Assembly: GCA_019635965.1 (NCBI GenBank)
Contig: JAHBYK010000004.1
Span: 1-64,000 of the forward strand
DNA length: 64,000 nt
Direction: 5' to 3'
Source of the DNA: Parvibaculum sp.
GTDB lineage: Bacteria > Pseudomonadota > Alphaproteobacteria > Parvibaculales > Parvibaculaceae
Both the position numbers and the translations under genes were made by a program. This document shows, piece after piece, positions 1 through 64,000 of this stretch. Below the pieces are notes generated by a model. The model was not told the DNA's origin. It saw only the letters and a program-made list of their open reading frames with translations, and did not search any database. Each line of letters begins with the position of its first letter. Positions within the stretch are counted from its first letter, which is position 1.

Positions 1-58
1 ATCGATTTGTTGCAGGTGAGCCCGCGATAAAGCGATACTTGCCGCTGCGGAGGCATGA

Positions 59-1723
59 ATGGGATTTGACAGTTTTACGGGACTGCTTGGCGGACTGGGG
101 CTTTTCCTGGTCGGCATGTGGCTGATGACCGACGGGTTGAAAGTCGCCGCAGGGCCGTCGCTGAAGCAGATTCTGGAGCGCTGGACCGATACGCGGATAA
201 AGGGGCTCGCGGCCGGATTTTCGCTGACGGCGCTTGTACAGTCGTCGAGCGCCGTCACGGTGGCGGCCATCGGATTCGTCAATGCGGGCGTTTTGACGCT
301 CGGCCATGCGGTCTGGGTCATCTTCGGCGCCGCCGTCGGGACGACCATGACGGGCTGGATCGTTTCCGCTGTCGGTTTCAACGTCGATATCAAGGTGCTG
401 GCGCTGCCTGCTATCGGCGTCGGCATGATCCTGCGGCTCACCGCGCCGAGCGGCCCGCGCGGCGCCATAGGCGAAGCTATTGCGGGCTTCGGGATTTTCT
501 TTCTCGGCGTTTCGATTCTGAAGGACTCGTTCGAGGGCGTTGCCACTGCGATGAATCTGGAGACGCTGCGGGGCGCCGGTTTTCTGCATTATGTGCTTTT
601 CGTGTTTGCCGGTTTATCGATCACTGCGCTGGCGCAGTCGTCGAGCGCCTCGATTACGATTGCGCTTTCGGCGGTCTCCGGCGGGCTGATCGATATTCAG
701 ACCGGTGCGGCGATGGTCATTGGTGCGAATATCGGGACGACGGTAACGGGCATTCTCGCCGTACTTGACGCCACCTCGAATGCGAAGCGAGTGGCGGCGG
801 GGCATTTTATCTTCAATCTGTCGTCGGCTACGATTGCCTGTTTCTTGCTACCGGTCTTTTTCTGGGGATTTTCGTGGATGAGCGCGAAGGGGTGGGACCT
901 GCCTGCGCCCGCGATGGTCCTTGCGATCTTCCATACAAGCTTCAATCTGCTTGGCTTGCTCTCCGTCTGGTTCTGGGCGGACCGGATGGTCGAATGGCTG
1001 AAGACCCGCTTCGTTTCGCAGGAGGAAAGCGAAACGAGGCCGCAGCATCTCGACCGGACGCTGCAAGACATGCCGCCGCTCGCGGCGGCGAGCCTTCTGC
1101 TCGAACTGCGCAGGTTTGGCGGCATTACAAGCGGGATGGTGGCCGAGTATCTGAAGACGCCGCTTCTCAAGGCAGCACAGGTTAAACTACGCGTGCTCCC
1201 TCTCGGGCAACTATCGGAAGCCATCAGCGATTATGCCGCCTCCATGTCGGCAGCGCGGCTGCCGGACAGATTGCCGGACGCATTGGCGCACGCGCTGCGC
1301 GCGCTGCAGCACTACAACGGGATGGTTCATGAGTTGCAGGAACTCATGGATCATTCGGTGGATGTACAACAATTGCCGGACGATCTGGCTGCGTCGATGA
1401 GAGCCTACCGGACTGCGCTCGCCGAACTTCTCGACGCACCTTCATTGACCGACGGCGAGGCTCTTTCGGCGCGCGGAGCGGAATTCGAACTGGAATACCA
1501 GCGGATAAAAGACGAGGTACTTAAGGCGGCCTCACGAGGCGGGCTTGCACATCTGGCGATTCTTGACGATGCGGTTCGAGAGGCGGACCTCATCCGCCGG
1601 ATTTCCCATCACGCGGTGCGTGCCGCCATGCGGATCGAGGCGGCGGAAGCCATCGTTGCGCCGCATAAGCGAGACGACATGCCACCGCCGCAAGTCGCCG
1701 AAGCCGTCGCGCGCAACGAATAG
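59..1723 (+). CDS. Na/Pi cotransporter family protein (NptA/PhoU-like)
   Basis: Inner-membrane sodium-coupled phosphate transporter. The 554-residue protein has two inverted membrane repeats, each carrying the QSSSA signature of the SLC34/NptA family (residues 61-65 and 193-197), followed by Gly-rich GTT motifs. The soluble C-terminal part (about 330-554) is helical and looks like the PhoU-type domain these proteins usually carry. The GGAGG at 48-52 sits six bases before the ATG, which supports the start. Direction of transport (uptake or phosphate-linked export) cannot be told from sequence. It runs toward the minus-strand hydrolase with a 3-base gap. Confidence 0.9.
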   Translation: MGFDSFTGLLGGLGLFLVGMWLMTDGLKVAAGPSLKQILERWTDTRIKGLAAGFSLTALVQSSSAVTVAAIGFVNAGVLTLGHAVWVIFGAAVGTTMTGWIVSAVGFNVDIKVLALPAIGVGMILRLTAPSGPRGAIGEAIAGFGIFFLGVSILKDSFEGVATAMNLETLRGAGFLHYVLFVFAGLSITALAQSSSASITIALSAVSGGLIDIQTGAAMVIGANIGTTVTGILAVLDATSNAKRVAAGHFIFNLSSATIACFLLPVFFWGFSWMSAKGWDLPAPAMVLAIFHTSFNLLGLLSVWFWADRMVEWLKTRFVSQEESETRPQHLDRTLQDMPPLAAASLLLELRRFGGITSGMVAEYLKTPLLKAAQVKLRVLPLGQLSEAISDYAASMSAARLPDRLPDALAHALRALQHYNGMVHELQELMDHSVDVQQLPDDLAASMRAYRTALAELLDAPSLTDGEALSARGAEFELEYQRIKDEVLKAASRGGLAHLAILDDAVREADLIRRISHHAVRAAMRIEAAEAIVAPHKRDDMPPPQVAEAVARNE

Positions 1724-1726
1724 GGC

Positions 1727-2599
1727 TCAGCGCGCCACACGGTCGAGGAAGCTGTCGATGGCGGCAAGGACTTCCGGCTCGTCGAGGAAGGGGGCGTGGC
1801 CGCGGTCCTTTGCCGTTACGGCTGAAACGTTCGGATAATCCCTGGTCATGCGGGCAACGATGTCCTCACTGAGCAGGTCGGAGTTCTCGCCGCGCACAAC
1901 CAGCACAGGCTTCTGGGCCAATGCGCCGAATTGCGGCCACATGGTGGGCACGTCGCCATTCGAGGCTTCCATGCCTTTGCGCATGGCGGTGCCGATCTTC
2001 GGGTCGTAGTCGAGCTTCGGGGCGCCATGTTCTTCCGCAAAGGTGCGGCGGCTGAAGGCCCGCCATTCCTCGGCGGTGAGGTTTGGAAATTCGCGCTCGT
2101 TCATCATGCGCAGTTTGACGGCAGCCTCGTCCCAGGTCTGCGGCGTTTCCATGATGCCGACATAGCCGGCGATACGCTCGATGCCCTTTCTTTCGAGTTC
2201 GGGGCCGATGTCATTGAGGATCGCCGCCTTGATGACAGTGGGCCGGAAGGCGGCAAGCGCCATGGTCACGATACCGCCGCGCGATGTGCCGATGAACACC
2301 GCCTGGCCGATGCCCGCTGCGCCCATCAGGTCAAGTGTGTCCATCATTTCATGGGCGGGTGTGTAGTCGGCCCAGTTGTCGCAATAGGCCGAACGTCCAC
2401 GGCCCCGGAAATCCGGGCAGAGGACGCGGTGCTTCGGCGCGAGATGCGACGCAAGTGTGTCGAAATCCTTTGAATTTCGCGTGAGGCCGGGCAGGCAGAT
2501 GACAGGCGCGCCCGGTGCGGCCCGGTCGCCATAGTCGCGGGCATAGAGTTTCAGACCATCCTGGCCGGTGTAGAACAGGTCACGAAAGGAAGCGGCCAT
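1727..2599 (-). CDS. alpha/beta hydrolase
   Basis: Cytoplasmic alpha/beta-fold hydrolase of 290 residues with no signal peptide. The nucleophile elbow is GTSRGG (Ser106). A DFRGRGRS segment is typical of the fold, and the likely acid and base lie in the SDLLSED and DRGHAPF segments near the C-terminus. The family includes esterases, C-C bond hydrolases, epoxide hydrolases and haloperoxidase-like enzymes. The substrate is not identifiable. It stands alone between two unrelated genes. Confidence 0.8.
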   Translation of the reverse strand: MAASFRDLFYTGQDGLKLYARDYGDRAAPGAPVICLPGLTRNSKDFDTLASHLAPKHRVLCPDFRGRGRSAYCDNWADYTPAHEMMDTLDLMGAAGIGQAVFIGTSRGGIVTMALAAFRPTVIKAAILNDIGPELERKGIERIAGYVGIMETPQTWDEAAVKLRMMNEREFPNLTAEEWRAFSRRTFAEEHGAPKLDYDPKIGTAMRKGMEASNGDVPTMWPQFGALAQKPVLVVRGENSDLLSEDIVARMTRDYPNVSAVTAKDRGHAPFLDEPEVLAAIDSFLDRVAR

Positions 2600-2674
2600 T
2601 CGAAGGCTCTCCGCGCTGTTGCGAGGCAGCGATCATGTTCAAGCAGAGGCGTGGCGGCAAGTGCCAAAACCGGC

Positions 2675-4960
2675 TCAGCGATCTTCCGCTTCGATCACCG
2701 GAGACATGCCCCTCGCCGGGGATGCGACGGGTTTCGGCGTGGTCGATACCGGAATGGCCGCCGGTGCCAAGGTGGACTCCGAGCCGGGAGGCGCCAGCGG
2801 AATATTGCCGGGACGGGGCGTCGGCGCCGGGTCGGTTATGGGTGTCGAACCCGTATGACGGCGAAGATCCTGATCTATGCGGATCGGCTGCGGGGCGCCA
2901 TTGAGACGGCCACGATAGACCTCAAGATTTTCCATTACGCGCTGGACATAGTTCCGCGTTTCGGAAAAAGGGATGCTCTCGATCCAGTCGACCGGATCGA
3001 CGGCGGTCGAGCGCGGGTCGCCAAAGCGGTTGACCCACTGGCGCACACGCGACGAGCCTGCATTGTAGGCGGCAATGCTCATGATGTAGGAGCCGCCGAA
3101 ATCGTTTTCGACGAGATCGCCGAGATGCGCGGCGCCAAGCGTCGCGTTGTAGACGGGATCGTTCAGCCGCTTCTGGTCGTAGGGCAGGCCGACCTGCTTT
3201 GCGACGATGCGCGCCGTACCCGGCATGAGCTGCATGAGGCCGCGGGCACCCGCAGGGCTCAGTGCGTTCGGATCGAATTCGCTTTCCTGACGGGACAGAC
3301 CATAGACGAGCGCCTTTTCGACCGGCGGTCCACGATGCGTCCATGAAGGCATGGCGTCGGTCGGATAGGCATGGTCGGCGATGATGATGTTCCGGGAGAG
3401 GGCGTTCTTGGCGATGCGCAGCGAGAGCTTGCGGTCGCCGAAATTCAGTGCCAGCTCGGAAAGCGCGATGAGTTCAGCCTTGTTCTCCAGCGTATTGGAC
3501 AGATGAAGCATCACCGCCCAGAGTTCGCGCTCCCGGTCCATGTCCTTGAGAATACGCGCGGCGCGCACAAGGTCGCGGTCGGAAAATTGCTTGAGCGTAT
3601 TCGCATCGCGGGGCGGCTCGGCGGGGAGCACGAGCTTCACGTCCACGCCGCGGCTGGCAAGGGCAGCCTTGGCGAGCTGGCCGTAAAATGTAGTCGGGTA
3701 GGCGGCGGCCATGTTGAAGTAACGGTCGGCCTCTGCCTGCTTGCCGGCCGCCGATGCCGCGCGCGCGGACCAGTATTCGGCGCGCGCCTTGCTGATGGGC
3801 GTGGAGACGCCGGCCTCGAGCTTCCGGAAATGCTCATAGGCCATGTCGGGCTTGTTCAGGAACTGAAGTGCAATCCAGCCGGCCATGAATTCGGCATCGG
3901 CAAAGTCGACACCCTCGCTCAAGCCGCTGCCGGCGGCAATCTGATAGGCCTGCATGTAAAGGCCGTCTGCGAGCGCCTTGCGGGCGATAATGCGCCGCTC
4001 GATCCACCAGGTTTCGGGTTTCACGAGCTTGTGCGGCTCCGTCGGCGCCGTCAGAAGCAGCGGCAGGGCATTGTGATCGTTGCCGCGCTGGCGCTCGTAG
4101 CGCACCTGTTCATAGATCAGGCCAGGATCAGCACGGAGCGCGGGCGGCACCTGCGAGAGCGCGGCCTGAGCGCGGCTTGAGCCGGAAATGAATTCGATAC
4201 GGGCATCGGCGAGGGCCCTTGCTTCCTGGCCGAGCAGCGCCGCGGTGGTTCGGGCATCGGAGGTGCGGCGCTCCCAGAGCAGGCGAGCAAGCCTTTTCTG
4301 CTGCGCATCCGTGTTCAGATGCTGGCTGAAGGCGGCCAGGATTTCCTTTTGCCGGGCGGGCGAAAAATCGTTTTCGATCCAGGCACGGCGAATCCATTCC
4401 GCGCCCTCTGCCGTCCGGCCCATTTCGATCAGCGCCTTGCCATATCGAATCCGGCCTTCTCCCGTCTCCGGCCCGTTTGCCGAGAACCATTCGACAAGGT
4501 CCTCATTCGACATGGGATAGGACAGGAGGGCGCGTTCGGCGCGGAGATTGAGCGTCGCCATACGGGGCCAGCCGGGATTGGCATCCGTGAAGGCGACAAT
4601 TTCGGAGAACGTGGCGTTGCTGTTGTCGGAAATCAGCCGTGACCAGTTCACGAGCTTTATGGCTACCGGGTCCGAGACTTGAGACAGGTACCGGCTGGCG
4701 GCGATCCAGTTGCCGCGATCCGATTCCGCAAAGGCCGAACGCAGGGCGCCGATCTGGGCCGCGCTGAGGCCCGAATAGGCACCCGGTGTTGCCGCCTTTG
4801 CGGCCGGTGGGGCTGCCACTGGGGCCGCCGCTGCGGGCGCTGATTTTCCGTCGGGCCGCGCAAGGGGGACGGTCGAAGCGGCTGCGCCTGCCGATGTGGC
4901 GGCCAGCGCCGCCAGGGAGAGAGCCGCAAGCCTTAGACGCTTCACCGAGGACATTGCCAT
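2675..4960 (-). CDS. slt: soluble lytic murein transglycosylase
   Basis: Periplasmic enzyme that cleaves the MurNAc-GlcNAc bond of peptidoglycan to give 1,6-anhydro ends. The 761 residues start with a signal peptide (basic SSVKRLRL, hydrophobic Ala-rich core, to about residue 29), then an Ala/Pro-rich linker. A long helical-repeat region resembling the U-domain of Slt70 follows, then the lysozyme-like SLT domain (about 540-690). The catalytic Glu is Glu559 in SRQESEFD, followed by the family motif GLMQLMPGTA. A Pro-rich tail closes the protein. The second Met (residue 3) is an equally good start. Divergent from dapA. Confidence 0.9.
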   Translation of the reverse strand: MAMSSVKRLRLAALSLAALAATSAGAAASTVPLARPDGKSAPAAAAPVAAPPAAKAATPGAYSGLSAAQIGALRSAFAESDRGNWIAASRYLSQVSDPVAIKLVNWSRLISDNSNATFSEIVAFTDANPGWPRMATLNLRAERALLSYPMSNEDLVEWFSANGPETGEGRIRYGKALIEMGRTAEGAEWIRRAWIENDFSPARQKEILAAFSQHLNTDAQQKRLARLLWERRTSDARTTAALLGQEARALADARIEFISGSSRAQAALSQVPPALRADPGLIYEQVRYERQRGNDHNALPLLLTAPTEPHKLVKPETWWIERRIIARKALADGLYMQAYQIAAGSGLSEGVDFADAEFMAGWIALQFLNKPDMAYEHFRKLEAGVSTPISKARAEYWSARAASAAGKQAEADRYFNMAAAYPTTFYGQLAKAALASRGVDVKLVLPAEPPRDANTLKQFSDRDLVRAARILKDMDRERELWAVMLHLSNTLENKAELIALSELALNFGDRKLSLRIAKNALSRNIIIADHAYPTDAMPSWTHRGPPVEKALVYGLSRQESEFDPNALSPAGARGLMQLMPGTARIVAKQVGLPYDQKRLNDPVYNATLGAAHLGDLVENDFGGSYIMSIAAYNAGSSRVRQWVNRFGDPRSTAVDPVDWIESIPFSETRNYVQRVMENLEVYRGRLNGAPQPIRIDQDLRRHTGSTPITDPAPTPRPGNIPLAPPGSESTLAPAAIPVSTTPKPVASPARGMSPVIEAEDR

Positions 4961-5122
4961 CGAGGTGTTTTACCTGACCAGTATGAGCCGAACCTCACCT
5001 GCGCTGCGGACTCTGGGGGAGGCCGGGCGCGGTGCCGCTGACGGTATGGCGGCACTGCCTCAGCCTGCCATTCAGTCGTTTAATTGAGTCTAATCGTGGG
5101 GCCATATGCGCCGCAACAGGAA

Positions 5123-5160
5123 CCGGACGGCGGGACGGGCAGTTTTCTTGCCGCGTCCGG
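5123..5160 (+). other. hairpin in the dapA leader
   Basis: Inverted repeat CCGGACG (5123-5129) and CGTCCGG (5154-5160) with a 24-base loop, about 85 bases before the dapA start. No T-run follows, so it is not a terminator. It could be a leader structure or chance in GC-rich DNA. Confidence 0.3.
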
Positions 5161-5244
5161 GACTTGCGGCTATGTTGCGCGCCTTCGGGAACCGCCCGAA
5201 AGGAGCCCCCGGAAAGGTTAACCCGGGGTAACGGAGCCAAAGCC

Positions 5245-6120
5245 ATGTTCAAGGGATCGTTCACTGCACTCATTACGCCGTTCAAGGGCGGCAAGGTTGA
5301 TGAGGCCGCGTTCGTGAAACTTGTGGAATGGCAGATCGAGCAGGGTACTCATGGCCTCGTGCCCTGCGGCACGACCGGCGAATCCCCGACGCTGTCGCAT
5401 GACGAACACAAGCGCGTCGTGAAGCTCTGCATCGAGACGGCCCGCGGGCGGGTTCCGGTGATCGCCGGTGCGGGCTCGAACAATACGGTCGAGGCGATCG
5501 AGCTGACCGCTTTCGCCAAGGAAGCGGGCGCCGATGCCGTACTGAGCGTGACCGGCTATTACAACAAGCCGTCGCAGGAAGGCATCTACCAGCACTTCAA
5601 GGCGGTGAACGATGCCGTCGACATTCCGATCATCCTCTACAACATTCCCGGACGAACCATCGTGGACATCTCGCTCGAGACGATGACGCGGCTTTTCGAG
5701 CTGAAGAATGTGGTGGGCGTGAAGGATGCAACGGCGAACATTGCGCGGGTGAGCCTGCAGCGCCAGGCGATGGGCCCCGAGTTCTGCCAGCTCTCGGGCG
5801 AGGATGCGACCGCTCTTGCCTTCAACGCGCATGGCGGCGTCGGCTGCATTTCGGTTACGGCGAATCTCGCGCCGAAGCTCTGCGCCGAATTCCAGGAAGC
5901 GACACTTGCCGGCGATTTCGCCAAGGCGCTCGAGATACAAGACCGGCTGATGCCGCTCCACAATTCGCTCTTCATCGACCCCAATCCGGCGCCGGTGAAG
6001 TATGGTGCAAGCCTGCTCGGCCTCTGCGAAAACGAAATCAGGCTTCCGCTGGTGACAGCGAGCGCCCCGGTACAGGACAAGGTGCGGGACGCGATGCGGA
6101 GTGCCGGCCTCCTCAACTGA
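5245..6120 (+). CDS. dapA: 4-hydroxy-tetrahydrodipicolinate synthase
   Basis: Condenses pyruvate with aspartate semialdehyde, the first committed step of lysine and meso-diaminopimelate synthesis. The 291 residues are the standard family length. Visible active-site residues are the GTTGES loop (42-47), Tyr132 and Arg137 in YNIPGRT, and the Schiff-base Lys160 in GVKDAT. The frame is open from 5032, but the [13 protein letters not shown] start at 5245 matches the family N-terminus. smpB follows 25 bases downstream, a gene pair common in alphaproteobacteria. Confidence 0.97.
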
Positions 6121-6145
6121 GGGGCGGGAAGGAAACAGGCGAGCC

Positions 6146-6643
6146 ATGTCCTCCAAAAGCGGCGGCGCCAAGAAGAAGCCGGGCGACGGCAGCAAGATCA
6201 TTGCCGACAACCGCAAGGCGCGCTTCAACTACAGCATCACCGAGACCTTCGAGGCGGGCATCGAGCTCAAGGGCAGCGAGGTAAAGTCGCTGCGCACGGG
6301 GCAGGGCAGTCTCAACGAGGCCTATGCCCATGCGACGAAGGATGGCGAGATCATGCTGGTCAACGCCTATATCCCCGTCTATCTGCAGGCCAACCGCTTC
6401 AACCACGAGACACGCCGGCCGCGCAAGCTGCTGCTTCACCGGCGCGAGATCGACAAGCTGACTGCTGCCGTGCAGCGGCAGGGCATGACCATCGTTCCGC
6501 TGCGGATGTATTTCAACGACAAGGGCTTTGTGAAGGTCGAGATCGGACTCGCACAGGGCAAGAAGCTTGCCGACAAGCGCGAGACGCTGAAGGAGCGCAG
6601 CTGGGAGCGCGACAAGGCGCGGCTGATGCGCGAGAAGGGCTGA
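6146..6643 (+). CDS. smpB: SsrA-binding protein SmpB
   Basis: Binds tmRNA and delivers it to stalled ribosomes for trans-translation. The 165 residues start with a Lys-rich stretch and then show the conserved [11 protein letters not shown] and [13 protein letters not shown] motifs of the beta-barrel. The basic C-terminal tail ([18 protein letters not shown]) normally enters the decoding centre. The upstream extension of the frame to 6101 overlaps dapA and lacks family similarity, so the ATG at 6146 is used. No tmRNA gene was seen in the window. Confidence 0.96.
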
Positions 6644-6649
6644 GGCCCA

Positions 6650-7297
6650 TTACCTTTCAAGGTGGATCTTGATATCGCGGAAGACGCCGTGGAACATTTC
6701 CGGCGTGAGGCGGCGCGTGTTCGTGTTGTAGCGCGAGCAATGATAGCTGTCGAACAGTGTGATGCCGCCGGGAATCTCGTGCGTGGCGCCGTGAGCGAAA
6801 GGAGCGGCCGTCTTGCGAACATTGAGGGCGGAGAGGACCGCGTCATGCGCGATGCGGCCGAGCGCCAGAACGGCTTTCAGGTCCGGCAGGCCTGCCAAGC
6901 GGGATTTGAGAAAGCCGAGACAGTTCTTTGCCTCCGCGGGCGTCGGCTTGTTCTGCGGCGGCACGCAGCGCACAGCGTTGGTAATCATCGCGCCCTTGAG
7001 TTCGAGCCCATCATCGGGGCTGGCGCCGTAGATACCTTTCGCGAAACCGAATTCGATCAATGTGCCGTAGAGAAGATCGCCGGCGTAATCGCCGGTGAAG
7101 GGGCGGCCCGTGCGGTTTGCGCCCTGCACGCCGGGCGCGAGGCCGACGATCAGCAGGCGCGCATTTGCATCGCCGAAGGATGGGACCGGCGCATTGAACC
7201 AGTCCGGATGCGCGGCGTCATTGTCGCGGCGATAAGCGACGAGGCGTGGACAGAGCGGACAGTCGAGCGGAGCTTCCGCCGGATATGCTGGCGGCAT
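6650..7297 (-). CDS. uracil-DNA glycosylase, family 5 (UdgB-like)
   Basis: Removes uracil, and in this family often hypoxanthine, from DNA as the first step of base excision repair. The 215-residue protein has GLAPGVQGANRTGRPFTGD, the motif-A region of family 5, which lacks the catalytic polar residue of family 1. Four cysteines suit a 4Fe-4S cluster: two in CPLC near residue 20, one in RCVPP and one in KNCLGF. It lies 3 bases downstream of the NYN gene on the same strand, so the two are probably co-transcribed. Confidence 0.85.
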   Translation of the reverse strand: MPPAYPAEAPLDCPLCPRLVAYRRDNDAAHPDWFNAPVPSFGDANARLLIVGLAPGVQGANRTGRPFTGDYAGDLLYGTLIEFGFAKGIYGASPDDGLELKGAMITNAVRCVPPQNKPTPAEAKNCLGFLKSRLAGLPDLKAVLALGRIAHDAVLSALNVRKTAAPFAHGATHEIPGGITLFDSYHCSRYNTNTRRLTPEMFHGVFRDIKIHLER

Positions 7298-7300
7298 GCT

Positions 7301-7921
7301 TCAGGCCCGGGCGGGGCTGTTGTCGAATTCGTCCTCGTCGTCGTCATATTCGTAATCGTCATCATTGCGGAGCGGCGGCGCCGGGCGTTCCGAATGACTG
7401 CGGCCGATTGCTTCGCGCATGGATTCGAGGTCGACATACTGATCTGCCTGACGGCGAAGCTCGTCGGCGATCATGGGGGGCTGGCTGCGCATGGTCGAAA
7501 CCACGGTGACGCGCTTGCCCTTGCGTTGGAGCGCATCGACGAGCCGGCGAAAATCGCCATCGCCTGAAAAGATGATCATGTGATCGAGCTTGTCGGCGAT
7601 TTCGAGCGCGTCGATTGCCAATTCGATATCCATATTGCCCTTGATGCGGCGGCGGCCGCTCGCATCCGTGAATTCCTTGGCGGGCTTGGTCACCACCGAA
7701 TAGCCGTTGTAGTCGAGCCAGTCGATCAGCGGGCGCAGCGGCGAATATTCCTGATCTTCGAGCAGGGCGGTGTAGTAAAAGGCGCGGATGAGCGTTCCCT
7801 TGCTGCGGAAATGATCGAGAAGGCGCTTGTAGTCGATATCGAAGCCGAGGCCGCGGGCGGCGGAATAAAGATTGGCGCCATCGATGAAAAGGGCCATTCG
7901 TTCATGCGGATAAAAAATCAT
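7301..7921 (-). CDS. NYN-domain (LabA/DUF88-type) putative ribonuclease
   Basis: PIN-like NYN domain, a metal-dependent nuclease fold. Conserved acidic positions are visible in ALFIDGANL near residue 10, GNMDIELAIDA and FSGDGDF. The N-terminal domain (about 8-165) is followed by a low-complexity tail rich in Asp/Glu/Tyr (about 180-206). Start could be residue 1 or the Met before ALFIDG. Members include LabA-like regulators and RNA-decay enzymes. The substrate here is unknown. It is the upstream partner of the UDG gene. Confidence 0.8.
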   Translation of the reverse strand: MIFYPHERMALFIDGANLYSAARGLGFDIDYKRLLDHFRSKGTLIRAFYYTALLEDQEYSPLRPLIDWLDYNGYSVVTKPAKEFTDASGRRRIKGNMDIELAIDALEIADKLDHMIIFSGDGDFRRLVDALQRKGKRVTVVSTMRSQPPMIADELRRQADQYVDLESMREAIGRSHSERPAPPLRNDDDYEYDDDEDEFDNSPARA

Positions 7922-8107
7922 TCAAAAACTCCAACCAGCAATGCGGTTACACGAAAAGATCTGACGGTGATTCAGCGAGGATCGCAAAGGTTTCTTGACG
8001 TGACTTAGTACCGGATTAGCAGATCACGCAAGATTTTCGGCACCGTCTAGAAAGATGATCCCGGGATATTGCGTGGATAGACTTGAAAATCAGCCGGTTT
8101 GATCTCG

Positions 8108-8638
8108 ATGGATAAAATCTTCATTGCACTTGGCGCCAATCTTCCTGGTAGCGAAGGAAGGCCGGAGGCGACGCTCCGGGCGGCGCTGAACCTGATGCCG
8201 GCATTCGGCATTCGTGTCGTGCGTGCGGCGCCCTTCTATCGGACGCCGGCGCTTTCCGACTATGTGCAGCCTGATTATGTTAATTCGGTGGCTCAAATCG
8301 AGGCAGCCGAGCCTCCCGAGGCGCTTTTAAGGTCGCTGCACCGGATCGAGGCCCTGTTTGGCAGGGTGCGGCAGGACCGCTGGGCGCCCAGAGTGATCGA
8401 TCTCGATTTGCTGGACTACAAGGGATTGGTGACGCCCGGCAGGGACGGCCGGAGCGGGGTGCCCGGAATGGCAATTGCCTTGCCGCATCCGGGGATTAGC
8501 GGGCGCAGCTTCGTGCTTGTGCCCCTCCGGGATGTTGCGCCGGGCTGGCGCCACCCTGTCAGTGGTGAGAGTGTGGAGCGGCTGATTGCCGGGCTGGCGC
8601 CCGAAGAACTTGCCCGTATTCGCCGAGCAGAGGGCTGA
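8108..8638 (+). CDS. folK: 2-amino-4-hydroxy-6-hydroxymethyldihydropteridine diphosphokinase
   Basis: Transfers pyrophosphate from ATP to the pterin in folate synthesis. The 176 residues show FIALGANLPGSEG at the N-terminus, VAQIEA, and the HPPK signature RWAPRVIDLDLLDY, followed by LPHPGI. A TTG three codons upstream (8099) is an alternative start, but the ATG at 8108 places FIALG where the family has it. folP and folB are not nearby. Confidence 0.93.
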   Translation: MDKIFIALGANLPGSEGRPEATLRAALNLMPAFGIRVVRAAPFYRTPALSDYVQPDYVNSVAQIEAAEPPEALLRSLHRIEALFGRVRQDRWAPRVIDLDLLDYKGLVTPGRDGRSGVPGMAIALPHPGISGRSFVLVPLRDVAPGWRHPVSGESVERLIAGLAPEELARIRRAEG

Positions 8639-8675
8639 AATTGTCGCAGATATGGCTCTAAGAGCCTGTTCTTGC

Positions 8676-8704
8676 TTGCTTTCTGCGTGTTCAGCCCCTA
8701 CATA
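8676..8704 (+). promoter_or_regulatory. candidate sigma-70 promoter for rpoZ
   Basis: TTGCTT at 8676-8681, a 17-base spacer, and TACATA at 8699-8704, about 41 bases before the rpoZ ATG. Confidence 0.4.
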
Positions 8705-8745
8705 CAGGGCCAAATCAGGTTCCTGAAAAACTGGAGTTTTGTGCA

Positions 8746-9171
8746 ATGGCCCGCGTGACCGTTGAAGACTGCGTCGACAAGGTGCCCAATCGCTTCGAGC
8801 TGGTTCTGCTCTCGGCGCACCGGGCGCGTGCCATGTCGGCGGGCGCGGAGCTGACCGTTGACCGCGACAATGACAAGAACCCGGTCGTGGCGCTGCGCGA
8901 GATCGCCGAGCGGACCATTACGCCGGATGCCCTGCGCGAGGATCTCATCAGCTCCATGCAGAGCCGTGTGGATACGGAAGAGCCCGAAGTCGAGAATATG
9001 CAGCTTCTCATGGCGGGCGAGACCAGCGTCGAGGTTCAGGACACGTTCGGTTCGACCGAGGGTGGCGGGGACCGCATGAGCGAAGAAGAGCTTCTCCGGG
9101 CCATCCAGAGCCAGATCGATTCGCCGCAGCAGAAATCCGCCGATGCGGACGATATGGACGGGGAAGACTGA
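8746..9171 (+). CDS. rpoZ: DNA-directed RNA polymerase omega subunit
   Basis: Small subunit that folds and stabilises beta-prime. The N-terminus [20 protein letters not shown] and the RARAMSAGA helix are the family signature. At 141 residues it is longer than the roughly 90-residue E. coli protein, with an acidic, Gln/Ser-rich C-terminal extension as is common in alphaproteobacteria. In many genomes rpoZ precedes spoT/rsh, as here, but a terminator separates the two in this window. Confidence 0.95.
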
Positions 9172-9225
9172 GAACGGGTAATCCGGGCCGGAGGACGGCC
9201 TCAAGGCCCAGACGCTATTCGGTTC

Positions 9226-9263
9226 AAGCGCCGCCCGGCCGCAAGGTATGGGGCGGCGCTTTT
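9226..9263 (+). terminator. Rho-independent terminator after rpoZ
   Basis: GCGCCGCCC (9228-9236) pairs with GGGCGGCGC (9251-9259), extended by two A-T pairs, with a 14-base loop and a TTTT run at 9260-9263. It lies 55 bases past the rpoZ stop and about 100 bases before rsh. Confidence 0.75.
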
Positions 9264-9360
9264 CGTTTCGGGATGGGGCCGGCTTGCGTGTTTTGGCCGC
9301 ATGGCCGGCGGCCATGGATGTTAGGATTGTTGCAAGGAAGGCTACGGGAGAATCGAAGGC

Positions 9361-11508
9361 ATGTTGCGTCAGTATGAGCTCGTCGATCGCGTGCTCGGCT
9401 ACGATCCGAAAGCGGACGAAGCCCTGATCAACCGTGCCTATGTCTATGCCATGAAGCAGCATGGCAGCCAGAAGCGCGCCAATGGCGATCCCTATTTTTC
9501 CCACCCTATCGAAGTCGCCGGAATTCTGACCGATCTCAAGCTCGATACGGCAACGATCGTGACCGCCCTGCTGCATGACACGATCGAGGACACGGGCTCG
9601 ACGATGGACGAGCTTACAAAGCTGTTCGGGCCGCAGGTCGCCGGGCTTGTGGACGGGGTGACGAAGCTCACGCGGATCGAGCTGACTTCCGAGCGGTCGA
9701 AGCAGGCGGAAAATTTCCGCAAGTTCCTGCTCGCCATGTCGAACGACATCCGCGTTCTGCTGGTGAAACTTGCGGACCGTCTGCACAACATGCGGACGCT
9801 TCATTTCATCTCTTCCGCCGAGAAGCGGCAGCGGATCGCGCTGGAGACGATGGAAATCTATGCGCCGCTTGCAGGCCGCATGGGCATTCAGGAAATCCGC
9901 GAAGAGCTGGAAGATCTTGCCTTCAAGGAACTGAACCCCGAAGCGCGCGAGGCGCTTATCAAGCGGCTCAACGAATTTCGCGAGTCGACCGGCGATGCGG
10001 TGAAGAAGATTGCCGCCGAGATCAAGGACAAGCTTGAAGAGGCGGGACTTCCCTGCGAAGTGATCGGGCGTGAGAAGCGTCCCTATTCGATGTGGCGCAA
10101 GATGGAGCGCCGGGCGATCTCGCTCGAGCAGCTTTCGGATATATTCGGGTTCCGTGTGATCGTGGACGATGTGCCCGACTGTTACCGGGCGCTGGGCGTG
10201 TTGCACATGACCTGGCCGATGGTGCCTGGCCGGTTCAAGGACTACATTTCGACGCCGAAGGCGAACGGGTATCGCTCGCTGCACACCACGATCATCGGGC
10301 CGCAGAAAAAGCGTGCCGAAGTGCAGGTGCGGACGCGCAAGATGCATGAAGTTGCCGAATACGGTATCGCCGCGCATTGGATCTACAAGGAAGCGGCAGG
10401 CGGCGATGCGACCGGCGAATTCGCCGCGACTTTCAAGTGGCTTCGCCAGCTTATCGAGATGCTGGAGCACGGCGCTTCACCGGAAGAATTTCTGGAGCAT
10501 ACGAAGCTCCAGATGTATTCGGACCAGGTGTTCTGTTTCACGCCGAACGGACTGCTCATCACGCTGCCGCGTGGCGCCACGCCCATCGATTTTGCCTATG
10601 CGGTTCACACCGAAATCGGCGATACCTGCGTCGGCTGCAAGATCAATGGGCGGCACATGCCGCTTCGGACCAAACTCGAAAATGGCGACGAAGTGGAGAT
10701 CATTCGCTCGCAGGCGCAGAAGCCGTCTCCCGCCTGGGAGGCAATCGTTGCGACGGGCAAGGCGCGCTCTGCCATCCGCCGTTCGATCCGTGCGACGAAG
10801 CAGGCGGAATTCAGCAAACTCGGCCGCCAGATCGTAAAGGCGGAGTTTGAAGCAGCGGGGCGCGATGCGAGCGACACGATCCTCGAGCGTGCGCTCGGGC
10901 CGCTGCGCAAACATGATCTCAACGAGCTGCTTGCATCCGTTGGCGACGGTACGCTGAGCGCGGCGCAGGTTCTGCTGACCGTTTACCCCGAAGAACCGGC
11001 GCCGAAGGCCGGCCGCAAGCGGAGCCCCAAGACGAATGGCGAGGATGAGGGGCGCGGTTCGGTGCGCGTGACGGGCCGTGCTTCAGGTCTCGCGATCCGC
11101 TTCGCACCGGACATGTTCCCGCTGCCGGGCGAACGCATCGTCGGCATCATGATGCCGGGCGAAGGGGTCACGATCTATCCGATCGACGCTCCGGCCCTTG
11201 AGGAATTCGATGGCGATGCCCAGCGCTGGATCGATGCGACATGGGATATCGACCCGGAGCATCCGCAGAGCTTTCCGGCACGCCTGCGCGTGACGGCAAA
11301 GAATGAGGTCGGCTCACTCGGCCATATCGCCACGCTGATCGCCGACTATGGCAGCAATATCGCCAATCTGTCGCTCGCGCAGCGCGACATGGATTTCTAT
11401 GACATTCAGCTCGATCTCGAGGTGCGCGACCTGAAGCACCTGACGCGGATCATGTCCGCCCTGAAAGGGCTTTCCTGCGTCAATACCGTGGTGCGCCCGC
11501 GGCGCTGA
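9361..11508 (+). CDS. rsh: bifunctional (p)ppGpp synthetase/hydrolase RelA/SpoT
   Basis: Makes and degrades the stringent alarmone. The 715 residues run: HD hydrolase domain with His72-Asp73 and Glu76-Asp77 intact in LLHDTIEDT; synthetase domain with REKRPYSMWRK, FGFRVIVDD, STPKANGYRSLH and VRTRKMHEVAEYGIAAHW; TGS domain (about 395-455, FCFTPNG); helical region; C-terminal ACT domain (about 640-715). Both catalytic centres look complete, which fits the single Rsh enzyme typical of alphaproteobacteria. pyrE follows after 35 bases. Confidence 0.96.
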   Translation: MLRQYELVDRVLGYDPKADEALINRAYVYAMKQHGSQKRANGDPYFSHPIEVAGILTDLKLDTATIVTALLHDTIEDTGSTMDELTKLFGPQVAGLVDGVTKLTRIELTSERSKQAENFRKFLLAMSNDIRVLLVKLADRLHNMRTLHFISSAEKRQRIALETMEIYAPLAGRMGIQEIREELEDLAFKELNPEAREALIKRLNEFRESTGDAVKKIAAEIKDKLEEAGLPCEVIGREKRPYSMWRKMERRAISLEQLSDIFGFRVIVDDVPDCYRALGVLHMTWPMVPGRFKDYISTPKANGYRSLHTTIIGPQKKRAEVQVRTRKMHEVAEYGIAAHWIYKEAAGGDATGEFAATFKWLRQLIEMLEHGASPEEFLEHTKLQMYSDQVFCFTPNGLLITLPRGATPIDFAYAVHTEIGDTCVGCKINGRHMPLRTKLENGDEVEIIRSQAQKPSPAWEAIVATGKARSAIRRSIRATKQAEFSKLGRQIVKAEFEAAGRDASDTILERALGPLRKHDLNELLASVGDGTLSAAQVLLTVYPEEPAPKAGRKRSPKTNGEDEGRGSVRVTGRASGLAIRFAPDMFPLPGERIVGIMMPGEGVTIYPIDAPALEEFDGDAQRWIDATWDIDPEHPQSFPARLRVTAKNEVGSLGHIATLIADYGSNIANLSLAQRDMDFYDIQLDLEVRDLKHLTRIMSALKGLSCVNTVVRPRR

Positions 11509-11543
11509 CCGATTTTCCTCAATCTAAAAAAAGCCGGTGAAAA

Positions 11544-12128
11544 ATGGATCAAGAAAAGGTTCTCAAGGAATTCGAGAAGGCCGGCGCGCTGCTCAGGGGG
11601 CATTTCATTCTGTCGTCGGGACTGCACAGCCCGGTCTTCCTTCAGAAGGCACTGGTGTTCATGAACCCGGCGCGCACTTCGAAGCTTTGCAAGGCGCTGG
11701 CCGCAAAAATCACCGAAGAAGTGAAAGGCCCCATTGATGCCATTGTTTCGCCCGCAGTCGGCGGCATCATCCCCGGCTATGAGACGGCACGGCACATGAA
11801 AGTGCCTGCCATGTATGTCGAGCGGGAGAATGGCGAATTTGTTCTGCGCCGCGGCTTCCATCTCGAAAAGGGTATGCGCGTGGTGATGGTCGAAGACATC
11901 GTGACGACGGGGCTTTCCTCGCGCGAATGTATCGAGGCGATCAAGAAGACCGGCGCGAAGGTCGTGGCGGCGGCTTGCCTGATCGACAGATCCGGCGGAA
12001 AGGCCAAGGTCGGCACGAAACTGATCTCGCTGGCCCGGATCGCGATACCGGCCTATCCGGCGGACAAGCTGCCGAAAGAACTTGCGGCGCTTCCCGCCGT
12101 CAAGCCGGGCAGCCGGCATCTTGCATGA
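11544..12128 (+). CDS. pyrE: orotate phosphoribosyltransferase
   Basis: Converts orotate and PRPP to OMP in pyrimidine synthesis. The 194 residues include the PRPP-binding loop [14 protein letters not shown] and the [18 protein letters not shown] segment. [13 protein letters not shown] is typical of the alphaproteobacterial PyrE group. The DUF2062 gene begins 9 bases downstream. Confidence 0.94.
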
Positions 12129-12137
12129 GGTAGCATT

Positions 12138-12749
12138 TTGTTTCGCCGCCGTGTCGAACTTCACCCGATCAGAAAGCTGAAGGAGTTTTTCTGGCCAAGC
12201 TCCGGCTGGAAGAGATCGTTTCAGTATGGGTGGCGTCGCGTATGGCGGTTGTCGGGATCTCCACATGCGATTGCCCTTGGTGTTTCGGCGGGCGTCTTCG
12301 CCTCCTGTACGCCTCTTTTCGGCTTTCACATAATGATGGCGATGCTGATTGCCTGGGTGATCCGTGGCAATCTCGTTGCGAGCGCACTCGGGACATTCGT
12401 CGGCAATCCGTTGACTTTCCCGTTTATCTTTCTGGTGGTTTACGAAGTCGGCACATTCATGGTCGGAGTGCCGGCCGGACATGTCGACCCGGATATCGAG
12501 GGCATGGTGCAGCAGGCCGGTGCCTTCGACCGGCTGTTGCCGCATCTCGTTCCGCTGCTTGTGGGATCGGTGCCGGTCGGAATTGTCGCTGGCTGTGTCT
12601 TTTACGTCATTACGCGGAGCGGTGTCGAAGCTTATCAATCTCAGAGGCGCAGCCTGCTCGAGGAACGGGCAAGATTGCGCGCCGACGCCGCGGCTGAAAA
12701 TTCATCCGGCGCTGGCGGTCTGGGCATGACGAACGGAGACGCGATATGA
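12138..12749 (+). CDS. DUF2062 inner-membrane protein
   Basis: A 203-residue protein with a basic N-terminal region ([17 protein letters not shown]), then [24 protein letters not shown] and two or three membrane helices (about 55-85, 95-125, 150-175). This pattern is DUF2062, whose function is not established. A TTG start is used: GAGG at 12125-12128 lies nine bases upstream and no ATG fits. Its stop overlaps the pdxJ ATG (ATGA), so the two are translationally coupled. Confidence 0.82.
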
Positions 12750-13537
12750 GCGGTACAAAGGGGGGCGGCTATCTGCGTCTCGGCGTCAATATCGATCATG
12801 TGGCGACCATCAGGAATGCGCGCGGCAACGATCATCCGGACCCTGTGCGTGCGGCGAAACTCGCGGCGGAGGCCGGTGCCGATGGAATTACAGCTCATCT
12901 GCGCGAGGACAGGCGACATATCAGGGACGACGATATTGCGCGGCTGATGGATGAAATCGGTCTGCCGCTCAATCTTGAAATGGCGGCGACGCCGGAGATG
13001 CTTGCCATTGCCCTGAAGCACCGGCCCCATGCCTGCTGCATCGTGCCGGAACGGCGCGAGGAAGTGACGACCGAAGGCGGGCTCGACGCGGCCGGCTTGC
13101 ACAATCATCTGAGGCCAATCATCGAGCAGCTGCGCGATGCGGGTATTCGCGTGTCGCTCTTCATCAATGCCGACAAGCGGCAACTGGAGGCCGCCCGTTC
13201 GCTCGGAGCGCCCGTCGTCGAGCTTCATACAGGCTCCTATTGCGACGCAGTGCTCGAAAGGCAGAGTGCCAAGCGGGATGCGGAGTTCGCACGGCTTGTA
13301 GCAGCGGCGCGCGACGGTGCCGCGCTTGGCCTCGAAGTTCACGCTGGCCATGGCCTCACATTCGATACGGTGGGGCCGGTGGCCGCGATCCCCGAGCTGG
13401 CCGAACTGAATATCGGTCACTTTCTGATCGGCGAAGCGATTTTCACAGGGCTTGCCGAAAGTATCCGCATCATGCGGAGGGCGATGGATACGGCGCGTGC
13501 GGGTGGCCAGGCAATCCTCGACAGGGATGCAGGATGA
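12746..13537 (+). CDS. pdxJ: pyridoxine 5'-phosphate synthase
   Basis: Forms pyridoxine 5'-phosphate from 3-amino-2-oxopropyl phosphate and deoxyxylulose 5-phosphate. The 263 residues show [15 protein letters not shown] at the N-terminus, [12 protein letters not shown], the active-site NLEMAA segment, VELHTGSY and EVHAGHGL. It overlaps both neighbours by four bases (DUF2062 before, acpS after), the usual pdxJ-acpS pairing of Proteobacteria. Confidence 0.96.
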
Positions 13538-13941
13538 TTATCGGCATCGGCAACGACATCATCGACATAAGGCGGGTGGAGCAGACGCTTGATCGCTTTG
13601 GCGACCGCTTCATCAAGCGGATCTTCACGGAAGTCGAGCAGCGCAAATCCGAAGGACGGCGCATGCGGGCGGCATCCTATGCGAAGCGGTTTGCGGCCAA
13701 GGAGGCTTGTTCGAAGGCGCTTGGCACGGGGCTGCGCCGGGGCGTCTTCTGGCGCGACATGGGGGTCGTGAACATGCGCGGCGGGCAACCGACAATGGCG
13801 CTGACGGGTGGGGCACTTGAAAGACTAAAGGAAATCACGCCGGAGGGAATGTCGCCGGTCATCCATTTGACCATTACCGACGATCACCCGCTGGCGCAGG
13901 CCTTCGTCATCATTTCAGCCGTGCCGGGAACGCCGGCGTAG
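13534..13941 (+). CDS. acpS: holo-[acyl-carrier-protein] synthase
   Basis: Transfers 4'-phosphopantetheine from CoA to apo-ACP. The 135 residues begin [17 protein letters not shown], with the Mg-binding Asp in GNDIID and the [14 protein letters not shown] motif carrying the second metal-binding Glu. The frame is open from 13240 inside pdxJ, but the ATG at 13534 overlapping the pdxJ stop is the family start. Confidence 0.95.
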
Positions 13942-14012
13942 CGATTTCAGAGCGAGCGGATCGCGGCACCCGATGTTATGGTGCGTCCGGATCGCAGGGG
14001 AGCAGTAAGGGC

Positions 14013-14789
14013 ATGACGAAGAGCTGGAAAATCACGGTGAGCGAAAACGCGCGAAAATTGCGCGGAAGTTCGCTGTCGGAGAATGTGCGCACAATCATCT
14101 ATGCGCTGCTTATCGCCGTCATCATCCGTGCACTCCTGTTCCAGCCTTTCTTCATTCCCTCGAGCTCGATGGAATCTTCGCTGCTGATCGGCGATTATCT
14201 ATTCGTTTCGAAATACAGCTATGGCTATTCGCGGCATTCCCTGCCGTTCAGCCCGCCGCTTTTCAGCGGACGTATCGCCGGGGTTCAGCCCGAGCGTGGC
14301 GATGTGGTGGTCTTCAAGCAGCCGACGGACAATCGCACGGACTTCATCAAGCGCGTCATCGGCCTGCCGGGCGACAAGATCGAGATGCGGCACGGCATAC
14401 TCTATATAAACGACCGCGAAGTGCCGCGTATGCGCGTTGACGATTTCATCGAACCCGACGCATTCGGCAATGTACGGCGCGTGCCCCGGTACAAGGAAAC
14501 GCTTCCGAACGGAGTGTCCTATCTCACTCTGGATCGCATCAGGGAGAGTGCCTGGGATAATGCCGGTCCCTATCTGGTGCCGGAAGGGCACTATTTCATG
14601 ATGGGCGACAACCGGGACAATTCAAGCGACAGCCGCGTGGCGGAATCGGTCGGCTATGTGCCGTTTGAAAATCTCGTCGGGAAGGCCGAGATCATCTTCT
14701 TCTCCGCCGATGGCAGCGCATCCTTCTGGCAGATCTGGAAGTGGCCGTCCGCCATTCGCTGGGATCGTATCGGCAAGTGGGTCGAGTGA
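14013..14789 (+). CDS. lepB: signal peptidase I
   Basis: Removes signal peptides on the outer face of the inner membrane. One membrane helix (about 27-43) precedes the catalytic Ser52 in IPSSSME, the general-base Lys113 is in DFIKRVIGLPGD, and the MGDNRDNSSDSR box is complete. The 258 residues and single N-terminal helix are the alphaproteobacterial form. Its stop overlaps the rnc GTG start (GTGA). Confidence 0.95.
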   Translation: MTKSWKITVSENARKLRGSSLSENVRTIIYALLIAVIIRALLFQPFFIPSSSMESSLLIGDYLFVSKYSYGYSRHSLPFSPPLFSGRIAGVQPERGDVVVFKQPTDNRTDFIKRVIGLPGDKIEMRHGILYINDREVPRMRVDDFIEPDAFGNVRRVPRYKETLPNGVSYLTLDRIRESAWDNAGPYLVPEGHYFMMGDNRDNSSDSRVAESVGYVPFENLVGKAEIIFFSADGSASFWQIWKWPSAIRWDRIGKWVE

Positions 14790-15457
14790 ACCGCGCGCTC
14801 CAGGACAGGTTGGGTCATGCCTTTGCCGATGACTCTCTTTTAAGGCAGGCGCTGATCCATCCAAGCGCCGATGGCGCCAATTACCAGCGTTTCGAGTTTC
14901 TGGGCGATCGCGTGCTCGCGCTGGTTGTTGCGGAGTGGCTGCTCGAGACATTTCCGGGTGCCGATGAAGGCGAACTTGCCGTCCGTTTCAACGCTCTCGT
15001 TCGAAAGGAGGCCTGTGCGGAGGTGGCTGAACGCATCGGCCTTGGCCAACATATCGTGATGGGCGGTGGCGAAGAAAAGGCCGGCGGGCGACGGAAGGCT
15101 GCGATCCTGGCTGATGTCTGCGAAGCGGTGATCGCGGCCATCTATCTCGATGGGGGGCTCGCGGCAGCCACGCGCTTCATAAGATCGGAATGGAGCCCCA
15201 TGTTCGGCAGGTCGAGCATCGTTCCGCGGGACGCAAAGACATCGCTCCAGGAATGGGCGCAGGCTGCAGGAAAACCTGTGCCGAAATACATATTGAACGG
15301 CCGCAGCGGACCGGACCATGCGCCTGAATTTACAGTTTCGGTAGAGGTCGAGGGGCAGGATGCCTTACAGGCACGCGGGGCATCGAAGCGCCAGGCAGAG
15401 CAGGCGGCGGCAAGCGCCATGCTGGAAAAGCTTGGCCTGTGGACCAACCGCGACTGA
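14786..15457 (+). CDS. rnc: ribonuclease III
   Basis: Cuts double-stranded RNA, including rRNA precursors. The 223 residues hold the endonuclease domain (to about 145) with the signature FEFLGDRVL and the second catalytic site ADVCEAVIAAIYLDGG, then a dsRNA-binding domain (about 150-220). The residue before RFEFLGD is Gln where E. coli has Glu38. The frame is open from 14741, but the GTG at 14786 overlapping the lepB stop gives the family start NRALQDRLGHAF. Confidence 0.94.
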   Translation: MNRALQDRLGHAFADDSLLRQALIHPSADGANYQRFEFLGDRVLALVVAEWLLETFPGADEGELAVRFNALVRKEACAEVAERIGLGQHIVMGGGEEKAGGRRKAAILADVCEAVIAAIYLDGGLAAATRFIRSEWSPMFGRSSIVPRDAKTSLQEWAQAAGKPVPKYILNGRSGPDHAPEFTVSVEVEGQDALQARGASKRQAEQAAASAMLEKLGLWTNRD

Positions 15458-15487
15458 GCGGAATTCATGCAGTTGTGCTATTGAGAC

Positions 15488-16429
15488 ATGATGGAAAACG
15501 AAAAGCACATGGATATGCCGAAGGCAGCCGCTCAACCGACACGATGCGGCTTTGTCGCCATCATCGGTGCGCCGAACGCCGGCAAGTCGACCCTGTTGAA
15601 CCAGCTTGTCGGATCGAAGGTCGCCATCGTCACGCACAAGGTGCAGACGACACGGTCGCGCATTCGCGGCATTGCGATGGAAGGCAACACGCAGATCGTC
15701 TTTGTCGATACGCCCGGTATCTTCAAACCGAAGCGCAGGCTCGACAAGGCGATGGTGGAGGCGGCGTGGGGCGGCGCGGGAGATGCGGATGCCATCCTAC
15801 TCATGGTCGATGCGGAGTACGAGCGGGATGAGGATCTCGAGCGGATCATCGAGGGGCTGAAGTCGCAGGGACGGAAGGCGATCCTTGTCCTGAACAAGGT
15901 GGACATTGCGAAGCGCGAGAAGCTGTTGAAGCTGGCCGAACGGCTCAACGAAACCGGCTTGTTCACGGATACATTCATGATTTCAGCCGCGACCGGAAGC
16001 GGTGTTGCCGATCTCCGCCGGCATCTTGCCGGACTGATGCCGCCGGGTCCTTGGCACTATCCCGAAGATCAGGCGGCAGACGTTCCGCTTCGCTCGCTTG
16101 CGGCGGAAGTGACGCGCGAGAAGCTCTTTTTGCGGCTTCACGATGAGCTGCCCTATTCGCTCACAGTCGAGACCGAAGAGTGGGAGCAGCGCAAGGACGG
16201 CTCTATCCGTATTCAGCAGGTGATCTTCGTCGAGCGCGAAAGTCAGAAAAAGATCGCGCTTGGCAAGGGCGGGCAGACGATCAAGAAAGTCGGTCAGATG
16301 GCGCGCGAGGAGCTTGAGCAGCTGCTCGAGACGAGGGTGCATCTGTTCCTGTTCGTCAAGGTCCGCGAGAACTGGTCGGACGACCGGGAGCGTTACCGGG
16401 AAATGGGTCTCGATTTCCCGACGGAATGA
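15488..16429 (+). CDS. era: GTPase Era
   Basis: Ribosome-associated GTPase that binds 16S rRNA and assists 30S assembly. G1 GAPNAGKS, G3 DTPG and G4 NKVD are all visible, followed by the KH domain (about 215-300) with LGKGGQTIKKVGQMAREELE. The 313 residues include an 18-residue N-terminal extension. It is separated from rnc by 30 bases and convergent with the MFS gene. Confidence 0.96.
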   Translation: MMENEKHMDMPKAAAQPTRCGFVAIIGAPNAGKSTLLNQLVGSKVAIVTHKVQTTRSRIRGIAMEGNTQIVFVDTPGIFKPKRRLDKAMVEAAWGGAGDADAILLMVDAEYERDEDLERIIEGLKSQGRKAILVLNKVDIAKREKLLKLAERLNETGLFTDTFMISAATGSGVADLRRHLAGLMPPGPWHYPEDQAADVPLRSLAAEVTREKLFLRLHDELPYSLTVETEEWEQRKDGSIRIQQVIFVERESQKKIALGKGGQTIKKVGQMAREELEQLLETRVHLFLFVKVRENWSDDRERYREMGLDFPTE

Positions 16430-16436
16430 TTGAGAG

Positions 16437-17666
16437 TCAGCGCATACGCAGAAGCATGAATGTACCGGCCAGCATGAAGATGGCGGCGGCGGCGAATGCG
16501 AATTGGGGTGCAGCTATCGTCCAGACCAGGCCGACCATCGAACTCGAAAAGAATTTCGCCGTTCCGTTGACAGTGCCGAGCGCACCATAGCCAGTCGCCA
16601 GTATCGAATTTGGCACCATCTCCGCCGTCACAGTTGCTTCAAGCGCCTCCTGCACGGCCATGTAGAGGCCCGCGATCGCGAATATGACGGCGAGGATGAC
16701 AATATTTTCTTCCCGGAGAGCGAAGGCGGCGACCATCAATATCGCCATTACGGTGCCGAGAGCGTAACCACCCACAAGCACGTTCCTTGCCCCGAATCTG
16801 TCGGCAAGGGCACCGACGGGGTAGGATGCGATGACCTGAACGGCATTGCGGACCACATAGAGGAGGCCTGCAAGCTGCGCCGCCTCGACAACACCGAGCG
16901 AGGGCGTGAGAAGCTGGGTCGCCGCTAGGATCAGCAGGGCATGTGAAAAATCGCCAAGCCCGAAAAGTCCGACCGCGGCGAGGTAGCGCCGGAAGCGCGC
17001 AGGCATATCCCGAAGCGTCGTGAAGAGCCGCATTGCCGGATTGGGCGAATGTTCAGGATCGCGTACGAAGACCAGAAATGAGACCGCGGCGAGAATGCCG
17101 GGAATGAGCGTCAGCCAGAATACGAAGCGAAATGGATCGGCTTCATTGTCCCACGGGAGATGCTGTGCCCAGCCAAGAAGGGCAACGCCGAGCAGGGGAC
17201 CTGCGATGGCTCCCACCGTGTCCATTGCGCGGTGAAAGCCGAATGCGCGTCCGCGTGTCTCAGGGGCTACGGCCTGCACGATGATCGCGTCGCGGAGGGG
17301 ACCACGAAGGCCCTTGCCGAACCAGGAAACGACACGTCCGAGCAATATGAGAGGCCAGCCGGCAGCAAGGGCGATCAGGGCCTGTCCTGCAGGCGTCAGG
17401 GCGTAGCCGGCGATGACGAGAGCCTTTCGATGGCCAAACTTGTCGGCAATGTAGCCGGCAGCCATCTTGGTGAAGCTGGAAATGGCGTCCGCAGCGCCTT
17501 CGATGATGCCGAGTGCTGCTGCCGGGACGCCAAGCACGGCGAGAAACCCCGGCAAGATGACTGTGGTGGTCTCGTAGCAGAAATCGCCGAGAGCACTTGT
17601 CAGGCCTGCGCCGAAGACCGTCCGGTTGAGCCAGGAACGCTTTGGTGCGACGGAGCCTTCAGTCAC
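16437..17666 (-). CDS. MFS transporter
   Basis: Major facilitator with 12 predicted helices and no long soluble domain (409 residues). The helix 2-3 loop YIADKFGHRKAL and its second-half counterpart GALADRFGARNVL are the classic MFS motif A. Substrate unknown, with a drug or metabolite exporter most likely. The start codon lies inside the last codons of the unknown gene upstream (8-base overlap), so the two are coupled. Confidence 0.8.
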   Translation of the reverse strand: MTEGSVAPKRSWLNRTVFGAGLTSALGDFCYETTTVILPGFLAVLGVPAAALGIIEGAADAISSFTKMAAGYIADKFGHRKALVIAGYALTPAGQALIALAAGWPLILLGRVVSWFGKGLRGPLRDAIIVQAVAPETRGRAFGFHRAMDTVGAIAGPLLGVALLGWAQHLPWDNEADPFRFVFWLTLIPGILAAVSFLVFVRDPEHSPNPAMRLFTTLRDMPARFRRYLAAVGLFGLGDFSHALLILAATQLLTPSLGVVEAAQLAGLLYVVRNAVQVIASYPVGALADRFGARNVLVGGYALGTVMAILMVAAFALREENIVILAVIFAIAGLYMAVQEALEATVTAEMVPNSILATGYGALGTVNGTAKFFSSSMVGLVWTIAAPQFAFAAAAIFMLAGTFMLLRMR

Positions 17667-18021
17667 GCGTCTTGCTCGCGAACCATGTCATAACCTGTTC
17701 GGCGCGGCCTGACAGGAGTTTGGTGAATTCGGTCGTGCGCAATACCTTCTCCCTGTCTTCTGCGAACCATCTTTCCGAGACGACGAGAAGTGACCAGACT
17801 ATTCTTTCACCAACCTTACAGACGATACGATGAATCTCGATATGGAAGGATATGTCGGGTCCCCAATGGACGTGGCGATCACGGGTCCACTCAACCTGGC
17901 CGATCTGCCAGCGGTCAAGCCTTTGCCCCGGATTGGTGTTGCTGTAGACCTCCCGCCATTGCCGCATGAAATTGGCACCCGTAAGACGGCTCATATTGAT
18001 CTTTCCCTTTCGATGGGCCAT
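17659..18021 (-). CDS. conserved-looking hypothetical protein upstream of MFS gene
   Basis: I do not recognise this 120-residue protein. It has no membrane helix or signal peptide, and is rich in Trp and Arg, with paired segments such as RWQIGQVEWTRDRHVHWG and SLLVVSERWF that suggest a beta-rich fold. A second start at 17994 (MSRLTG) gives 111 residues. Its end overlaps the MFS start by 8 bases, which argues that it is real and works with the transporter. It is divergent from recO. Confidence 0.6.
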   Translation of the reverse strand: MAHRKGKINMSRLTGANFMRQWREVYSNTNPGQRLDRWQIGQVEWTRDRHVHWGPDISFHIEIHRIVCKVGERIVWSLLVVSERWFAEDREKVLRTTEFTKLLSGRAEQVMTWFASKTRD

Positions 18022-18082
18022 CGGCGCGCAGCATGTATCGTTTATACTGCGTCACAATGAGAGTGCAAAAAACAGGAAACCT

Positions 18083-18811
18083 ATGGACTGGCGTGACGAG
18101 GGAATTGTGCTTTCGGCGCGGCCGTATGGGGAAACTGGCGCGATCCTCGAACTGTTCACGCGAGATCAGGGGCGGCATCTTGGGCTCGTGCATGACGGGG
18201 CGGGGCCGCGGATGCGGAGCGTGCTGCAACCCGGCAACAAGCTGAAGGCGCATTGGCGCGCGCGTCTTTCCGATCAACTTGGGACCTATCAGGTGGAGCT
18301 TGTGCGCCCGCTGGCGGGATTGCTGATGGACGATCCGCTGGCGCTGCTCGCGCTGAGCGCGGCGAGTGCCATCTGCGGCGTCGTGCCGGAACGGGAGGCG
18401 CATCCGGCCCTTTTCGATGGCTACGAGGTGCTGCTGGAAACGCTACAGGATGGTGCGGTGTGGCCGGCTATCTTCGTTCGCTTCGAGTTGGGACTTCTGC
18501 AGGAGCTTGGCTTCGGACTTGATCTCACGCGCTGCGCGGCAACAGGCGTCCGCGACGACCTGATATATGTGTCTCCCAAAAGTGGCGGAGCCGTCAGCCG
18601 GGTAGCGGGCGAACCATACAAGGACAGGCTGTTCCGGCTGCCGGGCTTCCTTGTCGGCTCGCAGGCCGGAGAGGCGTCGCCCGGCGATGTGGCCGAGGGC
18701 TTCAGGCTCACCGGGCATTTTCTTGAGCGGCATCTCTTCGCGGCACATGGCCGGCATCTGCCCGACGCCCGCCTGCGCCTCATGGAGAAGATCGCCGCAA
18801 TGGCGAAGTGA
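18083..18811 (+). CDS. recO: DNA repair protein RecO
   Basis: Recombination mediator that works with RecR to load RecA at gaps. The 242 residues start MDWRDEGIVLSARPYGE, followed by LVHDGAGPRMRSVLQPGN of the N-terminal OB fold and an all-helical C-terminal part. The zinc cysteines of some RecO proteins are absent. The open frame to 17966 is rejected because family similarity begins at 18083. The era-recO proximity is widely conserved, interrupted here by the two minus-strand genes. Confidence 0.93.
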   Translation: MDWRDEGIVLSARPYGETGAILELFTRDQGRHLGLVHDGAGPRMRSVLQPGNKLKAHWRARLSDQLGTYQVELVRPLAGLLMDDPLALLALSAASAICGVVPEREAHPALFDGYEVLLETLQDGAVWPAIFVRFELGLLQELGFGLDLTRCAATGVRDDLIYVSPKSGGAVSRVAGEPYKDRLFRLPGFLVGSQAGEASPGDVAEGFRLTGHFLERHLFAAHGRHLPDARLRLMEKIAAMAK

Positions 18812-18868
18812 AGCCCGAATCGCTGGTATATTGAGCGCGCCCTTCCGAAAGACCGAGAGCAAAGACCA

Positions 18869-21115
18869 ATGACCAAGGCCGTAACGCCGCCTGAGCCCGA
18901 ACACGAGATCAATCTGCGTGAGGCGCTGGAAACGCGTTATCTCGCCTATGCGCTCTCGACCATCATGCACCGGGCGCTGCCGGATGTACGCGACGGACTG
19001 AAGCCCGTGCACAGGCGGGTTCTGTTTGCGATGCGGCAGCTGCGGCTGGAACCGGGGCAGGGTTTCAAGAAGTCCGCCCGCGTGGTCGGCGACGTGATCG
19101 GCCGGTATCACCCGCATGGCGACCAGTCGGTCTATGATGCGCTGGTGCGTCTCGCGCAGGATTTTTCCGTACGTTATCCGCTGGTCGATGGACAGGGCAA
19201 TTTCGGCAATGTGGACGGCGATAACGCGGCCGCCATGCGCTACACGGAAGCGCGGCTGACCCCGGTGGCTGCGCTTCTGCTCGACGGGCTCGACGAGGAC
19301 ACGGTCGATTTCCGCGAGACCTATGACGGCGAGGACAAGGAGCCGATGGTGCTACCGGGCGCTTTCCCGCAGCTTCTCGCCAATGGAGCCGCCGGCATCG
19401 CGGTCGGTATGGCGACGAGCATCCCGCCGCATAACGCCGCCGAGCTTTGCGATGCCGCGCTTCATCTTATCAAGTATCCGAACGCCCGGACGGAGAAGCT
19501 CGTCAGTTTCGTGCAGGGCCCTGATTTTCCGACTGGCGGTATCGTGATCGAGCCGCGCGAGGCCATCATCGAGGCCTATGAGACGGGCCGCGGCGGCTTT
19601 CGGGTAAGGGCGAAATGGGAGCAGGAAGAGCTGCCCCGCGGGCTCTGGCAGATCGTCGTTACGGAAATTCCCTATCAGGTTCAGAAGTCGAAGCTGGTCG
19701 AGAAGATCGCCGAACTTCTGCAGGCAAAGAAGCTGCCTCTGCTTGAGGATGTGCGCGACGAGAGCGCCGAGGAGATCCGCCTCGTGCTGGTGCCGAAGTC
19801 GCGGACGGTCGAGCCCGAACATCTGATGGAGTCGCTGTTCCGATCGACAGAACTCGAAAGCCGGTTCCCGCTCAATCTGAATGTGCTTTCCGCCGGTCAG
19901 GTGCCGGGCGTGATGAGTCTCCGGGATGCACTTCGGGCATGGCTCGAGCATCGCAAGGAAGTGCTGGTCCGCCGCTCGAATTTCCGTCTCGACAAGATCG
20001 AGAAACGCCTTGAAGTGCTCGAAGGCTATCTCAAGGCCTATCTCAATCTTGATGAGGTGATCCGGATCATCCGGGAGGAGGACGAACCGAAGCCCGCGCT
20101 CATCAAGCGGTTCAAGCTGACGGACAATCAGGCAGAAGCCATCCTCAACATGCGCCTGCGAAGCTTGCGCAAGCTTGAGGAAATGGAGATCAAGGGCGAG
20201 CACAAGGAGCTGAGCGCCGAACAGAGGAACCTCAAGGCGCTGGTGAAGTCCGACGCCAAACAGTGGGAGCGGGTTTCCGAAGAGATCAAGGAAGTGCGCA
20301 ACACGTTCGGCCCGAAAACAAAGCTCGGTGCGCGCCGGACGCAGTTCTCCGATGCGCCGAAGGTCGAGTATGTGCCGCTCGAGGCGATGGTCGAGAAGGA
20401 GCCGATCACGGTCGTCTGTTCAAAGAAGGGCTGGATCCGCTCGATGAAGGGGCACCTTGCCGCCGATGCCGACATCAAGTTCAAGGAGGGGGATGGACCG
20501 CGCTTCACCCTTCATGCGGAGACGACCGACAAGATTTTGCTGTTTGCCACTGACGGGCGTTTCTACACCCTCGATGCGGCAAAACTGCCTGGCGGGCGCG
20601 GCCATGGCGAACCAGTCCGGCTGATGATCGATCTCGACGAGAGTCGCGACATTGTGGAGCTTTTTGTGCACCAGCCGGGGCGGAAGCTCCTTGTCGCGTC
20701 GCATGAAGGCAATGGCTTCATCGTGCCGGAGGATGAGGTTGTCGCCATGCGCCGGGCAGGGAAGCAGATTCTCAACGTCTCTGGCACCGACGAGGCGGTC
20801 GCTTGCGCCGTCGTCCAGGGCGATCATGTGGCCGTGATCGGCGAAAACCGGAAGCTGGTTATCTTCCCGCTTAATGAAGTGAACGAGATGACGCGCGGCA
20901 AGGGCGTGCGCCTTCAGCGCTACAAGGATGGCGGGCTTGGTGACATCAAGACGTTCAGCCTGAGGCAGGGCCTGATTGCCTATGACCGCTCAGACAGGGC
21001 GCGGACCTTCGATGCGTTGAAGGAATGGCTGGGGCAAAGGGCGCAAGCAGGGCGTTTGCCTCCCAAGGGCTTCCCCGTGGGCCACAAGTTCGGCGGAGGA
21101 TTCGGGGCAGTCTGA
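18869..21115 (+). CDS. parC: DNA topoisomerase IV subunit A
   Basis: Breaks and rejoins DNA to decatenate chromosomes together with ParE. The catalytic Tyr125 lies in [10 protein letters not shown]. The helix-turn-helix segment is [12 protein letters not shown], in which Gln86 and Asp90 replace the Ser80 and Glu84 of E. coli ParC. The C-terminal beta-propeller (about 500-730) has no GyrA box, which separates it from GyrA. At 748 residues it is the normal ParC length. It runs convergently into 21122-21616. Confidence 0.95.
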
Positions 21116-21121
21116 TCGCGG

Positions 21122-21616
21122 TCAGTCGACCTTGATGGGCTCGCGCAATTCGTGCCCCCAGTATTGCATGAAGAGAATGTAGCGGCCGGGCTTCACGCGG
21201 CCGGTGTCGAGCGTCAGCATGTATTCGCCCGAGATTTGATGCTTTCCTTCGAGCTGATCGCGTATCGGCACGGCGATGCAGACTTCTTCATCGCGCTGGG
21301 ACTGGATGAAATTTCGATCCTCGTCGGTGAGGAACCAGCGGAAAACCTCGCAATTATTGCCTGCTTCGAGGGTGATCGGATCGCCGGTATTGTTGGCGAG
21401 GGTAACATTGACCTTGAGCGCCAACGGTCCCGCCTCCGTCCATGCCTGTTGCTGGGCGATGCGCGCAGTCAGTTCGACCGGATCGCCAAGCTGGACGCGG
21501 CCGGTGCCGACATAGAAGGCAATGACGCCCGCCATGGCCATGAAGACGAGCGACATCCGCACAAGATTGCTGCTTGCGTTGCTGGCGGCTTCTTTTGGAT
21601 CTCTCGGTGTCATCAT
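21122..21616 (-). CDS. one-helix protein of unknown function, last gene of the TRAP operon
   Basis: A 164-residue protein with one membrane helix (about 20-38, SLVFMAMAGVIAFYVG) and a roughly 120-residue domain expected in the periplasm. That domain has repeated beta-strand patterns (ALKVNVTLANNTGDPITL, SGEYMLTLDTG, GRYILFMQYWG) and two Cys. The strand pattern ending in a Gly-Arg-Tyr strand recalls the Ig-like BsuPI fold, as a guess. The ATG-ATG at 21611-21616 lies two bases past the dctM stop, so it belongs to that operon. The longer frame to 21847 overlaps dctM and is rejected. Confidence 0.7.
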   Translation of the reverse strand: MMTPRDPKEAASNASSNLVRMSLVFMAMAGVIAFYVGTGRVQLGDPVELTARIAQQQAWTEAGPLALKVNVTLANNTGDPITLEAGNNCEVFRWFLTDEDRNFIQSQRDEEVCIAVPIRDQLEGKHQISGEYMLTLDTGRVKPGRYILFMQYWGHELREPIKVD

Positions 21617-21618
21617 CT

Positions 21619-23193
21619 TTACATTGTAGCGAACAGAGCCCGCGGTAGCCATGTCGCAATGGACGGGAATATGGCGACGATTGCAATCGCCACGAGCTGC
21701 AAGCCGACAAAGGGAACGGCGCCGCGGTAGATCTGCATGGTTGTGACGCTTTCCGGCGCAACGCCACGAAGATAGAAGAGCGCGAAGCCAAAGGGCGGCG
21801 TCAGGAACGACGTCTGCAGGTTGAGCGCCATCATGACACCGAGCCATACAGGGTCGACGCCCATCATCAGCAGGATCGGTGCCACGATCGGGACGACCAC
21901 GAAGATGATCTCGATGAAGTCGAGAAAGAAGCCCAGCAGGAACATAATCGCCATGACGGTGATGATGGCTCCCGTCGTTCCGCCCGGCATCGAATTCAGG
22001 AATTCATGCACCGTATCGTCACCGCCCAGCCCACGGAAGACAAGGCTGAACAAGGCAGCGCCTATCAGGATCACGAAGACCATCGATGTTATTCGGGCCG
22101 TCGATTGCGCCACTTCGGCAACGACACCGCCGCGCCACAAACGCCAGAGCGCGGCGGCGAGGCCGATGGCGACGATTGCGCAGAGGATGTAGGCAAACCA
22201 GATGCCGATCTGATCGGAGCCGGAAATTTCGCTGCGTGCCGTGCGCAGGTCCATGAAGGATGTGAGGATCAACAGAGCGATCAGCGCGAGGGCTGCCGCG
22301 CGCACGGCGCGCTTCATGCCGCCGGTCCGTTCGCCTGCGAGCAGCGTTGCGCCGATCGCGCCGAGGGCGGCTGCCTCCGTTGGCGTCGCGATGCCGCCAA
22401 GGATCGAGCCCATCACGGCGACGATGAGCGCGACAGGCGGGATCAGGGCGCGGAGCGTGCGGCGGTAGAGTTCGGCCGTCGAGAGGCTGTCGTCATCGGG
22501 CATGGCCGGCGATGACTTCGGATCCAGCGCCGCGCGGACGATCTGATAGAGAATGTAGAGGCCGACGAGAAGGAGGCCGGGGAGGAGGGCGCCTGCGAAG
22601 AGATCACCAACCGAAAGCGTTTCCGGCGTGAATATGCCCTGCTCAAGTTGTGCACGCTGGTAGGAGTTTGCGAGCGTATCGCCGAGAAGGACAAGAACGA
22701 TCGAGGGCGGAATGATTTGTCCGAGTGTGCCGGCGGCTGCGATCGAGCCGGTTGCGAGCGAAGGGTCGTAGCCGCGCCGCAGCATGGTGGGCAGCGCGAG
22801 GAGGCTCATGGTCACGACCGTCGCGCCGACAATGCCTGTGGATGCCGCCAGCAGGGCGCCGACGATGGAGACGGAATAGCCGAGGCCGCCGCGCAACCGG
22901 CCGAACAGACGGCCCATGTTTTCCAGCAGATCTTCGGCCACCTTGGAACGCTCAAGCATTGTGCCCATGAAGACGAAGAGAGGCACGGCGATGAGAACGT
23001 CATTCGTCATGTTGCCGTAGATGCGCTGGGGCAGGGCAGCCATGAAGCCGAAGTCGAAGACGCCGAAGATGATGCCGAGCGTACCGAAGGCAAGGGCAAC
23101 GCCTGCCAGCGTGAAGGCCACGGGAAAGCCGGTCATCAGCACCGCGCAAACGGTGACGAACATCAGAATGTCGAGACTGGAGCGAAGGTCCAT
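21619..23193 (-). CDS. dctM: TRAP transporter large permease (DctM)
   Basis: Large membrane subunit of a tripartite sodium-dependent carboxylate importer. The 524 residues have about 12-14 helices and the DctM hallmarks GNMTNDVLIAVPLFVFMG, AASTGIVGATVVTM and GTLGQIIPPSIVLVLLGD. The central insertion (about 235-400) is longer than in E. coli YiaN, as is typical of the TakP/aromatic-acid type. Follows dctQ by 14 bases. Confidence 0.93.
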   Translation of the reverse strand: MDLRSSLDILMFVTVCAVLMTGFPVAFTLAGVALAFGTLGIIFGVFDFGFMAALPQRIYGNMTNDVLIAVPLFVFMGTMLERSKVAEDLLENMGRLFGRLRGGLGYSVSIVGALLAASTGIVGATVVTMSLLALPTMLRRGYDPSLATGSIAAAGTLGQIIPPSIVLVLLGDTLANSYQRAQLEQGIFTPETLSVGDLFAGALLPGLLLVGLYILYQIVRAALDPKSSPAMPDDDSLSTAELYRRTLRALIPPVALIVAVMGSILGGIATPTEAAALGAIGATLLAGERTGGMKRAVRAAALALIALLILTSFMDLRTARSEISGSDQIGIWFAYILCAIVAIGLAAALWRLWRGGVVAEVAQSTARITSMVFVILIGAALFSLVFRGLGGDDTVHEFLNSMPGGTTGAIITVMAIMFLLGFFLDFIEIIFVVVPIVAPILLMMGVDPVWLGVMMALNLQTSFLTPPFGFALFYLRGVAPESVTTMQIYRGAVPFVGLQLVAIAIVAIFPSIATWLPRALFATM

Positions 23194-23207
23194 TTAGGGT
23201 TCGGCCT

Positions 23208-23747
23208 TCAGAGAATGGGCGAGGCTTCTTCCACGGGCTTCTCCGCCCCGGAAAGAATGCGCATCGCATGAATGATCGTGGACAGACCCTGGAGTGCGAG
23301 CAAAACAACGAAGACGAGTATGACGCTCTTCAGGAGATAGACGCCCTGAATTCCGCTCGTCTCGCGGCTTCCTTCGCGCACGGCCCATGAGGCTTCGACA
23401 TAAGGCAGGGACACGGTGAAGATGAGATAACAGACGGGCCAGAGCAGGAAGAGCGTGCCCAGCAGATCCACCCAGGCTTTGGCCTGCGGCTTCATCGTCC
23501 TGTAAAAGACGTCGACGCGGACATGACCGTTGTGAAGCAGGGTATATCCGGCGACCAGCATGAAGAGCGTGCCGTGCATATAGACGATCGATTCCTGCAT
23601 GAAGATCGATCCGATGCCGAAGACATAGCGTTGCAGCACGACGATGAACTGAACCAGAACCATCAGCAGCGCGAGCCACGAAACGGCGCGGCCGATGCCC
23701 TCGTTCAAGGTGTCGATCCAGCCGGCAATGCGGGCAAGTGCGGTCAT
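23208..23747 (-). CDS. dctQ: TRAP transporter small permease (DctQ)
   Basis: Small membrane subunit of the same TRAP system. The 179 residues carry four hydrophobic segments (about 18-38, 57-75, 96-118, 140-160), with RYVFGIGSIFMQESIVYMHG after the first helix, a typical DctQ feature. It lies between the binding-protein and large-permease genes, in the order P-Q-M. Confidence 0.9.
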   Translation of the reverse strand: MTALARIAGWIDTLNEGIGRAVSWLALLMVLVQFIVVLQRYVFGIGSIFMQESIVYMHGTLFMLVAGYTLLHNGHVRVDVFYRTMKPQAKAWVDLLGTLFLLWPVCYLIFTVSLPYVEASWAVREGSRETSGIQGVYLLKSVILVFVVLLALQGLSTIIHAMRILSGAEKPVEEASPIL

Positions 23748-23765
23748 TGGCCTACCAGCCCCGCG

Positions 23766-24842
23766 TCAGCCGCGGCGCGCCTCCACAAAGCCTTCGTCGC
23801 CAATGCGCGTCCATTCGCTGGTCGTATCGAGGAAGTCACGGAAACTCTTGTAGACCTTGGCTGTGAAGGGATCTTCCTTCGCGGCGTCCTCCAGCACTTC
23901 CTGAGAGGTCTTCTTGAGCGCAGCGACAACATCGTCCGGAAAACGGCGGACTTCGACGCCGTGTTTCTCGATGAGCGTCTTGAGCGCAGCGCCGTTATGG
24001 GCGTTGTATTCTGCGAGCGTGAAGTCGTTTTCCGCGGCGCATGCGGCGCGGACGACGGCCTGCTGCGACGGGGTCAGCGAATTCCAGACATCGAGGTTGA
24101 AGCCGGCGGCGAGGCTCGAGCCCGGTTCGTGGAAGCCCGGCCAATAGTAGTATTTGGCGAGCCTGTAGAATCCGAAAGCCATATCGTTCCAGGGGCCAAC
24201 CCATTCGGCAGCGTCGATGGTGCGGTTCTGGAGCGCGGGGAAAATGTCGGGGCCTGCGAGCGTGACCGAGGCCGCGCCGAGACGGCGCATGACTTCGCCG
24301 CCAAGCCCCGGCATGCGGATCGAGAGGCCTTTCAGATCGTCCAGCGACTTGATCTCGTTGCGATACCAGCCGGGCAGCTGAACGCCGGTATTGGCGCACA
24401 TGAAGGCCTTGATCTTGAAGCGGGCGGAAAGTTCGTCCCACAGTTCCTGGCCGCCGCCATGATAGATCCAGGCGTTGATTTCGGCCGCCGTCATGCCGAA
24501 GGGAACGGCGGTAAAGAAGTTGAACGCCTTGGACTTGCCCTGCCAGTAGTATTCGGCGCCGTGATAGATGTCGGCGGCGCCGGAGGAGACCGTATCGAAA
24601 CATTCGAGTGGCGGGACGAGTTCATTCGCCGCGAAGACCTTGATGTCGATCTGGCCTTCGGTCATCTCACGGATGCGGGTGGCGAGCCGTTCCGCCGAAA
24701 CCCCGAGCCCCGGATAGTTCTTGGGCCAGGTCGTCACCATCTTGAGCTGGCGCGGCTTGGCCTGGGCGATGGCAGGCGCGGCCATGGTTGCGGCAGCAAG
24801 GCCAGTCAGGCCGGCGCCCGCCAGAAACGAACGGCGTTTCAT
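23766..24842 (-). CDS. dctP: TRAP transporter substrate-binding protein (DctP/TakP type)
   Basis: Periplasmic receptor. The N-terminus MKRRSFLAGAG followed by an Ala-rich hydrophobic stretch ending APAIAQA is a twin-arginine signal. The mature domain starts QLKMVTTWPKNYPGLGVSA and contains IRMPGLGGEVMRRLGA, with the carboxylate-binding Arg, and AAEWVGPWNDMAFGFY. These match the TakP branch, whose characterised members bind 2-oxo acids or other organic acids. The actual ligand is inferred only to class. First gene of a four-gene minus-strand operon. Confidence 0.9.
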   Translation of the reverse strand: MKRRSFLAGAGLTGLAAATMAAPAIAQAKPRQLKMVTTWPKNYPGLGVSAERLATRIREMTEGQIDIKVFAANELVPPLECFDTVSSGAADIYHGAEYYWQGKSKAFNFFTAVPFGMTAAEINAWIYHGGGQELWDELSARFKIKAFMCANTGVQLPGWYRNEIKSLDDLKGLSIRMPGLGGEVMRRLGAASVTLAGPDIFPALQNRTIDAAEWVGPWNDMAFGFYRLAKYYYWPGFHEPGSSLAAGFNLDVWNSLTPSQQAVVRAACAAENDFTLAEYNAHNGAALKTLIEKHGVEVRRFPDDVVAALKKTSQEVLEDAAKEDPFTAKVYKSFRDFLDTTSEWTRIGDEGFVEARRG

Positions 24843-24974
24843 CGATAACTCCCCGATCTACTTCCCCGGACGGCCGGCTGGCCGCCTATCCCCAAATGAA
24901 GAGGTACAAATCGCGGCCAGTATAGGCAGGCGGGCGCGGGGCGCAACGGAGACCGGAAGGGAAGGAGGCAAGGG

Positions 24975-25712
24975 CTAGCGGGGAAGCCGCCGCCAGCCTT
25001 CGGGGAACAGCGCCTCCAGAGGCGCGAAGCGGGTCTTGTAGGACATCTTGCGGGAGCCATCGACCCAGTAGCCCAGATAGACATATGGCAGTCCGAGCGC
25101 CCGGGCGCGTTCGATATGGTCGAGCACCATGAAGGTGCCGAGGCTCCGCGACGTATCCTGAGGATTGTAGAAGCTGTAGACCATGGAAAGCCCGTCATCG
25201 AGCGTGTCGGTGAGGGCGGCGGCGGCAAGCGGGGCCGCAACGCCCGATTCGACCGGCGCGCGGTATTCCACGACCCGGGTGGCAACCGTCGTGTCCTCCA
25301 CCATGGCGACATAATCGAGGCGGGACATGTCCGCCATGCCGCCTTCGGCATGGCGTGTGTCGAGGTAGCGCCGGAGGAGACCGTACTGCTCGTCGGTCGC
25401 CACCGGGGGCATGAGGCCGGACCGGAGATCGGCGTTGCGCGCAAGGATGCGGCGGAAGCTGCGGCCCGGATCGAATTCATCGACGATGACACGGACCGAA
25501 ATGCAGGCCTGACAGTTCTCGCAGGCCGGGCGGTAGGCGATGTTCTGGCTGCGCCGGAAGCCCGCCTGGGAAAGCATGTTGTTCAGCGATACCGGCTCTT
25601 CGCCGAGAAGATGCGTAAAGACCTTCTTCTCGTAGCGGCCCGGCAGATAGGGACAGGGCTGCGGCGAGGTTATGTAGAACTGTGGAAACCTGATGCGTGA
25701 CTGGTCCGTCAC
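24975..25712 (-). CDS. bpt: arginyltransferase / leucyl(aspartate)-protein transferase
   Basis: Transfers an amino acid from aminoacyl-tRNA to protein N-termini, marking them for ClpAP-type degradation in the bacterial N-end rule. The 245 residues match the Bpt/ATE1 family: [17 protein letters not shown] at the start, the Cys cluster CENCQAC with [14 protein letters not shown], and the GNAT-like [16 protein letters not shown] near the end. Bpt typically uses Leu-tRNA on Asp/Glu N-termini, which I infer here from bacterial context. Confidence 0.9.
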
Positions 25713-25769
25713 TGGTCTTCCTCGCGCTTCCCGTTGCCCCGTTGCCGGACGCCGCCGGCGCGCCCCCGG

Positions 25770-27635
25770 TCAGAGACCATAGTACCAAGGCGCGAAGAAA
25801 GAATAGGCCAGCCAGAGCAGAATGACGAGGGGGGTGCCGGTTCGCACGAAATCCCGGAATTCATAGTGACCAGGGCCCATGACCAGCAGGTTCGTCTGGT
25901 ACCCCATGGGGGTCGCAAAGGAGCAGTTCGATGCGAAGATCACCGCATAGATGAAGACGAAGGGATCGACCCCGAGCTGATTGGCTGTGCTGATCGCGAT
26001 CGGCGAGAACAGGACGGCTGTCGCATTGTTTGTCAGCACGTTTGTCGTGATCGCGGCGGCAAGAAAGAATGCGGAGAGAATGACAGGGACACTGTAGCCG
26101 GAAAAGAGATATACGGTTGCTTCGGCGATGGCGCGCGCTCCGCCTGTAGCGTCCAGAGCCGCCGCAACGGCAAGCATCGAGCCGACCATGAGGAAGATGC
26201 GCCTGTCTATTGCGCGTGCAGCCTGTCGCACATTGAGAACGCCGGTTGCGATGATCGCGCCTGCCGCCGTGACGGCGGCAATTTCAATCGGCAGAATGTT
26301 GAGCAAGACGGTTGCGACCATCAGGCCGAATATCGCCAACGCCCTATGGCCAAGTTTAGGGTCTGGCAACTCGGTTGCCGACCACTCGAGAAGCAGGACG
26401 TCGCGGTTATGGCGCAGATCCTGAACCTTGGTGCCCTTCCCGAGCACCAGAAGCACGTCGCCGGCTTCAAGGCGAATGTCGTTGAGGAGCGTGCGGATCA
26501 TGCGGCTGCGCCGCTGGATACCCAGCACGATGCAGCCAGTCTGATGGCGGAAGGCAATCTGTTCGATCGTTTGCCCGATCATACGCGAGCCGGGCGCAAC
26601 GACAGCTTCGGCGAGGATCAGTTCGCCGCCTGGCTTTGCAGGTCCGCCATTGGTTTCGACGCCCTCGGCAAATCGTTCCTCGAGCATGCCTTCAAATATG
26701 CGGGCGCCCGATCTCAATGCCTCGGTCAGCGTTTGCCGTGTTGCGGCGACAATGATGACGTCGCCGGTCATCAGCGTCACGTCCTCGAAGGGCGGCAGGA
26801 TCGGGTGTTCGCCGCGCTGGATCATGCGCACGGTCATGTCGCGGAGTTGAGGGAAGAGGCCGGCTTTGGAGCTTTCGCCAAGAAGCGGGTGACCGGCAGT
26901 GATTTCAAGCTGCGCGATATACTGTTTCCCGTCTCCGGTCGTGCTTGAGCCGGCTATGTCCAATGCGGGGCCGCCGCGATCTGGCACAAGACGGGGTACG
27001 ACGAGCGTCGAATAGAGAAAGCCGATGGATGCCAGAACGAGGCCCGGTACAACAAAGTCGAAAATGCCCATCGGTGGCAGGCCTGACGTCATGACGACGC
27101 CAGCCACGAGCAGATTGGTCGAAGAACCGATCAGTGTCGTCATGCCACCCAGGATCGAGACATAGCTTAGCGTCATCATCACTTTCGGGGTGCGAGACCC
27201 GAAGCGAAGTGCGAGCGTGGCGAGCACGGGTATGAACATCACGGCAACCGGTGTGTTGTTCAAAAACGCGCTGATGCAAGCCACCAGAAGGAACGTGAAA
27301 AATATCGTCGTGCCGGGCCGCGTCGAACCGAGATCCGCGACATAGCGCGCGGCACTGTCGAGAGCGCCCGTCTGAAACATACCGTGGCCGACGACCAGCA
27401 GTGCCAATACCGCGATCAGGGCCGGGTTGGCAAAACCCGCGAGCAGCGCCGTGGAGCCAAGCAAGTTTCGGCCATCCGCCCCGGTGAGCGGGAAGACATA
27501 AAAGAAAATCAGGAGAGCGGTGAGGATGCCGAGAGCGGAAAGTTCCAGCGAAATTCGTTCGATGCTGAAAAGGATGACCGCGGCAACGATGATGCCGTAG
27601 GTAACCCACATCTGCCAGGCGTAGACGATCTCCAT
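25770..27635 (-). CDS. SLC13 family permease with TrkA-C domains
   Basis: Inner-membrane anion transporter (dicarboxylate or sulfate type). Two membrane halves flank two RCK-C/TrkA-C regulatory domains (about 215-295 and 300-385), which contain the repeated GDVIIV and GDVLLV strands. Membrane signatures are FLNNTPVAVMFIPVL in the first half and TNVLTNNATAVLF in the second, each with the paired Asn-Thr/Asn-Asn of the ion-transporter fold. About 621 residues. A GTG two codons upstream (27641) is an alternative start. Substrate unknown. Confidence 0.86.
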   Translation of the reverse strand: MEIVYAWQMWVTYGIIVAAVILFSIERISLELSALGILTALLIFFYVFPLTGADGRNLLGSTALLAGFANPALIAVLALLVVGHGMFQTGALDSAARYVADLGSTRPGTTIFFTFLLVACISAFLNNTPVAVMFIPVLATLALRFGSRTPKVMMTLSYVSILGGMTTLIGSSTNLLVAGVVMTSGLPPMGIFDFVVPGLVLASIGFLYSTLVVPRLVPDRGGPALDIAGSSTTGDGKQYIAQLEITAGHPLLGESSKAGLFPQLRDMTVRMIQRGEHPILPPFEDVTLMTGDVIIVAATRQTLTEALRSGARIFEGMLEERFAEGVETNGGPAKPGGELILAEAVVAPGSRMIGQTIEQIAFRHQTGCIVLGIQRRSRMIRTLLNDIRLEAGDVLLVLGKGTKVQDLRHNRDVLLLEWSATELPDPKLGHRALAIFGLMVATVLLNILPIEIAAVTAAGAIIATGVLNVRQAARAIDRRIFLMVGSMLAVAAALDATGGARAIAEATVYLFSGYSVPVILSAFFLAAAITTNVLTNNATAVLFSPIAISTANQLGVDPFVFIYAVIFASNCSFATPMGYQTNLLVMGPGHYEFRDFVRTGTPLVILLWLAYSFFAPWYYGL

Positions 27636-27718
27636 GCGCACATTTTTCCCGGAGACGCTTCATGCGCGAGGCATTGCAGCGTCAAGTGTCGTTCCAATTT
27701 TGCCGAAAGGGTTATGCG

Positions 27719-28198
27719 TCAGATGTCACTGCGAATGAAAACCGTACCGCAAAGGTAGTCATGGAGACAGCGCCTCCGCTTGTTGAAAAGAGGAACCAGC
27801 AGGACCAGCGCCGTTCCCACTACGACTGTGACATAAAAAACGAGGGTTTGCAGGAATGCCTGCAGATATCCCGGCCTGTTGCCGTTCCACGCCCGCAGTT
27901 CGATGCCTTGCCAGCGCATGCCGGGTGTCGCGGAATGGCGGCCACCCAGCGTCAACGTGAAATAGGCGGCGACCAGCAGAGGGGTAAGGGCGGCGCCGGG
28001 CCAGAGAAGGCCGAAGGTCAGGATCCCGAGAATGCCGAAGATGATCGAGGCGGCGATCAGCAATACGAGGATGACGGCGAGATCGGCGACGAAGGCGAGG
28101 CAGCGGCGAACAATGATCCCGTCGAAAGCACTGTCCGGCCAGTCCGCACCACCGGCGGCAGGTGGCCATATCTCCGCTAGCCTGTTGCTTTCTCTCAT
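27719..28198 (-). CDS. RDD family membrane protein
   Basis: A 159-residue protein with three hydrophobic segments. The RDD signature Arg-x-x-Ala-Asp appears as RRCLAFVADLAVIL in the first helix, and TPGMRWQGIEL and LHDYLCGTVFI follow. Function of RDD proteins is mostly undefined, with some acting as ion transporters. The ATG at 28198 is preferred because GGGGAGG lies nine bases upstream; 28216 is the other choice. Confidence 0.8.
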   Translation of the reverse strand: MRESNRLAEIWPPAAGGADWPDSAFDGIIVRRCLAFVADLAVILVLLIAASIIFGILGILTFGLLWPGAALTPLLVAAYFTLTLGGRHSATPGMRWQGIELRAWNGNRPGYLQAFLQTLVFYVTVVVGTALVLLVPLFNKRRRCLHDYLCGTVFIRSDI

Positions 28199-28280
28199 GT
28201 TTTTCGGCCTCCCCAACTGCTGAATGTCTCACATAAGGTCAGACAGGCAGGAAGGCAAGGCAAGGCCGATCAGCCGACCG

Positions 28281-29177
28281 TCAGGGGCTGAAGCCTGGCG
28301 GTGTGACCGGGGCTTCGCGCAGCAGAACGATGGAAAGCCGGCGGTTCGCGGCCATGTAGGGGTCTTCCGGGAACAGAGGTTCCGAGTCCGCCTTGCCGAC
28401 AACCTGGTAAATCCGGTCGTTGCTCAGTCCCGCATTTTCCAGGATGCGGCGTGTCGCATTGGCGCGGTCCGATGTGAGTTCCCAATTCGAGTACCCAGCG
28501 CGCCCGGCGACCGGGTTGGCATCGGTGTGACCGGAAACGCTGACCCGGTTCGGCAGCTTGATGAGAATCTTCGCAACTTCGTCGATCAGCTTGCGCGTAC
28601 GCTCATAGGGCTCCGCCAATCCCGAAGGAAACATGGAGCGGCCGTCCTGATCGACGATCTGGATGCGCAGACCTTCGGGGGTTTCGTCGATGATGACGTT
28701 GCGCGAGAGTTCCGCAAGATCGGGATTTTCGCGCATCGACTGCCGGATGCTTTCGGCGGCACTGCGGAAGTTCTGTTCGTCCCTCGCGGACTTCTCCTTC
28801 ATGAGCTTGTCCATCTGGGCCGCCTTGGCCGCTTCCTCGCGTTCGACTTCCGGGCTGCGGGGCTGCGCCGGCGTCGAGATCGTCATCACGACCTGCGGCT
28901 TGGTGCCCGGCATGCGCGAGCCTTCCTGATCGAAGGCTGTGCCGCCCATGATGCCGCCTGCGCCGCTGGTCGAGCGGCTGACATTGGACGGGGCAAAATA
29001 GTCGGCCAGACCCTGCTTCTGCTCCGGCGTGGTCATGCTGATGAGCCACATGAGCAGGAAGAAGGCCATCATGGCCGTCACGAAGTCGGCGTAAGCGATC
29101 TTCCACGCGCCGCCATGATGGCCGTGAACGACTTTCTTGACCTTCTTTAGGATTATCGGCTGTTCGTTGGTGGCCAT
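28281..29177 (-). CDS. motB: flagellar motor stator protein MotB
   Basis: Stator subunit that anchors MotA to peptidoglycan and carries the proton-binding Asp. The 298 residues start with a basic segment, then one membrane helix AYADFVTAMMAFFLLMWL with the critical Asp, a plug region, and an OmpA-like peptidoglycan-binding domain (about 165-290) with VSVSGHTDANP and NRRLSIVLL. It follows motA by 18 bases. Confidence 0.95.
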   Translation of the reverse strand: MATNEQPIILKKVKKVVHGHHGGAWKIAYADFVTAMMAFFLLMWLISMTTPEQKQGLADYFAPSNVSRSTSGAGGIMGGTAFDQEGSRMPGTKPQVVMTISTPAQPRSPEVEREEAAKAAQMDKLMKEKSARDEQNFRSAAESIRQSMRENPDLAELSRNVIIDETPEGLRIQIVDQDGRSMFPSGLAEPYERTRKLIDEVAKILIKLPNRVSVSGHTDANPVAGRAGYSNWELTSDRANATRRILENAGLSNDRIYQVVGKADSEPLFPEDPYMAANRRLSIVLLREAPVTPPGFSP

Positions 29178-29195
29178 TTGTACCCGCTCCGCGGC

Positions 29196-30059
29196 CTAGC
29201 CTGCGGCCTGCAACGAGGCGGTTGCCTGCTCGACTTCCGTGAACGAGGGGCGGACGTCCGACATCAGCGCCTTGCGGGCGAACTCGATGGATACGGCGGG
29301 CGCATAGCCGGCCATGTGGGCCAGGAGTCCTGCCTTCATCGACAGAAAATATTTCGACTCGGCTTCATAGGTATTGCGCAGCGACTGCGCCATGGGCCCG
29401 AAGAAGCCATAGGCGACGAACACGCCGAGGAAGGTGCCGACCAGAGCGCCGCCAATCAGGTGGCCAAGGATCTCCGGCGGCTGGTCGATGGCGCCCATCG
29501 TCTTGATAACGCCGAGCACCGCAGCGACGATGCCGAGCGCAGGGGTGCCGTCAGCCAGGGCCTGGATCGATGCGACGATGCGCTCGCGTTCCTGATGATG
29601 GGTTTCAAGCTCCTCATCCATCAGTGCTTCCAGCTCGTGCGCATTCTCGGTGCCGAGGGTAATCATGCGAAGGTAATCGCACATGAACTCGACGGCATGA
29701 TGGTCTGAGGTGAATTTGGGAAACTGCCCAAAGATGGCGCTTTCCGAAGGATTTTCGACATGCGCTTCGAGTGCCAGGTTGCCTTTGCTCTTGGCGAGCT
29801 TGAAGAGCGTGTACTGCAGGCCCAGCAACTCGAGAAAGGCATCCTTGTCATAGCGGGGGCCCTTGAACAGCGATCCGAAGATGCTGCCCACCGCCTTCAG
29901 CACTGCCGGGGGGTTGGCGATACAGAAGGCGCCAATGGCGGCACCCAGGATGATGACCGCCTCGAAGGGCTGCCAAAGCACTTCGATGTGACCGCCCATG
30001 GCCATGTAGCCGCCAAAGACGCTCATCAAGACCACAACAATGCCGATGATCAGCCGCAT
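29196..30059 (-). CDS. motA: flagellar motor stator protein MotA
   Basis: Ring-forming stator subunit that works against FliG. The 287 residues have four helices: LIIGIVVVLMSVFGGYMAMGG at the start, the second at about 30-50, then about 170-190 (GIVAAVLGVIKTMG) and 200-225. ALMDEELETHHQE lies in the cytoplasmic loop that contacts FliG. The frame runs up to 30110, but the ATG at 30059 matches the usual MotA N-terminus and length. No other flagellar gene is nearby. Confidence 0.95.
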   Translation of the reverse strand: MRLIIGIVVVLMSVFGGYMAMGGHIEVLWQPFEAVIILGAAIGAFCIANPPAVLKAVGSIFGSLFKGPRYDKDAFLELLGLQYTLFKLAKSKGNLALEAHVENPSESAIFGQFPKFTSDHHAVEFMCDYLRMITLGTENAHELEALMDEELETHHQERERIVASIQALADGTPALGIVAAVLGVIKTMGAIDQPPEILGHLIGGALVGTFLGVFVAYGFFGPMAQSLRNTYEAESKYFLSMKAGLLAHMAGYAPAVSIEFARKALMSDVRPSFTEVEQATASLQAAG

Positions 30060-30332
30060 ATGCCCAAGTACTTTCTTGCACGTTGCTCCACGGCTGCCCG
30101 CGATAAGCAAGACCGCCCCACCTGAAGCCTCATCATCGCGGGAGGCCCCTTAACAGCGGGTTTAACCAAATTGGCGGAAGGCAGGATTCCGTGATGATTT
30201 GCACGAATTTCGGCGGCTTTGCGTGACATGATGTTGCGCGGATGGCCGTGCCTGGCCTAAACCGGAAAAAGTTGTTAACGAGAGATTGACGGCCCGGACA
30301 TCTGCACCGGGTGGCATTGGAGCGAGCAAACG

Positions 30333-30851
30333 ATGAGTACCGTCAAGAATCCGGCAATCGAACCGGGCGTGGACTCGGCACGCAGGTTCCGCAATGCGCT
30401 TGGCTGGTTCACGACGGGCGTTGCCGTGGTGACGACCTGCGCCGGCGGTGGCAAGCCGATCGGCATTACCATCAACTCCTTTTCATCGGTGTCGCTCGAT
30501 CCGCCGCTCGTCCTGTGGTGCCTCGACAAGAAGTCGGACACGCTTCCCATTTTCGAGAGAGCGACGCATTTCACCGTCAACGTGTTGCGGGAGGAGCATC
30601 GAGAGCTCTCATCACGGCTGGCGCGAAAGGGCGATCACAGCCTCGACGATGTTGACGTCGTCGAGGCCGATAGCGGCTGTCCATCATTGAAGGAGGCGCT
30701 GGCGCATTTCGAATGCGAAATCGAGGCGCGTCACGATGCGGGCGATCACATTATCATGATCGGTCGCGTGCTCAAGTTCGATCACGCCGATGATGGACGA
30801 CCGTTGCTCTACCATCGTGGCGGCTATCAGATGCTGCCGCCTGTCGGGTAA
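30333..30851 (+). CDS. flavin reductase family protein
   Basis: A 172-residue flavin reductase-like (split-barrel) protein that supplies reduced FMN or FAD to a monooxygenase partner. RFRNALGWFTTGVAVVTTC, ITINSFSSVSLDPPLVLWCLDKKS and FTVNVL are the family motifs, as in the HpaC/NtaB group. The partner oxygenase is not in the window. Its stop abuts the convergent MarR gene with no gap. Confidence 0.85.
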   Translation: MSTVKNPAIEPGVDSARRFRNALGWFTTGVAVVTTCAGGGKPIGITINSFSSVSLDPPLVLWCLDKKSDTLPIFERATHFTVNVLREEHRELSSRLARKGDHSLDDVDVVEADSGCPSLKEALAHFECEIEARHDAGDHIIMIGRVLKFDHADDGRPLLYHRGGYQMLPPVG

Positions 30852-31343
30852 TCACTTTCCGGCGGTTTCCTGCGCGTCAAGCGCCTTCAGATTCTCATAC
30901 ATCTTCTCCATGCATTTGAACATGGTGAGGTAATCCCTGTCGGCGATTCCGTCGATGGCCGCGCCATGGATCGCGGCGTAGTGATCGCGGCCGATATGCT
31001 TGTTTGCATGCAGCAGCGGCGACACCCAGATGCATTTTGCACGGCCATCCGTCGGGTGATTGCGCCGTTCGACAAGGCCCAGCGCCTCAAGCTCGCTGAC
31101 GTATATGCCTACCGAGACCTTGTGAATCGCGAGAGCGTTTGCGAGTTCCGTTTGCGTTTGCCCGTCACGTTCGAGCAGTTCGATGACGATGCGTGTCTGG
31201 TTGCGTGTCAGGCCGGTGCGGCGATCGTAGATCGTGGCGAGCATGACGCCCAGTTCGGTGATCGTCCTGACGAATTTCTCTGGCGATAGTGGATCGTCCA
31301 GTTCGGCTTCCGGTTTGGTGGCGTTCGCCTTGTTATTTTTCAT
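30852..31343 (-). CDS. MarR family transcriptional regulator
   Basis: A 163-residue winged-helix protein. The DNA-recognition helix region is GQTQTELANALAIHKVSVG, followed by the wing VERRNHPTDGRAKCIWV. The N-terminal 25 residues are polar and probably disordered. It is divergent from the exbB operon with 272 bases between, and convergent with the flavin reductase, so either could be a target. Confidence 0.85.
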   Translation of the reverse strand: MKNNKANATKPEAELDDPLSPEKFVRTITELGVMLATIYDRRTGLTRNQTRIVIELLERDGQTQTELANALAIHKVSVGIYVSELEALGLVERRNHPTDGRAKCIWVSPLLHANKHIGRDHYAAIHGAAIDGIADRDYLTMFKCMEKMYENLKALDAQETAGK

Positions 31344-31401
31344 CTTGCCTCACCTGTCACGCATGTCCGCGCCGCGAGACGGGCGGCGCGAAGCATGCAG
31401 T

Positions 31402-31425
31402 TTGAAGGTATCAACGCAACTTCAA
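31402..31425. promoter_or_regulatory. inverted repeat upstream of the MarR gene, candidate operator
   Basis: TTGAAG (31402-31407) and CTTCAA (31420-31425) with 12 bases between, about 60 bases upstream of the MarR start. A weak TTGACC at 31478-31483 on the plus strand could be the -35 of the exbB operon. Confidence 0.35.
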
Positions 31426-31615
31426 GACGCAAACCCAAGCCGGAACCAAAATTACGCTTTTGTAACTGCCGAACTGCTTGACCTTCGCTGCAAGCGGTGA
31501 TTTCGTAAATGGACTTTACTAAAAACGCTGCCGCCGGTCACCTGAAATCGGAGCCGGCGGGAAGGCCGTAGGGAGCGGCCTGGCGGAGGGAGCTTGGTGG
31601 GAGGAGTATCGGGCA

Positions 31616-32392
31616 ATGCCTGAGGAAAATCTTGTAGTTGAAGGTGCTGCAAACGAGGCTTCGGAGGCGGCCAATGCCGGTACCGACGGCGTCGCCGGGG
31701 CGGCCGATGTGCTAGCGGCTTCGGGCGGCGGGGACGTCTGGTACTCGGTCGGGTCGCTGATCGACAAGGGCGGGCCAATCGTCGCTATCCTGCTTGTTCT
31801 GTCGGTCATTTCGCTGGCTGTAATCCTGCTCAAGGTCTTCCAGTTCTGGTCGGCCGGTCTTTCGAAGCGGAGCTTCGTTGACCCGGCGGTCGACCGGATC
31901 GAGGCGGGCGATCTCGCGGGCGCGCTCGACATTCTCAAAAAGCACAAGACACCGCTTGCCCGCGCGATGGCGGCCGGTGTCCGCGCCAAGATGCGCGGCG
32001 ACCTGCGCGACGAGGATGTAGCCTCGGAAATTTCACGCGTGGGCACGATGGAGATCGGTTCGCTGCAGCGCTATTTGCGCTGGCTTGAAGTGATCGGCAA
32101 TATTTCGCCGCTGCTCGGCCTGCTCGGCACCGTCATTGGCATGATCAATGCCTTCCAGAGCCTCGAGGCGGCGGGTACACAGGTCGACCCGGCGCTGCTT
32201 TCAGGTGGCATCTGGGTGGCGCTGCTCACCACCGCCGTCGGTCTCATTGTCGCGCTACCCGCTATTACCGCGCTCAATCTGCTCGAGGGCAAGATTGACC
32301 AGGTCCGCCTGTCGATGCGCGATGCGGCTTCCCGCGTCATTGCGGCGCTGCATGTGCGGCCAGCTGGCGCTCAGTCGAGAGCGGCACAGTAA
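31616..32392 (+). CDS. exbB: MotA/TolQ/ExbB proton channel family protein
   Basis: Channel-forming subunit of a proton-driven motor in the inner membrane. The 258 residues have a polar N-terminal segment of about 40 residues, a first helix (about 53-76, GPIVAILLVLSVISLAVILL), a cytoplasmic loop, and two helices (about 155-180 LGLLGTVIGMINAFQ and 196-222 GGIWVALLTTAVGLIVALPAI) with the family motifs LGLLGTVIGM and TAVGL. It leads a four-gene operon with two ExbD and a TonB-like gene. TolQ is less likely because tolA, tolB and pal do not follow. Confidence 0.9.
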   Translation: MPEENLVVEGAANEASEAANAGTDGVAGAADVLAASGGGDVWYSVGSLIDKGGPIVAILLVLSVISLAVILLKVFQFWSAGLSKRSFVDPAVDRIEAGDLAGALDILKKHKTPLARAMAAGVRAKMRGDLRDEDVASEISRVGTMEIGSLQRYLRWLEVIGNISPLLGLLGTVIGMINAFQSLEAAGTQVDPALLSGGIWVALLTTAVGLIVALPAITALNLLEGKIDQVRLSMRDAASRVIAALHVRPAGAQSRAAQ

Positions 32393-32407
32393 GGCGCGAG
32401 GTTCGCC

Positions 32408-32815
32408 ATGTTTGAAGAACCTGTCCGCCGAAGAGGAATGGCGAGTCTGACACCGCTTATCGACGTGGTGTTTCTGCTGCTCATCTTCTTCATGCTGACG
32501 ACGTCGTTCCTGCAGACGCAGTCGCTCGCCGTGGTGACCCCCGCGCCGAGTGCGGACGAGCTGCCAACCGATGCGCGCGTCATAGAAATCTGGCTGCTGG
32601 GCGATGAAACGATCGCCATTGACGGCCAGCCGGTTGCGCGTGACGTGCTGGCTGAAAGCCTGAAACAGGCAATAGGCGAGCGCACCGACCTGACGGTTAC
32701 GATTCTCGCCGAGAAGGGGTCAAAGACGCAGGCACTCATTGCGGCCATCGAGGCGGCACGACAGTCGGGTGCGAAAAGCGTCGGGACCGCAAGAGTCGAA
32801 AGGATCGCAAGATGA
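32408..32815 (+). CDS. exbD: ExbD/TolR family protein (first copy, catalytic Asp present)
   Basis: A 135-residue one-helix subunit whose helix (about 14-35) begins LTPLIDVVFLLLIFF. Asp19 is the proton-carrying residue equivalent to ExbD Asp25 of E. coli. The periplasmic domain spans about 45-135. It is 15 bases after exbB and overlaps the next exbD by four bases (ATGA). Confidence 0.92.
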   Translation: MFEEPVRRRGMASLTPLIDVVFLLLIFFMLTTSFLQTQSLAVVTPAPSADELPTDARVIEIWLLGDETIAIDGQPVARDVLAESLKQAIGERTDLTVTILAEKGSKTQALIAAIEAARQSGAKSVGTARVERIAR

Positions 32816-33216
32816 TCGAATTCGACCAGGAGCCGCCGCGCAGGCAATTCGAGACGCTGATCCCGCTTATCAATGTCGTATTCCTGCTGCTGATCTTCTT
32901 CCTGCTCGCGGGGACGATGCAACCGGCGGACAATGTCGCGGTGACTCTGCCCAAGGGGGCGCTCAACGACAAGGAACGCGAGCTTCCGGCGACGCTGATC
33001 GTCGAGGCGGACGGCTTCGTGTGGCTGGGCGACAGGGTGATGGATGCGAAGCTTGCGGGGCATTTCGTCAAGCAGCATCTGGGTGAGGAAGGCGCGCGCC
33101 GGGTTGCCGTGAAGGCGGACCGGGATGCGCCTGCCGAAGCCGTGCTCGAACTCATGGAGGGTCTGCGCGAAGCGGGCGTCGAACAGGTCACGCTTGTTAC
33201 GGAGCGCGGCTCATGA
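32812..33216 (+). CDS. ExbD/TolR family protein (second copy, Asp replaced by Asn)
   Basis: A 134-residue homologue of the preceding protein with the same layout, but its helix begins LIPLINVVFLLLIFF: codon AAT at 32872-32874 puts Asn21 where the proton-carrying Asp should be. In E. coli ExbD the Asp-to-Asn change abolishes activity, so this subunit probably cannot carry protons itself. The rest of the helix and the periplasmic domain look intact, arguing against a decaying gene. Overlaps both neighbours by four bases. Confidence 0.92.
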   Translation: MIEFDQEPPRRQFETLIPLINVVFLLLIFFLLAGTMQPADNVAVTLPKGALNDKERELPATLIVEADGFVWLGDRVMDAKLAGHFVKQHLGEEGARRVAVKADRDAPAEAVLELMEGLREAGVEQVTLVTERGS

Positions 33217-34061
33217 ACACGATATCATCATATTCCGGCGGCGGGACGGAGCCGCGCGAACTCAATATTCGCAAGTTCATCGTCGTTTCGCTGCTACTTC
33301 ATGCGTTGCTGTTTCTTTCCTTTCTCCTGACGTTCGGCGGCATTTTCGGAGGACCGGGGCCGGGCGGTGGGGAGTCCGTCACCTTCCAGCTTGCTGCGGG
33401 TTCGGCAAATGATCTTTACGCCGCGCCGCCCGAGCCGGTTGTCGAGCCGGAACCGCAACCCGAGCCGGAGCCTGTGAAACTGCCGGAGCCGAAGCCGGAA
33501 ACGGTTGTGCGCAAGGAGGACAAGCCATTGCCGCCGCCGGAAGAGATTCCCGAACCGGTACAGGAGGCGGTAAAGCCCGCGGCGCCGGCCGGTGGCGGCA
33601 TTCAGGATGGCATGGCGGGCGGCGCCGGCGGAGATGCGGCGGAGACGATCCTGAACAAGAAGGGGGACTCGCTGACCGCGGGACAAATTCGCTCGCAGAT
33701 GTCTGGCAAGACCTTTCATCTCGAGATGGGCCGGCTCGATCTGCAGGGCGGCAACCGGCTTATCAATACGATCATTGCGCTCGATCCGGGCGGTACGACC
33801 AAGGTTGAGCTGATCCAGTATTTTTTCCAGACCTATCATCGTGCCAACTCCTCCACGCGCAGCCGAAGGGGCACCGGCCAATGGTGGATCGAGGGGAATC
33901 GCTGGTGCCACAAGTCCGAGGAGATCCAGTACAACACGACGGACTGCTACGACATGACCCTCGAGGGAAATATCGTCCGTCTCTATTACGGCCCTTGCAC
34001 ACAGCAGTCATCGACGCTTTGCAAGGCCGGACGCCTCGCCGCGGAGGGAGAAATCCGCTAG
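33213..34061 (+). CDS. TonB-like protein with an unusual Cys-containing C-terminal domain
   Basis: A 282-residue protein with a TonB architecture at first: short cytoplasmic segment, one membrane helix (about 24-46), then a Pro/Glu/Lys-rich spacer (about 65-125) of the PEPQPEPEP type that could span the periplasm. The C-terminal part (about 145-282) does not show the TonB box-binding fold. It contains GQWWIEGNRWC, NTTDCYDMTLEGN, VRLYYGPC and LCKAGRLA, with four cysteines that could form two disulfides. This pattern recalls small extracytoplasmic DUF995-like domains, as a guess. Coupled to the upstream exbD by ATGA. Confidence 0.8.
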   Translation: MNTISSYSGGGTEPRELNIRKFIVVSLLLHALLFLSFLLTFGGIFGGPGPGGGESVTFQLAAGSANDLYAAPPEPVVEPEPQPEPEPVKLPEPKPETVVRKEDKPLPPPEEIPEPVQEAVKPAAPAGGGIQDGMAGGAGGDAAETILNKKGDSLTAGQIRSQMSGKTFHLEMGRLDLQGGNRLINTIIALDPGGTTKVELIQYFFQTYHRANSSTRSRRGTGQWWIEGNRWCHKSEEIQYNTTDCYDMTLEGNIVRLYYGPCTQQSSTLCKAGRLAAEGEIR

Positions 34062-34124
34062 CCGTTTTGCACTCCGCATTGTCCGCCTGCTACATAGACG
34101 GGTGAACAATCGCGGAGAGCGGAA

Positions 34125-34994
34125 ATGAGCAAGGTTGCATTCATCGGGCTTGGCGTTATGGGATTTCCGATGGCGGGGCATCTTGCCAGGGCCGGACATG
34201 ACGTCACTGTTTTCAATCGTACCACGGCCAAGGCCGAGGCTTGGGTGAAGACACATGACGGCAACGCGGCAGCAACGCCGAGGGCGGCTGCTCATCGCGC
34301 GGAGTTTGTTTTTGCCTGTGTTGGCAATGACGACGATCTGCGTGAGGTGACGGCAGGACCCGATGGCGCATTTCATGGCATGGATCCGGGCGCGATATTT
34401 GTCGATCACACCACGGCATCGGCGGCTGTCGCGCGCGAGCTTCATGCGGCGGCGGCAGCGCGTGGCATTTCCTTCATCGACGCGCCGGTTTCGGGCGGAC
34501 AGGCGGGCGCCGAGAATGGTGTTCTTACGGTAATGGCGGGGGGCGAGGCCTCGGCCTTCGACAAGGCGGCGCCGGTCATTTCCGCCTATGCAAGGATGGT
34601 GAAGCTTCTTGGCCCTTCCGGCGCCGGCCAGCTGACCAAAATGGTGAACCAGATTTGCATTGCGGGGCTCGTGGAAGGGCTTGCCGAGGGGCTTCATTTT
34701 GCCAGGAAGGCCGGTCTCGATGCGGAAGCCGTGATCGAGACGATTTCCAAGGGCGCAGCGCAGAGCTGGCAAATGGAAAACCGTTACAAGACAATGATAG
34801 AGGGCAGGTTCGACTTCGGTTTCGCTGTGGACTGGATGCGCAAGGATCTGTCGATCTGTCTCGATGAGGCGCGGCGGAACGGCGCGCAGCTTCCAGTGAC
34901 GGCGCTGGTCGATCAGTTCTATTCCGAGGTGCAGGCGATGGGCGGCAATCGCTGGGATACATCAAGCCTCATCGCGCGGCTGGAGAAACCATGA
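34125..34994 (+). CDS. NAD(P)-dependent beta-hydroxyacid dehydrogenase
   Basis: A 289-residue member of the 3-hydroxyisobutyrate dehydrogenase/tartronate semialdehyde reductase family. The Rossmann motif GLGVMGFPMAGHLARAG starts at residue 7, the substrate-binding DAPVSGGQAGAENG and the catalytic Lys in GQLTKMVNQ are present. It lacks the SSGQCW-type motif of true MmsB seen at 40085-40975, so its substrate differs, and GarR or succinic-semialdehyde reductase activities are possible. Its stop overlaps the decarboxylase start (ATGA). Confidence 0.85.
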   Translation: MSKVAFIGLGVMGFPMAGHLARAGHDVTVFNRTTAKAEAWVKTHDGNAAATPRAAAHRAEFVFACVGNDDDLREVTAGPDGAFHGMDPGAIFVDHTTASAAVARELHAAAAARGISFIDAPVSGGQAGAENGVLTVMAGGEASAFDKAAPVISAYARMVKLLGPSGAGQLTKMVNQICIAGLVEGLAEGLHFARKAGLDAEAVIETISKGAAQSWQMENRYKTMIEGRFDFGFAVDWMRKDLSICLDEARRNGAQLPVTALVDQFYSEVQAMGGNRWDTSSLIARLEKP

Positions 34995-36139
34995 CGGCAT
35001 TGGATTCGGATCTGCGTTTTTCATCGATCGCTGAAGTCATAGAGCGGCTCGAACCGTCATACCCGGTGTTCTGCATTTTTCCGGATGTTCTGCGCGCGCG
35101 TGCAAAGGCTTTCGTCGAGGGATTTCCCGGTACGGTTCTCTACGCGGTGAAATGCAATCCGCATCCCTATGTGCTTGAGGCGCTGGCAGAGGGCGGTATT
35201 TCGCACTTCGATACGGCGTCGATTACCGAGATTGCAACCATCGCAAGGCTGATGCCCGAGGCACGTTGCTATTTCAATCATCCGGTGAAGGGGCGCGGCG
35301 CGCTTGACGCCGCAGCGAAAGTCTATGGTCTTGAAGATTATGTCGTCGATCACGCGGACGAGCTCGACAAGCTGATCTCGATTGCCGGTACGGACATCAC
35401 CGTTGAAGTTCGCATTGCGACGCCCAAGGGCAAGGCGGTCTACGATCTGTCGGCGAAGTTCGGTGCGACACCGGATGATGCGGCAGCGCTTCTGAAGGAG
35501 GCAAGGCAGCGCGGCTGCCGGACGGCGCTTGCCTTTCACGTCGGCAGCCAATGCACCGATCCCTCGGCCTTTCGTGTGGCGATCGAGCTTGCGGCAAAGG
35601 TGCGTGATAAAGCGGGCGTACCGCTCGAATATCTCGATGTGGGAGGCGGGTTCCCGGCGATCCACAAGATGAATGTTCCGCCGCTCGCCGATTATTTCGG
35701 CGCAATTGCCCGTGCGTGTGACGAATTCGGTTTCGACATTCCACTTCTTGCAGAACCAGGCCGGGCCCTGGTTGCCGATGGCTGCTCCGTGCTGACGCAG
35801 GTGCATCTCAGGAAAGGCGATGATCTCTACATCAATGACGGGATCTATGGTTGCCTTTCCGAAATCCGGGATGGAGATCTGGACCCGCCAGTCCGGGCGG
35901 TCACGCGGGCTGGTCCACTTGCTGGTCCGACTCAGCCCTTTCGTATCTTCGGCCCGACTTGCGACAGCCTGGACGTTCTCAAGCTGCCATTTCATTTGCC
36001 GGAGACGATCAGTGAAGGTGACTGGATCGAGTTCGGGCAGATGGGCGCCTATTCGATTGGAATGCAAACCGGTTTCAATGGTTTCATCACCGATACGATC
36101 GTTCGCATTGCCGGGATGCACGAAGAGTTCGTTTACTAA
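34991..36139 (+). CDS. type III PLP-dependent decarboxylase (ornithine decarboxylase-like)
   Basis: A 382-residue fold-III (alanine racemase-like) enzyme. PLP binds Lys54 in YAVKCNP, the glycine-rich GGGFP and the phosphate-binding EPGRALV are present, and CDSLD carries the catalytic Cys and substrate-binding Asp of ornithine/lysine decarboxylases. HVGSQC is also typical. Ornithine is the likeliest substrate, giving putrescine, but lysine or both are possible. Coupled to the dehydrogenase before it. Confidence 0.85.
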   Translation: MTALDSDLRFSSIAEVIERLEPSYPVFCIFPDVLRARAKAFVEGFPGTVLYAVKCNPHPYVLEALAEGGISHFDTASITEIATIARLMPEARCYFNHPVKGRGALDAAAKVYGLEDYVVDHADELDKLISIAGTDITVEVRIATPKGKAVYDLSAKFGATPDDAAALLKEARQRGCRTALAFHVGSQCTDPSAFRVAIELAAKVRDKAGVPLEYLDVGGGFPAIHKMNVPPLADYFGAIARACDEFGFDIPLLAEPGRALVADGCSVLTQVHLRKGDDLYINDGIYGCLSEIRDGDLDPPVRAVTRAGPLAGPTQPFRIFGPTCDSLDVLKLPFHLPETISEGDWIEFGQMGAYSIGMQTGFNGFITDTIVRIAGMHEEFVY

Positions 36140-36174
36140 TCACCAATGATCTGTTCACGGAGCGTTCCGGGTTT

Positions 36175-36206
36175 TTGCTTGATATTTATGTTAACAGTGA
36201 TAACAT
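36175..36206 (+). promoter_or_regulatory. promoter and palindrome upstream of the TetR gene
   Basis: TTGCTT (36175-36180), 17-base spacer, TGATAA (36198-36203). The inverted repeat ATGTTA (36188-36193) and TAACAT (36201-36206) covers the -10, as expected for an autorepressor site. Confidence 0.45.
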
Positions 36207-36243
36207 GGAAATTATAGAGACAAATCGGGAACGGGACTCGAAG

Positions 36244-39007
<2,764 letters not shown>

Positions 39008-39021
39008 AAGCTGAAGCAGGA

Positions 39022-40062
39022 ATGAACGAGGAAGCGGAAGTTCTGTTCGAAAAACGCGGCGTTGCGGGCGTCATTACGCTCAACCGCCCCAAGGCGCTCA
39101 ATGCACTCACTCTTGGCATGGTCCGGCTGATCCATCCCAAGCTGAAGGAGTGGGCTTCGGATGCTAGCGTTCAGTGCGTCATCATCGAAGGAGCCGGTGA
39201 CAAGGCATTTTGCGCCGGCGGCGATATTCGTGCGCTTTACGACTGGGGCAAGGCGGGAGAGACAACCGCAATCGACTTCTGGCGCGAGGAGTATCTGCTA
39301 AATGCTTTCATCAAGCGTTATCCCAAGCCTTATGTCGCCTTGATGGATGGCATCAACATGGGCGGGGGCGTCGGTCTTTCCGTGCATGGTTCGCATCGCG
39401 TGGCGACGGAGCGTCTGACCTTTGCCATGCCGGAAACGGGTATCGGCCTCTTCCCGGATGTTGGCGGCACCTACTTCCTGCCGCGTGCGCCGGGCGAGAC
39501 GGGCATGTATCTCGCGCTCACGGGCGCGCGGCTCAAGGCAGCGGATGCAATATTTGCGGGTATTGCCGATGTCTATGTCCCGGCATCGCGGCTTGAGACA
39601 TTGAAAGACAGGCTTGCCGCTGGCATTCCGCTGCGGGAGGCGCTGGCCGAAGTCGCGGCGGAGGAGGGGGCGGCCCCGCTTGCCGCAATGCAAGAGAGCA
39701 TCTCGGCCCATTTTTCCAAAGGTTCGGTTGCGGAGATCATTGCCTCGCTGCGCGGCGATGGCGGCGAGTGGGCGTTGCAGACGGCAGACACGATCGAGAC
39801 CAAATCGCCGATCTCAACGCTGGTTGCATTCCGGCAGGTCCGGGAAGGTGCAAGACTCGATTTCGAGGATTGCATGCGGCTTGAATTCCGCCTCACCAAC
39901 CGTTTCGCGGCCGGCCATGATTTCTATGAGGGCGTGCGCGCCGTCGTGATCGACAAGGACCAGTCGCCGAAATGGAATCCTGCGCGGCTTGCCGATGTCG
40001 ACCCGGCGGAGGTCGATCGTTATTTTTCGCCGCTTGCTGGCGGTGATCTGAATTTCGGCTGA
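39022..40062 (+). CDS. 3-hydroxyisobutyryl-CoA hydrolase (enoyl-CoA hydratase family)
   Basis: Crotonase-fold thioesterase that releases 3-hydroxyisobutyrate from its CoA ester in valine degradation. The 346 residues are longer than a hydratase (about 260), typical of the hydrolase branch. AFCAGGDIRALY, MDGINMGGGVGLSVHGSHRVATE (oxyanion hole) and MPETGIGLFPDVGGTYFLPR are the hallmarks. The C-terminal extension has EFRLTNRF and HDFYEGVRAVVIDKD. It lies 14 bases after the dehydrogenase. Confidence 0.92.
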   Translation: MNEEAEVLFEKRGVAGVITLNRPKALNALTLGMVRLIHPKLKEWASDASVQCVIIEGAGDKAFCAGGDIRALYDWGKAGETTAIDFWREEYLLNAFIKRYPKPYVALMDGINMGGGVGLSVHGSHRVATERLTFAMPETGIGLFPDVGGTYFLPRAPGETGMYLALTGARLKAADAIFAGIADVYVPASRLETLKDRLAAGIPLREALAEVAAEEGAAPLAAMQESISAHFSKGSVAEIIASLRGDGGEWALQTADTIETKSPISTLVAFRQVREGARLDFEDCMRLEFRLTNRFAAGHDFYEGVRAVVIDKDQSPKWNPARLADVDPAEVDRYFSPLAGGDLNFG

Positions 40063-40084
40063 GACAAGCCTGAGGAGGGCGGAG

Positions 40085-40975
40085 ATGGCGGCAATCGGAT
40101 TTATCGGGCTCGGCAATATGGGCGGCCCCATGGCGCGCAATCTCGTCAAGGCGGGGCACACGCTCAAGGTGTTCGACCTGTCGTCATCGGCAGTCGAGGC
40201 CTTGGTTGCGGCAGGTGCCACCAAGGCGGCAACCGCAAGCGACGCGGCCCGTGACGTCGAGTTCGTGGTGACGATGCTTCCAGCAGGCGAGCATGTCCGC
40301 TCGGTCTATCTGGGCGAGAATGGGCTGATCGCGGCGGCGCGCAAGGGGACGCTCTTTATTGACAGCTCTACCATCGACATTCCGTCCGCCCGTGAGACGA
40401 TCTCCGCGGCGGAAAATGCGGGCATGATGATGGTCGATGCGCCGGTGTCCGGCGGCGTCGGTGGTGCGGAGGCAGGCACGCTCACCTTCATGGTAGGCGG
40501 TTCCGGTGAGGCTTTCGCCAAAGCAAGGCCCGTTCTTGAAAAAATGGGCAAGAACATCTTTCACGCAGGTGCGGCGGGGAACGGACAGGTTGCCAAGGTC
40601 TGCAACAACATGATCCTCGGCATTTCGATGATCGCGGTGTCCGAAGCCTTCGTGCTCGGCGAGAAGCTCGGTCTTGATGCTCAGACGCTGTTCAATATCT
40701 CGTCCACGGCGTCCGGCCAGTGCTGGGCGATGACCTCTTATTGCCCCGTGCCGGGTCCGGTTCCTACTTCGCCCGCAAACCGCAATTACCAGCCCGGCTT
40801 CACGGCGGGCATGATGCTCAAGGACCTTCGGCTCGCTCAGGATGCATCCAAAACGGCCCGGTCTCCCATTCCGCTCGGGGCGCAGGCCGCTCAGCTTTAC
40901 GCGCTTATGGAGGCGGCCGGTGAGGAAAATGTCGATTTTTCCGGCGTTATCAAGCTCGTCCGGGGCGAACTCTGA
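40085..40975 (+). CDS. mmsB: 3-hydroxyisobutyrate dehydrogenase
   Basis: NAD-dependent oxidation of 3-hydroxyisobutyrate to methylmalonate semialdehyde. The 296 residues show GFIGLGNMGGPMARNLVKAG, VDAPVSGGVGGAEAG, the catalytic Lys in GNGQVAKVCNNM, and the MmsB-specific STASGQCWAM and PVPGPVP segments with PGFTAGMMLKDLRLA. Third gene of the valine set, 22 bases after the hydrolase. The next enzyme, MmsA, is not in this window. Confidence 0.95.
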   Translation: MAAIGFIGLGNMGGPMARNLVKAGHTLKVFDLSSSAVEALVAAGATKAATASDAARDVEFVVTMLPAGEHVRSVYLGENGLIAAARKGTLFIDSSTIDIPSARETISAAENAGMMMVDAPVSGGVGGAEAGTLTFMVGGSGEAFAKARPVLEKMGKNIFHAGAAGNGQVAKVCNNMILGISMIAVSEAFVLGEKLGLDAQTLFNISSTASGQCWAMTSYCPVPGPVPTSPANRNYQPGFTAGMMLKDLRLAQDASKTARSPIPLGAQAAQLYALMEAAGEENVDFSGVIKLVRGEL

Positions 40976-41117
40976 TTTCCATTTAACTGCCTCGACTTGG
41001 ACAGCAAGCCGGAGCGTTTAAGGGCTCGTTAGCAACCCATTGGGTAAAGTGCGCATTCGCGGGACAGAAAGTGCCGTGAGTGTGCGATCCGTTGCGAGCC
41101 AGAGGTCAGGATTTCAA

Positions 41118-41630
41118 ATGGGTATGACCAACGTCAAGCGAGAGCCCGATGTCCAGGAACAGGATGATCCGGGCCGCAAACAGGCCTATCTCGAAGCGCT
41201 GACCTATGTCGAGCGTCTCCACCGGCGTCTGCTGGACGTCATCAAGGATGAGCTTGACCGTATCGATTGCACCGAGATCAACAGTGTGCAGGCGCTGCTG
41301 CTGTTCAATATCGGCGATTCCGAAATGACGGCGGGTGAGCTGCGCACGCGCGGTCACTATCTCGGCTCCAATGTTTCCTACAATCTCAAGAAGCTTGTCG
41401 AAGCCGGCTATATCCACCATCAGCGTTCACGCTCCGACCGCCGCTCCGTGCGTGTCCGTCTGACGGACAAGGGCCGCGCGATCTGTGCGGCGATCGACGA
41501 GGTTTACAAGAAGCATTGCGGCATGCTCGCAAGCGTTGGCGATATTTCGGTCGAAGAATTGCGCCAGACGAATGCGACGCTGTTCAAGCTCGAACGCTTC
41601 TGGACCGACCAGATCCGCTACCGTCTCTGA
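41118..41630 (+). CDS. ldtR: MarR-like winged-helix regulator, LdtR type
   Basis: A 170-residue regulator. LEALTYVERLHRRLLDVIKDELDR is the dimer helix, EMTAGELRTRGHYLGSNVSYNLKKLVEAGYI the recognition region, and RSRSDRRSVRVRL the wing. LdtR of Liberibacter and Sinorhizobium has this pattern and controls the neighbouring L,D-transpeptidase, which is exactly the next gene here. The frame runs to 41040, but AGGA at 41108-41111 supports the ATG at 41118. A perfect ACCCA-T-TGGGT palindrome lies upstream at 41035-41045. Confidence 0.85.
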   Translation: MGMTNVKREPDVQEQDDPGRKQAYLEALTYVERLHRRLLDVIKDELDRIDCTEINSVQALLLFNIGDSEMTAGELRTRGHYLGSNVSYNLKKLVEAGYIHHQRSRSDRRSVRVRLTDKGRAICAAIDEVYKKHCGMLASVGDISVEELRQTNATLFKLERFWTDQIRYRL

Positions 41631-41836
41631 TTTCGGGAGTGCCGCCAGCGAGTCCCCATTCCGCCTTGGCCGGGCACGGATCCCCAAATTCGCAAGAGCA
41701 GCACGAGAGTTGCAGAAACGTCACTGATAGGCTTCGTCTGACCTGTTCCGGGCCGGACGTCGCCGGGTTTTCATCCCGTATGTGATGGGTTTCATGGCAA
41801 TCTGTCTGCTAATCGAGGCAAATTTCCTCAAATTGT

Positions 41837-41854
41837 CCCAAAATGGTATTTGGG
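41837..41854. promoter_or_regulatory. inverted repeat upstream of the L,D-transpeptidase, candidate LdtR site
   Basis: CCCAAA (41837-41842), six bases, TTTGGG (41849-41854), ending 49 bases before the GTG start. The 273-base gap between ldtR and this gene is otherwise AT-richer than its surroundings and holds no other gene I can support. Confidence 0.4.
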
Positions 41855-41903
41855 GCATGAGGCAATGGCCGGCGATTTCGGGCATGGATACGGGCGGGAA
41901 ACG

Positions 41904-43199
41904 GTGAGTACACGAATTTCCAGAGCAATGGCTGTTTCGGTGATGGTGGCTATTGCAATGTTTGCCGGCCTTACCGCCGGGTCGAACGCCCTTGCCGAGA
42001 CGAGGCCCGCAACGGGATATGGACAAGACCAGACTCATTGGGTCGATCCATGGCAGGCGACCGGCGACAGTCAGGCCCAGGAAGTTGCGGTAGCTGCACG
42101 CCATACGGCCGTGCCGACCATCGGCGCGCACACCGTTACCCCCATCACGAAGGCGATCGAGAAATATCGCGAAATCACTCGCTCGGGAGGTTGGGGTTAT
42201 GTCCCGTCGGGCGAACGGCTGGAACTCGGTGTGCGTGACGCGCGCGTTGGCAAGGTGCGCGAGCGGCTGATGGCGGAAGGGGGTGTTGCCGATTCACAGG
42301 GTGATCCGCATCTCTATGACGCCGAACTGGAAGAAGCCGTGAGGGCTTTCCAGCGCCGTAATGGCCTCGATCCCGATGGCATTGTCGGCAGGCGGACGAT
42401 TGCGGCAATGAATGTAGCCGCAAAGACGCGCCTGCGGCAGCTCGAACTGAATCAGCAACGCATCGAAGCTTTGGCACCCAAGCTCGAGGGCCGCTATATC
42501 CTTGTGAACATCGCGGGACAGGAGGTCGAGGCGGTAAACAATGGCCGCGTCGAATTTCACGAGCGCGTGATCGTCGGCACGCAGGCACGGCAGACACCGG
42601 AAATTAGCAGCAAGGTCACCTCGATCACCTTCAATCCCTACTGGTATGTGCCGAAGTCCATAGCCATGGCGGACATGCTACCCAAGATTCGTGCGAACCC
42701 GGATTATCTGCGGCGGCAGGGTATCCGCGTCATGCAAGGCTGGGCCGACAATATTCGAGAGCTCGATCCATCGACGATCGACTGGTCGAATCCGCGGATC
42801 AATGAGGCTTATTATCTGCGGCAGGATCCGGGCCCGTGGAATTCTCTTGGCACGCTCAAGATCAATTTCCCCAACAATGATGCGATCTTTCTTCACGACA
42901 CACCGACGCAAACATTGTTCGGCCGGCAGGAGCGCAATTTCAGTTCCGGGTGCGTCCGTGTCCAGAATGTCGCTGGGCTGGTCACATGGATCATGGAAGC
43001 TCAGGGGCCCGACTGGGACGCTTCGCGCGTGGCGTCAATGGTCGCGTCGGGGCAGTTCCGCAATGTGCATCTGGCCTCGACGGTGCCGATCTTTCTCGTT
43101 TATCTGACAGCCTGGGTCGACGCGGATGGTGTCGTACAATTCCGCGACGATGTGTATGCTCGCGACGGCGGTGTGAATACGACCGCTCTAAGCAACTAG
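41904..43199 (+). CDS. L,D-transpeptidase (YcbB/YkuD family)
   Basis: Periplasmic enzyme that forms 3-3 crosslinks in peptidoglycan or attaches proteins to it. With the GTG at 41904 the protein is 431 residues and starts with a signal peptide (STRISRAMAVSVMVAIAMF, ending near NALA). A peptidoglycan-binding domain follows (LEEAVRAFQRRNGLDPDG). The catalytic YkuD domain has FLHDTPTQTLF and SSGCVRVQN with the nucleophile Cys. TTG at 41850 and ATG at 41865 are also open but add residues before the signal peptide. Confidence 0.88.
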   Translation: MSTRISRAMAVSVMVAIAMFAGLTAGSNALAETRPATGYGQDQTHWVDPWQATGDSQAQEVAVAARHTAVPTIGAHTVTPITKAIEKYREITRSGGWGYVPSGERLELGVRDARVGKVRERLMAEGGVADSQGDPHLYDAELEEAVRAFQRRNGLDPDGIVGRRTIAAMNVAAKTRLRQLELNQQRIEALAPKLEGRYILVNIAGQEVEAVNNGRVEFHERVIVGTQARQTPEISSKVTSITFNPYWYVPKSIAMADMLPKIRANPDYLRRQGIRVMQGWADNIRELDPSTIDWSNPRINEAYYLRQDPGPWNSLGTLKINFPNNDAIFLHDTPTQTLFGRQERNFSSGCVRVQNVAGLVTWIMEAQGPDWDASRVASMVASGQFRNVHLASTVPIFLVYLTAWVDADGVVQFRDDVYARDGGVNTTALSN

Positions 43200-43220
43200 G
43201 CACCCCAGGCGGGCAGATCC

Positions 43221-43994
43221 ATGCGTCCGGCGAAGTTTCCCTATCTCGAACATGACGGGCTGCTTGCATTTGCGCATCGCGGTGGTGCAGGGGCGTGGCC
43301 CGAGAATTCGATGCCAGCCTTTCAGGGGGCCGTCGATCTGGGCTACCGGTATATCGAAACCGATGTTCATGCCACGCGGGACGGCGTGTTGCTGGCCTTT
43401 CACGACGACCATCTGGACCGTGTGACGGACAGCAGCGGCTGTATCGCCGAAATGGATTATGCCGATGTGAAGAGGGCCCGGATTGCGGGCAGAGAGCCCA
43501 TCCCGTTGATGGCGGAATTGCTTTCGTCGTGGCCGGACCTTCGTATCAATATCGACCCCAAGCGCGACAACGCCGCTGCGCCTCTCATAAAACTTCTGAA
43601 GGATTCAGGTGCCGTCGAGCGGGTTTGTGTGAACTCCTTTTCAGGGCGCCGTACGGCCGGTATCCGGGAAGCCTTGGGGCCTCGTCTCTGCACCGGTATG
43701 GGGCCGCTCTCCACCGGCCGCCTGCGGTTTGCCAGCTGGGCGGGGCCGGCCGGCTTTCTGTTCGGGGGCTTCGTCGAGGGCTGCGCCCAGATTCCGCTTT
43801 CGCAATATGGCATTACGCTCGTCGATAGCAGACTGGTGGCAAAGGCGCATGAGCTGGGGCTGCAGGTGCATGTCTGGACCATAGACGATGAGGCAGAGAT
43901 GCGCCGCCTCGCCGATCTCGGCGTCGATGGCATCATGACGGACGAACCGGCGCTTTTGCGAGCGGTTCTCATTGAAAAGGGCCTTTGGGCCTAG
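43221..43994 (+). CDS. glycerophosphodiester phosphodiesterase
   Basis: Hydrolyses glycerophosphodiesters to glycerol 3-phosphate and an alcohol. The TIM barrel of 257 residues shows FAHRGGAGAWPENSMPAF (the HRG and EN catalytic motif), IETDVHATRDGVLLAFHDDHLDR with the metal-binding Glu, Asp and His, LRINIDPK, and the end HVWTIDDEAEMRRLADLGVDGIMTDEP. There is no signal peptide, so it is cytoplasmic. It is 21 bases after the transpeptidase. Confidence 0.92.
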   Translation: MRPAKFPYLEHDGLLAFAHRGGAGAWPENSMPAFQGAVDLGYRYIETDVHATRDGVLLAFHDDHLDRVTDSSGCIAEMDYADVKRARIAGREPIPLMAELLSSWPDLRINIDPKRDNAAAPLIKLLKDSGAVERVCVNSFSGRRTAGIREALGPRLCTGMGPLSTGRLRFASWAGPAGFLFGGFVEGCAQIPLSQYGITLVDSRLVAKAHELGLQVHVWTIDDEAEMRRLADLGVDGIMTDEPALLRAVLIEKGLWA

Positions 43995-44070
43995 CGCATC
44001 CTCTTTCTATATCCCATGTCTATTCTGCGACAATTCGCGGCTGGCGAGGCTGTGGATGGGCGCTAAGGTA

Positions 44071-44106
44071 TGCTAGAATCAACAAAAAGCCGGTCGAACC
44101 GGTTCG
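44071..44106 (+). promoter_or_regulatory. extended -10 promoter and perfect palindrome before hemA
   Basis: TG-C-TAGAAT at 44071-44079 is an extended -10 element. The 12-base perfect palindrome CGAACCGGTTCG (44095-44106) lies about 10-20 bases into the expected transcript and 15 bases before the ATG. No FNR-type TTGAT-N4-ATCAA site is seen. Confidence 0.45.
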
Positions 44107-44121
44107 CAGGACAGGAACGAT

Positions 44122-45333
44122 ATGGACTACCAGCGGAAACTGAGCGAGGCGCTTCGGGCGGTCAAGGATGAAGGGCGCTATCGGGTGTTTGCCGATATCG
44201 TGCGCCACCGCGGCTCGTTTCCGCGTGCGACGTTCCACACGCCTGAAGGGACCAGGGATATCGTTGTCTGGTGTTCCAACGATTACCTCGGCATGGGGCA
44301 GCATCCGGCGGTTCTTGAGGCGATGCACAATGCCATCGACACGGTGGGGGCGGGCTCCGGCGGGACCCGCAACATTTCCGGCACGACGCATTATCACGTC
44401 GAGCTGGAGCGCGAGATTGCCGATCTGCACCGTAAAGAGGCGGCTCTGCTTTTCACGTCCGGCTATGCCGCGAATGACGCGACGCTTTCGACACTGGCGC
44501 GCATCCTTGGCGATTGCGTGATTATCTCCGATGAGATGAATCATGCCTCGATGATCGAGGGGATCAGGCGTGGTGGCGGGCCGAAGCGTCTGTGGAAACA
44601 TAATGATCTCGCGCATCTCGAAGAATTGCTGAGTTCGATCGATCCGGCCCAGCCGAAGATTGTTGCCTTTGAGTCCGTCTATTCGATGGATGGCGACATC
44701 GCACCCATCGGCGCCATTTGCGATCTTGCGCGCAAATACGGTGCGCTGACCTATCTCGATGAAGTTCATGCGGTCGGACTGTACGGTCCGCGCGGGGGCG
44801 GTATTGCCGAACGCGATGGCGTGCTCGACAAGGTCGATATCATCGAGGGAACTCTTGCGAAGGGCTTCGGCGTTATGGGCGGCTATATCGCAGCATCCGC
44901 CGATCTCGTTGACGTTGTTCGTTCCTATGCGCCCGGCTTCATTTTCTCGACGTCGCTTTCGCCGGTACTTGTGGCAGGTGTTCTGGCGGCGGTTCGCCAT
45001 CTCAAGGTGAGCTCGGTCGAGCGGGAGCAGCATCAGGAGCGCGCAGCGACTCTGCGTCAGATGATGGCGGATGCCGGGTTGCCGGTGATGTGGTGTGAAA
45101 GCCATATCGTACCGGTCATGGTCGGCGATCCGGTTGTGTGCAAGCAGGTCAGCGATGAACTGCTCAATGACTATGGCATTTATGTCCAGCCGATCAATTA
45201 TCCGACCGTGCCGCGCGGTACGGAGCGGCTTCGCTTCACGCCCTGTCCGGTTCATACCGATGACATGATGCGTGATCTCGTTACGGCGCTCGATCAGGTC
45301 TGGACGCGCCGCAAGATCCGGCGTGCCGCCTGA
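44122..45333 (+). CDS. hemA: 5-aminolevulinate synthase
   Basis: Condenses glycine and succinyl-CoA to ALA, the C4 route to heme that marks alphaproteobacteria. The 403 residues contain [49 protein letters not shown] and the PLP-binding Lys247 in [38 protein letters not shown] near the end is specific to ALA synthase among alpha-oxoamine synthases. Confidence 0.97.
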
Positions 45334-45361
45334 CGCTCGTCACAGGGGCAGGCAGCCGCCA

Positions 45362-45616
45362 GTGGATCGCGGCGGCCGCGAGGTAATATTCGAATATATT
45401 CCGGTGGGAACTAGCGTGAAGGTAACGGTCGTCGACGTTGCCACCGCAGTTGAGGTTTCCATCATCGGGCCGTCGAGTGCGGCCCAGAGCGAGCTGGAAA
45501 ACCTGGCGCTCCGCAAGCTCAGATATGTGCTCGAAAAGAATGGCGAAGGAAAAAAGCCCGAACCTCCCGACCCTGATACGGGGCCTGGGACGGGTAGGGG
45601 CGGCATTATCGTCTGA
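45362..45616 (+). CDS. small protein, DUF6898-like
   Basis: An 84-residue protein read from a GTG start 28 bases after hemA. EVIFEYIPVGTSVKVTVVDVATAVEVSIIGPSSAAQSELENLALRKLRYVLEK is a compact beta-sheet plus helix domain that I recall as DUF6898, found in alphaproteobacteria. The Pro/Gly tail is variable. Function unknown. Convergent with mucR, two bases apart. Confidence 0.7.
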   Translation: MDRGGREVIFEYIPVGTSVKVTVVDVATAVEVSIIGPSSAAQSELENLALRKLRYVLEKNGEGKKPEPPDPDTGPGTGRGGIIV

Positions 45617-45618
45617 AA

Positions 45619-46068
45619 TCAGGTTTTCTTCTTGCGCGGACGTGCCGGCGAAGACGGCACTCGACCGAGGCCGATCTGCTTTGCGAGCTTTGAACGCTGG
45701 GCCGCATAGTTGGGCGCAACCATCGGATAGTCGTGCGGAAGTCCCCATCGGGCACGGTATTCCTCAGGCGTCAGGCCATATTGCGAACGAAGATACCGCT
45801 TGAGCATTTTGAGCTTCTTGCCGTCTTCGAGGCAAATGATGTAGTCGGCCGTCACCGATTTTTTTACCGGCACGGCCGGGACGAGGTCCGACTCCCGGGC
45901 GCCGGGGGCCTGCTCAAGTCCGGTCAGCGTCGCATGAACCGTTCGTATCATGCCCGGAAGGTCGTTGGCGGCCATGGGGTTGTTGCTGACATAGGCAGCA
46001 ACGATTTCGGTCGCTAGACGAAGTATTTCGGTTGTACCCGTAGCAGCCGAAGTTTTGGTGTCGTTCAT
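45619..46068 (-). CDS. mucR: MucR/Ros family transcriptional regulator lacking both zinc histidines
   Basis: A 149-residue H-NS-like regulator. The N-terminal part (EILRLATEIVAAYVSNN) is the oligomerisation helix, and the C-terminal domain shows TADYIICLEDGKKLKMLKRYL, GLTPEEYRARWGLP and YPMVAPNYAAQRS. Where Ros and most MucR have Cys-x2-Cys/Asp with two His (RHL...HH), this protein has RYLRSQY, so Tyr and Gln/Tyr replace both histidines. The tail is Lys/Arg-rich (RPRKKKT). It likely binds AT-rich DNA, including its own upstream region. Confidence 0.85.
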   Translation of the reverse strand: MNDTKTSAATGTTEILRLATEIVAAYVSNNPMAANDLPGMIRTVHATLTGLEQAPGARESDLVPAVPVKKSVTADYIICLEDGKKLKMLKRYLRSQYGLTPEEYRARWGLPHDYPMVAPNYAAQRSKLAKQIGLGRVPSSPARPRKKKT

Positions 46069-46544
46069 TTCGACTTGATGCCTGACCGAATATGGAAAGC
46101 GCGCTTCGCGGCGCTTCCAATTACAAATTTCCAGCGCGGTATAGCGCCTTTAATTATGAATATCAAGATTATCGTCCAGATGGTTGCATGTTTAAACCAT
46201 TCGGAACCAAGGTGAATCAATTAAATCCAAGTTGAGCGCAAAGATGAACAGCTGGCCCCGCCAAGTAAATTCTCCGTTTCGTGCCGCTGTTACATTGAAT
46301 TCACCTAGAATAGTTTAGGTGGCGCGGCTGGGCTGGGCCGGACGAACATCAAGCAGGCCCGCCAGGTTTCCCGGCCGCGGCGTTAATAAACTTGCCGCGA
46401 CGCTTTGTGGCGAATTGGCGGTGACTGACGAGATGTGGTATCAAGCCGCCTTCGAAGGGGATATGGCACGGCTTGGCGCGCGTGATGCCGCGACGGGTTC
46501 TTTGCCGCCCCAGTAAGTCCGAACAGCAATGAAAAGGTAGGTTT
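46069..46544. other. 476-base intergenic region between mucR and glyA
   Basis: No gene is supported. The left two-thirds (to about 46320) is AT-rich for this genome and probably holds both promoters. Inverted repeats are: a hairpin-like TGGAA-GCGC pair around 46090-46120 in the mucR leader; ATGGTT (46180-46185) with AACCAT (46195-46200); CACCTA (46302-46307) with TAGGTG (46316-46321). The last pair flanks a TAGAAT (46306-46311) that could be the glyA -10. The GC-rich remainder would be a glyA leader of about 220 bases. A 65-codon frame at 46319-46516 is not convincing. No glycine riboswitch was recognised. Confidence 0.5.
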
Positions 46545-47861
46545 ATGTCGCTAAGCGATGCCGCCGCCCGGCAGGGTAGTTTCGACGGCTTTTTCACGGA
46601 CGGCCTTGCCAAAAGCGATCCGGACATTCTGGCTGCGATCGAAAAGGAACTCGGGCGCCAGCAGAATGAAATCGAGCTGATCGCTTCCGAAAATATCGTG
46701 TCCCGCGCCGTTCTCGAGGCGCAGGGTTCGATCATGACCAACAAATATGCCGAGGGCTATCCGGGCAAACGCTACTACGGCGGCTGCGAATTCGTCGATA
46801 TTGCGGAAAATCTTGCCATTGAGCGGGCAAAGAAGCTCTTTGGCTGTTCGTTCGCCAATGTGCAGCCAAATTCCGGCTCGCAGGCCAACCAGGGCGTTAT
46901 GATGGCGCTGCTGAAGCCGGGCGATACAATCATGGGCATGAGCCTCGCAGCCGGTGGCCATCTCACGCATGGTGCAGCGCCTAACCAGTCGGGTAAATGG
47001 TTCAATGCGGTGCAGTATGGAGTGCGCCAGCAGGACCATCTCATCGACATGGATGAAGTGGCAAGCCTCGCCAAAGAGCACAAGCCGAAGATGATCATCG
47101 CAGGCGGCTCCGCCTATCCGCGCGTGATCGACTTCAAGGCGTTTCGAGAAATCGCAGATAGCGTCGGCGCGCTCCTGATGGTGGACATGGCGCATTTTGC
47201 CGGCCTTGTCGCGGGCGGTGCACATCCGAGCCCGCTTCCCTATGCCGATGTCGTGACGACGACCACGCACAAGACTTTGCGCGGTCCGCGCGGCGGCATG
47301 ATCCTTTCGAATAACGAGGACATCGGCAAGAAGATCAATTCGGCGATCTTTCCGGGGATTCAGGGCGGACCGCTGATGCATGTCATAGCAGCCAAGGCTG
47401 TTGCCTTTGGCGAGGCGTTGCGCCCCGAGTTCAAGGCATATGCACAATCCGTCGTGGACAATGCGCGTACGCTTGCATCGACGCTCGTCGATGGCGGCGC
47501 AGCGATCGTGTCGGGCGGGACCGATACGCATCTGATGCTGGTCGATCTGCGGCCAAAGAAGCTGACGGGCAAGGTCGCGGAAGCGGCGCTTGAGCGCGCG
47601 CATATCACCTGCAACAAGAACGGTATTCCGTTCGATCCGGAAAAACCGACGATCACCTCGGGAGTGCGTCTCGGTACGCCAGCCGGGACGACGCGGGGAT
47701 TCGGCAAGGCGGAATTTGCAACGGTCGGCAAACTCATCACGGAGGTGCTCGATGGGCTTGCCAGGAACGGCGAAGAAAACAATACCGACGTGGAAGCGGG
47801 GGTGCGCGAACGGGTGATCGGACTCTGCCGCCGCTTTCCGATCTATGGCGGTCCGAAATAA
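46545..47861 (+). CDS. glyA: serine hydroxymethyltransferase
   Basis: Interconverts serine and glycine with tetrahydrofolate, the main one-carbon source. The 438 residues include [49 protein letters not shown], and the PLP Lys243 in [15 protein letters not shown] short N-terminal extension of about 15 residues precedes the usual start. Followed by nrdR after 45 bases, a common arrangement. Confidence 0.97.
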
Positions 47862-47906
47862 GCGACGGGCCTTTGAGGGGCTGAAATTCGAGGGGGCTGA
47901 CGGCGC

Positions 47907-48392
47907 ATGCGTTGTCCATATTGCGGTAACGAAGACACGCAGGTGAAGGACTCGCGTCCCACCGAAGACAATACGGCAATCCGCAGGCGGCGCTTCTGCA
48001 CGGCTTGCGGCGGCCGGTTCACCACCTTTGAGCGGGTGCAGCTCCGCGAGCTGACGATCATCAAATCGAGCGGGCGCCGGGTACCATTCGACCGGGATAA
48101 ACTCATGCGTTCCGTGCAAGTAGCCATGCGCAAACGCCCGGTTGAGCAGGAACGCATTGAGCGTATGGTGAGCGGCATTGTAAGGCGGCTTGAGAGCATG
48201 GGAGAGAGCGAAATCCCGTCCTCGGTGATCGGCAAGCTGGTCATGGAGGGCCTGAGTTCTCTCGACGCCGTTGCCTATGTCAGGTTTGCGTCGGTTTACC
48301 GGAACTTCCGCGAGGCCAAGGATTTCGAGGATATTCTTGGCGAGCTCAGTGGACCGGTAGGCTCGATCCGCGACGAAGACGACGACCGATAG
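47907..48392 (+). CDS. nrdR: transcriptional repressor NrdR
   Basis: Represses ribonucleotide reductase genes in response to dATP/ATP. The zinc ribbon [18 protein letters not shown] and [16 protein letters not shown] has both Cys pairs, and the ATP-cone domain (about 49-139) has [16 protein letters not shown]. The 161 residues are the family length. No NrdR box was looked for beyond this window. Confidence 0.96.
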
Positions 48393-48454
48393 GCCTCTCC
48401 TCAGCCCTGTCTTGTTCCAGGTGCGGGGCCTGATGACAGGAATGAAGCGCGGCC

Positions 48455-49576
48455 ATGACAGTCCGGCCCTACGACACACGGTTCATGAAGATGGCGCTTG
48501 CGTTGGCCGAGCGTGGCTTGGGCCAGGTTGCGCCCAATCCGGCGGTCGGATGTGTGATCGTACAAGAGGGCCCCGACGGGCCGAGGGTGGTCGGCCGCGG
48601 TTTTACGCAGGCAGGCGGCCGGCCTCATGCCGAGACTGAGGCGCTGAAGCGCGCAGGCGATCTGGCGCGCGGCGCTACCGCCTATGTGAGCCTTGAGCCC
48701 TGTTCACATCACGGTAAGACCGGACCTTGTGCCGATGCCCTCATGGAAGCCGGGGTTGCGCGTGTTGTCGGAGCGATCGCCGATCCGAACCCGGAGGTGG
48801 CGGGGCGAGGATTTGCGCGGCTGCAGGCGGCAGGTATCGATGTCACCGAGAATGTCTGCGCGGCGGACGCGCAGTTTCTGAATCAGGGGTTCTTTCTGAC
48901 CATGTCGGAGCGCCGGCCGCTGGTCACTCTCAAGATCGCCAGTTCGCTCGATGGGCGGACGGCGACCCATGAAGGTCAAAGCAAGTGGATCACGGGGGAG
49001 GCTTCCCGTGCGCGTGGACACCTGCTGCGTGCCACGCATGACGCGATTATGGTCGGCAGCGCTACCGCCATCGTCGATGACCCGGAGCTGACCTGCCGCT
49101 TGCCGGGACTTGGCGAGCGGTCCCCCATACGCATTGTCGCCGATGGACGGTTGCGATTGCCGCTGACGTCCAAGCTCGTGCGCGAAGCGCACAAGGCGCC
49201 CCTTTGGATACTCACCTTGCCGAATGGCGATAGCGCAAGACGCAGCGCATTCGAGGAATGCGGTGCCGTTCTGATCGATGTCGAGCCGGGTGACGGTGGC
49301 CTGATGGATATGCGCGCCGCACTGGGGCAGATATCAGCGCGTGGCGTTACGCGCGTGCTTGTCGAGGGTGGTGCGCGCCTTGCCGCATCGCTGATGCGCG
49401 ACCGGCTGGTCGATCGTATCGAGTGGTTCCAGGCGGCGAAGCTGATCGGTGGTGACGGCTATCCGGCGATCGCGGGTCTCGGCATCAAGCATGTCGATGG
49501 TGCGCCGTCATTCGTGCTGCGCGAGGTATTGCGCGCCGGGCCGGATACGGTATCGAGTTATGTGAGGAGTGCCTGA
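48455..49576 (+). CDS. ribD: bifunctional pyrimidine deaminase/reductase RibD
   Basis: Carries out two riboflavin steps: deamination, then reduction of the pyrimidine intermediate. The deaminase domain (to about 145) has GRPHAETEALKRAG and SLEPCSHHGKTGPC with the zinc His and two Cys. The reductase domain follows (about 150-370) with LKIASSLDGRTATHEGQSKWIT and VLVEGGARLAASL. The 373 residues are standard. Starts the rib operon, with ribE only 2 bases away. Confidence 0.95.
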   Translation: MTVRPYDTRFMKMALALAERGLGQVAPNPAVGCVIVQEGPDGPRVVGRGFTQAGGRPHAETEALKRAGDLARGATAYVSLEPCSHHGKTGPCADALMEAGVARVVGAIADPNPEVAGRGFARLQAAGIDVTENVCAADAQFLNQGFFLTMSERRPLVTLKIASSLDGRTATHEGQSKWITGEASRARGHLLRATHDAIMVGSATAIVDDPELTCRLPGLGERSPIRIVADGRLRLPLTSKLVREAHKAPLWILTLPNGDSARRSAFEECGAVLIDVEPGDGGLMDMRAALGQISARGVTRVLVEGGARLAASLMRDRLVDRIEWFQAAKLIGGDGYPAIAGLGIKHVDGAPSFVLREVLRAGPDTVSSYVRSA

Positions 49577-49578
49577 CC

Positions 49579-50205
49579 TTGTTCACCGGAATTATAACCG
49601 ACGTCGGGCGCGTCCGTGCCATCGAACGGCGTGGCGATACGCGCTTCACGATAGCGACGGTCTATGATCCTGATGGAATCGACATCGGTGCTTCGATTGC
49701 ATGCGCCGGGTGCTGCCTGACCGTCGTCGAAAAGGGGAGGGATACCGAGGGCAACTGGTTCGCGGTCGATGTCTCGCAGGAGTCGCTCGATTGCACCACG
49801 CTTGGCACATGGACCGAAGGAACGAGAATTAACCTAGAGCGCGCGCTCAAGGCCGGAGACGAGCTTGGCGGTCATGTGGTCAGCGGCCATGTCGACGGTG
49901 TTGCCCGCATCGTGGATATACGCCCTGAGGGGGATTCTCGTCGTTTTACGTTTGAAGCGCCGGAGCATCTCGGCCGATTTATCGCCCCAAAGGGGTCTGT
50001 CACGCTCAATGGGACTTCACTGACGGTAAACGAAGTCGAAGACCCGAAACCTGGCGGGAATGCCAAGGGAACGCGTTTCGGGGTGAACATCATTCCGCAT
50101 ACCCAGGCCGTCACCACCTGGGGAATGGCGAAAGCCGGCGATCCAATTAATCTTGAAATCGACATGCTGGCCCGGTATGTGGCACGGCTGGTTCAGAAGG
50201 ATTGA
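49579..50205 (+). CDS. ribE: riboflavin synthase alpha subunit
   Basis: Dismutates two 6,7-dimethyl-8-ribityllumazine to riboflavin. The 208 residues hold two lumazine-binding repeats, starting MFTGIITDVGRVRAIE and, in the second, GGHVVSGHVDGVARI. A TTG start is used: family similarity begins at the first residue and no ATG is available. In-frame to the end it abuts ribBX. Confidence 0.94.
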   Translation: MFTGIITDVGRVRAIERRGDTRFTIATVYDPDGIDIGASIACAGCCLTVVEKGRDTEGNWFAVDVSQESLDCTTLGTWTEGTRINLERALKAGDELGGHVVSGHVDGVARIVDIRPEGDSRRFTFEAPEHLGRFIAPKGSVTLNGTSLTVNEVEDPKPGGNAKGTRFGVNIIPHTQAVTTWGMAKAGDPINLEIDMLARYVARLVQKD

Positions 50206-50210
50206 GACCC

Positions 50211-51356
50211 GTGTACAAGGAATACCTGTCCCCGATCGAGGAAGTCATCGAGGATGCCCGCAACGGCAAGATGTTCATTCTCGTCGATGCGGAAGACCGC
50301 GAGAATGAAGGCGACCTCGTCATACCGGCTCAGATGTGTACGCCGGAAGCGGTCAACTTCATGGCGAAGTACGGCCGTGGTCTCGTTTGCCTGACGCTGA
50401 CCGGCGACCGGGCGAAGCAGCTCAATCTGCAGTTCATGTCGATGAACAATCAGTCGCGGAACCAGACCGCCTTTACCGTGTCGATAGAGGCGCGCGAAGG
50501 CATCTCGACAGGTATCTCGGCGCATGACCGGGCGCACACCGTTTCCGTTGCCATCGATCCGACAAAGGGTGCCAACGACATCGTCTCGCCCGGCCATGTG
50601 TTTCCGCTCGTCGCGCGCGATGGCGGTGTGCTGGTCCGCGCAGGTCATACCGAAGCCGCCGTCGATATCGCGCGTCTCGCCGGGCTTTATCCCGCAGGCG
50701 TCATTTGCGAAATCATGAACGATGACGGCACGATGGCACGCCTGCCGGACCTCGTGCCGTTTGCACAGCTTCATGGCCTCAAGATCGCTACCATCGCCGA
50801 TCTCATCGCCTATCGCCGCCGCTATGACAACTTCATCCACCGCGCCATCGAAACGGAACTCGAAAGCGAGTTTGGCGGCGAATTCAAGATGATGGTCTAT
50901 CTGAATACCGTCGAATATGCAGAGCATATCGCTCTGGTGAAGGGCGACATTTCAGGCCCGGAGCCGGTGCTTGTTCGCGTTCACGCGATCAATGTCTTTG
51001 ATGATCTGCTGGGTGCGACGGGACCCCGCTCTCACATTCTTGAAGAATCCATGCGCTTGATTGCGGAAGAAGGGCGCGGCGTGATCGTGCTGATCCGCGA
51101 TACCACGGCGACAGTCGTATCCGACATGCTGCTGCGGAAAGGCGAGGGCGGAGAGCAGGGAATGCCCCGGCGTCTTCGTGAATATGGCGTTGGTGCGCAG
51201 ATTTTGCTCGATCTCGGTATCCATGACATGGTGTTGCTGTCCGATACGGATCGCAGCATCGTTGGTCTCGAAGGTTATGGGCTGCGGGTTGTGGGTCAGA
51301 GGCCTCTGACGAAAGCTGGAAAGTCCAGCGCGCGCTCCAAGGAAGCAGCACGATGA
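50211..51356 (+). CDS. ribB: 3,4-dihydroxy-2-butanone 4-phosphate synthase fused to an inactive RibA-like domain (RibBX)
   Basis: The N-terminal domain (to about 205) is a complete RibB with [30 protein letters not shown] and [16 protein letters not shown]. The C-terminal domain (about 210-375) aligns with GTP cyclohydrolase II but reads [20 protein letters not shown] where the zinc-binding Cys triplet (SLRCDCG type) should be, so cyclohydrolase activity is unlikely. GAAGGA at 50196-50201 suits the GTG at 50211 better than the TTG at 50202. Overlaps ribH by four bases. Confidence 0.92.
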
Positions 51357-51811
51357 CGACGCAGGCTCACATTCTGATCGTAGAGGCGAGGTTCTATGAA
51401 GATCTCGCCGACGAGTTGGCGCGTGGCGCCATCGCAGCACTCGAAGCGCGCGGCGCGACGTGGCAGCGGGTCGCGGTTCCTGGCGTTCTGGAAATTCCGG
51501 CGGCTGTCAAATTCACGCTCGATGCTATGGCCAAGGGTGGCCTAACCCGCGCGGTTGATGGTTTCGTGACTCTTGGCTGCGTCATTCGCGGCGAGACAAC
51601 GCATTATGACATTGTGTCGAACGAGTCCGCACGGGCGCTGATGAATCTTTCGGTAGAACGCTCCCTAGCGCTTGGGAACGGAATTCAGACCGTCGAGAAC
51701 GAAGCGCAGGCTTGGGCGCGCGCCAAGGTCGATCAGAAAAACAAGGGGGGCGCTGCGGCCAATGCCTGCCTCGACATGATCGAATTGAAGCGTCAGTTTG
51801 GCTCTTCGTGA
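51353..51811 (+). CDS. ribH: 6,7-dimethyl-8-ribityllumazine synthase
   Basis: Condenses the RibD and RibB products into lumazine. The 152 residues show ILIVEARFYEDLADELARGA, VPGVLEIPAAVKF and GCVIRGETTHYDIV with the catalytic His. The C-terminal segment ENEAQAWARA and AANACLDMIELKR is typical. nusB follows, as in many bacteria. Confidence 0.96.
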   Translation: MTTQAHILIVEARFYEDLADELARGAIAALEARGATWQRVAVPGVLEIPAAVKFTLDAMAKGGLTRAVDGFVTLGCVIRGETTHYDIVSNESARALMNLSVERSLALGNGIQTVENEAQAWARAKVDQKNKGGAAANACLDMIELKRQFGSS

Positions 51812-51833
51812 AGTGGAGTTGATCAGGAAGCGA

Positions 51834-52343
51834 ATGTCGAATGCCCCGATAGAATCCGCACAGGAACGTGGTCTTGATCCCAAGGCGCGCGGTGCCGCGC
51901 GTCTGGCGGCTGTGCAGGCGCTTTATCAGATGGACGTTGCCGCGACGCCACTGGACGATGTGATTGAGGAATTCATCGAGCACCGGCTCGGTCAAGACAT
52001 CGAGGGAAATGACATCGTCGAAGCCGATGCCGCCCATTTCGAGGATATCGTGCGCGGCGTGGTGCGGGAGCAGCGCGAGCTTGACCGGCAGGTCAATGGG
52101 GCGCTCGCCTCTGGCTGGTCGTTGACCCGGATCGATTCCACTCTGCGAGCGATCTTGCGCTGCGGCACCTATGAGCTTCGCCGCTGCAAGGATATTCCGG
52201 TGAAGGTGGTCATCAACGAATATGTCGATGTCGCACATGCGTTTTTCGAGGGTGATGAGCCGGGCGTCGTGAACGCAGTGCTGGACAGGCTTGGGCGCGA
52301 AGTCCGCAAGGGAGCGGGTGATGACGCCGCCGGCCGAAGCTGA
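51834..52343 (+). CDS. nusB: transcription antitermination factor NusB
   Basis: Helical protein that binds boxA RNA with NusE in rRNA antitermination. The 169 residues start with an extension, then KARGAARLAAVQALYQMD and RIDSTLRAILRCGTYEL, and VVINEYVDVAHAFFEGDEPGVVNAVLDRL at the end. CAGGAAG at 51824-51830 supports the ATG at 51834 over the open frame to 51798. It overlaps thiL by 23 bases. Confidence 0.94.
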   Translation: MSNAPIESAQERGLDPKARGAARLAAVQALYQMDVAATPLDDVIEEFIEHRLGQDIEGNDIVEADAAHFEDIVRGVVREQRELDRQVNGALASGWSLTRIDSTLRAILRCGTYELRRCKDIPVKVVINEYVDVAHAFFEGDEPGVVNAVLDRLGREVRKGAGDDAAGRS

Positions 52344-53334
52344 GAATAGCGGCGGCAGGCCGGACGAATTCGAGATTATCGACAAGATTTTTGCGCCGCT
52401 TGCGGCTAATGCGCCGGGCGCCTACGGGCTCAAGGACGATGCGGCGCTTTTCAAGCCATCACCCGGTTGCGAGACAGTGCTGACGGTCGATGCCATTGTC
52501 TCCGGCGTCCATTTCTTGCCCTCAGACCCCCCTGAAAGCGTTGCGAAAAAGCTCCTGAGGGTGAACCTCTCGGACCTTGCCGCCAAGGGGGCGGTAGCGC
52601 GCGGCTATCTGCTGGTTACGGCATGGCCTCACGATATCGAAATGGCATGGATACGCCGTTTCGCGGATGGCCTTGCGGCGGACCAGGCTGAGTTCGGTCT
52701 TTCGCTCTGGGGCGGCGATACGGTTAGGACGCCTGGCCCGCTTACGCTGTCGATCACCGCGATTGGCGAAGTGGCGGAGGGCGAGGCTATCCGCCGGGGC
52801 GGCGCAAAGCGGGGTGACGACATCTATGTCACTGGTACGCTGGGCGACTCAGCCCTCGGCCTCAAATTGTTGCAGGGCGAGCTCGAGGGCATTTCCGGCG
52901 AATATGCTGGCTTCCTAGCCTCCCGTTACCGGGAACCCACGCCCCGGCTCGCCTTCGGTCAGCGATTGCCCGGCATCGCTCATGCTGCCCTTGACGTATC
53001 CGACGGGCTGATGGCCGATCTCGGCCACCTATGTTCTGCTTCCGGCGCTGGTGCCCGGATCGAGCTGGAACGGTTGCCACTCTCCGAGGCCGGCCGGGCG
53101 GCACTCGCACTCCGGCCAGATTTGTTGGAACTGCCTGCCAGCGGTGGCGATGACTACGAAATTCTCTTCGCTGCCGCGCCTAGCAGAGCCGGACAGGTCG
53201 AGGCGGTCGCAGCGGAAACCGGCATTCAGGTGACCCGAATCGGCACCATCCTGCGGGCCGGGGAAGGTGTCTTCGCAGTCGATCGCGGTGGTAGCCCGGT
53301 TCCCCTCAAGCGGTTGGGATACCGTCACTTTTAG
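52321..53334 (+). CDS. thiL: thiamine-monophosphate kinase
   Basis: Phosphorylates thiamine monophosphate to the diphosphate cofactor. The 337 residues show FEIIDKIFAPLA, GLKDDAALF, LTVDAIVSGVHF, LLRVNLSDLAAKGA and LWGGDTVRTPGPL with the metal-binding Asp residues, and ALDVSDGLMADL and SGGDDYEILF later. The ATG at 52321 inside nusB is the first in frame with a fitting N-terminus. Confidence 0.94.
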   Translation: MTPPAEAENSGGRPDEFEIIDKIFAPLAANAPGAYGLKDDAALFKPSPGCETVLTVDAIVSGVHFLPSDPPESVAKKLLRVNLSDLAAKGAVARGYLLVTAWPHDIEMAWIRRFADGLAADQAEFGLSLWGGDTVRTPGPLTLSITAIGEVAEGEAIRRGGAKRGDDIYVTGTLGDSALGLKLLQGELEGISGEYAGFLASRYREPTPRLAFGQRLPGIAHAALDVSDGLMADLGHLCSASGAGARIELERLPLSEAGRAALALRPDLLELPASGGDDYEILFAAAPSRAGQVEAVAAETGIQVTRIGTILRAGEGVFAVDRGGSPVPLKRLGYRHF

Positions 53335-53429
53335 GTCCTCCCGGTTGCTTTCCCGGCTTGTATTTGGCATCTTTCGGCGCGATTTCTGCAGTCGGCAGGG
53401 GGAGGACTTCCAGCGTTTTGTGCTGGAAG
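53335..53429 (+). other. structured leader upstream of hppA
   Basis: GTCCTCCC (53335-53342) pairs with GGGAGGAC (53400-53407), enclosing about 57 bases. Directly after it CTTCCAGC (53407-53414) pairs perfectly with GCTGGAAG (53422-53429) around a 7-base loop. No T-run follows. The structure ends 52 bases before the hppA ATG. Confidence 0.5.
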
Positions 53430-53481
53430 GTGAGTGGCTATTCCCGCCGTTCAATCCGTCAAGGAAACCAAGGACAAAACA

Positions 53482-55596
53482 ATGAGCACTGCTTTGTGGG
53501 CTATTATTGGCTGCGGCGTGCTTGCACTCATCTACGGCGTCTGGGCGATCCGCTCGGTGCTGGCGATGGATGCGGGCAATGCGCGCATGCAGGAGATCGC
53601 TGCCGCGATCCAGGAGGGGGCGAGCGCCTATCTCGCGCGCCAGTACACGACCATCGCTATCGTGGGCGCGGTTATTTTTGCTGTCGTCTGGTACCTGCTT
53701 ACGCTGAAGGTCGCCATTGGCTTCCTCGTCGGCGCGGCGCTTTCGGGTGCGGCCGGCTATATCGGCATGCTGGTTTCGGTGCGCGCCAATGTGCGCACCA
53801 CGCAGGCCTCGAGCACGAGCCTCGCCGCGGGTCTCGGCGTTGCCTTCAAGTCGGGCGCTGTGACGGGTATGCTCGTGGCGGGTCTCGCGCTTCTCGCGGT
53901 CGCTGTTTACTACGCAGTGCTGACGACCCAGCTCGGCCTCGAGCCCGGTTCGCGTGCTGTGATCGACGCACTTGTCGCGCTCGGCTTCGGTGCTTCGCTC
54001 ATTTCGATCTTTGCCCGTCTCGGCGGCGGCATCTTCACCAAGGGCGCAGACGTAGGCGGTGACCTTGTCGGCAAGGTGGAAGCCGGCATCCCGGAAGACG
54101 ATCCCCGCAATCCGGCGACCATCGCGGATAATGTGGGCGACAATGTCGGCGACTGCGCAGGCATGGCGGCCGACCTTTTCGAGACCTACGCGGTGACGGT
54201 CGTCGCCACGATGGTTCTCGCTTCGATCTTCTTTGCGGGCGGTGCGATCGAAAACATGATGCTCTATCCGCTGGCTATCGGCGGCGCCTGCATCGTGACT
54301 TCGATCATCGGTACGTTCTTCGTGCGTCTCGGCAAGAGCAACAATATCATGGGGGCGCTCTACAAGGGTTTCATCGCTTCGGCGGTGCTTTCACTCGTGG
54401 CGCTCTATTTCGTGACCGATTACGTCGTCGGTCTCGGAAACTCCTACTCGGTTGGTGCTCTGAGTTTCACCGGTATGGATCTCTACATCTGCGGCGTAGC
54501 GGGTCTCGTCGTGACGGGCCTTATCATCTGGATTACCGAGTATTACACCGGCGTGAACTTCCGTCCCGTGAAGTCGGTTGCCGCAGCTTCCGTTACGGGC
54601 CATGGCACGAACGTCATTCAGGGCCTTGCCGTCTCGATGGAAGCAACGGCGTTGCCGGCGCTCGTCATCGTGGTCGGTATTCTCGTGACCTATGGTCTGG
54701 CTGGCCTCTTCGGCATAGCCATAGCGGTGACGACGATGCTTGCGCTGGCAGGCATGGTGGTCGCACTCGACGCCTTCGGTCCGGTGACGGACAATGCCGG
54801 TGGCATTGCCGAAATGGCTGACCTGCCGGCGGATGTCCGCAAGACAACGGACGCACTGGACGCCGTGGGCAACACGACGAAAGCCGTTACCAAGGGGTAT
54901 GCGATTGGTTCGGCGGGCCTTGGTGCGCTCGTGCTCTTTGCGGCCTATACCGAAGACCTGAAGTTCTTCGCGGCCAATGCCGATAGCTATGGCTATTTTG
55001 CAGGCGTCAGCCCGGACTTCTCGCTTTCCAACCCCTATGTGGTGATTGGCCTCTTCATCGGCGGCCTGCTGCCATATCTCTTCGGCTCCATGGGCATGAT
55101 GGCCGTGGGCCGCGCGGGCGGTGCGGTTGTCGAGGAAGTGCGGCGTCAGTTCAAGGCCGATCCGGGCATCATGGCGGGCACATCCAAGCCCGACTATGCG
55201 CGCGCGGTCGACATGCTGACCAAGGCGGCGATCAAGGAAATGATCATTCCTTCGCTGCTGCCGGTCCTTTCGCCCGTGGTCCTCTATTTCGTCGTGCTCG
55301 CCATCGCTGACAAGTCGGCAGCCTTCTCGGCGGTTGGCGCCATGCTGCTCGGCGTCATTGTGACGGGTCTCTTCGTCGCCATCTCCATGACGTCTGGTGG
55401 CGGCGCTTGGGACAATGCGAAGAAGTACATCGAAGACGGCAATTTCGGCGGCAAGGGCTCGGAAGCCCACAAGGCAGCCGTGACGGGCGACACAGTCGGC
55501 GATCCTTACAAGGACACGGCCGGCCCGGCCGTGAACCCGATGATCAAGATCACGAACATCGTGGCGCTGCTTCTCCTCGCCGTGCTTGCGCACTGA
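53482..55596 (+). CDS. hppA: H+-translocating inorganic pyrophosphatase, K+-independent type
   Basis: Membrane pump that couples PPi hydrolysis to proton transport. About 16 helices in 704 residues. Catalytic motifs [20 protein letters not shown] and [21 protein letters not shown] match the family. The segment [16 protein letters not shown] has Lys and Thr at the positions that mark potassium-independent enzymes (potassium-dependent ones have Ala and Gly). The frame opens at 53434, but AAGGA eight bases before the ATG at 53482 supports that start. Confidence 0.95.
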
Positions 55597-55616
55597 AGGC
55601 GGCGACTCCCGCAAAA

Positions 55617-55648
55617 GAGGCCCCGCGGAGCGATCCGCGGGGCTTTTT
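55617..55648 (+). terminator. Rho-independent terminator after hppA
   Basis: CCCCGCGGA (55621-55629) pairs with TCCGCGGGG (55634-55642) around GCGA, extended at the base by G-C, G-T and A-T pairs, and followed by CTTTTT. It lies 21 bases after the hppA stop. Confidence 0.9.
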
Positions 55649-55728
55649 GCATTCTACGCTGCGGCATTGATTGACGTGGTCGCCGTTCAAATGAACACTG
55701 GTTTCTAGGATTGGCAGGAGAGGCATGC

Positions 55729-57450
55729 GTGGTGGGGGAGATTTCAGCCTTTTATGAAGTGGCGGCCTTGCTCCTCCTGGCATCGGTCATCGGCGCGCTG
55801 GGGTTGAAGCTCAAGCAGCCCGTCATCGTCAGCTTCATTCTCGTCGGTATGCTCGCGGGGCCTGCGGGCTTCGATATCGTGCGTTCCACGGAAAATCTCG
55901 AGCTTTTGTCCGAGCTCGGTGTGACGCTTCTCCTGTTTCTCGTTGGGCTGAAGCTCGATCTCAATCTTGTCCGCACACTTGGCGCGGTGGCTCTCAATAC
56001 CGGCATCGGCCAGATCCTTTTCACCTCCGTCATTGGCTTTCTGATCTGCCTGGGGCTTGGCATGCCGCCGCTTGCCTCGGTCTATGTCGCCGTGGCGATT
56101 ACATTCTCCAGCACGATCATCATCGTGAAGCTCCTGTCGGACAAGCGGGAGCTCGACGCGCTTCATGGGCGGATCGCGCTCGGCTTCCTGATCGTTCAGG
56201 ACCTAGCCGTCGTTATCGCCATGGCGGTGATGTCGGCCATCACGGCAGGTGCCGGGGCGGGCGACGGGCTTGGGGGCGCGCTTGTCGGCCTCGCCGCGGG
56301 TGCGGTTCCCTTTCTTCTGCTCTGGTTCTTCGTTTCGAAGATAGCGACGCGGGTTCTTGATGGAATCGCCAAGGCACCGGAGCTTCTCATTGTCTTCGCG
56401 CTGGGCCTCGCTGCGGCTTTCGCCGCCCTCGGCGACTATCTGGGATTCAGCAAGGAGTTGGGAGGCCTTGTCGCGGGTGTCGCACTGGCCTCGACGCCAT
56501 TCCGGGAATCCATCGCATCGCGCCTTGCCAGCCTGCGCGATTTTCTGCTGGTGTTCTTCTTTATTTCACTAGGTGCTCACCTTGATCTGCGCGTCGTCGG
56601 CGAAGCCGTCGGAGAGGCGCTCGTCCTTTCGCTGTTCGTTCTGATCGGCAATCCGCTGATCGTTATGGTGATCATGGGCGCAATGGGTTACCGCAAGCGC
56701 ACGGGCTTTCTGGCGGGACTTACCGTGGCTCAGATCAGCGAGTTTTCGCTGATTTTCGTGGCGATGGGCGTTGCGCTTGGTCATGTCAGTGTGGAGGCGG
56801 CAGGACTCGTGACACTTGTCGGCATCATCACGATCGCACTGTCGACCTATATGATTCTCTACTCGCAACCGCTCTATGCATTTCTCGAAAGGTATCTGGG
56901 GATATTCGAGAGGCGAATTCCCCATCGGGAAGGCGAGATATCGGAAGGCGTCCAAGACGAAAAATATGACGTATTGCTATTTGGCCTTGGCCGCTATGGG
57001 CGTGCGCTTCATGCGAAATTTTCCGAGTACGGGCTGCGTGTGCTCGGCGTTGACTTCGATCCCGATGTCATCCGTCAGTGGCGCCGGGGCGGCGGAGATG
57101 CGATCTATGGCGATCTGCAGGACCCCGATATGTGCGAGACGCTACCGATGGAGGGTGTGCGTCTCGCGATCATCGCGGTGCCCCCTCACGAAATTGGCGT
57201 CACGCATGACGATCCTCGCGGTTCATTGATTGTTGCGCTCAGGAAGGGGAATTTTACAGGGCAAATTGCCGTTATCGCGCGAAGCGAGACGGATCTGGCG
57301 CTTCTGCGGACAAAGGGGGCGGACATTGTCTTGAGTCCATTCGCCGATGCGGCCGAGCGCGCCATGGAACGCATTTTCGGCATCGGACTTGAGACCAACC
57401 GTCCGCCGTCGCAGAAGCCGTCTGTTGAGCCAGAGGGGAGGGCGATATGA
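55729..57450 (+). CDS. CPA2 family cation/proton antiporter with TrkA-N domain (KefB/YbaL-like)
   Basis: Membrane domain of about 12-13 helices (to about residue 385) with FILVGMLAGPAGFDIV, ELGVTLLLFLVGLKLD and QDLAVVIAM. A cytoplasmic TrkA-N/RCK domain (about 410-540) begins with the nucleotide-binding DVLLFGLGRYGRALH. It resembles YbaL/KefB, which exchange K+ or Na+ for protons under NAD(H) control; the ion is not determined. AGGAGAGG at 55716-55723 favours GTG at 55729 over TTG at 55711. Overlaps the Usp gene by ATGA. Confidence 0.88.
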   Translation: MVGEISAFYEVAALLLLASVIGALGLKLKQPVIVSFILVGMLAGPAGFDIVRSTENLELLSELGVTLLLFLVGLKLDLNLVRTLGAVALNTGIGQILFTSVIGFLICLGLGMPPLASVYVAVAITFSSTIIIVKLLSDKRELDALHGRIALGFLIVQDLAVVIAMAVMSAITAGAGAGDGLGGALVGLAAGAVPFLLLWFFVSKIATRVLDGIAKAPELLIVFALGLAAAFAALGDYLGFSKELGGLVAGVALASTPFRESIASRLASLRDFLLVFFFISLGAHLDLRVVGEAVGEALVLSLFVLIGNPLIVMVIMGAMGYRKRTGFLAGLTVAQISEFSLIFVAMGVALGHVSVEAAGLVTLVGIITIALSTYMILYSQPLYAFLERYLGIFERRIPHREGEISEGVQDEKYDVLLFGLGRYGRALHAKFSEYGLRVLGVDFDPDVIRQWRRGGGDAIYGDLQDPDMCETLPMEGVRLAIIAVPPHEIGVTHDDPRGSLIVALRKGNFTGQIAVIARSETDLALLRTKGADIVLSPFADAAERAMERIFGIGLETNRPPSQKPSVEPEGRAI

Positions 57451-58346
57451 GCGTCGCTGCAACAGTTGACCGGACCGGTCTGGATCGCATCCTTGTGGCA
57501 ACTGATTTGTCGGGCCGATCCGGCAAGGCAGTGGCGCGTGGCTTGAATCTCGCTTCGAAATACAGTGCGCACATCAAGATCGTGCATGTCGTCGATGACG
57601 ATCAGCCTGAGGTTCTCGTCGAGCTCGAGGCTTCGCGGTCATCTGAACTATTGACCGAGTTCGTGAGGCCTCTGGCACAGCAGTATGGTGTTGAGCCGGA
57701 GATTGAGGTCATCAAGGGGATGGCCTCGGAAGCGATCCGGATGGCGGCCGATGCAATGAATGCGGACCTTTTGGTGCTTGGTGAGCACCGCAGATTGAAG
57801 GGGCGCGATGTGTTCACTGGCACGACAGTCGAGCGCGTCATTCGGATGTGCGGACGGCCGGTTTTGGTGGCGAGACTCGAAAGCGACCAGACCTATCGAT
57901 CCGTCGTGGCGGCCATCGATTTTTCATATCCATCGGTCGAAGCGCTAAGGTTTGTATCGCGCGCCTCGTTTCTGGGTTGTTCGGAACTGGTTCTTCTCCA
58001 TGCATATCTGCCATTGGCGGAGGGATTCATGCGATATGCGAATGTTGGAGAAGATCGAATCGAAGATTACGCGCGCTCGCTTGCTGATGAAGCGCGGACC
58101 GCGCTCGAAAGTCTGGTGAAGACTGTACCGGCGGCCGGGCTTTCACCGGAATTGGTGGTTCAGGAGGGAGCACCGCAGGAAGTGATCGGTGAGTTCATCG
58201 CCACGAGACTGCCTCAGCTCGTTGTCCTTGGCACAACCGGCAACTCACTCCTTAAAAATATATTCATAGGCAGCGTCGCAAACGCCGTCCTGCGCGACGC
58301 GGCGTGCGACGTGCTTGCCTATGCGGGCCGGCGTGACGGCGAGTAA
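57447..58346 (+). CDS. tandem universal stress protein (two UspA domains)
   Basis: Two UspA domains in 299 residues (about 10-140 and 150-297). The second carries the complete ATP-binding motif G-x2-G-x9-G-S (GTTGNSLLKNIFIGS). The first has GEHRRLKGRDVFTGT, which lacks the second glycine, so probably only one half binds ATP. Coupled by four bases to the antiporter gene, suggesting a regulatory subunit for it. Confidence 0.88.
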   Translation: MSVAATVDRTGLDRILVATDLSGRSGKAVARGLNLASKYSAHIKIVHVVDDDQPEVLVELEASRSSELLTEFVRPLAQQYGVEPEIEVIKGMASEAIRMAADAMNADLLVLGEHRRLKGRDVFTGTTVERVIRMCGRPVLVARLESDQTYRSVVAAIDFSYPSVEALRFVSRASFLGCSELVLLHAYLPLAEGFMRYANVGEDRIEDYARSLADEARTALESLVKTVPAAGLSPELVVQEGAPQEVIGEFIATRLPQLVVLGTTGNSLLKNIFIGSVANAVLRDAACDVLAYAGRRDGE

Positions 58347-58387
58347 ATCCGTTCCTTTCGGAAGTCCGCCAACGCCGGCGCTAACGA

Positions 58388-58903
58388 TTAGCGTCGCGTT
58401 CTCGGATCGCCTGTGCCGACCGACGGAATGCTTGAGCCGGGGTTGTTGAAGCGGCCAAGATTTCCGAAGAGCTGGCCGAGGATCGTCAGTTCCTTGCCGC
58501 GCGTCGGTGTGGTGCGGTCCACAAAATTCACGATCTGGCCATCTTCGAGGCCGTAATAGGCGACTTCCTGAACGGCTTCGGTCTTGTCGAAATAGACGGC
58601 CGCAACGGTGCGTTCGATTTCCTTAGGCGGATAGAACATCAAGGTTTCGAACCTGCTGGAAATATAATACCAGGCTTCTCCATCGACCGTGGATACGGTC
58701 GATGGCGACCCCATGACGGTCCGGACCTGCTCTTTGGAGGCCCCGGGCTGAAGCTTTGCGAGGTCCGCAGGATCGAAAATATATCCGCGATCCTCGATCA
58801 CCGGCTGGACAAGAGGCGCGCAGCCTGTCACAGCGAGGGCGGCCGAAAGACCGGCTGCGGCCAGCAAGGCTCTGGCGGGGCGGTGCAGGCGGAACGTCGT
58901 CAT
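58388..58903 (-). CDS. bamE: outer membrane protein assembly factor BamE (lipoprotein)
   Basis: Lipoprotein of the BAM complex, SmpA/OmlA family. The 171 residues begin with a signal peptide ending in the lipobox VTGC (Cys28), then IEDRGYIFDPADLAKLQPGASKEQVRTVMGSPS and GEAWYYISSRFE of the BamE fold. The frame to 58936 is open, but GAGGAG just before the ATG at 58903 sets the start. Confidence 0.93.
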   Translation of the reverse strand: MTTFRLHRPARALLAAAGLSAALAVTGCAPLVQPVIEDRGYIFDPADLAKLQPGASKEQVRTVMGSPSTVSTVDGEAWYYISSRFETLMFYPPKEIERTVAAVYFDKTEAVQEVAYYGLEDGQIVNFVDRTTPTRGKELTILGQLFGNLGRFNNPGSSIPSVGTGDPRTRR

Positions 58904-59021
58904 GGCGCGGGTCTCCTCGGGCCGAAAAAAGTTCAATCGTTGACCTACCCTTGTCGCCCGGTAAATTCAATCGGCATGTGCGGCAGGAGCTTCAAGCTAC
59001 ACCCTTGGCCGGAATGAAACC

Positions 59022-59594
59022 ATGATATGGAAAAGAATTTTCGGCCGACCGGCCCAGGATGATGCGCCGATGGCGCTCTATAGCGCGGCCGTGCGGCAGG
59101 CGCGGTCTCCCGCCTTTTACCTTGCGGGGGGAGTGCCGGACACGGTTGAAGGCCGATTCGAAATGGTGGCGGTTCATGCCTATCTCGTCCTCCGGCGGCT
59201 CCGGGAAGGCGGCCCGGAAGGAAAGGAAGCCGGCCAGAAGGTCTTTGACCTTCTGTTTGACGACATGGACCAGACACTCCGGGAAATGGGCGTCGGCGAT
59301 CTTTCTGTCGGCAAGAAGATCAAGGCGCTTGCGTCTTCCTTCTATGGCCGCATGCAGGCCTATGATGCCGGTTTCAATGAAGAGGACGACGGAACGCTCG
59401 TGGCTTCCGTTTTGCGCAATGTATATGGGAGCGAGGAGCAATCGGCTCATCATGCGGCTTCGCTTGCCAGCTATATGCGCCTTACAGACAGGCTGCTGCA
59501 TGAACAGGACGTGGCGGAAATCATTTCCGGGCGGATTTTCTTCGCGCCGCCTTTCGAGAGTTCGGTCGCTACTGAATTGAACGAGGCGCGGTGA
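59022..59594 (+). CDS. ubiquinol-cytochrome c chaperone family protein (Cbp3-like)
   Basis: A 190-residue helical protein of the UQCC1/Cbp3 family, which in mitochondria helps assemble cytochrome b into the bc1 complex. MALYSAAVRQARSPAFYLAGGVPDTVEGRFEMV and VFDLLFDDMDQTLREMGVGDLSVGKKIKALASSFYGRM are its typical segments. No signal peptide. Followed by yceD after one base and divergent from bamE. Confidence 0.88.
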   Translation: MIWKRIFGRPAQDDAPMALYSAAVRQARSPAFYLAGGVPDTVEGRFEMVAVHAYLVLRRLREGGPEGKEAGQKVFDLLFDDMDQTLREMGVGDLSVGKKIKALASSFYGRMQAYDAGFNEEDDGTLVASVLRNVYGSEEQSAHHAASLASYMRLTDRLLHEQDVAEIISGRIFFAPPFESSVATELNEAR

Positions 59595-59595
59595 G

Positions 59596-60159
59596 ATGAG
59601 CGGCACTGAGGCACCGGAATTCAGTCTTCGTGTTTTGGCGAGCGAAGTGCCGCCCGCCGGCAAGGAATTGCGCTTCATTGCGGATGATGAAACGCGCCGA
59701 AGGCTCGCCGAGCGATTGGGTATTGTTGAGCTGAAGCGACTGACCGGTGTCGCCAGTTTGCGGCCCTACGGGAAGGAGGGGCTGACGCTGGATTGCAGGT
59801 TCGAGGCGGATCTGGTGCAAAGCTGTGTGGTGACCCTCGAGCCCGTGGACGAGCATGTCGAAGAGGAATTCCGTCAGCGTTATCTACCGGCGCATCTGCT
59901 GGACCTGCCGTCTGCAAAGGCGCCGGAAAGCCAACGTGAAATAGCTGTCGACATCGAAGCAGACGACGCGCCTGAAGCAATGGTTGCGGGCGGGGTTGAT
60001 GTGGGTGAGGCGGTGGCTGAGCGGCTGGCGCTTGCTATCGACCCTTATCCCCGGAAGCCCGGTGCGAGCTTCGATACCCCCGCGGAAGCACTGGATGACG
60101 CTTCGGAAACCCGGCCCAACCCCTTTGCCGCGCTCGAAAAACTCAAGAAGAATTATTGA
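59596..60159 (+). CDS. YceD/DUF177 family protein
   Basis: A 187-residue YceD-type protein, implicated in 23S rRNA metabolism in bacteria and plastids. RFEADLVQSCVVTLEPVDEHVEEEF is the conserved core, with the Cys that follows QS, and the C-terminal ASETRPNPFAALEKLKKN is characteristic. In E. coli it precedes rpmF and plsX. Here rpmF is absent and only a 117-base gap lies before plsX. Confidence 0.88.
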   Translation: MSGTEAPEFSLRVLASEVPPAGKELRFIADDETRRRLAERLGIVELKRLTGVASLRPYGKEGLTLDCRFEADLVQSCVVTLEPVDEHVEEEFRQRYLPAHLLDLPSAKAPESQREIAVDIEADDAPEAMVAGGVDVGEAVAERLALAIDPYPRKPGASFDTPAEALDDASETRPNPFAALEKLKKNY

Positions 60160-60276
60160 GTTGGCGTGATTCGGGGGTAATCGCGGCTATTGTTTGCTCC
60201 CATCAACGCTGTATCTTCGGGGCGCGAACGGGATGTCCGTTGCGCCGGCGCCGGTTAATGCTTAGGGGGTCAACGG

Positions 60277-61356
60277 GTGACGAGAGTGCTGACAATTGCG
60301 CTGGATGGAATGGGGGGCGACCATGGACCGGAGACGGTCATGGGTGGCGCCGAAATCGCGCTTGTCCGGCATCCGAACATTCGCTTCGTCATCTTCGGCA
60401 ATGAAGCTGCCCTACACCCTTATCTCGAGAAGTATCCGAGAGTCGCCTCAGCATCCGAGGTGGTTCACACTGATGTCGCCGTGTCGATGGACGACAAGCC
60501 GAGCCAAGCGCTCCGCCGTGGCCGTAAGGTCAGCAGCATGTGGCGGGCGATCGACGCGGTGAAGGAAGGCAAGGCGCAGGCAGCCGTATCTGCCGGCAAT
60601 ACCGGCGCTCTGATGGCGATGGCGAAAGTCATTCTGCGGACGATCCCGAATGTCGAGCGCCCGGCGCTTGCCGCGATCTGGCCTACTGCGCGCGGCGAAA
60701 GTGTGGCGCTGGACCTTGGCGCGACGGTGGGCGCGGATGCGGGCCAGCTCGTCCAATTCGCCATCATGGGTGAAGCCTTTGCCCGAGTGATCTTCAATCT
60801 CGACCGGCCGACTGTCGGCCTGCTCAATATCGGCGAAGAGGAAGTGAAAGGCACCGAAGAGGTAAAGGCAGCGGCGCAGATGCTCCGTGATAATGGCCTT
60901 TCGATGCGCTTCCACGGTTTCGTCGAAGGCGACGACATCGCCAAGGGAACGGTCGATGTCGTGGTGACGGATGGATACACAGGCAATATTGCGCTGAAGA
61001 CGGCGGAAGGCACAGCGCGCCTGATTGTCGGCTATCTGCGTGAGGCGATGGCAAGTTCGCTCCTGTCGAAGATCGGCTATTTGCTTGCGCGCGGGGCCTT
61101 CAAGACGCTTCAGACCAAGCTTGACCCGCGAGCCTCAAACGGCGCTGTATTTCTGGGCCTGAATGGCCTTGTGGTGAAGAGTCATGGCGGTACTGACGAT
61201 GTCGGCTTTGCCTCTGCCATCGATGTGGCGGTGGAAGTCGCGTCGGCGGATCTCGTTGCGAAGATTGCAACGGATGTTGAAAAGGCAAAGGGGCTGACGG
61301 TCCCGGCCGGAAAAGAAGAAACCCCGCAAAGAGAATCCGAGGCAGTTCTGTCGTGA
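60277..61356 (+). CDS. plsX: phosphate acyltransferase PlsX
   Basis: Makes acyl-phosphate from acyl-ACP for phospholipid synthesis. The 359 residues show [62 protein letters not shown] and [18 protein letters not shown] start is used, with GGGGG a few bases before it. Overlaps fabH by four bases. Confidence 0.95.
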
Positions 61357-62330
61357 GCGTAATTCGCACTGTAGTCGCGGGCGTTGGCAGCTATTTGCCA
61401 TCGCGGATCGTGACCAATGAAGACATTTCCAAGATCGTGGATACCACCGACGAGTGGATCGTCGAGCGGACAGGTATCCATCAGCGCCACATCGCGGCCG
61501 AAGGCGAACTGACATCGCATCTTGCTCTTGCAGCGGCGCGCGAAGCGATCGCCGATGCGGGTATCGATGTTCAGGAGATCGACACGATCATCCTTGCGAC
61601 GACGACGCCGGACAACACGTTCCCGGCGACCGCGACGACCGTTCAGGCGGAACTTGGGCTCTATCATGGTGCTGCCTTCGATGTTCAGGCGGTTTGCTCC
61701 GGCTTCGTTTATGCGCTCACCATTGCCGATACCTTCGTCAAAACCGGCCAATCGAAAACCGCGCTTGTGATCGGTGCCGAGACATTCTCGCGGCTGCTCG
61801 ACTGGACGGACCGTACGACCTGCGTACTGTTCGGTGATGGTGCCGGTGCCGTGATTGTACGCGGCGAGGAGGGGGCGGGGACAAATGCCGATCGGGGCAT
61901 CCTGACCGCCCATCTTCATTCAGATGGGCGTTACAAGGACAAGCTCTATGTGGATGGCGGGCCGTCCTCAACCCAGTCCACGGGCCATGTTCGCATGGAA
62001 GGCCGGGAGGTCTTCCGCCATGCGGTTGTAAATATCGCCGAAGCCATCACCGAATCGCTGGAAGCGACAGGGCTGAAAGCGGAGGATATTGACTGGTTTG
62101 TGCCGCATCAGGCGAACAAGCGGATCCTTGACGGCACTGCCAAGCGCATCGGGCTCCCGCCCGAGAAGGTGGTGATGACGGTTGGCGAGCAGGGCAATAC
62201 GTCCGCCGCTTCTGTGCCGCTTGCGCTCGACAAGGCGGTCAAGGACGGCAGAATCAAACGGAATGATCTGGTTCTGCTGGAGGCGATGGGAGGCGGCTTC
62301 ACATGGGGCTCGCTGCTTTTCAGGTTTTAG
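61353..62330 (+). CDS. fabH: 3-oxoacyl-ACP synthase III
   Basis: Starts fatty acid synthesis by condensing acetyl-CoA with malonyl-ACP. The 325 residues show [11 protein letters not shown], the catalytic Cys115 in [12 protein letters not shown], His in VPHQANKRI and Asn in [11 protein letters not shown]. All three catalytic residues are intact. ihfA follows after 139 bases, the usual plsX-fabH-ihfA order of alphaproteobacteria. Confidence 0.96.
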
Positions 62331-62469
62331 GAAAATGCGGGCTCGCCGGTGAGCGAAAAATTAGCGGCAGTCGTGAATCCCTTACCTAAGAGAAGCAAGC
62401 CATCCCATTGATATTGACGGGTTTCGGGGCGGGCAATAGGCTTCGGGTGAAACTGAAAAGGTGGAGGCC

Positions 62470-62787
62470 ATGGGGGACACGATCACACGCGCGCATCTGA
62501 GCGAGGCGGTCTATCAGGAAGTCGGTCTGTCGCGGAACGAATCCGCGGAGCTTGTGGAGCTTGTGCTGGCAGAGATTTCCAACAGCCTGGCACAGGGCGA
62601 TACCGTGAAGCTGTCCTCGTTCGGATCGTTTTCGGTGCGCAAGAAAGGCGGCCGCATGGGCCGCAATCCGAAAACAGGGGAAGAAGTGCCGATTAAGCCG
62701 CGGCGGGTGCTTGTTTTCCGTCCGAGCCATGTGCTGAAGGAACGGATCAACAGCGCACTCAATGGCAAGCAGGCCGCAGCCGATTGA
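62470..62787 (+). CDS. ihfA: integration host factor subunit alpha
   Basis: DNA-bending protein of 105 residues, partner of Ihf[22 protein letters not shown] starts the fold, [29 protein letters not shown] is the beta-arm region with the DNA-intercalating Pro context, and [17 protein letters not shown] the end. The ATG at 62470 is preferred to the GTG at 62461 by family N-terminus. Overlaps the merR gene by 26 bases. Confidence 0.95.
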
Positions 62788-63331
62788 TGCCTGGGTGACT
62801 GCCTTGCCCTTGAGCAGTTCCGGGTTCACATATCGGTTTGAGGAAGACCAGCAGGGGCCTCATTTGTCTACACAAAAGTCACCGGATGCCTTTCGGACAA
62901 TCAGCGAGGTCGCAACCGATCTCGATGTACCGCAGCATGTGCTCCGGTTCTGGGAGAGCAAGTTCAGTCAGATCCGGCCTTTGAAGCGGGGCGGTGGCCG
63001 GCGTTACTACAGGCCCGAGGATGTGGACCTGCTGCGCGGCGTGCGGACGCTGCTCTACAATGATGGCTACACCATCAAGGGTGTGCAGAAAGTCTTTCGG
63101 GAACAAGGCGTTAAGTTCGTCGCGGAGACGGGGCGCGGCACCGTCGATGCCTCGCTTGCGGAGCTTGCGCGCGAGGCCGTGCAACGCAGCGAGCAGGAGG
63201 AGCGCGAGGCGCCTGCGCGACCTGTCAGCGCAAGCGGCAGAGCGCGGCTCGAGGCCATTCTGGACGATCTGATTTCCCTCAAGGACGAGATCGACGAGAC
63301 GCTTTGGGAGAGTGAAGAGGAAGAAGGCTGA
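62762..63331 (+). CDS. MerR family transcriptional regulator
   Basis: A 189-residue regulator, the conserved MerR that follows ihfA in alphaproteobacteria. The winged-helix domain (about 45-115) reads [28 protein letters not shown], with [15 protein letters not shown], and the long helix [14 protein letters not shown] follows. There are no metal-binding cysteines. The first 40 residues are poorly conserved, and TTG codons near 62804-62810 are possible later starts. Ligand unknown. Confidence 0.88.
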
Positions 63332-63339
63332 AGCCTCGC

Positions 63340-63358
63340 AAATTCCCGGAAATTCCCG
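63340..63358. repeat. tandem AAATTCCCG repeat
   Basis: AAATTCCCG at 63340-63348 and again at 63350-63358, a 10-base period, in the gap between merR and tRNA-Pro. Confidence 0.5.
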
Positions 63359-63390
63359 AAAAAATCATTGGAAAATGAGGGCTTGAGGCG

Positions 63391-63419
63391 TTGCCGCCAT
63401 GGGGGGCTGCGTCTATAGT
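63391..63419 (+). promoter_or_regulatory. candidate promoter for tRNA-Pro
   Basis: TTGCCG (63391-63396), 17 bases, TATAGT (63414-63419), about 38 bases before the mature tRNA 5' end. Confidence 0.5.
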
Positions 63420-63456
63420 CCGCGCCGCCGAGGGGGATTCCCCTTGCCGGTCCGGT

Positions 63457-63533
63457 CGGAGCGTAGCGCAGCCCGGTAGCGCACTTGTCTGGGGGACAAG
63501 GGGTCGTGGGTTCGAATCCCGCCGCTCCGACCA
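63457..63533 (+). tRNA. tRNA-Pro (GGG anticodon)
   Basis: A 77-base cloverleaf. The acceptor stem pairs CGGAGCG at the start with CGCTCCG near the end, followed by A and an encoded CCA (63531-63533). The anticodon stem CTTGT/ACAAG encloses CTGGGGG, with anticodon GGG at 63491-63493 reading CCC. The T loop GTTCGAATC is normal. Confidence 0.96.
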
Positions 63534-63561
63534 TTTAACTTTAAGACCAAGGAGTTAGCCG

Positions 63562-63645
63562 ATGATCGACGCCGTTCTCCCGATCGTGATCTTTCTGATC
63601 GTCATCTTTGTGGTGAACAAGGTCGTCACCGGCCGTTTCGGCTGA
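63562..63645 (+). CDS. 27-residue single-helix membrane peptide
   Basis: ATG at 63562 with AAGGAG at 63549-63554, an ideal Shine-Dalgarno spacing of seven bases. The peptide is 27 residues: MIDAVLP, then a run of Val, Ile, Leu and Phe forming one membrane helix (VIFLIVIFVVN), then KVVTGRFG. It begins 28 bases after the tRNA, with no promoter of its own visible, so it may be carried on the tRNA transcript. I do not recognise it. Too short for most gene finders. Confidence 0.6.
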   Translation: MIDAVLPIVIFLIVIFVVNKVVTGRFG

Positions 63646-63654
63646 TTCAAGCCC

Positions 63655-63687
63655 CTGTCACCGTACTGTCATTGAACTGTCACGATG
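63655..63687 (+). promoter_or_regulatory. three CTGTCA repeats in 11-base phase (Pho-box-like)
   Basis: CTGTCA starts at 63655, 63666 and 63677, exactly 11 bases apart, which is the unit spacing and core sequence of tandem PhoB sites. The array lies between the 27-residue peptide gene and the minus-strand DUF2842 gene, downstream of both. A short hairpin CCGGCTT (63692-63698) with AAGCCGG (63702-63708) follows. Confidence 0.6.
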
Positions 63688-63726
63688 CGCCCCGGCTTCC
63701 AAAGCCGGAGCGAGGCGAAATGCATT

Positions 63727-63942
63727 TCACACCGGGTCCGGACGGACCATCCAGGTGATGAGATATTTCGCGGGGAATGCCCAAATCACACCCGCCGTCA
63801 GGTAATAGAGGAACTGCACCAGGCCACCTTCCGGCAGGTGTCCGCTGACGGCGATGGTCATGACCAGAAACGAATAGAGCGTCAGGAAGACCAGCAGCAC
63901 GATCGTGCCGATGAGTTTTCGTGTGCGGATGCCGAGGCGCAT
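63727..63942 (-). CDS. DUF2842 small membrane protein
   Basis: A 71-residue protein with two membrane helices (about 10-32 LIGTIVLLVFLTLYSFLVMTIAV and 42-60 QFLYYLTAGVIWAFPAKYL). RKLIGTI at the start and the end motif TWMVRPDP are those of DUF2842, a family found in alphaproteobacteria with no known function. An antisense plus-strand frame from 63685 is open to the window edge but is a shadow of this gene. Confidence 0.85.
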   Translation of the reverse strand: MRLGIRTRKLIGTIVLLVFLTLYSFLVMTIAVSGHLPEGGLVQFLYYLTAGVIWAFPAKYLITWMVRPDPV

Positions 63943-64000
63943 GGGCGGCGCTCCCTCCTGTTCGTTTCAATCCGGCCCCTCCATAAGCCATCAGACCGGG

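Follow-up and report, generated by a model that had tools for sequence, protein, structure and literature searches.

A conserved tandem of Asp-type and Asn-type ExbD in Alphaproteobacteria: a candidate single-site Ton motor

The way in which protons set the axle of the ExbBD, TolQR and MotAB motors turning, or pull on it, is unsettled, and the models consulted place two acidic sites on a dimer of identical subunits. The window analysed here, a stretch of 64,000 nucleotides from a Parvibaculum-like draft genome (75% complete), contains an operon in the order exbB, exbD1, exbD2, tonB-like (31616-34061, + strand), in which the second ExbD protein has Asn at the position of the proton-carrying Asp. 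The locus raises the question of how the two proteins are combined in the axle, and how many proton sites such a motor would have.

The operon and its two ExbD proteins

The features of the operon are as follows.

31616..32392, + strand: ExbB/TolQ-type proton channel subunit, 258 aa (Pfam MotA_ExbB, 9.6e-31; can be aligned to TolQ and ExbB chains of known structure)
32408..32815, + strand: ExbD1, the Asp-type subunit, 135 aa (Pfam ExbD, 8.9e-22; Asp clade of the pair family)
32426..32434, + strand: Arg7-Arg8-Arg9 of ExbD1, the basic cytoplasmic helix end (compare the charge average of first copies)
32462..32464, + strand: GAC, Asp19 of ExbD1, the proton-carrying residue (Asp in all first copies read)
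32812..32815, + strand: ATGA overlap of the exbD1 stop and the exbD2 start
32812..33216, + strand: ExbD2, the Asn-type subunit, 134 aa (Pfam ExbD, 1.4e-19; Asn clade; ExbD periplasmic fold)
32851..32853, + strand: Glu14 of ExbD2, an acid seven residues before the Asn (acidic in 80% of Asn-type copies and 0% of their Asp partners)
32872..32874, + strand: AAT, Asn21 of ExbD2, replacing the Asp at the proton-carrying position
33213..34061, + strand: TonB-like protein, 282 aa, with an SxxxH transmembrane helix, a Pro/Glu-rich stretch and a C-terminal domain other than TonB_C
33660..34058, + strand: C-terminal domain of the TonB-like protein, GxWWIEGNRWCH...DCYDMT...C, containing cysteines and seen only in families f1, f120 and f160

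The MotA_ExbB domain of the first protein (106.6 bits against a cut-off of 22.9) places it in the ExbB/TolQ/MotA channel family, and it has Val at the site of the TM3 Glu of E. coli TolQ and ExbB (GIWVALLTTAVGL). The transmembrane helix reads PLID with Asp19 in ExbD1 (SLTPLIDVVFLLLIFFML) and PLIN with Asn21 in ExbD2 (TLIPLINVVFLLLIFFLL), and the Pfam ExbD domain spans almost all of each protein (78.0 and 70.8 bits, respectively, against a cut-off of 25.4). ExbD1 therefore has both the ExbD domain and the Asp in its single transmembrane helix that mark the ExbD/TolR family, whereas ExbD2 has the domain and the periplasmic fold but Asn21 instead of the Asp. When the ExbD2 profile was compared with solved ExbD chains, residues 15-131 matched (7ajq at 4.7e-14), and its AlphaFold single-chain model (mean pLDDT 65; the models rested on shallow alignments) matched the ExbD periplasmic fold, with 8pek at 1.6e-6. 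The residues and coordinates given in the sequence-only reading are correct, and its further claims that the pair is translationally coupled and that the periplasmic domain is intact in both copies are borne out by the ATGA overlap, by the nearly full-length domain matches and, for ExbD2, also by the fold match. The overlap between exbD2 and the tonB-like gene (33213-33216) is likewise ATGA. A second motor of the same superfamily, MotA/MotB, is encoded 1.5 kb from the operon on the minus strand (28281-30110), and MotA/MotB genes also neighbour the ExbB operon at locus L166.

Distribution and ancestry of the Asp/Asn pair

Whether the second copy is consistently Asn in orthologues, a question that the sequence-only reading had posed, can be answered from the order as well as from a wider survey. 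Within the order, 40 genomes were searched and 30 loci read, all of which have Asp in the first copy and Asn in the second, and Asn21 is an invariant column in the ExbD2 alignment of these 30 orthologues. For the wider survey, 386 class genomes were searched with a profile and 397 genomes of the phylum with a DNA pattern matching the Asn helix; Pfam ExbD was also run against 153 class genomes, 40 of which were then searched in full. Asp was found in every first copy read, and among the 87 operons of the family the pair is Asp/Asn in 85, Asp/Ser in one (L047) and Asp/Asp in one (L137). Asp in most second-copy homologues, the state named as contrary to the sequence-only reading, is thus not what true orthologues have; apart from L137, Asp in both copies belongs to other tandem ExbD families. 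An even sample of the class, which omits one further tandem pair (G069), gave 38 tandem pairs, 19 of them Asp/Asn and 19, including L137, Asp/Asp. The DNA pattern matched 29 genomes, of which four matches were not ExbD and 25 were real (23 inside the class and two outside), and an Asp-type gene lies directly upstream in all 25. No surveyed operon has Asn in the first copy or in a lone ExbD, and L137 provides the only Asp-type copy of the pair clade without an Asn-type partner, its partner being Asp. Named carriers of the Asp/Asn pair include Leisingera sp. S132 (WP_260018949.1 and WP_260018950.1), Phaeobacter inhibens M631 (WP_260084999.1 and WP_260084998.1) and Tritonibacter mobilis, on plasmid p2.

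Three unusual loci were also observed. The second copy of L047 (genome G332) reads PLISVVF, and nothing in this genome matches TonB_C or a TonB-dependent receptor. In L137 (G142) the second copy reads PLIDVSMF, which is either an ancestral state kept or a reversion. Both ExbD helices of L049 (G156) lie in one frame of 294 codons; a frameshift seems to have altered the end of the Asp copy, and this in-frame Asp-Asn fusion was set aside as a likely draft-genome frameshift.

A quick tree, built after masking this residue, resolves the pair family into two sister clades, one of Asp and one of Asn copies, with 53 rows in each (supports 81 and 85); TolR-like singles fall outside both, as do two further types of Asp/Asp tandem. 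Since the two copies fall in sister clades, the pair is old. Constraining the 52 Asn/Ser rows together, with L137 outside, gave a likelihood better than that of the free search, and the AU test does not reject such an unbroken clade (p-AU 0.907). A single ancient duplication and one change from Asp to Asn would account for the data. The Asn codons are 44 AAC and 41 AAT: the third base has drifted freely whereas the first base, a single change from Asp, has been held, and with it the residue.

Tandem exbD genes and the need for Asp25 are already known. The tonB1-exbB1-exbD1-exbD2 genes of Sphingobium SYK-6 resemble the present operon in having two adjacent exbD genes beside one exbB; in contrast, both of these tandem copies retain Asp25 (PMC8599685), and all Asp/Asp pairs that were read except L137 form separate groups in the tree. 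The Myxococcus AglRQS system (PMC9389320) and the TolQ-vWA pairs (PMC12204202) also have two distinct axle genes for a single pentamer gene, but there both axle proteins retain the Asp. Compared with the ExbB5-ExbD2-TonB motor of E. coli and Serratia, the operon shares the ExbB-type subunit, the ExbD helix and periplasmic fold, the TonB-type transducer and, in relatives, the linked receptors, whereas it differs in its two exbD genes, the second with Asn for Asp25, in the Val of the window ExbB in place of the TM3 Glu, and in the C-terminal domain of the TonB-like protein of the window's group. No description of an Asp/Asn ExbD pair was found in the full-text literature searched, a weak result as most subscription journals lay outside it, and the pairing appears to be new.

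Composition of the axle and the proton path

The two helices were compared in 64 Asp/Asn or Asp/Ser pairs left after close relatives had been thinned. The helix core is equally strict in Asn and Asp copies (P-3, I-1, F+3, F+8, F+9), while the cytoplasmic helix ends are opposite in charge: the net charge at positions -10 to -6 averages +1.42 for first copies against -0.83 for second ones, and the first copy is the more positive in 57 of the 64 pairs, although kinship among the sequences means that such charge and pair counts overstate the number of independent events. In Asp/Asp pairs, the mean charge over these positions is negative in both copies, and single ExbD/TolR proteins have an acidic residue eight positions before the Asp in 89%. 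By comparison, the Asp copy of the pair family has no N-terminal acid and is basic instead, and it is the Asn copy that is acidic, at -7. The polarity is swapped between the partners in the L058 lineage, as compensation would predict, in a single case; a few lineages have helix-end charges that are not complementary.

Two further ideas were rejected. A substitute acid in the Asn-type helix was sought from -6 to +13 and none was found, except for one case at -6; the acid at -7, near the cytoplasmic end, could at most shape proton exit. Co-variation with the TM3 Glu of ExbB is not strict, this Glu being present in 36 of the 63 Asp/Asn systems read. In ExbB of family f120, we note Glu or Gln directly after the conserved TM3 Thr (LLTTEVGL, LLTTQVGL and LFATQVGL in L044, L045 and L047), where most relatives have Ala.

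The 1:1 linkage, the fixed order, the overlapping genes, the equally strict helix cores and the charge pattern together favour a heterodimer, and the axle of this Ton motor is probably an obligate ExbD1/ExbD2 (Asp/Asn) heterodimer in an ExbB pentamer. Such an axle would have one acidic, and therefore one proton, site per complex, versus the two of an ExbD1 homodimer. The asymmetric motor put forward in the sequence-only reading is supported in part: linkage, order, coupling and helix-end charges favour the partnership from which it would follow. Three observations count against the heterodimer. The helix-end charges fail to complement each other in the few lineages noted above. E. coli ExbD D25N is inactive (PMC11658791); both copies are Asn in that mutant, yet one Asn partner might also block the motor. 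Moreover, the Asp/Asp member L137 indicates that Asn is not indispensable everywhere.

It is possible that ExbD2 is a structural or regulatory subunit, as the sequence-only reading had also suggested. Set out as a motor, this would mean that an ExbD1 homodimer (Asp/Asp) does the work and that ExbD2 is an accessory outside its proton path, e.g., a periplasmic adaptor to TonB or peptidoglycan, or a partner in an idle ExbB complex that limits activity. Each copy does have its own intact periplasmic ExbD domain, and a single ExbD suffices in E. coli. We nevertheless consider this unlikely, since a mere anchor would not need a helix core as strictly conserved as that of the Asp copy, the loss of the ordinary N-terminal acid from the Asp copies and its presence in the Asn copies look like those of partners, and the Asp-type copies of this clade always occur with an Asn-type partner, apart from L137 with its Asp. 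Less probable still is a mixed pool of ExbD1 homodimers and ExbD1/ExbD2 heterodimers, in a ratio that would adjust force and proton leak and make ExbD2 a brake or gearing subunit; co-translation and the neutral Asn fit this, and ExbD1 homodimers are compatible with all the data, whereas the charge pattern and the invariant pairing point to obligate partners. Hardly any weight can be given to the Asn as a neutral relic or sequencing error in a decaying second copy, because many families retain it and its codon has drifted only synonymously, which rules out chance or decay, and the rest of the helix is near-invariant.

If the axle is the obligate Asp/Asn heterodimer in a 5:2 assembly, the Asp of ExbD1 would bind the proton, and the fixed, neutral Asn of ExbD2 would resemble a permanently protonated Asp. 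In the same motor class, Asn mimics a protonated Asp in the MotB D22N structure (PMC9389320). A proton from the periplasm would neutralise Asp19 and free the axle, and its release into the cytoplasm would reset it. In the cycle set out in a review of 5:2 motors, occupancy swaps between the two sites, each proton turns the axle by 36 degrees and a full turn takes 10 protons; in another 5:2 model, both sites must be protonated before the axle can rotate (PMC9389320). Since the site of ExbD2 never changes charge, the two-site alternating cycle could not run in the heterodimer; instead, each proton may carry the axle on by one ExbB subunit, a step of 72 degrees that makes five protons per turn, or the axle may rock without full turns. 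In the model that needs both sites protonated, the Asn would count as protonated, such that protonation of the one Asp would license movement. This natural variant therefore tests the published 5:2 models that alternate two acidic sites: a one-site Ton motor, if true, would make full two-site alternation unnecessary, and a comparison of Asp/Asn systems with their Asp/Asp relatives could yield the proton cost per step. As the two subunits differ, each axle helix can also be labelled or mutated singly, for which a homodimer needs engineering.

Uptake setting and the TonB-like transducer

Receptors adjoin the Asp/Asn operon in several relatives, and the window genome has four TonB-dependent receptors, none of them on the window's contig. 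In at least two genomes listed as complete (G065 and G570, each 100%), the only ExbD genes are the Asp/Asn pair and one TolR-like copy, the sole TonB_C match lies within the operon, and the sole TonB-dependent receptor, which scores above the cut-off of the heme-receptor model TIGR01785, stands beside it. In G570 the order is exbB-exbD-exbD-tonB-receptor-hemS-binding protein-permease, the binding protein being periplasmic and the permease of the FecCD type. A siderophore-type receptor adjoins the operon in G230, and the neighbours of the Phaeobacter pair are a receptor, an ABC importer and an adenosylcobinamide amidohydrolase. Because the sole non-Tol ExbD stands beside the sole TonB_C protein and the sole receptor, uptake across the outer membrane is, as judged by gene content, very probably powered by the Asp/Asn motor, and force would be passed through TonB to receptors of the heme, siderophore or cobalamin type.

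A possible experimental counterpart is the hmu cluster of the roseobacter Ruegeria TM1040, described by Hogle et al. TM1040 has a single receptor, which it requires for growth on heme, and the heme cluster contains exbB, exbD1, tonB and exbD1a, a duplicate of exbD1; iron stress raised its expression 41- to 201-fold (PMC5225302). The cluster resembles that of G570 in gene content; the paper treats the second exbD as a duplicate and, in the portions consulted, makes no mention of an Asp/Asn difference (PMC5225302). In the literature searched, no mutant of either exbD was found. On balance we lean towards an ancient branch of Ton systems, common in Alphaproteobacteria, that runs on a single-site obligate Asp/Asn motor with half the protons of a two-site motor and is the only Ton motor of some hosts.

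Most other Asp/Asn operons end in an ordinary TonB with TonB_C, whereas in three alphaproteobacterial families (f1, f120 and f160, Parvibaculum-like) a different C-terminal domain replaces it. The TonB-like protein of the window has the SxxxH motif of TonB, with Ser26 and His30 invariant in nine sequences, and shows no TonB_C match. Its C-terminal domain matched no Pfam family even at E 10, and the model of this domain is beta-rich at low confidence (mean pLDDT 47.8), with no significant fold match. In these families force would be passed to the TonB-like protein, and it is plausible that the changed domain contacts another outer-membrane or periplasmic partner.

Downstream of the operon, behind a 3-hydroxyisobutyrate-dehydrogenase-like gene, lies a gene for a PLP-dependent decarboxylase of the ornithine/diaminopimelate type (34991-36139), and a similar gene is found downstream in the distant family f120 (L044, L045, L047 and L165), such that this linkage is conserved. 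A hemB-like gene (porphobilinogen synthase, called by eye; 36699-37844) is also near the operon, as it is in L165 and L166.
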